Shown here piece after piece: positions 1-64,000 of a stretch of 64,000 nt of DNA. The stretch spans positions 1 through 64,000 of the forward strand of contig JAMWET010001328.1 of assembly GCA_024036415.1 (NCBI GenBank). Reading direction: 5' to 3'. The number at the start of each line of letters is the position of its first letter. The first letter of the stretch is position 1. Both the position numbers and the translations under genes were made by a program. This DNA comes from Prochilodus magdalenae. Lineage: Eukaryota > Chordata > Actinopteri > Characiformes > Prochilodontidae. The notes below the pieces were generated by a model. That model searched no databases. It was not told where the DNA came from and was given only the letters and a program-made list of their open reading frames with translations.

Positions 1-434
1 TAATGTTGGGGGGAGAAAGAAGTAGATGAAGGTATTTAAAAAGATAAGTATAAAAGAAATGGAAGGCGGATGAAGAGATGTGTTAGTGAAAAAGTAATGA
101 AGAAATAACGTAGTTAGAATGGAAAAAGCATGGAAAAGGGTTTGAGAACAAAGTTTAAATTCGTGTTTCTCTGATGTGGAAAGTTAACAATGTACTGACT
201 CTGATGGGTATGTTTCAGATGACTTTACATAATGTAAGGTTTATTTATTAATTTTTAGTATTGATTTTTTTTTATTTGGGTCAATTTCAGGTCACTGTCC
301 ACTATTTTTCACAAACTTGAGAGGCCTCCTCCCTTTCCCTTTTCTGTTGCATATGTGATAGCAATAGTGCCCCATCATTCCCATACTCACACTGACCGAC
401 TCTAATCTGTCCGAGCACTCAATGATTGTCTGCT
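1..434. other. Intergenic, no feature recognised
   Basis: AT-rich sequence with no credible coding segment or repeat that I recognise. Confidence 0.5.
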
Positions 435-439
435 TCATG

Positions 440-720
440 TGGCAACTCTCCCCAAATTAGGGCAGTTCAGGGCTGAGGTATATGAACCAGCCTTGTCGCC
501 GTTGTCGATTCCTGACTGACAGTAACGACTGAGGTGCCCTTCGAGCAAGCACCTAACCCAAATTGCTCCCTGGGCGCTGTGGATAGTGGCTGCCCACATG
601 CGCCGGGTAATTGTGCTCACTGCCCCCTATTGTGTGTTTTCACCTAGTGAGTGTGTTTTGTGGGTGTTTCCCCTTCACGGATGGGTTTAATGCAGAGCTA
701 AATTTCCCCACTGTTTGGAT
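440..720. repeat. SINE-like dispersed fish repeat
   Basis: The stretch has the feel of a widespread teleost dispersed repeat: a segment reading cacctaacccaaattgctcc, then the cgctgtgg and ctgcccacatg segments, ending near atgggtttaatgcagagc. I recognise this pattern from memory, not from a search. Short open frames across it are not genes. Confidence 0.5.
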
Positions 721-3700
721 CATATAATGGATTTAATCTTAAATTTAAATAGTTCTCCCTATTCCATTTCACTAACTGGAGCTGTTAAGTCCATGACTAC
801 ACTTTCCAGATCCTGTCAGGCGATCACATAGACTCTCAACACATGGTGTCTTAACCAATCACAATCCACTTCCTCATATCCAGTCACCTGTAACTAAACT
901 GTTTTCACTTCTGTTCACTCATCTTAGCTACCCTTTTTGTGTTATTTGCTGATTTAACTTCCTGTTTTTTGGTTCTGAACACCTGTTTGTTGCCACGAGC
1001 CTTTGCCTTGAACCCATGTTTCGAAGTGTTGCTTTCTTCTGTTTTTGACCCTAGCTACCTCTGATTACCTCTCTGATCCGTTATTAAGCGTCTAGATTGG
1101 TTCTCAAAGCTATGTAAAATACGGTTTTCAACTAAAGTGTTTACACAACAAAGCTCAAGTTTAGGGACCAACAGTGCCCATTACAATTGCAGTTGAGTGA
1201 TTGCACTTTTGTCAAATTCTACTTCTCCTCACTACCTGCTAGACTTGTTTCCTGTTCTGTGTGCATGCTCGGAACACATGCGCTCTGTTACACATGCATA
1301 GCACTTGCTCTGTAAATGAGAAGTAAACCAAAATGCCTGATGCAGTGACTCTTCAGTAATGGGGCATTTCTGCAACAGGACAAGGGGAGGGTAAGGGGTT
1401 GAACACTGTCTGTGGCCATTGTTGTAAATGTGGTGTGTCTTGTGATACGTTCAAGACTCGACGTGCATCTTCTGATGATCTGATTTTAGAAAGTAGACAT
1501 GGTTGTTTTGGCTTGGGGTCAGCCATCTGCCCAGTTCTTTCATCACAGGTCTTGCCCAAGATACAGATCGAAGCAGTTGACGCAAGATCCTTAAGCAGAC
1601 AGTGACAGAAACCTCTTTTCACTCCATTTCTTGATGCGACATTTCAGCGCCTGGAGTGCGTCTCCCACGAGTATGCCAGCTTATGTGTTTCCAATTTTCC
1701 CCTCTTTCCACTTAAACTTACATCCTGCTTGCTGCAAGAACCTGCTGCACCATTTTACAGAGGCTGGAAATGGGAGAAATCGAAGAACGAAGCTGTCAAA
1801 CAAAGAAGCTGATCTCGAGCTTCGAGAGTTTGAAAAGGCATGATTGGGGTATGATAGGGGTTTTGGTCTGTCTTCTGATGTGAACAGGTGGGCAACACTT
1901 AAGGTATTTGATCACTGTTCTCATAGAACAGATAGAAAGCTTGTGATAGTAACTGGTCGCATCACAGCTGCAACAGGTGTGTTTCAGTGCTTCAGTACCC
2001 ATCATTTTAATGGAATCACCCCATCAGAAAGATGGTCTAAGCAGGCCTTTGGTACCTATCTTAAGAAATGGTTCTCTTCATCTGCGTTCCCCTTTTAGAT
2101 TTATACTGCTTTCATTGCTGGAGATGAAATGCTTACTACATGTGATAATTGCCTGTAGCCAAGCAGGGAAAACAAATCAAGGAACGTCCACTCTTGAACA
2201 AATATGTGGTTATAGAAATAAACCTTTTCCATGAAAACATTTACATTCAGGTTGCAAACATAAGGCCCTCTATTTATCACTCCCTATTGCAAGGAACACG
2301 CTAGTGACGTTCACATTAACACAACACCTGGAATAATAATAAATAAGCATTGGCCCTCGCTCCGCCCTGATTTTGAAGCATACAGCAACTGCGCACTTTA
2401 AGAAGAATGTATTAGGCATGCTTATGAATCATCCTGCTTGTAAAGGGAATCACGCCATCATGATAGTGCTGCGTAAGTAAAGCAGGGAGACACGGAGCAG
2501 GCCGAGACAGGCAGTAAAGCTGCAAGGGAAAGAAGCCCAAAGCTCCATGAGTCATCACAGGGGGGGAGTGTGGCCAATTTATTACCCTAACTGGAGTGTT
2601 TGTAGGTCTGCGAGTAAGGGAGCTGAGTCGAAAGCAAACGTCCCCGTGATTAAATCACCCATCCTTTTTTATCCCTGAAAGCACAATTCTTGTATATTAC
2701 CCCTTCATGAGGGCTGGACTGGCGGTAAGTAACTGCTGTGAACTGTAGAAAGTGACCGTTCCTAGTAAATCTGGGTTTCCGGGGTCGTTGGAAGCACCCT
2801 CTACTTTCCTCACCACTTTAGCTGTGTTTACTGAGGTAGTAGCTGGACTGTCTAACATCAGGCCCATGTATGATGCCACTGTAGGTAGCTCTGAGTATGC
2901 CCACTGAGTATCCATGCTGATGATGCTCATGGATGTGTGCACCCCTCGCTGCTATAAAGGGACACTGATTATACACACGGGAAGGGCTATGGGTAAGGTA
3001 GGTTGTTGGTTAGTCACCATGGAGTAAAAGTGCATGGCTCATGCTGACCTTCCCTGCTTTTTTCATGTGTTATTTTTCTGCTGGTGTTCATAAAGATGAG
3101 TACATGTAGAAGAAATCTTTTATTGCACTGGGGTGAATAAGATAATAGTTACGTCTAACTAGGGAATGTGAGGGGAACGCCAGGCTCTGCAGGATAGACA
3201 GAAATGGGCAAAGCACTGTTGGAGAGCCTGTGGTGCTGTTCAGCAACTACATGCTAGCGGTAGTCATTTTTTAAATAGTTTACACTATAAAAAGTAATGT
3301 TGTGCTCTAAACCACATCCGTGACTGTCCACTAAGTCTCTGAACCATATGTCTGAATTACATTAGTGAAGACCTGGAAGCAGGTCCTAAGGGTTTTACGC
3401 ATGTATTTACAAAAAATATCTAGGTGACTATTGACTTCTAGTGCTTTTTGCAATGTTAGCTGTCTAGCTGCAGTGATAAACTACTGAAGCAAATTTTACA
3501 TAAGAATATAATTTCCCTTTTAGCTGAACATTATTTTTTACTGTGTGTCCTTATGTCTTTCCTTGTGTTTTAGCATCTCCCTCTGTGAACGAACAGATCA
3601 GGAACAGATGCAATAGACGTGTGAGACTCATTGCCAAAAATTCCATAGATTTCATTTTTGTAGAGGACCTGTTATTTGAGTCTGTCAAATTTGCTGAATT

Positions 3701-4140
3701 ACATTATCTTGGGACTAAAATCAAAACACAATCAGATACCAGGAGGTGTGCAGTAAAGATGTTCCGATTTGGTTTAATTGAAGAGGGGGGGGGGTAGCAT
3801 CATTACTGAAGAATGTCTGTCACATTTGGCAGGTTTAATTAATAAAGAGTAGTAAGAATACACGTATCTCAGATCTGGGACATTAAAATCATCGGTCTAA
3901 GACTAAAAATCAAATCATCATAACACAATGTTTCAAGTACCTAAGAAGAGCTCATAGTGGACTTCAGGAAGCAGGGAGAAAGTGCACAGGGGCCCAGGTA
4001 CCAATCAATGGGGCCTCTGAAGAGGGAGAGTCAGCAGCTTCAAGTTCCAAGATATTCACATCACTCAGAGAAACAAGGAACTTACATGAACTAAACAGAC
4101 TACAGCATGTGTGCCTCTTGGTACATCAGAGGCAACCACC
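721..4140. other. Intergenic, no gene recognised
   Basis: About 3.4 kb without a recognisable exon, RNA gene or mobile element. Open frames are short, lack domain signatures and are not flanked by coherent splice sites. A run of 10 G at 3785-3794 is the only simple tract of note. Confidence 0.5.
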
Positions 4141-4144
4141 CGAT

Positions 4145-4557
4145 TATATATATATGGGTTATATGGTTAGGGGGGGTGTATATTATATATATTCGTTTGT
4201 CCAATGAAAAAACACATGTATCTCCACTTGTCCATTTTTACTTTTATGCATCTTTGTGAACATGTCAGTTAGTTGGCTGTTTACTACCAGAGTGAGAATT
4301 CTACACTGATGAATGGAGCAACAGAAATGGTTTAAAACTGTTTGGAAAGATGTCTGGTTCCATTGACTTACATTAAAGTTGAGGTTTTTGGCCTCTCCTG
4401 TAAAGTTGCCTTTTTGGAGATACTTGTTTTTCTTTGCACACCGCCGATTTATATATATATGTATATACAGAGAGAGCGCGAGAGACAGATCCACTGTATA
4501 TACCCTGCATCTCTATATATATATATCTTTATATATATATATATATTATATATATAT

Positions 4558-4611
<54 letters not shown>

Positions 4612-4915
4612 TTATATATTATATATTAATATAAGTATAAAGTTAAAAACGCTTTTTAGAATGTATATTGACCCAAGTTTTACAGCGCAGCCAATGGGAG
4701 AGCAGGTAGGCTTACCTGGTAGCTCCTGACTGTGCTAAGCAGTATGAATCAGATTTGGGAAGGAGGGAGGTCTGTGGTAACTGATCCGTGATCCACCGGC
4801 CGCCCCTATTACTATGATATATATGTACTGATATATATATATATATATAATATATTATATATATATATATAGTATATAATATATATATAATATATATATA
4901 TATATAGTATATATT
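4145..4915. repeat. (TA)n microsatellite cluster
   Basis: Several long alternating TA tracts (about 4512-4608 and 4819-4914), separated by about 200 bp of ordinary sequence. They produce Ile/Tyr-rich open frames that are artefacts of the repeat. Confidence 0.9.
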
Positions 4916-6620
4916 AAAACTTCTATTTGTATACCAACAGATCTATTCTGGGGCTGTGTGTTTAATAATGTGCATATTAATTGTGTAATGTATATTTGTG
5001 TTATTTAAGTATGGCTAGGGACTACGCAGCATTACACTGTGTAAACCGTGATCATGACAATAAACGTGTTGTTGATGTGATTAGATTCTGTGGTACTGGT
5101 GAAGGTATACTTCATGGAATCATTTCCTGTAATTTCATTTTTCCTCAGTTGTCTGGTTCGCTACAATCATGGCCACTGTAGAGCTAAATCAGACTTGTTC
5201 TAAGTTTGTCTGCAGAAGAAGCATTCCAGTGGCCGGCACGTCCCTCCGAATGACTTTGTTTGGGGGCAGTATATCAATTTAGCTATTGCAGAAGAAGTAT
5301 TTGAATTCCCTTTAAACAGAATCTTGCCAATGCTAAACAACTTACATCCTATTATTAACTGATTTTTCACATGAGCTTTTCAAAGCTTTGATTAGACATT
5401 CAAATTTCATTGGCTTTCATCATCCCTTCACCGTCTCCATCCGGTAAAAGGGAAATCACCATTAACTGAAATCACAGGTGGGGAAACTTGCATCACAGGC
5501 TCAATCTCTATTGGCTATTCCCTAATGTATCATGCACAAACGTAAGGTCTTTTATAAAAAACGGCTTTCTGCACACAAACAGTGTATTATAGATCTAAAT
5601 GTAAAGTGCCATTTATATTCAGTCATAGTCTGCACAGCGTTCTATCTAACGCTTAGAGAGCGACATTTGGAGCAGATGCTAGAAGCTGTAAGTTTCATTT
5701 AGGCCACACAGACTTACGTCATGCACTTTGCTGCAACAAAAAAACTTCCTTGTAGGTATTGCACTTATGAATCCTTGCCTTCCATCTCCTCTGTTCCTCT
5801 GTGTGCATTTAAAGGACGTTTCTACAGATGCTGGACTTTGATTGATTTCCGAGTCACTGACTGGAAGATGTAGGAGACGGGAATCGAAGAGGCAGCAATT
5901 AGAGCTATGAGATCCACTCATTGGATGATCACAGTTAATGGGATGGTGCTGTGAAAGGATGATGAAAATTCATTCCATTGTTGTTATTCATATTGGAATC
6001 TCAGTCAAACGTGTTTATGTAAGAAGTTTATTGATAACAGGATAATAGCTTTTATTAACAGCAATATCTGTTAAGCCCAGGAACAAGTGATAAAAGCCAG
6101 TTGGTAAACATTTTTGCTAGCATCGATTTATCCATCCTCATATCTCATGCTTGCATCTTTTCAGCACGTTTTAGAAAGCAGGCCTGGTGAGAATTATTAG
6201 CATCAGCATTTACTCATTACAAAGGGACCAGTTCAGCAAGGCATGTCGTGGACCCTGTTATATTGCCTCATAAGGACCTTTTTCACATTTTAACCAGACT
6301 AGAAACAGATCTGAGGCCTTAGCAGTCACTGACTGACCAATGGCACCATCAACAACAACAGCCAAGCTCTGTTGCTTATGAGGGTGGGTATATAACCGGG
6401 AGAGAGTCATTAGCATTAGCACCTGCTTATTTAGTGGGATTTGCACATGTGCCGCTAAAAGTGCCTTGAGCATGAAGCAGGTGTGAATCCCACCTTCAAA
6501 ATTTCTGAAATTTATTGACCAAATTTATTTGAGGCAAGCCCACTGCACATCAGAGTCAGTGTGTCGCCCAGGCATACCGATGCTATAGACTGTGTGAGCC
6601 ACGTTTTTATGACCGGCTGT
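4916..6620. other. Intergenic, no gene recognised
   Basis: No coding, RNA or repeat signature recognised over about 1.7 kb. Confidence 0.5.
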
Positions 6621-6639
6621 TAATCTTTAGTTTTCTAAT

Positions 6640-7260
6640 TGAAGATGTTCATGTTGAAAATGAATAATATGAATAATAGAAATTGTAAATATACACTCAT
6701 AGTCAAAACAATAGATGCAGCCAGTGTCAGTACCTTGGTAACAAAATGATGTCCTGTGATAATCCATCCCATGCATCTTGAATATTCTCACACAGTTCCT
6801 GCAGATTTTGTGCTGGGGTGGAGGTGAAGTGCCACCAGGCCTTCTGAACATATGATAAACTGTTCATCTTGGTGCTGACCATGATGCCTCCACACACGGA
6901 TTCATTGGTCATCTTTACCACGATGAAAGCGGGACTGAAGATGACCTGCTGTTATTCTGAGTCACTCCATGACAGTCTGGGACGACACCACTGCAGTCTT
7001 TGGCGATGTTGATGTGGTATTAAGAGCAGTGGTCGTAACGTTCTGTGTACATGTAGTCCTGTGTCATGCAGCCATTAGCCAGTAGTACTGAACTGAACAG
7101 GATGACATCACTGCAGGGCATCACTGCTCGCTGAATGTCTGCAATCGTGGCTGTTGGGTCAGTCAGGTACACCGATTAGGCCTGTCCATGGTTGCATCAC
7201 ATGCACGGCTGAGCGTGAAACTTACACACCAAGTTTCATTCCTGTCAGCTGATTCCTTCT
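6640..7260 (-). mobile_element. Mariner-like transposon remnant
   Basis: In reverse complement this aligns by eye with the segments at 16.9, 23.0 and 25.6 kb. Shared landmarks in reading order are gaatgaaacttggtg, caccaaagactgc or gccaaagactgc, gtcatggagtgactc, then cccgc near a GATGACC, and finally aggaactgtgtgagaatatt. The last part corresponds to the 26.3-kb segment. It is full of stops and so is a non-coding fossil. The Tc1/mariner assignment is inferred from the kind of sequence and from the transposase-like order of conserved blocks. No TIR or TA duplication could be fixed. Confidence 0.55.
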
Positions 7261-7427
7261 GGGTCCAACTGGAGACCTCTCTGGTGGAAACATGTAAGTG
7301 AATGCCTGAAGACGATGCATCTGATGATTGCAATAGTGTTAAACCGCCCTCAATCAGAACTGCAGTAAGACTTTGTGAAGAATGTGCCTTCTAAATATGA
7401 TCTAACCCCTGTATCATTTTAATGTTA

Positions 7428-7435
7428 GGTTGAGC
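7428..7435. repeat. Target-site duplication GGTTGAGC (left copy)
   Basis: This 8-bp sequence lies immediately outside the left terminus and is repeated exactly at 15025-15032 just outside the right terminus. An 8-bp duplication fits Merlin (8-9 bp) or hAT insertion. Confidence 0.9.
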
Positions 7436-8320
7436 GGTAACACTTTACAATAAGGGTACATTAATTAACAGTACTTGAGGCAGTAATAAGCATTAGTAAA
7501 CTGTTAAGTAATGTCATAATTGATCATTAACTAATGTTAAATAAGGCTTTATTAAGTGATTTGCAATCATTAGTATACGGTCAAATAATGTCTCAGTAAA
7601 TCATTACATAATTATTAATAAATGGTTAAGTACTGTTTTAATTGCTCATTAACTAATGATAGACACAGAAATGAAGTAAATTTTAGATTTGATTAAGTAA
7701 TTTATAACCATTAATAAATGTTAGGTAAAGTCTTAACTAGTCATTAACTAATCTTTAATAAATGATTAAGTGTTGTCTTAACAACTTATTTACTGCTGAT
7801 ACAAAACGACTGAAGACTATTTTTGCTTTTATTATAAGCCTTCATTGTTAAATGCTTAAATAATGTCTTTAATATCATTAACTAATTAAGAGTAATGATA
7901 GTTAATATTATTTTAGATATTAAGAAGTTTATTAATGTGCTAAACTCAACAAAGCTCAACAGTTAACAAGCCCTTCCTGAGGTGGCTATGTTAGAGCAGG
8001 AAAGAGATGATACACCAGAATCAGTTTTGGGAACTACTGATTTAAAACAATATCTGTCAACAATATCTTACTTACCATCCTCCAAGTTATGAAGTCTTGA
8101 TAAAGGCTGAGCTCTGTGGACAGACTCCATTGACTTCATGTAGACTTCACGTATTGTAAAGTCGCATGACCATATCTTATAAGTAGTGATATGTATGAGG
8201 GTACAAGAGTGTGTTTAATTAATATCAATTAATATATTTAAATTATGTATTTGTGCTTAATAGGCATTACTTAAACATTTATAACCCTTAATTACATGGA
8301 TTTGTTACCCTTATTGTAAA
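7436..8320 (+). repeat. Left inverted arm, unique part
   Basis: This arm pairs with the reverse complement of 14136-15024 over its whole length with few differences. The arm is very AT-rich and contains many ATTAACTAAT-like and TTAATAAA-like words. It is not coding. Confidence 0.92.
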
Positions 8321-9335
8321 GTGGAAACATATTTACCTTTAGTAACACTTTATAAACACACAGGAGGACACAGTAAACGTTAATCAATGTCAGTTAACCA
8401 TTAGTTAATATTAATAATATATATAATTCATGTATTTGTGCTTAATAAGCATTACTTAAACATTTATAACCCTTAATTACATGTATTTGTTACCCTTATT
8501 GTAAAGTGGAAACATATTTACCTTTAGTAACACTTTATAAACACACAGGAGGACACAGTAAACGTTAATCAATGTCAGTTAACCATTAGTTAATATTAAT
8601 AATATATATAATTCATGTATTTGTGCTTAATAAGCATTACTTAAACATTTATAACCCTTAATTACATGTATTTGTTACCCTTATTGTAAAGTGGAAACAT
8701 ATTTACCTTTAGTAACACTTTATAAACACACAGGAGGACACAGTAAACGTTAATCAATGTCAGTTAATCATTAGTTAATATTAATAATATATATAATTCA
8801 TGTATTTGTGCTTAATAAGCATTACTTAAACATTTATAACCCTTAATTACATGCATTTGTTACCCTTATTGTAAAGTGGAAACATATTTACCTTTAGTTA
8901 TACTTTATAAACACACAGGAGGACACAGTAAACGTTAATCAATGTCAGTTAACCATTAGTTAATATTAATAATATATATAATTCATGTATTTGTGCTTAA
9001 TAAGCGTTACTTAAACATTTATAACCCTTAATTACATGGATTTGTTACCCTTATTGTAAAGTGGAAACATATTTACCTTTAGTAACACTTTATAAACACA
9101 CAGGAGGACACAGTAAATGTTAATCAATGTCAGTTAACCATTAGTTAATATTAATAATATATATAATTCATGTATTTGTGCTTAATAAGCATTACTTAAA
9201 CATATATAACCCTTAATTACATGCATTTGTTACCCTTATTGTAAAGTGGAAACATATATACCTTTAGTAACACTTTATAAATGCACAAGAGCACACAGTT
9301 AAACATTATTAAATGTCAGTTAAGTATTAAAGTGC
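8321..9335 (+). repeat. 185-bp subterminal tandem array (left arm)
   Basis: The marker gtggaaacat recurs at 8321, 8506, 8691, 8876, 9061 and 9246, which is exactly 185 bp each time. There are five standard units plus a truncated inner variant from 9246. Each unit contains gttacccttattgtaaagtg, the inverted form of the element's terminal motif, so the terminus-like sequence is repeated inside the arm. Confidence 0.95.
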
Positions 9336-9899
9336 TACACAATTCTCATTCTAAATTTAAAAACCCTGAAATATTACTTTATTAATGGATAGGATTGCTA
9401 ACAAGATCTTACTCCAGATTCACAATTATCCACTGCTCGATTCTCATGCTATACCTTGATACGATGTAAAAAAAAACACATTAAAAATCTGATAACATAA
9501 TATGCTAAGCAAGCATTTGAAACACACCTTTATTGTGAAGTTGACCACATACCATTTTATTTTAACAATTACTGAATAAGTATTACCTAACTACTATTAA
9601 TCTGATACATCATCAGCAAGCCATTAGGCATCTGTGAAACATTGTGCATGGTTCACGGCGAAGCAGCTAATCGAAGTAAACTAGCTGTTATTGTTGTAAT
9701 AAATTCTGAATTAGCTATAAAGAAACCTTAGAACCCTAGGCTAGATATCACTGACAATACAAGATTTAGAATATTTTTTTACATGTTCTGCTTTTTAACA
9801 TTTATAATAACAAATAACAATAACAAACAAAATTGGGTCCTATTATCAAAATGACATAGCTGAACATAATTGAACTGAGAATGATAGGTGTATCACTTT
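9336..9899. other. Internal spacer of the Merlin-like element
   Basis: AT-rich sequence between the left array and the transposase pseudogene. It would contain the 3' UTR of the - strand gene, but no convincing poly(A) signal was chosen. Confidence 0.4.
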
Positions 9900-11160
9900 T
9901 TACAACGGGTACATTTTCAGAATGTCCTTCATGAGTCTCCCAAAAGGCCCGTCATTGTGGTGGTTTGCTAACCAATAAGTCCACTCAATTACAGAGAGAT
10001 GCTTTTTGCCCAAGAATCCCAAAGACCCACTTTCTTCTCCGCCACGTGTTTGTAAACCGTACTCGTCCATACTGAAAAACAAAAAAAATCCCTTTTTCAG
10101 ACCTCATTCTTGTGCAGAATTCTTTTACAAATGCTATTTCTGTCAAAAAGTTAGACTACATGTAATTTCACTGAAATATATTGACCATAAAATGTATACA
10201 TATGAAGCCTCCTTTTTACCATCACTCACACACTGTTTAATGTTTAGTACAAACTATTCTTAATATTTTTCTTAAATAATTTATTAAGCAACTAATTATG
10301 CTGCTGCTCTTTAGACAGTGAAGCAAATTGTATGACACAATTAACAGTACCTGCAACCCAGTTTCCAAAAAAGCTGGGATGCTGTACAAAATGTACATAG
10401 AAACAGAATATAACAATTTAGTAGAGCATAGGCATAATTTTGTTGCAAAGCTACAGGTCCTTTTAATATATTAAAATACAAAAATATATTAAAAACATTG
10501 TTTATTTTAAAAGATTCCAGAAAAAGTTTTCATGTGCAAAAAATCAGCAACAAATTATTTGCAATTTGCAATAACATCAACAAATTAATATATGCAGTGA
10601 CTTCCATTTTAGACAGACAGTATTTGTTCCATGTTAAATCACACCACTGGAATGGTAGGACGTTCCCTACCTTTTGCTTGTGGTGTTGGATGAGTTGCTT
10701 TAACCCTATGGCCAAAATATTCAATTGGTTAGGCTAATTAATTTAATACCTGTAAATAAATGTTATCCAAAAGAACAAGCTGGCCTTGGACCTCTCAAAC
10801 AATGACCCAGACCTCACAGACTTTCGTGTTGGTCTTCCTCTTTGCCTGTTCCGTCTACAGGTCCTGTATGACGTTAAACAAAGAAAAACACAATTGTAGT
10901 CACTCATTTTCTTCAAATCTACATTGGTACATATACTAAACACGGTCTTATCACTTAAAGCATTAACTAGAATATGGAACACAGACCATTCAAAATGATC
11001 TGCTTTGCTGGCAGGTGCGAGTTTCATTTTATGACGACACTTCTCACATTTCACTTTTTTTTGTCGCCTTTTTTGGAGCCATTTCACTAATTTCACTAAG
11101 TCCTCTTTGCAGTTGTTTTTCCTTGGAAGAGGGTCAGCAACTTTCCTCAACTTTCTTCAT
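9900..11160 (-). pseudogene. Merlin/IS1595-like transposase, internally deleted
   Basis: Three exon-like pieces are visible. Exon A (about 11150 to 10987) encodes a zinc-ribbon half with CEKC, followed by a short basic/hydrophobic run to FEW. Its donor splits a Trp codon that is completed in exon B. Exon B (10863-10750) continues with CRR and SVRSGSLFERSKASLFFWI, the block that follows the zinc ribbon in ISXO2/IS1595-type transposases. Exon C begins at 10071 after a good acceptor: one frame reads WRRRKWVFGILG, the WVFG segment typical of this fold, then hits a stop. A second frame continues to a C-terminus ending MKDILKMYPL and the stop at 9900. The part that should hold the first catalytic Asp is absent between exons B and C. 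The part with the second and third catalytic residues is missing within exon C. The copy therefore cannot encode an active enzyme. Family knowledge: Merlin is the eukaryotic relative of IS1016/IS1595. The assignment is by motif order only. Confidence 0.75.
10350..10480. mobile_element. Non-autonomous DNA-repeat fragment inside the transposase
   Basis: The sequence from acccagtttccaaaaaagct onward (about 10357), with the following gctgtacaaaatgt and aacagaat, resembles one end of a very common teleost MITE-like family, recognised from memory. No matching opposite end is visible, so it is a fragment. It sits where transposase exons with the first catalytic Asp would be expected. Confidence 0.45.
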
Positions 11161-11699
11161 GACACCTGTGCACATTTTAAATAGTGTCATTAGTACTGGA
11201 ACTGTTGCTCTTAAAGTCAGTAGTGTAGAATAAACATAGGTGGCAGGGGGATAAACAGTAGGTTACCTTTCAAGTTGTACTGGGCTGCTGTGGGGCAGGG
11301 GCGTGTCAGACCTCCTGCCTGAAATTCCTCAGAAGGCCACTTTTAGAGTCAGTCCTCGCAATCACACTGTTCAATCACACTGAAGGCGAGATGCATACAA
11401 ACACAACATGGAATTATGTTTTATGCTATTGTCTCAGTCTATAGTGTACTCCTGATGTGTAACATTACATAACTAAATCTGATACACAACATTGCAGACT
11501 GAACAAACTGATCTAGATACTGAAGAGAACAGAATGCTGGAGTGTTTGGAACATGGCTTTTTATAATGTTTATAACATATCTCTATGAATGCATAACTAA
11601 ACACCAATTGAGCCAAAGCAGCATATGTAGCAAAGCAAGCCGACAGCAAAATAAAAACATACATCTCATAACGTCATTTTGTAAAATGCGTACATAAAT

Positions 11700-12005
11700 A
11701 TAATAACAAATTCACAATACTTACAGATTAGATGAAGTATTTAGATTAATCTCTGTGTTCCTGTGCTCTGCTCTTCAGTGATGGGCTGACGCCTCTCAAA
11801 CTCCCGCGCATTCGTTTTTCTTCTTACACGCTGCCCAGTGTAGTCTAAGTGAGGCTAGCGCCCACAGCGACACCATGCGGCGGGAGATACGTAAGCTCAA
11901 CTGTAGCCAAAATGAGCCAGCAACCTCGAAAATTGCCGCGTCAAACTAGGCTGATCAACAAGAAGAAAAAAGACGAACAGCACAAAAAAATCTACCACTG
12001 AAAAT
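11700..12005. promoter_or_regulatory. Divergent promoter-like centre of the element
   Basis: This is the least AT-rich part of the element core, lying between the two genes that point away from each other. A - strand splice donor (GTAAGT, in reverse complement of 11715-11725) and a + strand donor (ATG then GTAAGT at about 12003-12011) mark short first exons on both sides. A shared bidirectional promoter is inferred from this arrangement. No TATA box was chosen. Confidence 0.5.
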
Positions 12006-13361
12006 GGTAAGTTACTAGCTAAAGCTACTAGATAAATATTGCATGTTGACTTTATTTTCTAGAAAGCCAATTTACCAGCAACATTAGCTAGCTAGCTAAT
12101 GACTGGTGGCCCATCCAGCTAGCTAGCTAGCGTGCATCATTTACTAACTAACTTTATTAACTTTATCAACTTTATTGATATATAAACGTTTCTTTAATGT
12201 TATCAGTTGTTTTAACAACGACCAATATTTCTGCCTGGAATAATACAAGACTTTTCTATGTTTTATTCATAGAAACATATCTTACATACTTTTACGTTGA
12301 CATTACAGTAATGTGTATGCTTTATAAATAATTTAATACTGTTGTAATGGTTATTATTTGGTTTATCTTTTCAGGATATGTTTAAATTCAATTAACTGTT
12401 TGAGGCATATTTGGCTTATTTGACTGGTGAATATGTTGTGCTCTAATTGGAGATGACCAAACTGCAGTGGCTCCAACTGTGACTGTTGCTTTAGCCAAAG
12501 CCAAATCAGAAAGTAGCATGTACAAACTAATGGTTCAAAACCTGGAAGAGAAGGTAGATGCTTTGACAAAGGAACAAGACTTTCTTAGGACTCAACTTTC
12601 TGAGGGTGAGTGAATGCACAGATTTGTCTAGTTAACTCTATTTCTCTATGCACCATTTATAGTGGCGAAAGTGTAAAACAACTGATTAGCCTCCCTCTTC
12701 ACAATGAAGTTATAAAGAAATTTTATTACATGGTGCTTTTTGACTCAGCCAGTCACAATACAGGGCAGCAAGTCCTGATGTCATGATGGAAGTCATTTAC
12801 ATAAGCCAGTTAAAGTTACAGTGAGGTTGATACACTCTGTTTCCTAATTCTAATAGAAAAAGTCATCAGTCATAATTGTTTTGTGCCTATAAAATCACAC
12901 ACACAAGTAATGACCAGAACATTTTTGGCGTTTACAGGCCTACTATTAATTTATGTATATATTTATTTATTTTAGGTCTCCAGAAGAGTCCAGCAAAAAA
13001 CACGACAGAGGAAATACATCCAAAAGTGTTATCTCTATAGATGGCACTGAGGCGAAAATGAGGTGGTACAGCAATACAAAGCAATCCTCTCAACCTACAA
13101 GGAAAGGACCATGTCAGAAGCTTTCCAAAAATATGGAGTTGACAGAAATACAATTGTCCACACTGCAGCCATTGCAGAGCTGGCAATTGCAGCTCCTGAA
13201 AAGTATGCAGAGCTTCTTCAACATCAGGAAGCAGCAGTTGCACTAGCTGTCTGTAATTTTACAATTTGTATTGCATTGTTTGCAAGGTACAAATATGCCT
13301 GTTATGGTATATTTTTGTCATGTTCATTATTCTGCAAGAGCAGTAAAGTTAAAAAAATAAA
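11950..13361 (+). pseudogene. CCDC106-like coiled-coil gene carried by the transposon
   Basis: Exon 1 ends in a donor at about 12006. Exon 2 (acceptor near 12375, ending 12605 at GTGAGT) encodes an amphipathic heptad-rich segment containing KLMVQNLEEKVDALTKEQDF. Exon 3 starts at 12976 after a TTTTAG acceptor. It encodes a Ser/Lys-rich linker with KSVISIDGTEAKMR and, in another frame, EVVQQYKAILSTYKERT followed by GVDRNTIVHTAAIAELAIAA. The latter resembles the conserved C-terminal domain of CCDC106-like proteins, which I recall as numerous in teleost annotations. The two halves of exon 3 are in different frames (switch near 13060), so at least one frameshift has broken the copy. An AATAAA is present at 13356-13361. 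The function in transposition is unknown; a DNA-binding accessory role is only a guess from the helix-turn-helix-like C-terminal segment. Confidence 0.65.
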
Positions 13362-13580
13362 GTACTTGTTTATACCCTCCCATTAAGATGTTCCCAGGTT
13401 TGTATAGTTTATGGATTATAACAGTCTGTACTATACTCTTGCGAAGGTGTCACTACAGTGTAATTGCTTAAATAGTAATATTTAAAAATGTATGAGTATT
13501 GCATTAATTAAGGTTTAATTGTGAGTAAATGGTTCATCATGTCTTAAACACTAGGTAATTTTAATAGTTGATATGTTGTG
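13362..13580. other. Internal spacer before the right arm
   Basis: AT-rich sequence between the AATAAA of the CCDC106-like gene and the first 185-bp unit of the right arm. Nothing else was recognised. Confidence 0.4.
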
Positions 13581-14135
13581 AACTTTACAATAAGGGTACC
13601 AAATACATGTAATTTAGTGTTATTTGTGTTTAAGTAATGCTAATTAAGTACAAATACATGAATTATATATATTATTAATATTAATTAATACTTAACTGAC
13701 ATTTAAAAATGTTTAACTGTGTCCTCCTGTGTGTTTATAAAATGTTACTAAAGGTAAATATGTTTCCACTTTACAATAAGGGTAACAAATACATGTAATT
13801 AAGGGTTATAAATGTTTAAGTAATGCTTATTAAGCACAAATACATGAATTATATATATTATTAATATTAACTAATGGTTAACTGACATTGATTAACATTT
13901 ACTGTGTCCTCCTGTGTGTTTATAAAGTGTTACTAAAGGTAAATATGTTTCCACTTTACAATAAGGGTAACAAATCCATGTAATTAAGGGTTATAAATGT
14001 TTAAGTAACGCTTATTAAGCACAAATACATGAATTATATATATTATTAATATTAACTAATGGTTAACTGACATTGATTAACGTTTACTGTGTCCTCCTGT
14101 GTGTTTATAAAGTGTTACTAAAGGTAAATATGTTT
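13581..14135 (-). repeat. 185-bp subterminal tandem array (right arm)
   Basis: Inverse orientation of the left array. The marker (aactttac or ccactttac) occurs at 13581, 13766, 13951 and 14136, again exactly 185 bp apart. The innermost unit is the same variant as the innermost left unit (both carry acagttaaac and gtcagttaagtatta on the same reading). Only two standard units are present here against five on the left. Confidence 0.95.
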
Positions 14136-15024
14136 CCACTTTACAATAAGGGTAACAAATACATGTAATTAAGGGTTATAAATGTTTAAGTAATGCCTAT
14201 TAAGCACAAATACATAATTTAAATATATTAATTGATATTAATTAAACACACTCTTGTACCCTCATACATATCACTACTTATAAGATATGGTCATGCGACT
14301 TTACAATACGTGAAGTCTACATGAAGTCAATGGAGTCTGTCCACAGAGCTCAGCCTTTATCAAGACTTCATAACTTGGAGGATGGTAAGTAAGATATTGT
14401 TGACAGATATTGTTTTAAATCAGTAGTTCCCGAAACTGATTCTGGTGTATCATCTCTTTCCTGCTCTAACATAGCCACCTCAGGAAGGGCTTGTTAATTG
14501 TTGAGCTTTGTTGAGTTTAGCACATTAATAAACTTCTTAATATCTAAAATAATATTAACTATCATTACTCTTAATTAGTTAATGATATTAAAGACATTAT
14601 TTAAGCATTTAACAATGAAGGCTTATAATAAAAGCAAAAATAGTCTTCAGTCGTTTTGTATCAGCAGTAAATAAGTTGTTAAGACAACACTTAATCATTT
14701 ATTAAAGATTAGTTAATGACTAGTTAAGACTTTACCTAACATTTATTAATGGTTATAAATTACTTAATCAAATCTAAAATTTACTTCATTTCTGTGTCTA
14801 TCATTAGTTAATGAGCAATTAAAACAGTACTTAACCATTTATTAATAATTATGTAATGATTTACTGAGACATTATTTGACCATATACTAATGATTGCAAA
14901 TCACTTAATAAAGCCTTATTTAACATTAGTTAATGATCAATTATGACATTACTTAACAGTTTACTAATGCTTATTACTGCCTTAAGTACTGTTAATTAAT
15001 GTACCCTTATTGTAAAGTGTTACC
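14136..15024 (-). repeat. Right inverted arm, unique part
   Basis: Reverse complement of 7436-8320 with few substitutions. It ends ccttattgtaaagtgttacc. Confidence 0.92.
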
Positions 15025-15032
15025 GGTTGAGC
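15025..15032. repeat. Target-site duplication GGTTGAGC (right copy)
   Basis: Exact partner of 7428-7435. Confidence 0.9.
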
Positions 15033-15115
15033 AATCAAACAGGACCTTCTCTTTGAGTCTATGCATAAGTATTTTGAATGGAAGTCTAGAGGATTTGTAC
15101 CAGAGAGGATTCTTA

Positions 15116-15525
15116 CTGTTACGTAGAGACAGGACAGGGAAGCAGGATGCAAGTGTAAGTATTTAAAAAGCTGAACAACTCTGACTAAACAAAACCAAAG
15201 AAACTAGAAACATTGAACCAGGTTACAGAAACAGACCAACATGGAGACAAACAACCAACAGGGAGACAAAAGACCGGGAGGAAGACAAAACACCAAGCAA
15301 GAACACAGGGGACTACAAGGAACACCTGGGAAGGGGCGGAGCTGCAAACCAAGGGCAGGTGAGGGGATTGACAAGGGGACGGAGAAGGAGGAGCCAAAAA
15401 CCAGAACAAACAGAAGCACATGGAACAAGACAACAAAGAGCACATGGACATGACAAGACAGAAACAGGAAGCCAGAGAAGACAGGCAAACATAAGCAGGA
15501 CAGGGCAGGATGTGACACATACAGA
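15116..15525. repeat. Purine-biased dispersed repeat
   Basis: The segment runs from gttacgtagagacaggacag to acagggcaggatgtgacaca. It is rich in ACAAAC, GAGACAAA and GGGGCGGAGC words and resembles a repeat common in fish genomes, from memory. Overlapping open frames on both strands reflect the purine bias and are not genes. Confidence 0.4.
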
Positions 15526-16328
15526 CTGATTGCTTGGGTTAACCAGATAGACAATCTCAGGACCCTAGAAAGCCGGTCTTACACTGCCTGCCTGATTAGA
15601 GCAATAAATATACCGAAATATGCAGTGTAGGGACATGACTGGGAACCACTGTAACAACTATAGCCTCAATTTATCTATATAGCTTCCACCTGGGTGGTTG
15701 AATAGCTAGCAAATGCAATGAGGATGGCCACAAATTGTCTGTTTCTCTGGCGTATTTCCATGCAGCCTGAGACCCTCTCATTACAGTGAGTCTGGTCTGT
15801 TTCCCACTGGCACCAGCACGGCGCATCAGACAGCAAATATGTAATTATGAATCCTCTGCTGTGTTGCAATGCGATTAGCTCCAGGCTGGGAGAGGGAGTG
15901 CACCGAGAGAGCACTGGGGTGGCAAGCACTCCTCTCCAGCGTTATCAAACACATGGAGCAACCACAGAGGGCTCAAGCTCCTGGTATTCTGGCCCCAACA
16001 CTGAGCAATCAAATTTTTTAGCAGTGATGTGTTGACAAAACTGGACCAAGGTGAGGGCTCGGGTCAGTCAGTGTTGGAAATCGTCCCTCTTTGTTGGAGA
16101 GTAATGATCGTCCACTTTCAGCGAGTGGTGGAGCGGCATAAGCTGCTCGTCAATGTCTCTGAAATCATAACATGCTGGATGATTGCATTGTTGGAGGCAG
16201 TTGGTTGGAACCGGGGAGGCGTAAATGGGTTTTTACAGAGGGCAATACTAACAGTCATGAGGCCATTAAATGCGCATTCACAAATGTATTGAATATTAAT
16301 AATTGCATTATTTTAATATAGTAGAACC
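15526..16328. other. Intergenic, no feature recognised
   Basis: No exon or repeat signature recognised in these 800 bp. Confidence 0.4.
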
Positions 16329-16330
16329 TA

Positions 16331-16862
16331 CAGGGGTTGGACAATGAAACTGAAACATCTGGTTTTAGACCACAATCATTTATTAGTATGGTGTAGGGCC
16401 TCCTTTTGTGGCCAATACAGCATCAGTTCGTCTTGGGAATGACATATACAAGTCCTGCACAGTGGTCAGAGGGATTTTCAGCCATTCTTCTTGCAGGATA
16501 AAGGCCAGGTCACTACGTGATGCTGGTGGAGGTTCGTCCTTCTTGGTGGTATGCTGACATTACCCTGGATACCGTGGCTCTTGATACATCACAAAGACTT
16601 GCTGTCTTGGTCACAGATGCGCCAGCAAGACGTGCACCAACAATCTATCCTCTTTTGAACTCTGGTATGTCACCCATAATGTTGTGTGCATTGCAATATT
16701 TTGAGCAGAACTGTGCTCTTACCTGCTAACTGAACCTTCACACTCTGCTCTTACTGGTGCAATGTGCAATTAATGAAGATTGGCCACCAGGCTGGTCCAA
16801 TTTAGCCATGAGACCTCCCACACTAAAATGACAGGTGTTTCAGTTTCATTGTCCAACCACTG
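16331..16862. mobile_element. Tc1-type deletion derivative, copy 1
   Basis: The left end CAGGGGTTGGACAATGAAAC is matched at the right by ttcattgtccaaccactg, flanked by TA on both sides (16329-30 and 16863-64). The interior shares a long block with copy 2 at 46.7 kb (ctgacattaccctggatacc through gattggccaccaggctgg). Length is 532 bp. It has no intact transposase. The TA target and terminal CAG fit Tc1/mariner. Confidence 0.85.
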
Positions 16863-16909
16863 TACAATATAGTTTACATATTATGAAATTATACACACAT
16901 CATCAAAAT

Positions 16910-17225
16910 AATAAGGAATTAATAGACAAGAATGAAACTTGGTGGGTAGGTTTGGCATTGTTAGACATGTTAGACATGTGAATGATTTAAGTTTCATGCT
17001 CAGCCATGCATGTGATGTCAGCAAGGAGTGATCAGTGATGTCCTCCATGAGCCAGCACCATTGGGAAACGGCTGTACAATGCAGAACTATATGCACACTG
17101 ACCATTTCGACAACTGTCCTTAACCATACGTCAGCATCACCAAAGACTGCGATGGTGCACATCAGCGTCACTGCAGTGTCTCTACGCAATACAGCTTTCG
17201 CTGACAGTTTATAATCGTCCATAGC
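16910..17225 (+). mobile_element. Mariner-like remnant
   Basis: Same family as the 6.6-kb, 23.0-kb and 25.6-kb remnants. It shares gaatgaaacttggtgggtag, the catgctcagccatgcatgtg stretch and accaaagactgcgatgg. Only the 5' half is present. Open frames here are incidental. Confidence 0.5.
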
Positions 17226-17918
17226 TTCATTCATTATTACGGACATATATTAAATTCCTTTCTTACAACTTCACAAAAATGTACAGGGACTATTTTAGAA
17301 TTTCTGAATAATTTTCTACATTTTATCTACATGTATACATGTTTAGTTGCCTTGTAGAATTGAACATTGATTCTAAGCTTGCGAAGAGCGAGTCTAAACT
17401 TTGGAATGTCCTCATACACTCACATCCATGACAGAGCTCATACAAATCTTTTGGAGTGCCCCTGCTCTCTCCCACAATCTGAACAGCACCAGCTGAATGG
17501 CTTTCGTATCGATCAGCGGTGTGCCAAGGTTGTGCACTGGGTCGAGTGACTACGAGGACCACTGCTGGAGATAATCCAGGTTAATGGACAGAGTCCTCAA
17601 CAGAGGACAACAGAATGACAATGCGCTTTTCTGTACGACGCCACAGCATACAAATTAGGGCTACGTACAGAATGTCATGCGTGCAATTACACGGACGCGA
17701 AAGCCATGAGAATGCTGCTATGGACCAGCGGGAGTCATCTCATAGTGGTTTATAATAAAAACATTTCATTATAAAAGTCATTTTGGGGTCATAATTTAGT
17801 TTTTAATTATTTTCCTGAGGTCAGCTCGCGATGCGGCGCCACACCGTCCCTATGCAAATATTGCAGAAAACTTCATCCCTCTACTCACCAAGAGCTTCTC
17901 CAGCGGTGGATAGCAACA
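17226..17918. other. Intergenic, no feature recognised
   Basis: No domain-bearing frame or known repeat recognised. CpG-containing words at 17620-17720 stand out locally but have no assigned role. Confidence 0.4.
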
Positions 17919-18115
17919 TCATTTACATTTATGGTATTTAGCTGACGCTCTTATCCAGAGCGACTTACAAGGTTAATCATATTACAGGTGGGCCAATGTA
18001 GTGTTAGGAGTCTTGCCCAGAGACTCTTATTGGTGTAGCATAGCAAAGTCTCCCATGTGTGGTGGTGGCTAGTTAGCAGGTAAAGGTGTTATCCGCTGAG
18101 CTACACCAACCACCA
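17919..18115 (-). repeat. tRNA-derived SINE, copy 1
   Basis: On the + strand it begins with the tail tttagctgacgctcttatcc plus agagcgacttaca and ends with the tRNA-like head in reverse (ccgctgagctacaccaacca). Compared with 43.7 kb, the B-box part is partly lost. Confidence 0.75.
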
Positions 18116-19235
18116 ATGTTAGCTGTTGCTTTGCTGCTATTTTAACCGCTTGTTTTCTTGGTTTTGGACATGTTTTCTTGCCGGAGAGTGAGCGTCCTTC
18201 TTCATCTGAAGGAAATGAAGGCAGACTGAAGCTACAGTGGCTACCTATTGCCTCTTGGGATACAAAGTGCAGGTATAACGAGACAAAATGGGCAGGCGCT
18301 AGCTGGTTAGCATGCTAACTTCAGAATATAGCTCTGCAGCACGAGTCACAGACGTGACTCACATACAGTCATACCTGTTAATTCTTCACATTCACACAGA
18401 GCTCCAACACTGCTATTCAGTTTTTTCTTGATTGCGAAAGCACATTCAACAAACCTGGATTCACTTAATCTTCATTGGCTTAGCAAAGCAGTAGTGCTGT
18501 TTTACAATGTGTTACCCTTTCTCATGGCTTTTACTCATTCCTCACACACCTTTACATAAGGACTGGCACTGATCTCACAGGAAAACAAAAGAGTTCTTTG
18601 GATAGCTAAGTAAAACAAAAGGTAGGCATCAGTAACAAGGGGCAAAGTGCTGAAAGGAACCTGCCAATGTTGTAGAGAGTTGGACCCAGACATCCTGAAG
18701 AAGCCTGTAAGGATTTGAGAGTCCTATTCCATATTTACTTCTATTTTACACTGTATTGGGAATCGATAATGTAATCAAGAGCATTCATTTCTGTGTATCT
18801 GGATGTCTTGAGTAGTGTGTAGTGAGTTGTGTAGGCTGGAGGGAATAAACTGTAGTACAGTAAGAACAACTGGTTGCTGTAGATAATGCTCTGTACATAA
18901 TGTATGGTCGCCTGACTTTTCCAACCAACCCTCTTTTGGGACATCCACAACGACATGATGTATAGGGAGGATGATTAGGATGGTTATGCATGTCATTAGC
19001 CAGCTCTGATTGGTTGAGGCCCCAGGGCCCTGGGTTCATCCAGAAGCCTTTATCCTTTTTAAGCACTTAACAGAAAATCTAATTTTAGCCTGGCAAATTC
19101 TTTGAATAAGCTCTGTAGTACCACAGCATTTTTGGATGTGTTTAAAAAAAGCAAAAAGAAGCAAATCACTTCAGGCTATAGAATGGAAAACTGTATTTAC
19201 ACTGTCATACTTGAACACTAAGCAATCAGTACATA
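18116..19235. other. Intergenic, no gene recognised
   Basis: No gene recognised. Contains one of two near-identical ~37-bp segments (18773-18811) discussed in the findings. Confidence 0.4.
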
Positions 19236-20687
19236 CAGTGGGGCAAAAAAGTATTTAGTCAACCACTGATTGTGCAAGTCCTCCTACTTAGAAAGATGAG
19301 ATTGGTCTGTAATTTTCACAATAGGTACATTCAACTATAAGAGACAAAATGAAAAAACATTTTTTTTAAGAATTTTGTTGTAAATTATGGTGGACAATAA
19401 GTATTTGGTCAATACTTTGTAACATAACCTTTGTTGGCAATGACAGAGGTCAAACATTTCCTGTACTGTAGCTGGTATTTTGGCCCACTCCTCCATGCAG
19501 ATCTAGAGCAGTGATGTTTTGGGGCTGTCGCTAGGCAACACAGACTTTCAGCTCCCTCCACAAATTTTCTATGGGGTTGAGGTCTGGAGACTGGTTAGGC
19601 CACTCCAGGACCTTAAATCACTTTTTACAGAGCCACTCCTTCGTCGCCCGAGCGGTGTGTTTGGGATCATCGTCATGCTGGAAGACCGAGCCACGTTCCA
19701 TCTTCTATTCTCTCACTGATGGAAGGTTTTGGCTTAAAATCTCACAATACATGGCCCCATTCATTCCTCCCTTAACACGGATCAGTCGTCCTGTCCCCCC
19801 ATGCTTCACAGTGGGTATGGTGTTCTTGGGATGCAACTCAACATTCTTCTTCCTCCAAACACAACGAGTTGAGTTTTTACCAAAAAGTTCTATTTTGGTT
19901 TCATATGACACCATGATATTCTCCCAGTCCTCTTCTGCTTCATCCATATGCTCTCTGGCAAACTTCAGACGGGCCTGGACATGTACTAGCTTAAGCAGGG
20001 GGACACGGATTTGAGTCCCTCTCGGCGTAGTGTGTTACTTATGGTAGCCTTTGTTACTTTGGTCCCAGCTCTCTGCAGGTCATTAATCAGGTCCCTCCGT
20101 GTAGTTCTGGGATTTTTGCTCACAGTTTTCGTGATCATTTTGACCTCATGGGATGAGATCTTGCATGGGGCCCCAGATCGAGGGAGATTATCAATGGTCT
20201 TGTATGTCTTCCATTCTCTTACAATTGCTCCCACAGTTGATTTATTCACACCAACCTGCTGCCTATTGTAGATTCACTCTTCCCAGCCTGGTGCTGGTCT
20301 ACAATTCTCTTCCTGGTGTCTTTTGAAAGCTCTTCGGTCTTGGCCATGGTTGAGTTTGGAGTCTGGCGGTGTGAGGCTGTGGACAGGTGTCTTTTATACA
20401 GATAAAGAGGTCAAACAGGTGCCATTTAAAACAGTAACTAGTGGGGGACAGAGGGGCCTCTTAAAGAAGAAGTTACAGGTCTGTGAGAGCCAGAAGTCTT
20501 GCTTGTTTGTTTATTGACCAAATACTTTTCCACCATCATTTACAAATAAACTCTTTAAAAATCCTACAGAGTGATTTCCTGTTTTTTTTTTATATTTTGT
20601 CTCTCATAGTTGGAGTGTATCTATGATGACAATTACAGACCTCTCTCGCACGATCAGTGGTTGACTAAATACTCTTTTGCCCCACTG
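19236..20687. mobile_element. Tc1-family transposon, 1452 bp
   Basis: Inverted ends CAGTGGGGCAAAAAAGTATT (left) and the complement of cagtggggcaaaagagtatt (right), with a TA dinucleotide outside each end (19234-35, 20688-89). The length and ends are those of a nearly full-length fish Tc1 element. Its transposase reads on the - strand. Confidence 0.93.
19575..20345 (-). pseudogene. Tc1 transposase pseudogene
   Basis: The - strand pieces in order are: a helix-turn-helix/Paired-like part with STVGAIVREWK and PRSGAPCKIS; a second part with TRRDLINDLQRAGTKV; a catalytic part with [18 protein letters not shown]; then QHDDDPKHT and [15 protein letters not shown]. The Asp expected before ETKIELFG reads Tyr. 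A block after VKHGG is deleted, and frames shift between segments. The second Asp and the Glu are still visible. Inactive. Confidence 0.88.
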
Positions 20688-20947
20688 TAGATATGATGTA
20701 CCGTGAACCTCATACACTGCTGGTTTATCCATCAAATACAATGTCAGTGTCTGTAAAAGAGGGCAGTAATATGAGCTAATTACAAAATCCTACACCGGTA
20801 ACTCACAATCCTGACTCCACCCAAAATCAAGAGCATTCCTTTCTGTGTGTTCTGGATGTCTTGAGAGTTTCTGTATATGTTCTGTATATTTCTGTATATG
20901 TACACTGTATATATGCCATATATTACATATTAATATATTATATCCAG

Positions 20948-21730
20948 TCTTCTTTAGACAGCTCAAGAAATTCAACCTGCCACAGACCCTGATGATCCAG
21001 TTCTACACAGCGATCATCGAGTCCATTCTCACAGCCTCCATAACTATCTGGTTTGGTTCCTCCACCTCACAAGAAAGAACCGTACTCCAGCGCACCATCA
21101 GGACAGCAGAGAGGATCATTGGATGTAACCTGCCAGCACTTCAGCAGATCTACACCAGCAGGGTGAGGAAGCGTGATGGCAAAATTACATCTGACCCCTC
21201 ACATCCTGGACACCTCTTCCAGACACTCCCCTCTGGTAGAAGACTGCGGTCCATCAAAACCAGCACAGCACGTCATGCTAACAGCTTTTTCCCCAGAGCT
21301 GTAGCGCTCCTCAACCACAGTGGACACCTCCCACTGTAAACCTCAAAACATACAACGGAACTATACCGAACCGGACTGAACAGCTATTTGCACTCTGCCT
21401 TTTGCACACCTGTACAGATGTTCTCTTTCTGTAAATATTCAGGACATCTGTAACTTTCTATATATAATATTTTTCAAATGAATCTGTTTCACATCTCTCA
21501 GCTTCTTCAGCTCTTTATTACCTTTAGAACTTTTTACTTTTTTAATTTATCCCCTACCCTATTTATTGTTTAGTGTAATTTTCCTTTAGTTTAATACCGT
21601 AAATAATCTGTGTTCTGTGTTTTGTTACTTGTTTTTGTTACTTGTCATATGTGTTGCTCTCACCAAGACAAATTCCTTGTGTGTGTAACATACTTGGTGA
21701 AATAAAGAGATTCTGATTCTGATTCTGATG
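20948..21730 (+). mobile_element. LINE 3' end (5'-truncated non-LTR element)
   Basis: About 130 codons in one frame to the stop at 21337-21339 match the C-terminal part of non-LTR ORF2 proteins. Landmarks are FYTAIIESILTASITIWFG, then LQRTIRTAERIIGC and PSGRRLRSIKTSTARHANSF. A 3' UTR of about 370 bp follows, with AATAAA at 21701-21706 and a short TTCTGA tandem tail (21708-21729). The tail and 5' truncation are typical of LINE integration. The CR1/L2-like clade is my best guess. Confidence 0.8.
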
Positions 21731-22985
21731 CCACCTCATGTTCTGGCACAGCAGAAACAATGACAACAGATCAACAGCAATTTCAGACTGTGCATGCAGA
21801 AATCCATGCTATGGAGGGGATGTCATCACATTTCAACAGCAACCTGTAAGCAGAAGCCGTGATGTATAATTATATCCAGTTTTGTAAGGGTAAAAGTCAA
21901 CAACTTTGAATTACTTTGTGGTGATGTCAAGGTTCATTTCTTCTCCCTGCCCGTGTCCATTTATACATGTTGCTTCTAAACCAGCCAAACCAGCAAAGCT
22001 CATCAAAATACTAATATGCATACCATATACGAGAAAACAGCTAATTTCATACCGAGTGTGTGTAAATGGGCGTGTACAACTGCATCCGGAACCCATCCAT
22101 TGTTACGCCCCGACACTGAAGTCACATGTCTACGTAGACTTCATAGAGCACTTTAAAATACTCCGAAATGCTTCCTATGGCACCTTTAAAGACTTTTGAT
22201 CATTTTAAACCCTCAAGAAAGATATGATCATGAAACGCTTCGGATCATGTTTGGGCCCAGAAATGGCTATTAGATCACATGTGGCGTCAGATATAACAAG
22301 CTAATACTGCAGAAAATACTTGCACAGCTATAAAGACCTGAAATAAGTAAATGATGATATATTTATAATGCGAAATAGTTCAAAACATAACTGAACCATA
22401 CACAGATAAACCTGTGGTGTGCACGTCAGCACAGCTGCTTCTCTGGCTTGGGAGAAATGGTGCTGAATGGCGTTTCACATCCAGATTTCTCAGGTTATTT
22501 GTCTCACTGACTCATAAGTCACAAGTCGGGTTAACACACACCTACATCTCTGAGCATCACATTCGACTGATGTTTAGTAAATATTACCATCATTCACTCT
22601 GCCAGTAGCAGCGACTTTCAGTGTTTCTCCAGCTTGGAGCAACCGGCCGCGAGACCCTGAGCAATACCGGTGACTGACACAGGTGCACCCCGGGCAGAGC
22701 TAGTGGACACACTGGCCCAGCTAGTGGGCTGCTATTCTAGCTAAAGGCTATTTTAAGTGTAATGCTTATCATTATGCTGAGAGTCAGGCAGTTTCTTCTG
22801 CTCCCTCAGTAACAATCTGGAATAACATTTTTAACAAACTAACAAGTATTTCCCACAGAATACTGGCATTACAGATTTTGCCATGAGCAGTTTCCACTGC
22901 TGCTTGTCATTCCACACTCATCAGGATCAGGAATCGCTGTATGGTGTCTGTCGCAGGTATCGCTATCTCCACTGCCAACACCAAT
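21731..22985. other. Intergenic, no feature recognised
   Basis: No gene or repeat recognised. Confidence 0.4.
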
Positions 22986-23009
22986 ACTTTAGTTTACATA
23001 GTTTAATTC

Positions 23010-23385
23010 AAGAGTCATCCTGTTAGTGCCAGCACCATTGGCAGATGGCTGCACAACATGGGAACACTACATGCAAGCAAACCACCAGGTCAACGTCACC
23101 AAAGACTGCAATGACGTCTTTCCAGACTATCATGGAGTGACTCAGAATGGCAGCAGATCATTTTCACTGAGGAGTCCCGCTTTTGTCTCGGTGGAGATGA
23201 CCAAGGAGTGAACGATCATTCAAGCTGCATGGGCTAGATTAGCACAGGACATCTACAACTCCATGCCGAGACGTCTGACATGCTGCATTAGCAAATATGG
23301 TGGCTCGACACCATACTGAGAGACACTACTTCTGTAGGTGTAGCTCAATAAATATTGCCCATGTTCTTTTTGATGATGAGTGTAT
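23010..23385 (+). mobile_element. Mariner-like remnant with internal deletion
   Basis: Contains caccaaagactgcaatgacg, tatcatggagtgactcagaa, a gtctcggtggagatgacc block and, after a gap relative to the 6.6-kb copy, the 3' block gcatgggctagattagcaca to actgagagacactacttctg. Not coding as a whole. Confidence 0.6.
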
Positions 23386-24215
23386 ATGTTATATCCTATA
23401 ATATTCTATATCTATGGCAATATGAGAAGTATTGTACATACTGTATATTATCACTAATTGACAAAAAATCTTATATCTCCCAATGTAGAAGGAAGGAAAT
23501 ATTCTTAACTTTCAGCGGAAGACAATGTATAAACATTCATTCCAATTATTACGGAGCTTTTCTATTGGTCCATTTATTTTGACACAATGTAAAAGGCAGC
23601 TGGTATATCCATATTCCATCAACAGACAGATACAGAAAGAGAACCAGAGATGTGCAGGATATCTATTATACACTGAATAGAACAGAATGTGTGGAGAGGA
23701 GAGAATAGGAAAGTGCTGCAGACAGAGAACCTGCGCTTGATTACCTTATGGAGGCAGACAGACAGGGCGAGTGTTCATTAATGTTTGATTACAGATGGTG
23801 AAGCTGAGTGCTGCTGTTAGTCATATAGAACATGACCTTGTAGCCCCCGTCATCCCTCTTTCCTCTCTCTCTCTCTCGCTCTCTCTCCTCACCCTCATTT
23901 CCATCTCTCCTTGTATGTTTATTTTCTCCTCTCGTGAGTCCCTTTTAGCCATCTGGCTCCTCACCATGTGGCTCTATAAAGGATGAGGCCAAAGACCATG
24001 GCGACAGAGATCAGCACACTGGTTTGGTAAAAACATACTAAAGGAGTACGTAGCAATTAGCAGAACAGGAATAGCGGCAATTCACTTGCTGTTGTACTCA
24101 CTTCAATGTTTGAACTGTGAGTAAACCCAAGAGTGCTTGGAAATGTAAGGAGCAGTAGCAGTACAAGCAGTACCCTATAAAAACCACACATTAAAGGAAA
24201 GCCCATAAAGATGGA
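23386..24215. other. Intergenic with a CT tract
   Basis: Only a (CT)n tract at about 23862-23887 is notable. No gene recognised. Confidence 0.4.
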
Positions 24216-24237
24216 GCTGTATATACATGTATGTACA

Positions 24238-24530
24238 CCCACCAGTCACTTCTATAGGTAGACCTTCTTGTATCTACAGTCATGGGTCCTTTTATTAGCT
24301 CCACTGACCATATAGGCTCACTTTGTAGGTCTACAATTACAGACTGTAGTCCATCCGCTTCTTCACCTACTTTGTTACCCTGTTCTTCAATGGTCAGGAG
24401 CCCCACAGGACCTCCACAGAGCAGGTATTTGGGTGGTGGATCATTCTCAGCACTGCAGTGACACTGACATGGTGGTGGTGAGATAGCGTGTGCTGCATTG
24501 GTACATATGGTTCTATGAGAGTTCATTGTG
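24238..24530. repeat. Dispersed repeat fragment
   Basis: The block with tcagcactgcagtgacactg and acatggtggtggtgagatag looks like part of a common fish dispersed repeat, recalled from memory. No ends were found. The open frame across it is not a gene. Confidence 0.45.
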
Positions 24531-25555
24531 AAACTGCCATAAATGATAATATATCATCACAAGATTCAAGTAAATCATGTACTGTCTGTTTGATACTTCA
24601 AAAGCCTGTGTTTAATCTAGACCTGCCTTTTCGGAATTTTCCATCCCAGCAGTAAGATTCCGATGCCAACAAATGTTCTGTTCTGCCTTAAATGCCCTAA
24701 CAATTGACTTCTGCTGCAAGTGTGGAACAATATAACTGCTGTATCATTTAAGGAGGAACAGAAAATGGAATCAGTGGCTAAATTCAGCCTCATTAGACAG
24801 TGTCCATGCGAATCACCATTAGCCTAATGCTAACAAACTACCACAAACCTATAGGGATGCAAGCCAAAGTTAGCATTATCGCTGAGTTGGGTCTTTTCTT
24901 GGTTGTTTTGTACGAGGTTTGGCATTTATGACCCTATCTGAAGGCTCAGCTCTTATAGTCTTGGTTCACTCATGTTTTATAAAGACGGTTTTAGGGTTAT
25001 GATGTCTACAATGGCAAGCTCAATGGAGAGAAACTCAAATGGAGTCTCAAGTATCCATTCATTTTTGAAGTATTTGGATTTTGTTTCCCAAGCTGAAAAG
25101 ATTTAAAGCACTGTGCAGCAGCTTACATGAAAAAAGTTTACTCAGGTTAAGTAAGGTTTGCTTTGAATTAGCAGTAAATTATACACATTTCTATTAAAAA
25201 TATACTTCATTGAAGAAAAAAATGCATAACCCTTCCATATCTTCTTAGCACCTCTCCCCATGTTGTCCAGCTCCTAGTTAGCTGTCTAACTAACTAGATA
25301 ACTAAATCTAAGAAATTGTAACTTACCTTATTAGCTACATTCATTTTCTCTTCTCTATCTCTTCTCAAGGAAAGCAGCATAATGACAACTCAATAGTTTC
25401 TTTGGGCTCAAATTCATATTCTTACAAGGAGAGCCAACAAAGCAGTGGCATGAACCTAAATAGAGGTCTTATAGAGAATAGAGAACAGAAAAATAGATCT
25501 TACATTCATCCTCCAAAAAATAGTTGCACAGATAGTTACACCCAGAAGGAAATAA
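24531..25555. other. Intergenic, no feature recognised
   Basis: No gene or repeat recognised. Confidence 0.4.
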
Positions 25556-25559
25556 CCGC

Positions 25560-26440
25560 CAAGAGTGGAACTTGGTGGGTAGGTTTGACACAGGACGACA
25601 TCCATACCGATCGTTACAACGACTACCCTTATGGTGTCGTGCCAGACTGTCATGGAGTGACTCAAAATGGCAGCGGGTCATCTTCTGACGAGTCGCGCTT
25701 TTGGTTTGGTGGAGACGACCAACAAAGACCAAGGTCAGGGCCAAGATGAGTGGTTTGTTGACACGTATCAAATCACTTTTTTTATTATTATTGTCACATC
25801 ACATTTTCACAGGTGTGAAGGTGAGTGAAAAACTTAGGTGCGTAGTCCCTTACAGTACTTCAATACAAACATATACATTAGACAATAAATATTTACAGTA
25901 CTAAGCACTAAAATCTCTGTTACACTAATTTACAGTTATGAATAAAAGTTATGAGTAAAAACTATGATATATGCAGATGTACACATTACCATATAGCACT
26001 ATGGTAAGGCTGAGGTAGATGAGAGATGCAGGGTCTATACAGGGCATAGAATATTATATTATATATGTATATACATACACTACAGATATACAGTGTGGAT
26101 GGAAGATAACAGTAGGTCAGTCTATATGTGCAAGTGTAAATATGCTAATGTGAAGTGCAGAGTGATGATTGTTCATGGAGATCATCGTTTAGATGATTCT
26201 GGTGAGATTTTGGTCAGATCACATGTCTAGAAGGCCGGGTGTTACTCCACCTCCACCCGCACAATCTTCAGGAACTGTGTGAGAATATTCAAGCTCCATG
26301 GGATGGATTATCACAGGACACCATTAGGAACCTCCATGCTGAGACCTCTAGGATGTTGTATTAGGAAGCACGGGGCCCCAACGTCATAATGAGAGACACT
26401 ACTTCTGTATGTGTAGCACGATAAATATTACCCATATCAG
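25560..26440 (+). mobile_element. Mariner-like remnant split by an insertion
   Basis: The left half (25560-25765) has tgtcatggagtgactcaaaa and a cttttggtttggtggagacg block. The right half (about 26225-26440) has aggaactgtgtgagaatatt, ccatgggatggattatcaca and gagagacactacttctgtat. These halves are nearly contiguous in the 6.6-kb copy. The roughly 450 bp between them is therefore foreign to the element. Confidence 0.6.
25772..26215. mobile_element. Insertion inside the mariner remnant
   Basis: AT-rich sequence that separates the two mariner halves. It starts near tttttattattattgtcaca, which could be a reversed poly(A)-bearing 3' end of a retroelement. Its type is not established. Confidence 0.45.
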
Positions 26441-26594
26441 TCTACATATATCATCAGTTATTGTTCCTGGTATCCTTTATCTTCCTTCCCAACAGCACTG
26501 CAAACCTGGTACGTCCTTCTGGGTACAACTATTCTTTTGACAATGGGTGTGTATCTAGTTGCTATATCTATCTAGTTGCTATATCTATATATTT

Positions 26595-26815
26595 CTCATT
26601 TTAAGATTGCTGTAGGCTTATTAATTTGTAAGCCACATTTTCTCACTATATTGGCAGATAACTGTACCTATTTTAAACATTTGATGGAAACCAGGAAAGT
26701 GATCTGCTAATATAGTGAGAAAATTTGGCTTACAAAAATCACATTGCAATAAAATCAATAATGTCTGGAATAAAGATCTAAAAATATGCTTACAGCAATC
26801 TTACAATCAGAATTT
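26595..26815. mobile_element. Palindromic MITE-like hairpin
   Basis: Two nested inverted pairs are visible: ttaagattgctgtaggctta (26601) with tgcttacagcaatctta (26788), and gtaagccacattttctcact (26628) with agtgagaaaatttggcttac (26717). Length is about 220 bp and it is non-coding. Family not identified. Confidence 0.75.
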
Positions 26816-27690
26816 TCATATATGTAAACTAGATATAGGATAACACTACTATCCTGACATCAACGTCTTGCAGTTCATGTGTATGACACACAGTGCTTTG
26901 TGTAATGCATGCTTGGGACTGTAGTGACAATGCAGAAGAGGCTGCAAAATCATGAACTCTGTCAAACCAATGTTGCATGACAGAGCTTTGTATAGCTTTA
27001 TAATAACTTATTAAATGTTACTTCTATGCCAGAAAGAGCTTTAATAAACCTGTGATCCAGTATCACAGTAAAACCCTTTTGAAATGGTGTTTGAAATATG
27101 CTCAGAGGTATATGTGTCATGGCTATACGTATGTCCTCTAGGGATTATGTTCCTGAACCTTTTGACCAGGCTTGGTGTGGAGCTTTATGGCGATAAAGTG
27201 AGCTTGTATTTTCTCTTCACAAATAAATTGGTTCATTTTACTGAATCATGAATGAATCAGAAACTAAAATGTCCACAATCTGGACATGGCTGTAGGGCCA
27301 TGTGTTGGTGTGTGGCCTACTTGGTGTGTGTGTGTGAGATGGGGTGGTGGGGGTGGTGGCTGGATTGTATCATTAAATGCCGCAAGAAATTATGTTGAGT
27401 ATGGCAAGCATTCTGCCGGAAAAGGTCACCATATGTAAACTACCTAATACAAAAACATATAGGGTGCTTACGATATGATTTCATGCAACGTTTGTTGATA
27501 AGCATTAAGGAAACTGCCTCCTTGAAGGCAGCACAATCTCTCATGCACTCCGGATAGCTCATTTTCAGGCTAATTCTTATTGCTTATTCTCCAGATGGCT
27601 ATCAAATTACATTCTCCTGCCCTGAGCACTGACTGTCTCAATCAACATTAATAATGAATGCTTCAGTTCATTTCTCTATCTGACAATCAA
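26816..27690. other. Intergenic, no gene recognised
   Basis: A GT-rich tract is present at 27318-27358. No gene recognised. Confidence 0.4.
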
Positions 27691-27800
27691 CGCCCCCCCC
27701 TCGCCGCCACCCCCCACACAGACACACGCCGCCACACGCACACACACACCGCCACACACACACATCGCCACACACACGCACACAGCCAGTCGCTCTTTCT
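27691..27800 (+). repeat. C- and CA-rich low-complexity tract
   Basis: CCCCCCCC and CCGCCACC words run into imperfect (CA)n. The His/Thr-rich open frame over it is an artefact. Confidence 0.9.
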
Positions 27801-28059
27801 CTTCCTGTGTGTGTTACCGTATGGTATTACACCAGCAGTCATTCAGATATGGTGGGATTTGGGGGACTGGATTAGTGTTGCTGGTGTTTGTATATCTGTG
27901 TAGTTTCTCATTTCCACTGGATAATCCCAATCCCTCCCCCATTGTGTCTCTCCCTACCTCTCCCTCTCTCTATCTCTTACTCACACACACACACACTCAT
28001 TCCTACCCCAGCCCTGGAAATAATATGTGCCATCAACAGCCTGAGGGAAACGCTGAAGC

Positions 28060-28335
28060 CAGTAGTGAGAGAGAGAGGGAGAGAGAGAATAAGAGAGGGA
28101 GAGAGTGAGACAAAAAAGGGACAAAAAGAATGAGTAAGAAGGAGATACAGAAAAAAGAAGAGAGTAAGCGAGAGAGGAAAAAGGGAGAAAGATTAATAGA
28201 GAGAGTAAAAAGGGAGAGCAAGACAGAGAGGAGAAGGAGAGAAAGTAAATAAGAGAAAGGAGAGGAGAAGGAGAGAGAAAGGAGAGGAGAAAGAGAGAGA
28301 AGAGGAGAATGCAGAAGGGAAAGAGATTGTAAGTG
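28060..28335 (+). repeat. 270-bp polypurine (GA-rich) tract
   Basis: Nearly uninterrupted G and A (gagagaggg, aaaaagaagag, ggagaggagaa words). The complementary pyrimidine strand yields Ser/Leu/Phe-rich open frames that are not genes. Confidence 0.92.
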
Positions 28336-28344
28336 AGGATAGAG

Positions 28345-28900
28345 AAACAGTGAGACTGCTTTGGGGACACATTGCTGTTTGAACTACAGTACACTGGATA
28401 CAGTTCTGTTGTGTATGGAGCTGGGGCTTCAGTAAACTTTCAAACACATAAGACTGTAATCATTTCTGTGATTAAGAAACAGAATGTGTGTTTTAAAACT
28501 CTGACCAATACAGAACATCAGTCCCCAGATGTGTTGGTATTACTTCCACTGGAATCTAATATAACTCAGATACTGTGGCCTACATCCTAAGCCCTGGATT
28601 ACACTACCCTCTAGTGGCAAGAATATGGTACTGCTACACCAGTTCAACATGGGCTGCTGTTCTCCATTGCACTCCTTAAAGCCTATGTGTGAGATAGGTG
28701 TGGCTGTGATTAGGTTTAATTAGGATTTTATATGCTGAGTGAGACATACACGGTATATAAAATATCTGCCCCTCCCCCCGGTTTTGAACATGCCACAACT
28801 GTTTCAGATCTTAATAAAAGACACATACTGAGTGAACACAAACTCCAGTAAATAATTCATTTATTTATCAAAGAAACCAAAACAACTGCTAACCAAGACG
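28345..28900. other. Intergenic, no feature recognised
   Basis: No gene or repeat recognised. Confidence 0.4.
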
Positions 28901-28904
28901 ACTG

Positions 28905-29200
28905 ATGGGGTTCTGTTACATGTGCATCATTATGAACATCAAGTCAGCACATCATTCCACAACGAGAACACCATACCGTCTGTGAAACGTGGTGGTAGTG
29001 TGATGGGTTGAAGATGCTTTGGAGCTTCAGGGTCAGGGAAATTTGCCATAACTAACAAAACCATACATTCTTACCTGTACAGGAAAATCCAGAAACCTCT
29101 AACCCAAATGATATTGAGTCCTGCAGCAGGACAATAATCTGAAGCCAACCCAATTTGTGAAAGGTTCAGAAGAACCAGAATTAGGGTTTTGGAAGGGTCT
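28905..29200 (+). pseudogene. Tc1-type transposase fossil
   Basis: The stretch gtgaaacgtggtggtagtgt, followed by gatgggttgaagatgcttt, reads as the conserved VKRGGSVM(G/V)*RCF-like segment of Tc1 transposases with a stop. Flanking text is degraded. No ends found. Confidence 0.5.
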
Positions 29201-29494
29201 AGTCAGGGTCCTCACTCGAACTACAAAGTGATCTCCAGGAATAGGAAGCTCTGGGTGTGACTGTGGCTGCTAAAGATGGCGCAATGTAAATAAATACACT
29301 GGGCGCAATTTCTTTTTCACACGGGTAATGCAGATACTGTAAACATGGTAAATTGAAAAAAGCCTTTTGTGTTTCCTCTTATTCTCCTTGCCTTAGATTA
29401 CCTTCTGTATGAATGTGCGAAGATCACCACTTTCAAAGGTGTCTTTAACAAACGCTAATTCATCATTTAGATCGCTCATCCTCCTTACCCGCAA

Positions 29495-29605
29495 TGGGGC
29501 GCTGAAGGCTGTAGAATCGCGCACCTCGGCGGATGGCGATGGCTTCGGGGGTGGGGGAGGCAGAATCGTGCGCTTCGGCGGATGGCGATGGCTTCGGGCG
29601 GGAGA
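29495..29605 (+). repeat. Tandem duplication of ~62 bp
   Basis: cggcggatggcgatggcttc occurs twice, at 29526 and 29576 within similar context (gaatcg + cgc/tgc + gc). The repeat is GC-rich in an otherwise AT-rich region. Confidence 0.7.
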
Positions 29606-29609
29606 ATAA

Positions 29610-29789
29610 TTAAAGTTTTGGAAAGTAAACACCAGGTGGCAGTGTTCCGCAATGTCATCAAACTTCCCAATGAATTTAAAGTGGCAGCATTATTTATATT
29701 AAAAATGTATCAGCACTTCCTTTCGCGGGCCGGATTGACAGTTTTACCGGGCCGTATCTGGCCCGCGGGCCGTATGTTGTGCACCCCTG
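29610..29789. mobile_element. hAT-like terminus
   Basis: The end gtatgttgtgcacccctg, preceded by gggccgtatctggcccgcgg, resembles the terminal part of a hAT element of the type with GGCCCGC near its end. The other terminus was not found. Confidence 0.45.
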
Positions 29790-29909
29790 GTGGAAGGAAA
29801 CAGCAGTACCTGGAGGATCTCACACAGACATGGGGAGAACATACTTCACAGCTCCACACAGAAAGGACCTTGGCCACTCAAATGGGAAATAGAAAAGGAT
29901 ACTTAAAAG

Positions 29910-30890
29910 TAGAGGTGCATGAATACCGATACTGGTATCGGGTATTTTCCCGATGTCGTGTCCATTTACTCGTACTCGTAATCGCAAACGAGGCTCCGAT
30001 ACCAACATCCGATAACTTGTGTCTAGTGGATGTCAGCTACGTTATGCTAATGAGCAGACAACTCAAAATGTCTGCGATCTGGAATTATTTCACAATCAGT
30101 GATGACAACCCAAGCAAAGCAGAATGCAAACTATGCTCTATGAAAATATCAAGAGGAGGTACTTCTGCATCTTCTGACCTGATAAAACATCTTAAAATGA
30201 AACACAAAACTCAGCACGAGGAGTTCACTGCTAACGTAACACGCCACTAACCAACACTGCAGCAAACACTAGCTAGGTGAGATGCACGCAAAGCAATTCC
30301 ATGGGTCCCACACAGGCCAAGCAATAGCAAGCACATTTGAGGAAATGCTCAAGACTTGGGCCATTCCTAAAGGTTCTGTCCATGTTGTGGTTCGTGACAT
30401 TACTAAGAACATGATAAAGGCAATGGATGATGCTGGGCTGCCTAGCTTTTCGTGCATTGCACACACACTTCAGCTGGCAGTAAACGAGGGTCTGCTTGCA
30501 CAGCGGAGTGTCGCTGACGTTGTAGCAGTCGGACGCAGAGTTGTTGGGCATTTCAGACATTGTACTTTGGCGTATTCCAACTTAGAAGACATTCAGTTGC
30601 AGCTCAAGCAGCCAATGAAACGTCTCCAACAAGACGCGAAAACACAGCGGAACAGCACGACAAGTGAGCTCCTCTAATGTGATTCCCGCGATCACCGTAT
30701 TACAGAGACCGCTGTCGAAAGAAACCGATGAGGAGCAGGGGATCAAAACAATGACACGCACTTTACTTACAGCTGTACAGAAGCGATTTACTGACGTGGA
30801 GCAAAACCCACTCTTCTCCACCGCAACGCCTCTCGATCCAAGGTACTTAATGTGCGTGCATCTCATGTTGTTAATTTACTAAGGGTGTAA
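29910..30890 (+). pseudogene. hAT transposase with BED zinc finger, deleted
   Basis: A 5' terminus tagaggtgcatgaataccga precedes the gene. From 30068 a BED-type finger is encoded: CKLC spaced before LIKHLKMKHKTQH, with WNYF before it. A stop follows at 30248. A second frame (about 30282-30677) has VRDITKNMIKAMDDAGLP and CIAHTLQLAVNEGLLAQRS, matching the central part of ZBED-like hAT transposases. A third frame (30664-30850) has NPLFSTATPLDPRY. Text between the finger and the central part is missing compared with a normal ~600-residue protein. The C-terminal dimerisation region is absent. This is an inactive fossil. Confidence 0.8.
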
Positions 30891-31119
30891 TGCAGAAAAA
30901 TACTAAAATAAAAGATGGACAGTTCCAGAGATAAACAATAAGGTTGTCTATTCTATTCTAAAATGTCAAACAACAAATTGATTCATTTAAACTCTTTTAT
31001 TGTAGACTGTATCAGTCTATAATTTATTTACTCTGGACTACACTACACTTGGACCCTACTTAAAAGCATTTGTGAAGTTTGGCAGAAAGCATCAGTGAGC
31101 CTCGGCTAAAGCGTGGGCC

Positions 31120-31245
31120 AAAGGGTAATGGTTGATGACACAGTGGTTGAGCCTAACACTGCTCCTTCCACAGCAAACGGCATCTCAGCAGTGAAGTATG
31201 GGGGCGGCAGCATCCTGCTGTGGGGATGAATCTGCCAGAACGAAC
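31120..31245 (+). pseudogene. Tc1-type transposase fossil
   Basis: Reads SAVKYGGGSILLWG followed by a stop, a Tc1 transposase segment. Surrounding sequence is too decayed to extend. Confidence 0.55.
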
Positions 31246-31917
31246 AGTCAACTTCGTTCCCAAACAAACGCAAAGCCTGTAGAAGCTCACCTACAGCTGT
31301 TTAAAAGGGGTTAGATATTTGTACAAGCAGTATGTTTAACACTGTGGTTTGTATTCCACTTATATATAAAACTAACACTTTGGAATTAATGTCATTCAGG
31401 ATCTTCCTAAAGATGTGGCAGCTGAAGTTTATGATTGTTTGCATTTATTGTCATATTGTCATGTCAAATCTATCTATATAAATCTATTTGTTGGTGGACA
31501 GTTCTCCGTCCAGCAGTGACAGTAAGGTGTCCACCAGCGCTGGTGTGTCTGGTCTACTCGCACTGGCGAGTCAGTGTCGCTGCGATGCTGTTAGTGATTC
31601 ACCACTGTAGAGCAAAACCTGTTGAGATTCATCCAGACCAGTGAAGTGCCTCAAATGCGAGACTGTATCCAGTGTTTACATGCAGAATCGCATGTGCTGA
31701 AAGATGTTCATGGACAGATGTGAAAAACTTTGTGAGAAACAGAAGCATCACCTTAAAGAAACAATTCAGTGCCTCCTCGGTTTAAAATAGTCTTAGGAAA
31801 AAAAAATCAAACCTGGTGGTCCCTGCTCTGTGGTGGTCCTGTGGGGTAATGCGGTGCGTGTTGCCGGCCTCCAGGCCTAGGGGTACCTGGGCCGTGCACA
31901 AAATGGCATCATCGCCA
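31246..31917. other. Intergenic, no gene recognised
   Basis: Nothing recognised apart from generic low-complexity stretches. Confidence 0.4.
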
Positions 31918-32099
31918 TGTGATTGGCTCTATTGGTCTCTCTCTCTCTCTCTCTCTACAGCGCAAGAAAGAAACCAACACACAGGTTAATGCGTTGTCAG
32001 CCTGAGGCAAAAGGTTTATTCTGAACCTACTTTCTGATCCGGATCAGTTTACTTATTTTAACTGAAAATAATTTAACCCTTTTCTTTCAGTCCGCTACA
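31918..32099 (-). repeat. Gypsy 3' LTR, short form
   Basis: In element orientation it begins TGTAGCGGACTGAAAG after a purine-rich run (AAAAAAGTAGGTGAGAG) and ends CCAATCACA, giving TG...CA. It contains an AATAAA before ccttttgcc and a (CT)n tract in + orientation. The right copy is over 1 kb because it holds extra DNA. Confidence 0.8.
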
Positions 32100-32590
32100 C
32101 TCTCACCTACTTTTTTAAGATGGCTCCGTACATTTTATTGTAAGTCAAACCTACAGCACCCAAGTAACTGTCCGGGGGTAGAAATGAAATTCCGGTGGGG
32201 TAGTGTAAGCTAGCATGGTTGGCACAGTACAAATAGCATTTACTCCTAGTGTCCATGGCTGATAAGAGGGTTGGCCTAGATTTTGGTATGTAAATAGTTA
32301 TTTTGGTCTTACAGTGCGTGCAAACCTTCGCAAGCCAGGTTCCTCTTCCTCTGTCTGGTCTGTCAGCTCTCAGAATCTCTCAGGACATTCCTGGTACATT
32401 TTCCATTAATTCAACATGTTCTTGAGTTTCTTCCATGTCTGCATCTGCATCTGCATGTCCGCTTGTGCTGGTTGTGGTGTTGCTTCCAGCTGTTTAGATC
32501 CTATTAGTTGCGACTCTTGGATCACAGTCTTTGGCATGAAGTATGTCTCACCATGATCAGTTTCATGGTCGGCTTGTATTGACAGGCCCC
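32100..32590 (-). other. Internal Gypsy sequence with no integrase recognised
   Basis: Only about 490 bp separate the RNase H remnant from the 3' LTR, too little for an integrase (usually several hundred codons). The integrase region therefore appears deleted. Confidence 0.6.
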
Positions 32591-33030
32591 TTAAAGGGCG
32601 TGAAAGGTAAAAAAAAATTTCTCCTCATCAGAATCGTCAGACTCACGCTCACTTGTAACACTGTGTTTGCTGTCTTGTTGGTACAGTCCCGACAATAGGT
32701 CTACTGTGGGTGTCTGCTTCAAGAGGTAGGTCATTCCTGGCCTGTATTTAATGTCGAAGTGAAAGTCAGCCAGCTCCCCCACCCAACGATGACCTACTGC
32801 ATTAAGTCTGGCTGTACTCAAAACATAGGTTAGTGGGTTGTTATCGGTAAACACAGTAAAGGTGGGTGCATAGTGTAGGTAGTCCCTAACTTATCACAAA
32901 TGGCCCACTTAAGAGCTAAAAACTCAAGTTTGCCAGAATGCAAATGATATTTCTTTTCAGCTGGACTCACTGCTCGAGACCCATATCCAACTACTCGCAG
33001 TTTACTTCCCTGCTGCTGATAAAGTACAGC
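32591..33030 (-). pseudogene. Ty3/Gypsy RNase H remnant
   Basis: The segment 32854-32591 reads MFTDNNPLTYVLSTARLN and WVGELADFHFDIKYRPG, the C-terminal RNase H part of Gypsy pol. The stretch 32855-33030 is in a different frame. Confidence 0.85.
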
Positions 33031-34114
33031 TCCTAATCCCTCACTGGAGGCATCAGTATGCAGGACAAAGGTAGGTCAAAGTCAGGGTATGCAAGGATGG
33101 GTGGGCTGGTTAACATATCCATAAGCTTTGCCACCACAGATTGGTGTTCAGTGGTCCAAGTGATTGGTGTTTTTAAAGGAAGCTGCCCAGAAGCTTTACT
33201 GTCGACCCTGCTGTTTTTGGACCTGACTCCTAAACTTTGGGATTTATCAGACTTTTGAAGGAGCCCAAAGAGAGGCCTGGCCAACCAAAAAAAAAATCCT
33301 GAATAAAGGAGCGATAATAGCTTAGCATCTCCTACTGTTTTGGGAGACTTCTCTTTCATTTGTAGGACTGCTTCTAAATCCTTAGGGTCAATTTGGACCC
33401 CATCGCCAGAAACCAAACGTCCAACATACCTGACTTGACGTTTAAATAATTCACACTTCTGTGGACGCAGTTTTATCCCATGCTCACGCATCCGGCCAAA
33501 TACATGTCGGAGATCCTCCACATGCTCATCGAATGTCTTGGAGAAACAAAGCACATTATCTAAATACGGGTAGCAGCACTCGTCTCGCAAACCTTCTAGT
33601 ACCCCCTCCATGCACCTCTGGAAAGCTGCTGGGGCATTCGTAAGTCCAAAAGGGACCCTCACCCAGTCATATAAACCCCAGGGGGTGCTAAACGCTGTGA
33701 ACTGCTGTGAGTTTTTCTCCACAAAGCCCTGGTAATATGCACTGCCTTGGTCCAGAATCAAAAACCAGGCATACCCCCACTAGGTTATCTAGCAGGTCCT
33801 GTATACGTGGTAAAGGGTGCCAGATCTGGAATCGTTTTACGGTTGAGTTCTCTGAAGTCAGTGTGTGTCCTTGTGTCCTTTTTTCTGACGCACACGACCG
33901 GAGATGAGTATGGTGAGACAGACTTCCTTATCCAACCACGATCTAACAGGTTTTGCACGTATTCTTTGACTTCCCTATACAAGGGCTTTGGAATGGCATT
34001 ATAACTTTTCTGAAGTGGTGTGTCATATTTTAGATTGATCTTTAGGTTCAGGCTCAGGATACATCCAATGTCACCATCATCCCGGGCAAAAATATCAGAC
34101 TCCTCGTATAACAT
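33031..34114 (-). pseudogene. Ty3/Gypsy reverse transcriptase, broken
   Basis: The fingers part (34114-33785) contains RGWIRKSVSPYSSPVV and DFRELNRKTIPD, then shifts frame. The palm part (33761-33033) has [18 protein letters not shown] and, at the catalytic pair, YLDNVLCFS: the second acidic residue reads Asn. Later comes [17 protein letters not shown]. Loss of the acidic pair and the frame break mean no activity. This is an old copy. Confidence 0.93.
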
Positions 34115-35080
34115 ATCTCTGACAATTTCTTACTCACCTGCCTGTTGATGGGAGAGGTCAACAAGTGGGTTCCATTTTTCCTCATATCTGACACTTGCCC
34201 TATTCTTGTCAGTAGCAACTTGGGCTGAGTTTGCTTGGGCGCTGGCTAGTTGAGTCACTGGACCTGAATCTTGCTTTGGCTGGAACATGGGTATAAGGTC
34301 AGTGATTTCCTCTAGTCTACCCAACACGGTTCTCTGAGCAAGGCAGATATCGTGCTGTGTGGAGTTTTGAATGGGGACTTTGACAATCATAGTGGAACCA
34401 ACAGGAACATCAGCATTAGCTGGAAATACTTCTAAGCCATCTGGACAGTTGATTTCCATTGCAGGTTCAAATGACATTGTCCCTCCCTTGGGCCAACCTC
34501 TCACTCTACATCTAATGTCACATATCCGACCAGCAGGAATAACAAGACCTCTTTTTCCCACTTTCACCAGGTAACCAGGTGAGGGTGTTTCTAACGGATT
34601 CAGTTTGGCAATAGATAAAATTGTCTCCACAGTGTTTCTTCTTAGATTTAGCACCTCACTGAGCAGTGCACTTAGATCGACTGTGCCAGTCCGATTGTCG
34701 TTGTCCCGAATAATCTCTTCAATGACATTAATTCCTAGGAGTGGACAGTTAACACAGCTCCAACTAACATAGGCACTTGAATTGCTAGGCAGCCATGTTT
34801 TTGCTCGCCAGTTCCAAGGACACATCTATCCACCCGTCAAAGGGGACTTCGGTTCCGTTAGCTGCAGCAACATGATTCTTCATGGAGCAATATGTCAAGG
34901 GGTTGAATCTCAATACCAGGGAGTTTGCTCTCCAGCCATTCTCTACCAATAATGCTGACCTGAGCTCCCGTGTCTAATAACATATTTGTTTTAACCCCAC
35001 TGATTGAACAAACAACCATACACCGACTTCCAATAAGCTGTGCTACGTAATTTCTTTTAGGGACTTTATCTTGCGTTGTG
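34115..35080 (-). pseudogene. Gypsy protease region and pol linker
   Basis: An LLDTGAQVSIIGREWLE segment (D-T-G-A at 34974-34963) marks a retropepsin active site. It is followed across a frame change by NCPLLGINVIEEIIRDN and a long linker to RT (34825-34130). Frames change within the region. Confidence 0.8.
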
Positions 35081-35345
35081 CCGCTTATTGTTGATTTTGT
35101 TTCACTGCAACTCGGATTGGAGTGGGATGACTGTTTTTTTGTAGGTCACTGGCTGTCCCTTTCCAGTGACCTCACCCCGTTTCCCGATCGCCTAAGACAC
35201 CCAACAGCTCTATGCCCAGCCTGACCACCAAAAAAACAATGTGCACATTTTTCTTTTCCCTGCTGAACACATTCATGGCATTTCCCCTTTGTGGCAGCCT
35301 TGGGTGGATGGAATCTAGGAAGGCCTTGCAGGCATTTCACTACCG
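35081..35345 (-). pseudogene. Gag nucleocapsid zinc-knuckle region
   Basis: Reads KGKCHECVQQGKEKCAHC followed by FFGGQAGHRAVGC. The last segment resembles a CCHC knuckle (C-x2-C-x4-H-x4-C) in which the second Cys reads Gly. Confidence 0.7.
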
Positions 35346-36400
35346 TTTGAGGTCACCACTTTCTCTAGGCTCTTGGTCAGTGCTGACACCTGGGCTGTCA
35401 GCTGCATAATGGCAATGCAGTTGGCTTGTAACTCACTATCAACCTGAGTTAGTTTAGTCTGACTATTCTGGTCAGTATTAACCTCCTGAGCTAAACTGGT
35501 CACTGTTTCCCTATGGGAACCAAGCGTTTCAGTCTTTCTGCCTCCTCATTTGCAGATTTAGTGATTTGCTCCAGGATAAAACCATCTGACACTTGTGGAT
35601 CTGTGAGGTGGGGCTTTATGTCATGTCTTATGTTATTGCTTTTTTCATTCAGACCCTGATACAGTGTATGGAGAAACACGCCCTGGACTAGTCATTTGTC
35701 ATATTAAACTCAGAGCTACACTGCTGTGATGCCAGCAGCACGCATTGTTTAAGACCCATTATTCTGTATACGAACTGCTGAGGGTTCTCCTTTTCAAGCT
35801 GTTTAGCATTGCTCAGCTCTTGAAAGAGCTCGGTACTACTTTTGTCTCGAATATGAGATTTCAGTAGGTGCTTAAGGTCAACATTGTCTGTCAAAAACTC
35901 TTTGAAAGTACAGGGTTTTGTGACTCTCAGGACAGACCTAATAATTTCTGACTCTGTGAATCCATCTCTCAAACCTTCATCTATTTGTTTACAGATGCTA
36001 CGGTAAGTGATTTCAGATCCTGAGTCTGATATCTGCCCTCCCTGAATTTTTACCTCTCTATGGGGCAGCAAAGCTGCTACTTTAGTGAGTCTTACCACCT
36101 GATATGACCCCACTGATGGAGTACTTCTCCTACCCACATATGCAGAATCTCTACCAGCTGTACCATGCATCAAAGTGTCTCTGTCCCTGTTGGCTGGTAT
36201 GCTGGTCTCCTGTGAGTTGCCGTGGGTGAGTCTGAAGATGGTTGAGCAGGAGCAGGAGTCCCAACTGGCTGTGGAGTCGTTCTCTCGCCTTGCTGTGTTG
36301 CTGGACTCTCACTTGCTGCTTGGGTTAAATCTTTACTAGCTGTGAATTTGTTCATCATATCACAGAGTAGAAGCAAGCATGACAGAGAGCCTCTTCTACT
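35346..36400 (-). pseudogene. Gypsy Gag capsid region
   Basis: The segment 36173-35688 encodes an alpha-helical, charged protein with GLRDGFTESEIIRSVLR and FLTDNVDLKHLLKSH, then QFVYRIMGLKQCVL, a capsid-like pattern. A Pro/Thr-rich stretch lies upstream (36376-36170). The parts are in different frames. Confidence 0.75.
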
Positions 36401-36573
36401 GGTTCACCCTCTAAAGCCACAGCCAGAGTTCGCAGCTGGCTCAGGTTTAGTGCAGGCAGTTTTTTGTGGATGTCCCAGATAAGCATCCGACGTGGTTTGG
36501 ACGCCATCTTCCTGGTTGCCTGAAGTCTTTACTCTCTGGATGACTCTTTATCTGTATATGGCTGTATGATGAC

Positions 36574-36589
36574 TGTGATTGGCTCTATT

Positions 36590-36624
<35 letters not shown>

Positions 36625-37786
36625 ATGGCAAGAAAGAAACCCAACACAGAGGTTAATGTGTTGTCAGCCTGAGGCAAAAGGTTTATTCTGAACTTACTTT
36701 GTGATCTGGATCAGTTTACTGCATATTTTTAATGAAATGAACATTTTAAATACATGAAATAGTTGGTAGCTTTTGCAGATGCATTTTACATAACGTTAAC
36801 GTTTTAAATCTAGACTATTATGCTCCTAATTCCTTTAAGTGTACAAAATCACTCTATGGAAATTCACACTGTAATATGAACATCATCATTCCAATGTTGC
36901 ATATATATATATTATCCAATATATATCCAATATATCCAATGTTGCATATATATATATTAAAAAAAAAACAAGCAGCTTTCCAAAGCTCATTTTAGATTTT
37001 GTGGCTGACATTATACCTTATTTAGAAACAAACACTTGAAACACAATTTAACAAAGAAAACCCCGGTACAAAGAACCGCATTGTACCTCTGGCTGTACCA
37101 GAGTAGCTAAGCAAGGCAGCTGAGCTATTGCTTAGGATAAGGAGAAAACTGTTACAGAAGCTAAAACACTGGAAATACACGTCTATGAAACTCTGAAACT
37201 TGTTTTATATCAAATGCTTTAGACTTTTTAGTAAAAAACACTGGATTACAGAACATATAAAATTACAACGAGTGAGAATCTCCTTTTAACCGATTAGAAC
37301 AGTCCCTATGCTAAGCTAAATGGCTAACGGTTTTCCGTCTTCTCATTTACTCGATATAACTTAACCAAAACACGTACAAGTTGAACTAAGACATGGCACA
37401 AGGCTTCATGAACATATTAGTGTACAGTTAGTGTATTATATGTAAAGATATTTTCTACCTCTACATGACAAGAAACCAACATACAGGTTAATGTGTTGTC
37501 AGCCTGTGGCAAAAGGTTTATTCTGAACCTACGCTAGCCAGAGGCCGTAGTTCCCTTGCCACTGATGCCTAAGGGTGCCCTCTGCTGGGTGAAACGAAAA
37601 TGACCTATTAGCCTTAGTTAATCCAAACAAACAACAGTATAATTATAATTATACTAAAGTTTAGAAAAGACTATGAAATGTAATTCAATCAAATGGAACA
37701 AAGAAAAATAAAATTTAAAAAATGTTAAGGGTCCCTATTTATTTTAACTGAAAATAATTTAACCCTTTTTTTTTCAGTCCGCTACA
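36574..37786 (-). repeat. Gypsy 5' LTR, compound
   Basis: The inner end (36574) and outer end (37786) match the 3' LTR ends, but about 1 kb separates the two matching blocks. A second copy of the ggttaatgtgttgtcagcct block (37475, first copy at 36651) shows this is two LTR pieces joined, or an LTR with an insertion and duplication. No matching 5-bp duplication flanks 31918 and 37786 (CGCCA versus TGTGC). Confidence 0.7.
36593..36622 (+). repeat. (CT)n microsatellite in the LTR
   Basis: A run of CT repeats, longer than its counterpart at 31940-31956 in the other LTR, which suggests slippage since insertion. Confidence 0.9.
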
Positions 37787-37996
37787 TGTGCATATCAAAT
37801 TTCCCACAAAGTGTAATTCCTGTCAGGTTTATTGTTCAACTTTTTTTTTTGATAAGTGTAAGAAGTTAAAAATTTAATAACTGAAGGAAAATTTGATTGA
37901 TATGGTTTGAAATGGTCAGTTTGCATATTGGAAGGCTGCTGGTTTAACAAAAATCAGACTAATTTCCATTTCTAAAATTACAGTATATATATATAT

Positions 37997-39508
37997 ACCT
38001 AATTCTCTTTACCTGTAGGCCAGTTCTCTTTACCAGTAGGCCAGTTCTTTTTACCTCTAGGCCTAATTCTCTTTACCTGTAGTCCTAATTCTCTTTACCA
38101 GTAGTCCTAATTCTCTTTACCAGTAGTCCTAATTCTCTTTACCAGTAGTCCTATTTCTCTTTACCAGTAGGCCTACTTCTCTTTACCGGTAGTCCTAATT
38201 CTCTTTAACAGTAGTCCTAATTCTCTTTACCAATAGGCCTTATTCTCTTTACCAGTAGTCCTATTTCTCTTTACCAGTAGGCCAGTTCTTTTTACCTCTA
38301 GGCCTAATTCTCTTTACCTGTAGTCCTAATTCTCTTTACCAGTAGGCCTAATTCTCTTTACCAGTACTCCTAATTCTCTTTACCAGTAGTCCTAATTCTC
38401 TTTACCAGTAGGCCTAATTCTCTTTACCAGTAGTCCTAATTCTCTTTACCAGTAGGCCTTATTCTCTTTACCTGTAGGCCTAATTCTCTTTACCAGTAGG
38501 CCTAATTCTCTTTACCAGTAGGCCTAATTCTCTTTACCAGTACTCCTAATTCTCTTTACCGGTAGGCCAGTTCTCTTTACCAGTAGGCCAGTTCTTTTTA
38601 CCTCTAGGCCTAATTCTCTTTACCTGTAGTCCTAATTCTCTTTACCAGTAGTCCTAATTCTCTTTACCAGTAGTCCTAATTCTCTTTACCAGTAGTCCTA
38701 TTTCTCTTTACCAGTAGGCCTACTTCTCTTTACCGGTAGTCCTAATTCTCTTTACCAGTAGTCCTAATTCTCTTTACCAGTAGGCCTTATTCTCTTTACC
38801 AGTACTCCTAATTCTCTTTACCAGTAGGCCTTATTCTCTTTACCAGTACTCCTAATTCTCTTTACCAGTAGTCCTAATTCTCTTTACCAGTAGTCCTAAT
38901 TCTCTTTACCGGTAGGCCAGTTCTCTTTACCAGTAGGCCTAATTCTCTTTACCAGTAGGCCTAATTCTCTTTACCTGTAGTCCTAATTCTCTTTACCAGT
39001 AGGCCTAATTCTTTTACCTGTAGTCCTAATTCTCTTTACCAGTAGTCCTATTTCTCTTTACCAGTAGGCCTACTTCTCTTTACCAGTAGGCCTAATTCTC
39101 TTTAACAGTAGTCCTAATTCTCTTTACCAGTAGGCCTTATTCTCTTTACCAATAGGCCTTATTCTCTTTACCAGTAGTCCTAATTCTCTTTACCAGTAGT
39201 CCTAATTCTCTTTACCAGTAGGCCTAATTCTCTTTACCGGTAGGCCAGTTCTCTTTACCAGTAGGCCTAATTCTCTTTACCAGTAGGCCTAATTCTCTTT
39301 ACCTGTAGTCCTAATTCTCTTTACCAGTAGGCCTAATTCTTTTACCTGTAGTCCTAATTCTCTTTACCAGTAGGCCAGTTCTCTTTACCAATAGGCCTTA
39401 TTCTCTTTACCAGTAGTCCTAATTCTCTTTCCCAGTAGGCCTAATTCTCTTTACTTGTAGTCCTAATTCTCTTTACCAGTAGTCCTAATTCTCTTTCCCA
39501 GTAGGTCT
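37997..39508 (+). repeat. 22-bp minisatellite with higher-order repeats
   Basis: Unit taattctctttaccagtagt + cc repeats about 68 times with interspersed variants (ggcc, agttct, acctctagg, acctgtag). A marker ccagttctttttacctctag occurs at 38041, 38282 and 38588, so blocks of 241 bp (11 units) and 547 bp (25 units) were duplicated. Another block beginning ggtaggccagttctcttt recurs at 38911 and 39239 (328 bp). Some units carry 1-2 bp deletions. Confidence 0.95.
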
Positions 39509-42500
39509 GATATTCATTTTGAGTTATAAACATGTCCAGTTATTTTCAGTATGTTGAGACTACTATCATCCTTTAGACTTTGATCAGTGGTAACGGGGCT
39601 GCTGTTGGCTAGACATGTTTGGCTGGCAGATCAGTTTTTAATACATATACATCTATTTCTAAACCAGGTCTTTATCCACCTGTCAGCCACCTTTTAACAG
39701 TAACAGTTAAAAAATACATTTTCTCTGTTATGCATTATGTGACCAGACAGTGCCCTCTACTGGTCACACAGCACTTTGCAATGATGTCATAAAGTCATTT
39801 AATAGGATTGGTGTGCTATAGTCACAGGCTTGACTTGTTACTCTTCCACACCAATCAAACAGATTTCAGAATAATAGTGTCCTTTGTCAGTACTTCCAAA
39901 CATGCGTTAACTTACATATTAAACCATCGTTCCAACATCAGAGGTGATCCAGTTTGGCAGGTTGCTGTTTGCAGCTGACCTGGGAATACGTGCTGTCGCC
40001 ACGTTGTGATTATTTTTTTTATAGAGAAGAAATGTTTATGCTGGCTGTGTGAGGTTCATTAATACAAGGACTTGTTAAGTAGCTTGAATATGAGTGGAAA
40101 TTAGAAATACAGTGGTAAAATGAACTGTAATTTGAGTTCATCTAAATTTCCCCTGAGATTCACAAAGGCTACTGTAGTTTGTAGTATTATTCAGGTCCAG
40201 CTATAATGCTAACTCTGCGCATTTCTTAAAATAGAGGTGGATGCCACAGTTCTCTGGTAATATGCTGTCCACTACAGCTTGATGTAGACAGGTCACTTGA
40301 TTTTACACATTGTTTCTTTTAAACATTAGCATCTATTACCATCACTTCTTAATTAAAATTCTGCAGTTGTCTTCGGCTTTAATATTTGTGCAGCACAGTT
40401 CTGATGTTAATTTGGCAACTATCTGTGGCAGCATCAAATGTCATGCCAGAACAGAAGGCCAGCCTACAATGTTTCTGCCGTGTTTGTATCTTTATAAAGA
40501 CTCACATGTTTCGAGCAGATGAAGATTCTAGTATTTGGCTCTCATAAACCACATAACAAATATTTATTGTAAAAGGAAGAACAGAACAGTAATTACTTTA
40601 GCAAAGGTACTTAACCAGACCTCCACTGAATATTCCACCAGAACATCAGGGTAGTATGTAACACCTCCTCAAGCACAACAGCTGTGATTGGATTTGGCAT
40701 GGACTGTACAAGTTTAGTTTTTTTTTCTTTTTGCATGAAAGAATTGTGCAGTTGGGCTAAATTTGGTGGATGCCTTCCCTGGCATAATTCCATGGTGAAT
40801 TCCCTATAGCCTGGGATTTTAGCCACTGCTGGTAGACCCATATGACTGTACGCTTCCATACACCTGCAGATTCAGCTGCTTTCTTTACAATATGGTCTTT
40901 GACCACGCCCAAATGCAGTCACTCCTGGTTAACATCTGCTTTGGAGCCATTTACCACGTATGGAACGAGACATTCACTGCACTGTACCACCTCTTCCCAA
41001 TCTATGAATCCCATCACTCACACCCCGCAGGGATTTATAGTCCCATCATCCTCGTGCAGCCCCATCTGCAGGAGCCTAAAGCTACTATCAGCTTTTAATT
41101 GAAGATCTGTCACACAGTTTCTCAGAAATGATATTTGTGTCATATTAAATATATTAATATTGCTGACTTTTACCATTTCTTTTGCATCCAGGTTGTTGTC
41201 CTAAGTGACATGGATATACTCGCTTCAGTCCAGTTTCAGGTGAGGCACCTCTCTTTCTGTTTGAGTTCTGTCTATCTGAGCTCCACTTCCTCATGAAGAT
41301 CCTCTACATTCTTCTGAAATGGGATCTTCACTGCTTCGGGGAAAGACACTTGTAGCATAATTTCTTCCTCCAAGTTATAGAAGTGAGGCAGTAAAATATG
41401 TCACTACTCGTGATATTTAAAGGAGCAATATGTAAGATAACATAATACGCAGAAGTAAAATATTTAAATGTGTAAACAATGTAAATACATAAATTAAAAG
41501 ATTATTCGTTTAAAACTGTCCAAAATGAACTAAAATGATCAACAGAATGTGAAAAAAGAACAGTTTTGTTTTAGTGTGTCAAAGACGTCAATATCACGAT
41601 GCAGAGCTATCTACTGAAGTTAGCATGCTAACCATGTAGCCCTGGCCTGTACTGTCTTATAATACCACAGTGAGTCACTGTAGTCTTGAGTGTGCCCTAC
41701 TATCTATATAAGTGGTGGAAGAAGAATGTCGTCTTTCAAAACAAGAAAAGAAGTGAGATAAACCGTGAGGTTTGCTTCTTTAGTTTTTCACCTGTGGGTC
41801 AATATCTTATAGTGATATCCTGATATAAAAGTTTGCTGTGCATTATGAAGAGTGGACATTCTACCGCTCATTGTACAAAATTGATTTGCATTGCCTGAAG
41901 ACTAAAATACAAGTTGTATGAAAACTGTATTAAAATTATCTATAGAATAATAAAAAGAATAGAAGTGTTAACCAGGTATTGAAATTAGATGGTCTAATGG
42001 TATGAACGTTTTAATATCACAACTACAGTAACCATTATAATTTGTTGTAATTTGTATGGTTGCTAACATTGTACATAATGTGCTAACAAGTACTGATACA
42101 CAAACTGAGATAATTTCACCAAGTTATATTGAAAATCACAAATTAAATGAGCGTTATATGAAATACAGTTAATGTTTTTAATGCACGCGTTAAGCTACCT
42201 AGTCCAGCATTCCCATGTGTGGCTCTAGTTGTTTAAACGAGCTTGTAAGAGGAAAATGTGAATTTCTAAGAAAGGATGCTAAGGATGTCTTATTTATGAC
42301 ATAGAAGACATAAAAGAGTTTTCTCTGCAGACCACTGGGGGTCGCCATTGCTGCCTTTTTGTTCTTTAACAACTAATACACCCATGGTTCGTGCTGAAGA
42401 ACCTATTATTATTTGAGCCCAGCTGGCAATGAACTTTTTGGGTTCGGAAGCTGTTTAGTTTTGTTGCAAATGTGTTGAACACTTCAAAATTAAGTTCACA

Positions 42501-43360
42501 TAACTAGAACGGGACCTATTTCATGTTGTTGGGAAAGGGCTAAAAGAGGATTTTCTCTCTGAGCGCATATATTTGCACATCTGAGTTTGGAGAAACTCAG
42601 TCATGTTCAGCTATGCCCTCCTGTTGTAAAGTCTGAATGACAATAGTGTTCACTTTGACTTTGACTAGAAACCAAAATAACACCGGAGCTCTAGTTCTCT
42701 AAAGGCTTATTTCATTTACATACAAACCAAGTACATCCATTTCAGATCATGTAACTACCACAGCACATATATGTCCATATAGCCCTTACATTAGCATGGA
42801 TGTTAACTATACATTCACTTGAGGGCCATCCAGTCCAGAGTCAAACGTTTTTGATGACAACAAACATGATGCACAGGTTTCTTCTCAAAAAGTTCCACCC
42901 TTGTTGAAGTACCTCTCCTTGTCCATATGACCATGTCATGTCTCACTTGAGCTACACCACCCCCAAGACCTCTGGTGGTACTGCTCTGATTCATCCATAT
43001 CCATTAGCTGTTAGAGAATAGGCACAAATACTGACACAAGGAACATACATGAGCCTTTGGAACACTGACTGCGCTGTTTCTGTCTTCCGCCAACACAAAA
43101 CAAGCCCACGATGCATTCTGCACTTGTGTGCCTGTGTCTGGGAAGCTGGTCAGTATTGAATGTGAGTTGTTTAAGGTGCAGTGATCAAAAGGGATTTGAT
43201 TATTAATTTTTAATGGTGCCGAACAGCAAAACCAACTGTCAGGAATTTCACTTTGGTTTCTCATAAGACTAATAACTGTTTCATATCTAATCAAGATTAG
43301 GATCAATATTGAATAGAATTGCGGTGCAGGGAGTTCCCATAAGAACACTCACAGCATACT
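39509..43360. other. Intergenic, no gene recognised
   Basis: About 3.85 kb with no domain-bearing frame or known repeat that I recognise. Short frames near 40.6-41.1 kb have no supporting splice sites. Confidence 0.4.
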
Positions 43361-43581
43361 ATATTTCATTTATGGCATTTAGCTGATGCTCTTATCCAGA
43401 GCGACTTACAGGGTTATTCATATTACAGGTAGGCCAGTGCAGTATTAGGAGCCCTGCCAAGGACTCTTATTGGTGTAGCTCAGCATTTGTTACCTAGACT
43501 GGGATTCAAACCCCCATCTCCCACATGGGTTGGTAACTCTCTAGTGGGTAGTGGTGTTAACCGCTGAGCCACAACAACCAC
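43361..43581 (-). repeat. tRNA-derived SINE, copy 2
   Basis: The tail tttagctgatgctcttatcc then gagcgacttacag is at the left, and the tRNA-like head ends at ccgctgagccacaacaacca. It is inverted relative to copy 3. Confidence 0.82.
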
Positions 43582-43666
43582 ATTTCACACTGGCTCCCCA
43601 AGTGGCATCTAGTATTGATAATGGTTAAACTGATAATACAGAAATCCCTACATCCCTACATAATAT

Positions 43667-43880
43667 GTGGTTGGTGTAGCTCAGCGGGTAACATCACTAC
43701 CCAGAGTGCCATCTCTACACGTGGGAGACTGGGGTTCAAATCCTGGTCTGGGTGACTATGCTGTGCTACACTAATAAGAGTCCTTGGGCAAGACTCCTAA
43801 CACTACACTGGCCTACCTGTAATATGATTAACCTTGTAAGTCGCTCTGGATAAAAGTGTCAGCTAAATGCCGTAAATGTA
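43667..43880 (+). repeat. tRNA-derived SINE, copy 3 (best preserved)
   Basis: A box-like TAGCTCAGCGGG at 43677-43688 and B box GGTTCAAATCC at 43733-43743 show the tRNA-derived RNA polymerase III promoter. The body ends in the shared tail taagtcgctctggataaaag followed by gtcagctaaatgc. Confidence 0.88.
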
Positions 43881-44960
43881 ATATGTAGCATGACGTAGAT
43901 ACGTTACCATGTCCTATTTAAGGCTCATGTGGCTGTTTGCACTTGAAACCGCAAACACCTTAAACCCTCATTTTTGATAAATCTGAGAGGCACTATGGAA
44001 ATACAGAGGTGTGTTTATCCATTAGTCAGACTCACAGTGGTGCTAGACTGAGTGGCTGGTGGAATAAAAGTGAGCAATCGAAATGACTGAAGACAAACAA
44101 TGGAAGGAAAGAAAACGATGTACTCTGTGAATTAAAAGCTGCCAGAACAATGATGGAAACAAGTGACGGGATAACTGCAGACACTAGCCGCAAGTAAACA
44201 GACCCATTGTTCTAAACGGGGATATATATATGTACATTGTGTAAGCAGCCTATTGCCTGTTTTGTTGCTATATATGTTTTACTGTACTGTAGTTTACTGT
44301 AACTCTGAAAGCATTGCCATAAAAACTAAACCAACACATTTGTACTGAGAAGGCTTGTGTCAACTCACAACCACCCAGAAGACATGACAGCTTTCATCCT
44401 TGTCCAGTGTCCCCTTTGTGAATAGTAAGTGCCACTTTTCTGCTGTCTCCTCTGTGGCCTGCTGTTTGACAGCTGCTGTTTTACAGTCCTCAGGGGTTTC
44501 CTCACCATACACTGAAAGACCGTGACACAAGTTTCAAATGATTTTCTCTTTTAACTCTACTAGACTCAACAATGCAAAAATAATAACAATTCTTTTATTT
44601 TATATCTTTATTCTTTATTATGGTACATACAAAAAAAGGGCAAAATGACCATAAGGCATTCATTTGATGGAATTGAGAGATGATTTTTTTTCCTTGGCAC
44701 CGCTGGCATCCTCTATCCTGACTGCCAGGTCCTTATCCCGTAGCTGAGTGCAGGTCAGGTCCACTTTTCCATGCCGATCCGAGTTAACTGGTTCAGGAAC
44801 AACAGACGGTCTCCACATTTGTAGATTGAAGACGTTTTCAGCTGAATTCTGGATGCACTGCTGTTAGTACTTGTGTATTGGAGAGGCTTGCACTGAACTG
44901 CAGCGAACCAGACTTTCCTCCTTTCTGAGCCGGCATTATCCTGTATTGTCCTTTCTTCTT
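43881..44960. other. Intergenic, no feature recognised
   Basis: No gene or repeat recognised. Confidence 0.4.
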
Positions 44961-44962
44961 TT

Positions 44963-45018
44963 ACATTTACATTTAAGGCATTTAGCAGACGCTCTTATCC
45001 AGAGCGACTTACAACCGT
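44963..45018. repeat. SINE tail fragment
   Basis: Only the tail (ggcatttagcagacgctctt, then atccagagcgacttaca) of the SINE family is present. The head is missing. Confidence 0.65.
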
Positions 45019-46018
45019 GCTTAGTGTTCTGTTGGATAATATTCCAGCTAGTAGGAAGTTTAGAGCCTAAAACTCACCACGAGCTCAGACACTGGCCAAA
45101 CAGGGGGTCCGTGCTGGTACCTAGAGAAAGGTCATTATAAGTGCAACACAATACACATTGACGAAGGACATTATAAGTGCAATACAAAATGGTTATTAAA
45201 TTGCCACACAATACACACAATTTACTTTTGATCTGCCTTGTACATACTTGTATAGGACTTGTACATGTTCTTTGGCGTCATCGCGTGGGAAGTACCTCTT
45301 ACATTTGGGTGCCAGACTTGTAGGAAACTGTGGTGGTGATCTTGGTCCTCTACGTGTTCTGAAACTCCACTTCTACTGCACCTCAGAAGAAGAAAAATTC
45401 GCACTAGGATGACCCTTATATGTCGCTAGTCTGTTGACTTGATGCTTTCGTCTACAGCTCACATGTTCAGCTCAACTTGAACCTAGTTTGTCTCATTTTT
45501 ACAGGTCTTGGGTGATGTGTGGTGTTATAGGGTGAGCTGCTCTTCATTGCATTTTATTATCACTGTGTTCTGATTGGACGAGCATGTGCTACACACTAAA
45601 TGAATGAAAATTTAAACTGTTATTGTATTATAATATTAAATTAACCCTTTTAAAATTGTGCTGCGCCTTAACTCAATCATAAAAGACACAGTCGTTGATG
45701 GGGAAATGGATTTAATTTAATTTATAATTTAATTTATTTCATTTCATAACTATATATCAAGTTAAATGTGAGTCACTCAGCAGCAGTAACAGTTAACAGC
45801 TCTGTATACAGTGACAACATGCCTACACATTTCATATCAATAATCTAATAATAAGAAAAAAGACTGAAAGCCTGAAAAAGAGCAAATGTCATTTAATAAA
45901 AAGAGGACGGAATGAGGAAAGAAAGAGTAGTATGGAAGAACAAGTAGTGTTAGTAAGATGTGGTTCCTTCCAGGTGCATGGAATGTGCCTCTCACAGGAA
46001 CTTGCTGGATCAGTTATG
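45019..46018. other. Intergenic, no gene recognised
   Basis: No gene or repeat recognised. Confidence 0.4.
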
Positions 46019-46024
46019 CGTATA

Positions 46025-46620
46025 TACACATTATATAGCAAACGTATGTGGACACACCTACTTATTATTGAACTCAGGTGTTTCAGCCACACCAACTGTT
46101 AACAGGTGTATAACATCAACCACACACGCAATCTCCAGGGCAGTGGAATAGGTTGTACTGATGAGCTAAGTGACTTTACACACTGTCGTAACTCAGGCTG
46201 TGACATTTCTGTCCTGCCTCGGTCAGCTGTAAGTGGTCTAGGAGTGATAACAACTCAACCATTAAGCGACAGGCTACACAAACCGCAGAAGGAGGCCGTT
46301 GAGTGCTGAAGCTCATAGTACCTATCCTCTGATGAATCACTCACTAGAGAGTTCTAAACTGCCTTTGGAAACAACTGCATGTCAGGAGCTTCATGAAATG
46401 GGTTTCCGTGGCTAAGCAGCTGCACATAAACCAGAATGCACAATTCTAAGCATTGAGTGGAAACATGTTCCCCGGAGTGATGAATCGTGCTTTACTATCC
46501 GGAATTCTGATAGACGATTCCGGTTGATTCCAGAAGAACGCTGCCTATCTGATACCTAAGCCTGGCCTGTCCTGCTGATCTCTATGTATATGTGTCCACC
46601 TTACGTAATTACATACTGTA
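46025..46620 (+). pseudogene. Tc1/mariner transposase fossil
   Basis: The left end contains tatatagcaaacgtatgtgg, which I recall as typical of a fish Tc1/mariner family. Downstream, the segment near 46461 reads WKHVPRSDESCFTIRNSD, a transposase block holding the first catalytic Asp. Frames are broken and no right terminus was found. Confidence 0.65.
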
Positions 46621-46715
46621 CTGTCAACAATCATGAACAACAATCAAACTTACATGCCCTGGTTCTGCAGGTGCAGACCTTGATTTCTTGAACACAGATT
46701 AATTTCCCTGATATA

Positions 46716-47248
46716 CAGGGGTTGGACAATGAAACTGAAACACCTGGTTTTAGACCACAATCATTTATTAGTATGGTGTAGGGCCTCCTTTTGCGGCCAA
46801 TAGGGTGCCATCTGGGCAGCCGTGGTTTTATGTTTTTTGGATACAATCCGGGTTAGCACCCGAACATCCCTTTCAGACAGCTTCCTCTTGCGTCCACAGT
46901 TAATCCTGTTGGATGTGGTTCGTCCATTTTGGTGTTATGCTGACATTACCCTGGATACCGTGGCTCTTGATACGTCACAAAGACTTGCTGTCTTGGTCAC
47001 AGATGCGCCAGCAAGACGAGCACCAACAATCTGTCCTCTTTTGAACTCTGGTATGTCACCCATAATGTTGTGTGCATTGCAGTATTTTGAGCAGAACTGT
47101 GCTCTTACCTGCTAACTGAACCTTCACACTCTGCTCTTACTGGTGCAATGTGCAATTAATGAAGATTGGCCACCAGGCTGGTCCAATTTAGCCAAGAGAC
47201 CTCCCACACTAAAATGACAGGTGTTTCAGTTTCATTGTCCAACCCCTG
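46716..47248. mobile_element. Tc1-type deletion derivative, copy 2
   Basis: Ends CAGGGGTTGGACAATGAAAC and its complement, with TA outside (46714-15, 47249-50). It is 533 bp, almost the same size as copy 1 at 16.3 kb. The interior after the left end differs: this copy retains a block with atacaatccgggttagcacc and ttcagacagcttcctcttgc, where copy 1 has other sequence. Confidence 0.88.
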
Positions 47249-47250
47249 TA

Positions 47251-48195
47251 TAACTATTTGGTTGGAATGATATCATGAAACAGCGAGGACAAAGAAGATC
47301 ATTCTCAATACGTTGAATGCAGATGACATCACATCACTGCATTGCTATGAAGCTGCAGATGGAAAAATCACGAACTCTTAAAACGCCTGTGGTTTTCTTC
47401 ATTTGCAGCTTCTTAAAATCTGTTTAACTGAAAACCACAAGGAGCTTTTATCAAGTTTTTCAAAAGGGAGAAACATTTCGAGACGTTTACTGGCCGCTAA
47501 ACCGGCAGCTAAAATGGCTTTGTCTGTGGTTGGGACGAGGGGACGTGGCTGAAGGCAGCTCTCTGTTCACCACCTTCTTGTTTAAATTAATTGGTGTTTC
47601 TTAAAGCTGTTGTTTTAAAGCTACATCAGCGCACAGCCACAGATCCACTGTGTCCAAGTGTGTATCCACTTATGCTGTTTTTCCTGTTCCATCTTGAACA
47701 GTGCAGCAGAATGTCCCTGCCACAGCTTTTAAGGTGGAACAGGAAAAGTGGCAGTTTCAGCCTTGTGCTGTTTTAAGGACTGTGTCTTGCATTATGCATT
47801 TTACACAGTAGGTCTGTGAGAGTTCACTGGTGATGGATTTAAAACCTGACACTGTGTTAAGTAAACAGTGATAAAGTTCATGTTACGAGGCGCAGCGGCA
47901 CTGGGTGCTTGTTGCTAACTTAATCCACAGCACATTAAAAGAAAACCACATGGCAGGCACTGTGGAGCACCTTGTTACTGAGATCGACCCAACCCCCTAA
48001 CAAACAACTTGTGTGTCCCAGTGCTTTTGTATGCCTCTGCTGCCTCGATACCAGCTAATCTTTCAGTTCAGTTAAAACGCTCTCCATAACATAAACATCA
48101 CCTCCAACGTATGTTATGATCTTCTGTTTGTATTTTCCTCTCTTAATCAGTACAGTACGACCTCCTCACCTCTATGTCCTCCATTTTGCTTTTCA
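47251..48195. other. Intergenic, no feature recognised
   Basis: No gene or repeat recognised. Confidence 0.4.
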
Positions 48196-48203
48196 CTCAC
48201 CGC

Positions 48204-49325
48204 TAGGGATGGGTGATACCATTGATTTCCCATTCAATCCAATACCAAATAATACCAATATCAAATACCAAATAATACCAAGGATAGTATTCTGATACCG
48301 ATATCAATACTTCAAAGTATGTTATTTTCAACTATAACAAATATTAAATGAAGGACAATTATAACAGAAGGTCACATTAATATTAAATAAACTTTCAGAA
48401 ATCAGAGTCTCTCTGTGCTCTCAGTGATGACACGATTCAGTTCAGTGTTCAACAATGTTTTAAATTATGTTCATTTAAAGTAGTACTGCATGCACACTGT
48501 AAATTCAGTAACTAAATGTGCACTGATTAGATGGATATTTGAGTAGCTGCACTTAAAAAGTTCAGTATGTATGAAATGAAAATGAAACATTTATTAAAAG
48601 TATTGGACGGCCAATGAGAAGAGCTGAATTTGCATACGGCGGGGTTGGGTTGTTGAGGGACTTATGTTGTGTTGGGCGTTGCCAGTTCATTCTTTGATAT
48701 GTGTGTGTCGTTTATGTAAACAAGTGCTGTTGGTGATCTTAAGGGGGTGATAATGTGTGTGTGTTTGTGTGTGTGTGTGTGTTAATTATATACGAGATTA
48801 CCTGTGAGATTAGTGGCTGACCCTACAGGGGTCCTGTTCTCCTCTTTAGCTCCACCCACTTGGGAAGCTCTTCTTTTCTTTCAATAAAAAGAGCTACAAC
48901 GTTTCCCACCGCCTCGGCTGCGTCTTTTCCAACGCCACAGTATGAAAGCGATAAAGTAAACAATAAGCATATCTAATTATCTGCTGGTTGTTTCGGTAGT
49001 TTTGGTAGTAGGCCACTTGCACCATGTTATTTAGAAGAGCTATGTTACCGCTTATAAGACGATGTTTGTGAATCTATATTTAGTTCAGGGAAGTCTACCA
49101 ATTAAAATAATATTTGGGAAGGCGGAAGGAAAAGTAGTCCCTATTCTGCGCCATCATTTTAAGCAGCATTTAGCTAATTTTATGATCATTGAGAGATAGG
49201 ACGCACGTCGACCATGAAAAAGAAATAAATAAATAATATTAATATTTTTGCGCTGAAATCGATTCTTAAAAGTGAACGCCAGGATCGAAAGTAGCGATAT
49301 TTAGGCATTGATCTGCCCATCCCTA
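48204..49325. mobile_element. Non-autonomous hAT-like element
   Basis: It starts TAGGGATGGGTGAT and ends atctgcccatcccta, inverted ends of about 14-17 bp. The outside 8-mers are CTCACCGC (48196-48203) and CTTACTGC (49326-49333), six of eight identical, consistent with an aged 8-bp duplication. The interior has a GT-rich tract and no transposase frame. Confidence 0.75.
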
Positions 49326-49333
49326 CTTACTGC

Positions 49334-50377
49334 CCTCCAAACTGTGCTGTTAGCACCCTGCACTGTGCACAAGAAACTGTCCTGAGAAGGCTTGTCAGCT
49401 CTAAAGGATGTGGTGGTTGATTTTACGTGTCAGAATTGTGCATTGCGTTTTGTCACATTCTCTCGCTAATTGTATTTTCACTGTATGACTGTTGGAATTT
49501 CCCCTTTCGACCACAAGCAGCTTTAATTGTACACCAACACAAAACAGTGAAAAACAGCTCCCTGTCAGCATTCACTTTGAGTTTAATGAAACATTGTCTA
49601 GCAGCTCTTAGAAATCAGCGAGTTCCCCAAATGCAGTGGAATGAAAAGTATGACAACTGTATATTAATCTGAAAATTCCAACGTAGAGTTTAAATGTACG
49701 AGCACAACGTTGCTTTTTACGCCAGCTAACTTTCAGTGTCCTGAATTGTGCATGTTGTTCACAAGCTTTATCCCTTTATCTCCTTACTAAGAAAACGTGT
49801 TTAGCCAGTTAACTGCCGAGGCTCATGGTTCTGGGCGTGGTCAGGCCTGAGTCATTTCAGTTGCCTTCAGTAACTGAAAGTCTTGTAGTATTCAGAAATA
49901 CAGCCTTCTATGCACCACAGAGCAAATCAAACAAGGAAAGCACTGATCTATTTTCAGAAGTGAGTGGTGCAGCCTGTGAGCTCACTATCTGTCTGAAAGC
50001 GCAAGAGTGTTATTTAACAGCTACAGGCATGTGACTACTGTATTTAATTATGTCTCTTCTTCTGTGTGCATGTCACACAGGTTGTAAGTGTGACCCAGAC
50101 ACTAAATGGGAGGGGTCGTCTGCAGAAAAGGAAGGAGACAGAACCATAGAGGGAGAATGGTTGGGAGGTTCCAAGAGTTTAGAATAACACCCGTATGTTG
50201 ATCTCTGGGTCAGTGAGGTTATTCTGTAACAGCCTATGTATCTCAGCTGTACATTTTCTTGCAGGTGTAAATATCTGTGTGCTGAACTTCAATAAACTGA
50301 AACGCCAAACTGAAGCACTTTGTAGACTGTAAGCTGTTATAGCGATGCTTCTGGTACCTCTGACACACTCAGTCTCC
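49334..50377. other. Intergenic, no gene recognised
   Basis: No gene or repeat recognised. Confidence 0.4.
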
Positions 50378-50379
50378 TA

Positions 50380-51942
50380 CAGTCCTGCTCACCATTATTT
50401 GCACCACTTCTTTGTTCCGTAGCCTGTGCAATATCTTAAGAAATAAATAGAAATGTAAGAAAAGTTATATCTTCAGGATTTTTTTTATTGGATGTCCAAT
50501 TAAAAAGTAATACAACAAAACACATTGTTTTTCAGCCTACATGTTGTAATTTCAAAGAACAGTATATCCAGCAGGGACAGCAATAAAGGCACCCCTCGTT
50601 AATATTTGGCTGCACACCCCTTGGCTGTGGATGTTTCTTGTAGCCATCTATAAGCTTCTTTCATTTCTCAGCTGGTATTTTCGCTCCCACTCTTCCATTG
50701 CAGTTTGTTCAAGCTCTTAAATGTTTGCAGGCTTTTTTACCCCATTGTTGATTTCATCTCACCCCAAAGATTTTCGATGGGATTGAGGCCAGGACTCCTT
50801 GCTGGCCAATTTAAAACGGTCAACTTTTTCATTTTCAGCCATTCTTATGTGCTTTTGGATGTGTGTTTTGGGTCTTTGTCTGGCTGGAAGATCCATGATC
50901 TTCGCCTTAAACCAAGTTCACTTACACTGGGTAGGACATTTCGCTCCAAAATCTCTTGACAATTCTCTGATTTCATGATTTCTGTGATATGGTCACAAGG
51001 CCCCCAGTACCAAACACTCCAAAGCAGCCACACAGGATTATGGATCCTCCACCATGCTTATAAGCTCCATTGCCACATCTGTAAACAAACTGTTGCTGTG
51101 CATTGCCAAAAAATATACTGGCCTCATCTGTCCTCAGAATATTTTCCCAGAAGGATTGTGGTTTTGTCAAGGTACTCTTTGGCAAAGATCAGTCGTTCCT
51201 TTTTATGTCTTTTTTTCAGAAATGGTTTCTTCCTTGGCCTTCGCCCATAACGCTCTGCTAGGTTTAGTGTGTGGCCTATGGTACTTGTTGAAACCATAAC
51301 TCCAGACTGTTCCAGGTTGGCGTTCAGGTCTGGACATTTGATGTGGTGTTTTTTCCACCATTCGTACCAACCTTCGAAGGCTTCTCTCATCAATTTTCCT
51401 CTTTCCTTCACATCCAGGGAGGTTTCTGGCAGTTCCATGTCTGGCAAACTTCTTAATAACATTACGCACTGTTGAAACTGGGATAGCAAGGTTGGGAGAT
51501 GGCCTTATACCCTTTGAAAGGTGTGTGTTTGCTAATTATAGCACTTCTGATGTCCCCATACAGCTCCTTCACCATTGTGACAAAGGAACAGTGCATAACA
51601 TGTGGCTTTTTAAAACACTGAAATCATCATTCATTAGCTAAAGTCACATGGGCACACATGGGCACGTGATTCTCATTTATGATTTACCACAGGTGAGTCA
51701 AAATGTGTTTCCATACTGATTTACTGTAAAGAGTGCCAATATCAGTGTCACATCAAGCTTTAGGTTTTTCTAATTTTTCCTCTCATGTTTTTTGTTTTAA
51801 ATTGTTGTTTATCATTTGCTCTTTTGTTTTAAACACGTGTTCTCTATAGACAAAAGCTGTTTCATGTGAATCATGTTTTTCAGGAAATATTCCACATTAT
51901 GTACTAAAACTTCCTGGGTGCCAATACCAATGAGCAGGACTG
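50380..51942. mobile_element. Tc1-family transposon, 1563 bp
   Basis: Left end CAGTCCTGCTCACCATTATT and right end reading atgagcaggactg. TA lies outside both ends (50378-79, 51943-44). The length is close to full. The transposase is on the - strand. Confidence 0.88.
50720..51500 (-). pseudogene. Tc1 transposase pseudogene
   Basis: The order on the - strand is: FARHGTARNLPGCEGKRKID, then GRRPRKKPFLKKRHKKERL, then LRTDEASIFFGN (first Asp), then QPDKDPKHTSKS (second Asp), then [15 protein letters not shown] (Glu). All three catalytic residues are visible, but the segments lie in different frames with stops between them. Confidence 0.85.
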
Positions 51943-51944
51943 TA

Positions 51945-53160
51945 AGCCTATTTTGGACAGCCAGCTTACATCTGAATTGTTTGGCATATCCAGATAGATT
52001 TTTCATAGTTAAGTCTGCAAAAAAACAAGAAATTAGATTTTTGCAAATTTCAATTGGACATCTCAGCTGTGTGTTTTATCAATATTTATTTATCTATATC
52101 CGGTACACCTACTGTAAGCTGTTTAGCTGTTCACCTGAATATTGCACTGCTATTCTCCTACCTACACTGTACACTTATATATCTATACTGTTTACAACCC
52201 AAAATACTACCTCAACATACTGTACTCTTCAATATGTACACTTAAACAAAGCTGTCTTGCTTCCTGCATATGCTAACTGCACCTCAGTTCTAGTATTCAT
52301 GTTCTGATATATACAGATGCAATTCTTACATTCTTTGCACATGTCCTACTGTTACTGTTCATGCACATATTGTATTTGTCTATTTGTCTTTGTGTTATAT
52401 ATGGTATAATAAGAAGGTTGAATTGATTTGAGCTGAAGTTTTCCCAATGCATCTCAGTCTGGATACTCTGGCTGGTAAGTCACCATAAAACAAACAATGA
52501 TGTCAAATCCTAGTAAAACCACTGAGCTATAAGAGAATTTCTATATGAGCTGGTGTCTGCAAACTTCTGGACATGTTTTGGCCATATAGGGTCAGCCTTC
52601 TGGACATGGTTTAAGCTTAGCAGTAGGATAGCGTCAATAGTGATTGTAGTGTCAATACGTTTCACTCTAGGCTTAACCTGGATCTGGGAAACGCGTGTTG
52701 TTCCAAACGTCATTAAAACCTGTTCATTTTATTAACGGCGCCATCTAGCGACAAGGCTGTGTTGTGCAGGTTGCAACCGGAAGCATTATGCAACCACGAA
52801 ACACGAATCCACAGCGCAAATTCACTTTTCACTGGGAAGCCACTCTCTCTCTACATCTACATACATTAATGAGCATTCAAAGGCCATTATACCATGAATG
52901 TTATATCATAGGTACCGGATGCATCATCTATGGGCCTAAACATCACCATAAAAATGTTATATAGATTATAAGAATATTTATATACAGCATATCAGGATTA
53001 TACATGAATACAAAAGTATAGGTATCATTTTTATAATATTATTTACGTCTAATGTAGTTATATCGTTTGACGTCATGCAAAAGAATGCACTTCATTAGTA
53101 ATATATATCCCTATTTCCATGGAAGTGCTTTGGCTTGTGATATATTCAAAACCCTGCGTA
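51945..53160. other. Intergenic; possible LINE 3' UTR
   Basis: The stretch 52090-52435 (ctactgtaagctgtttagct, tattgcactgctattctcct, then a tail reading aaggttgaattgatttgagc) may be a retroelement 3' UTR. I have no coding part to confirm it. No gene otherwise. Confidence 0.3.
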
Positions 53161-54214
53161 AAATTCGAGACGCACACATTCTTGTATAACACTGCAGCAT
53201 ATGGCGCTGGCTATAAGATTGCATGGGCTGAATCACTGTCATTCTTTTAGGGCGACACGTCATAAGGATATCCTTAGCATCACTCTCCACGCTTTTGCAG
53301 ATGCAGATGTTGCGTAGGTGCTCCCCGAGTAGCGCTGCCTTGCCTTCAAGACTTTTTTGCGCTCGTGGGCCGGACGCACAATGTTTCAGGCGTGATTATG
53401 AGCTTAAAGGTGACAGACGACGCTTGTCGTATTCAAAATGAAGCGTCTTCTCATTTCTGAGGACAAAGGAGGGAAGGGTGGGGTGGTGTTGTTGTTGATG
53501 GTGGTGGGTGTGGGGGCTGGGAGGCATTCCTTTATTACGACTTGTGAGTAACAACCATCACGCATTAATTCCGTGCTCAAAAATCAAATCATGACGTTTC
53601 AGCGCTTTTCTAAGCGTGCTGTCCGAGAAGAGAATCTTTCTCGCGCGCCGTAGCCCCTCTCTGCGCACAGCGGCGCACGCAGCCTGCAAAGCCCACAGTC
53701 GCTGCAGCGCTGCAAGCAAAGGGCGCTCACACACACATTAGGCGTGAGACACACACACGCATACACACGCGCGCGCACACACCCAGAGGACAAATGGTCT
53801 CCACTAATGCGCCAAGTGCGCTCTAAAGAGCTCGAGCTGTAGCCTGCTTGCGCGGGTTGGAACGAGTAGCCATCGTCGAGAGAAGACGACATCTTTTTTT
53901 TTTTTGCTTTGCTTCACGGGCAAACAGACCCAAAATGGCCTGGTATGAACTGAGCTCGAACAACAAGCAAAAAAATATCATGATAAAAACGCCAGAGTCG
54001 CCAGTGAAAATGCGCTCTCTCTCAGCCGGTGCGTTTGTGAAAGCGAGCATGCGCCATGCACTCGCTCTACTGTGCTTTTTCTCTCTTTTTCTAAGGGGTA
54101 GAGGAGCGACACACAGAAATCACCACAATTGTAGGTAAAGTCTGCTACTTTTTGCTCGTTTTAAGCATCAATAAATGGTATTTTGGTTGTTGGAATGCGT
54201 TGTGTTTTGCGGAC

Positions 54215-54225
54215 AAGATGGCGCC
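54215..54225 (+). promoter_or_regulatory. YY1-like site AAGATGGCGCC
   Basis: A YY1-type core (AAGATGGC) inside the CpG zone. It lies 1.2 kb upstream of the start codon, so it may serve an upstream alternative promoter or be incidental. Confidence 0.4.
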
Positions 54226-55161
54226 GAGCAGTCAGGTGACCTTGTGTGAGTGTGTTATTGTGCGTGCCTGCATATATATGTATGTGTGTTGGTTGTTTTT
54301 TTTTTCCCCCTCCTTACCAACAATACCTGATGCGGAAGTGAAGCGTTCGTTCTTAAACGCTATTGGCTGGTTTAAACTGTGTGGGGCGCATTGGGGGCTG
54401 GTGGTTGGAGCGCGCAATGTGGCAGTCAAACGCATGTGACAAACTGTATTTTAAGACGACGAGAGGGGGACTGAAGTGTCGTTGGCTGCTGTAGTGCCAC
54501 CGAGAACTCAAACACGAATACTTTAGGCATATCTGATCATTAAACCTTGTGTAACGAATATACTTTATTTGTAGCACACAGGTTTGGGATTATGTTGACT
54601 GATTTGAGCGTGCCTGTGCTGGTCGAGGCTTAAGGCAGCTTGTGTTATGACATGGGGATTTGATCAGATCGGATAATAAGTTTATGATCGAGAGTACTTT
54701 GCCATGCATGAGCTTTGAAGAGGAAAGACATCTGAGGTGGACTAGTTTGGTGGCTTGCTTGCAAAGGGGGAGTGGTCATTTTATCCTTACAGTGTACCAA
54801 TATAGACCATATAGCGGTGTGTTTTTGTGGCCTAACGTGTTTTTGAAACGTAGGCTATTTGTGGTGGGGTGTTAGGATCCGTCCGCCTGGTTTGGTTCCA
54901 TGGAGTAAATACTCAAGCATTCACGTGACGTTGCGTTAATCCAGTTTTATTGCAAAATCATCCCGTGCTGGTGTTTTTTACGCGCGCAGTCACGGTCGAT
55001 CTCACGCACACGGATCAAACTATGTTTCCTTCGTTCACTTTGTAGTCTCTGGCGCCTTCAACACTTGGGATGATTTTATCGCATAGATGTCACCCTAAAA
55101 CAGCCTTACGGGGTCAACCAAACCCTCTCTGTAACCCCACCCAGTCTCAGTTCTGCCCCTG

Positions 55162-55166
55162 ATTGG
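55162..55166 (-). promoter_or_regulatory. Inverted CCAAT box (ATTGG)
   Basis: A CCAAT in reverse (ATTGG within tgattgggcgag) about 260 bp before the start codon. A second copy lies 52 bp downstream. Confidence 0.55.
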
Positions 55167-55213
55167 GCGAGCAGCTCGCTTTGGGCGTGCTCTTATTTTA
55201 CTGGCCGCTTGCT

Positions 55214-55218
55214 ATTGG
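55214..55218 (-). promoter_or_regulatory. Inverted CCAAT box (ATTGG)
   Basis: Second ATTGG, within tgctattggctgg. Paired inverted CCAAT boxes upstream of the first exon suggest NF-Y control (inference). Confidence 0.55.
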
Positions 55219-55421
55219 CTGGTGGTGACGACAATCCCACACCCAACTCCCACCTCCTGAGGCATCAAGTTTGGGAGGCCGGGGCAGCTCTAGTTTGTAA
55301 AAGGGGCTATAGCTCAATGTGCAGCGGAGACTCCTAAGTCTAACTAGGTTCTCTTTAAAAAGAAAAAAAGAAGAAGAAAATAATAAATAAATAGACTCGT
55401 CATTCACAATCCCCTCGCAAG

Positions 55422-61864
<6,443 letters not shown>

Positions 61865-62686
61865 ACATGCACTCTCGGGTCCCCTTTGTGATCTGACTGT
61901 TTTAACCCTCTATTTCTATGTCCTAATGTTGTTTTGCGGTGGAATGGGAAGGTATGCAAATGGTAGGGGTGGGTTAGAGAACAGACAAGGACACAGTTTA
62001 AATATTAGTTTTCTTTGTTGTTTTGAATTTTGTTTTTGTTTGTTTTTTGTTGTTTTGGTTTTTTGCATTAGGTTTGAAGCCCTTTCGTTTTCTCCAAAAC
62101 CTCTACAGATGGCTGGCAACACAGTAGTGGAAAAAATTTCCTATGTCAGAAAATTTGTAATTTTTATTTTCTCTTTGCTGTTGATGCCTAAATGCTTATA
62201 CAGATTGCTAGGTATGACTTATGTATTTAAAAAAACAACAAAAAAAATACCAAAAACCTTTTAAAACAGCATGTCTGGCTCTATTTTAAAGTTGACTACT
62301 GGATTTCAAGAGCGAGCGTTTTCTTACCCACCTTTTTTATCACATCTTTTATTTGTGTACATTGCGTCTCTTTAGTGTCGTCATCGTCGCCATCATCATG
62401 TGACGTGCTGTTCGAGCATGGAGTGGACGTCACGAGATCCGCTCGAACGCGCACAGTACAACCTCTCAATGTGATTTCTATTTTTATTTGATTTTTATTT
62501 GAATGTTTAGAGCGGAATGTCTGCCCTTGTCAAACGACTCCTAAACCCCTTCTCCTCCTCGCGTGGATAGTTCAGAGCTTTCGTGTTCTTTGTAAATAAT
62601 GACCAAATATATTTTTTTCTATTCCCTTTGATAATGGCAGACATTTTTTTTTTTCACAATTAATCTCAGTTGTAACCATTAACTGT

Positions 62687-62692
62687 AATAAA
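62687..62692 (+). terminator. anp32a: Poly(A) signal AATAAA, anp32a
   Basis: First canonical hexamer in a plausible UTR position, followed by T-rich sequence. The alternative at 63371 is a variant hexamer. Confidence 0.6.
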
Positions 62693-63370
62693 ATGAATGA
62701 AAACACATGCAGCTGCAACGTAATTTGGGGAATTGGTGATCCAAAAAAGAATGTACTGATTTCATGTTCACAGTGAACTTCTGAGCATGTGATATTTGTC
62801 CATATAGGTCAACAGTGAGCACATTTTATTGAATGTGTGAATCTTGCATAAATGTTTCTGGTCTCGCCGCTGGTGAGTTTTAGATTTGCATCAAATTCAG
62901 TCTTTGAAATTGTAATTGTAAGCTCAGGGAAAGGAAATTAGCGTGTGTTTTTTGTGACTTTCTTTCCTTTTTGTGTCTGGATATTTTTGTAAATATTCAG
63001 AGATACGATCACCATTATTTAAATGAAAGGCGTTCTGAGCTGTATTTGGTGATTCTAAATTCTACACTTTTTTTGGGTTTGTTTTTATTATTAAAATGAA
63101 GAAATTGTAGACACGACTGAGAAAGAATTTAACCTTTTTCTCAGAACCCAGCTATTTTGAGGTGCCTTTGAGACGGTATTTGGGAATGCTTCACTGCCTG
63201 TCGGTAACAAGGAGTGTTGCATGCTCTTTCTTTTTTTTCTGTCTCCAGTTTTTTTTTTTTTTTTTTCTTCAGACGACTCCACATGTTTGCCCTCCATGAC
63301 AAGCACTTCAGACAGGTTGCACGTAATTACACTGAAATCGTACAATGTGTGACCCTCTGTCATTTCTGTT

Positions 63371-63376
63371 ATTAAA
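63371..63376 (+). terminator. anp32a: Alternative poly(A) signal ATTAAA
   Basis: Variant hexamer that would extend the 3' UTR to about 1.5 kb. Use is not certain. A further AATAAA lies at 63803. Confidence 0.35.
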
Positions 63377-63390
63377 CCATGTCAAATGTG

Positions 63391-64000
63391 AGGCTAGTAT
63401 CTTGCACTCATAAAGCCCCGTTTTGGGCTGGTTGATGGGGATGTTAGTTGGAGGGTCTTTGTCTTGTGTGTACATGGAAGAAAACCTCCATGCCCCCCCA
63501 ATCTAGCTGTCTCAGAATATTACAGATCTTGTTGGGTTACTGAGACCCTTGAGCCCATACTTGCCTACAGTGTCTTGAGGTGCCTTTTATTTGTCAGCAA
63601 ATCAAGTGCCGCACATAATGCTAATTATACCATTGGTAGAGGTGAGTGGAGTTCCCTCAACACACACTCATGTATTACTTCAGTGAAGTAAGCTTGAAGT
63701 ACAGTTCTGCATCCAGGATGTATTAGCATAGGAGCTAATTCTCTTTTTCTCTACTGGTCTGAAATGAAATGAACTGAGCTTTGGTTAACAGCAAAGCAGT
63801 CAAATAAAGTTGTGGAGCAACAGATGGTCTACAGGCAGTAACTACTACAAAGGATTGACAGTGTCAGCCTCTAGAAATACTCAGGGAAGTACAAACCCAA
63901 GGTGTGAAAAAGGACCCCCTAGGACCCCCAATTAACCTTTTGGACGCTATGAATGTGTCAAAGTCCAGATTTGGGGTCGGGGCTGTTGTGGCTCACCTTA
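63391..64000. other. Intergenic right end, nothing recognised
   Basis: No exon or known repeat recognised. It may lie beyond the anp32a transcript. Confidence 0.4.

Follow-up and report, generated by a model that had tools for sequence, protein, structure and literature searches.

The locus considered here raises the question of what kind of element carries two genes between long, nearly identical inverted ends, and of what the second gene does there. Our reading, to which we give a probability of roughly three in four, is that the window (the whole stretch of 64,000 nucleotides that was analysed) holds a non-autonomous copy of a Merlin which, in its better-preserved relatives, encodes in divergent orientation a DDE transposase and a CCDC106-like protein, its putative DNA-binding partner at the long repeated ends. 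The element lies in the genome of the bocachico fish Prochilodus magdalenae and runs from 7436 to 15024 (7589 bp), flanked by equal and exact 8-bp target-site duplications (TSDs), GGTTGAGC, at 7428..7435 on the left and 15025..15032 on the right. An earlier interpretation made from the letters of the stretch (the sequence-only reading) had noted these ends and this duplication, and both proved exact to the base. Its description of the transposon as complete stands for the boundaries and fails for the coding, the transposase being without its catalytic region and the longest stop-to-stop frame within 6901-15600 being 137 amino acids at most. The termini of the window element start GGTAACAC. The sequence ACACTTTACAATAAGG was not found in the literature searched.

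The matched part of the left inverted arm (7436..8747, plus strand), with the terminus GGTAACACTTTACAATAAGGGTAC, pairs over 1312 nt and with 10 mismatches with that of the right arm (13713..15024, minus strand), the longest perfect run between the two being 383 nt. Each arm carries a 185-bp tandem array, of 6.0 copies on the left (8215..9323, plus strand) and 3.6 copies on the right (13582..14245, plus strand), lengthening the arms to about 1.9 kb and about 1.4 kb respectively, in keeping with the 0.9-1.9 kb of near-identical inverted arm first noted. The 185-bp units contain a copy of the terminus 18-mer CACTTTACAATAAGGGTA that runs opposite to the terminus of the arm concerned. Allowing up to two mismatches, this 18-mer has 12 matches in the 64-kb window, all within the element and including the two termini, where shuffles give an expectation of 0.00.

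The family recurs in the P. magdalenae assembly (1.18 Gb, 7790 contigs), where the search with the arms that the sequence-only reading had proposed gave at least 42 matches at at least 23 loci, with 40 of 180 candidates scored. Among the 21 copies compared (the window and 20 of the 22 other loci), ten have both ends, the others having an end missing, truncated or altered, and in nine of these ten the 8-bp TSDs are exact and differ in sequence from copy to copy, L016 being the exception. A deletion junction, matched with at most two mismatches in 42 bases, is common to ten of the 21 copies, seven of which have exact TSDs differing from one another, and the window copy is 99.42% identical to L009 over 7598 columns with 400-bp flanks that are dissimilar. 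Since the junction is common to copies with differing TSDs and dissimilar flanks, the deleted form has inserted repeatedly, and it is likely, as the most natural explanation, that a transposase supplied in trans spread the deleted copies.

The layout first described, a Merlin-type transposase on one strand and a second gene on the other, is borne out, the Merlin-like frame lying on the minus strand and the second gene opposite, on the plus. The transposase remnants, all on the minus strand, comprise an N-terminal exon with a CxxC motif (KCEKCRHKM; 10986..11156), a second exon (RRNRQRG...SVRSGSLFERSK...; 10746..10856), a piece of the last exon (10009..10074) matching residues 167-188 of P0014, the zebrafish PF12762 protein used as reference, and, adjoining it at the deletion, a C-terminal end (9903..10007) that is 69% identical to P0014 residues 287-321. 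Residues 189-286 of P0014 are deleted from the window copy, which also gave no match to residues 100-166; to go by the Merlin motifs, the former presumably contain the second D and the E of the triad and the latter the first D. Pfam searches of the window-copy frames gave no PF12762 match, just the N- and C-terminal parts of the transposase being kept, and the window element is, as judged from these remnants, a non-autonomous, transposase-dead derivative.

A check of the other copies for a transposase succeeded in part, a partial Merlin DDE region being present in L019 and L022 and whole in neither. In these two older copies with the same termini the last exon is 62-69% identical to P0014, with stops or gaps, and is missing residues 214-247 in L019 and 258-275 in L022; taken by themselves, the L019 pieces had no match to PF12762 in Pfam. 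A PF12762 (DDE_Tnp_IS1595) match is present in the lineage members C3373, C2704 and C7714. Merlin elements have been reported to have termini starting with GG and TSDs of 8 or 9 bp (PMC8101967), and here the termini start GGTAACAC in C2704 and C3373 as in the window, and GGTCCCAC in C7714, with exact TSDs in C2704 and C7714 and no matching duplication in C3373. The family is assigned to Merlin because of the comparison of L019 and L022 with P0014 together with the termini and TSDs, not because of the window copy alone, and at the level of the family the Merlin/IS1595 guess of the sequence-only reading, made from motif order, holds.

The second gene, less to be expected here than the transposase, is CCDC106-like by its match to PF15794. 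CCDC106 (PF15794) is a p53-interacting vertebrate protein. It is known from cancer work (PMC6423756, PMC10713525). In the window the gene has, on the plus strand, an N-terminal coiled-coil exon (12470..12607; PF15794 E 4.8e-4, under the family cut-off) and a helix-turn-helix exon (13051..13227; PF15794 E 5.4e-20) whose frame is open over 13051-13383; the protein's C-terminal end could not be located there. Against the curated Pfam cut-off of 30.2 bits, the element's second gene scores 72.6 for the window helix-turn-helix exon, 104.6 in C3784 and 106.6 in C7714. The helix-turn-helix domain and its fold are predicted, as is the binding of DNA by the protein. The full-length structure model gave weak matches only, and no credible relative emerged when PDB sequences were searched with the CCDC106-like protein. 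Identity between the CCDC106-like domain and the DNA-binding domain of LEAFY, a plant transcription factor, is 9-11% in sequence, and the LEAFY family was absent among the best 25 of 84 weakly matched Pfam families.

The two genes are found side by side well beyond this family. Searching the genome with the Merlin DDE exon gave 111 matches, merged to 96 loci, and two CCDC106 queries gave 55 and 64 matches, together 69 loci. A Merlin DDE locus lies within 10 kb of 23 of the 69 CCDC106 loci, where uniform placement would lead to 0.11, and the nearest Merlin DDE is divergent in all 23, 19 of which are outside the window family. With N-terminal Merlin matches added, 30 of the 69 are paired and the nearest is again divergent in every one (30/30). 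When all pairs were counted anew there were 24 within 10 kb, the one tandem pair being with a second, farther Merlin match at C30; at C3630 Merlin and CCDC106 lie in tandem 11.4 kb apart. No partner lies within 10 kb at 46 of the 69 CCDC106 loci and 72 of the 96 DDE loci. As copies of one family are not independent events, the paired transposases (13 rows) were compared by group, and they fall into seven groups with at least 81% identity within and at most 57% between, C5924 and C3899 sharing too few letters for a comparison between the two. Co-divergence of the protein distances is weak (r 0.25, p 0.059, 11 pairs), rising to r 0.32 (p 0.019) after C5924 and C3899, with few letters, were dropped.

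The ends were read in four of these seven lineages, the groups of C488, C3899 and C5924 being left out, and in all four long arms and both genes occur together, in long copies of 7.6-11.7 kb. In C2704 (1292-9618) the arms match over 679 columns at 94.8% (being about 680-840 long), with an 80-bp array, an exact duplication ATTTTTTC and both genes. C3373 (470460-478941), again with both genes, has a 143-bp array and arms that match at 96.7% over 1304 columns. Of the two CCDC106 exons, that of C2704 is interrupted by a stop and that of C3373 is split. At C7714 (91956-103661), of which the ends and the two exons were read, the arms are 849 bp and 99.3% alike, the termini are GGTCCCACTTTATATTAAG, the duplication is GAGGCAAC, and both exons, DDE and CCDC106, are open. 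The sequence-only reading suspected that a two-gene, long-armed form might be an undescribed lineage, and these three further lineages of the kind in the P. magdalenae genome support it. Protein searches gave 114 Merlin and 92 CCDC106-like proteins, those named to species being nearly all from fishes; the 92 come from an alignment search, the first CCDC106 protein search having given one. By their protein records, Merlin and CCDC106 models have consecutive locus tags in Metynnis hypsauchen (MHYP_G00280360/70), Culter alburnus (ABG768_025712/3) and Mugilogobius chulae (WMY93_001885/4), and one Triplophysa rosa protein model, P0070, has both domains.

Within the window family the two arms of a copy resemble each other more than they resemble those of other copies. 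Over 800 bp in eight of the ten both-ended copies (L016 and L020 left out), the mean difference between the two arms of a copy is 0.60%, and that between copies for the same arm is 1.67% and 1.78%. In all 14 substitution columns in which exactly two arms have one minority base, these are the two arms of a single copy, a result that permuted partners matched three times in 20000; 187 columns private to one arm and 26 minor in at least three arms were left out of this test. Exchange between copies was considered for 21 columns of the type 'different element, different side' and was rejected, all of them being the ends of the 800-bp stretch, cut at a fixed length, in two copies that carry deletions. 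We infer that exchange between the arms of a copy, perhaps via their hairpin, keeps them alike.

Assembly from short-read contigs could add to this likeness. The P. magdalenae assembly is reported to be a hybrid one, built with DBG2OLC and polished with short reads (PMC9893009), and an artefact could inflate the 99% likeness of the arms. That the long arms as well as their close likeness are artefacts, from collapsed or duplicated inverted repeats, is nevertheless very improbable, as the family occurs at at least 23 loci, its TSDs differ between copies while being exact in 9/10, the length of the arms varies between copies with one-sided gaps in some, and long arms are also present in other lineages. 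Still more improbable is that Merlin and a CCDC106-bearing element are two unrelated mobile elements nested or adjacent by chance: while the 46 of 69 CCDC106 loci with no Merlin DDE match within 10 kb would be in keeping with this, chance adjacency was rejected on the 23 paired loci against 0.11 expected, with the nearest Merlin divergent in each, and one pair of arms encloses both genes in C2704, C3373 and copies of the window family. We give least credence of all to the element being of another superfamily with 8-bp TSDs, hAT or P, that picked up Merlin sequence. TSDs of 8 bp are also made by hAT and P; against membership of either, no transposase-like coding other than Merlin was recognised in the copies, a hAT or P match was absent from the Pfam results for the frames scanned (a subset of all frames of all copies), and the termini begin with GG, as in Merlin (PMC8101967).

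A different view of the second gene is that an ancestral Merlin captured it from the host on a single occasion and that it has since travelled as a passenger, with the transposase working alone. To our knowledge, described Merlin elements encode a transposase only, which would favour the passenger, as would the 72 of 96 DDE loci without a CCDC106 match within 10 kb and the weak co-variation of protein distances. Frequent loss would be expected of a passenger gene, whereas the divergent order is kept in seven lineages that are at most 57% identical to one another, Merlin and CCDC106 are adjacent in other fishes too, and the CCDC106-like protein has a predicted helix-turn-helix domain. We consider the passenger unlikely and favour a two-gene Merlin in which the CCDC106-like protein takes part in movement.

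In such a two-gene Merlin, the CCDC106-like protein would dimerise via its coiled coil and enter the nucleus by means of its basic stretch, its C-terminal helix-turn-helix domain, putatively LEAFY-like, binding the terminal motif and the copies of it along the arms. The bound protein would then recruit the Merlin transposase, which would cut at the GG termini and insert with an 8-bp stagger, both proteins being needed for movement. Copies without the catalytic region, including that in the window, would be moved in trans. The arrays in the arms may act as landing sites for the CCDC106-like protein, by analogy with the secondary sites of Galileo, with arm-to-arm exchange keeping the arms of each copy alike. 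It is proposed, again by analogy, that the CCDC106-like protein plays for these Merlins a role of the Harbinger ORF1 type. A wider reading, tentative and on balance doubtful, is that CCDC106 originated as the DNA-binding partner in a two-protein Merlin system of vertebrates, with a domain of LEAFY fold and the repeat-filled arms as its landing array, and that the p53-regulating CCDC106 of mammals is a tamed transposon partner.

If the two-gene reading is true, these Merlins would be another animal DNA transposon, beside PIF/Harbinger, in which catalysis and DNA binding are split between two genes, which could explain the abundance of CCDC106-like genes in fish genomes and would provide a clue to the function of human CCDC106. 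In the literature searched, Merlin and CCDC106 were not found together, nor was a fish Merlin with an accessory protein or second ORF, and co-mentions of CCDC106 and transposons were unrelated by title.

Compared with known systems, the elements resemble Merlin (related to IS1016/IS1595) in the DDE_Tnp_IS1595 domain of the relatives, the GG termini, the 8-bp TSDs and the internal tandem repeats, which have been seen in Merlin elements (PMC8101967). They differ in the divergent CCDC106-like second gene, in the size of the long copies and in the terminal inverted repeats (TIRs), which are 1312, 1304, 849 and about 680-840 bp (C2704) here against the 24-462 bp reported (PMC8101967), although TIR length has been called unreliable for classification (PMC3573991). 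The Myb-like ORF1 protein of PIF/Harbinger (Harbinger3) is reported to bind the TIRs, to carry the transposase into the nucleus and to be required for movement (PMC2836001). With PIF/Harbinger the present elements have in common two element-encoded proteins, one with a helix-turn-helix (predicted here), a likeness of working and not of membership, as PIF/Harbinger has its own transposase family, a 3-bp TSD and a Myb-like partner, in contrast to the 8-bp TSD and PF12762 type found here. In their ends the elements are like Galileo (P superfamily) and the Foldback-like elements of Drosophila, which have long TIRs with internal tandem repeats; for Galileo, TIRs of up to about 1.2 kb, tandem repeats thought to be secondary binding sites of the transposase, and exchange of arm sequence have been described (PMC3573991). 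Galileo differs in its P-family transposase and 7-bp flanking duplications, whereas here the transposase of the lineage is of the PF12762 type, with no P-type match in the subset of the copies' frames scanned, each repeat unit holds a copy of the terminal 18-mer and a second gene is present. These long, repeat-filled arms offer a new system in which to ask why unrelated transposons evolve foldback-like ends.

The outer parts of the two inverted arms of the window element (about 7436-8328 and 14132-15024) each carry inverted copies of the terminal motif at both bounds, such that either arm on its own resembles a mini-element ~0.9 kb long. L051 (C7347:152102-155055) is a shorter element of ~2.95 kb with near-matching termini and inverted arms of ~540 bp each that are 77-82% alike, and contains a remnant of the Merlin second exon. 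L051 is likely to be a deletion derivative from another lineage.

In the genome of Prochilodus magdalenae, Merlin DDE exons similar in sequence to that of C3373, a long-armed relative with both genes, were identified at C4452, C4281, C1649, C552, C7373 and C3052, plus others, with the match spanning about residues 43-153. All six named exons have a TAG within the matched stretch and none of the six has a CCDC106 partner. The same genome also holds a group of CCDC106-like exons (C575, C1251, C765, C7758, C1748, C5089:33994, C1053, C5141 and C4629) with open frames of 63-77 aa, none of these exons lying within 10 kb of a Merlin DDE match. This group is perhaps a non-autonomous family, or one in which the pairing has diverged beyond recognition.

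Other mobile elements and repeats were present in the window, with retroelement polymerase-like frames and adjoining parts on the reverse strand (33036-36308) and two hAT-type transposase-like frames on the forward strand (29471-30674), both recognised by eye. Three UnaL2 LINE 3′ elements (RF00436) lie on the reverse strand at 17928-17981, 43369-43422 and 44972-45025, and a 22-bp satellite array of 69 copies (89% matches) occupies 37998-39505. A second 22-bp array, unlike this one in sequence, adjoins the C3373 element. Elsewhere in the genome, the window-family copy L020 (C4860:481854-491772) is interrupted by frames resembling a Ty3/gypsy-type retroelement, again recognised by eye.

The CCDC106-like protein P0122 of Coilia grayii bears the UniRef name ‘Transposase’, which points in the same direction as the pairing of Merlin and CCDC106 in P. 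magdalenae.
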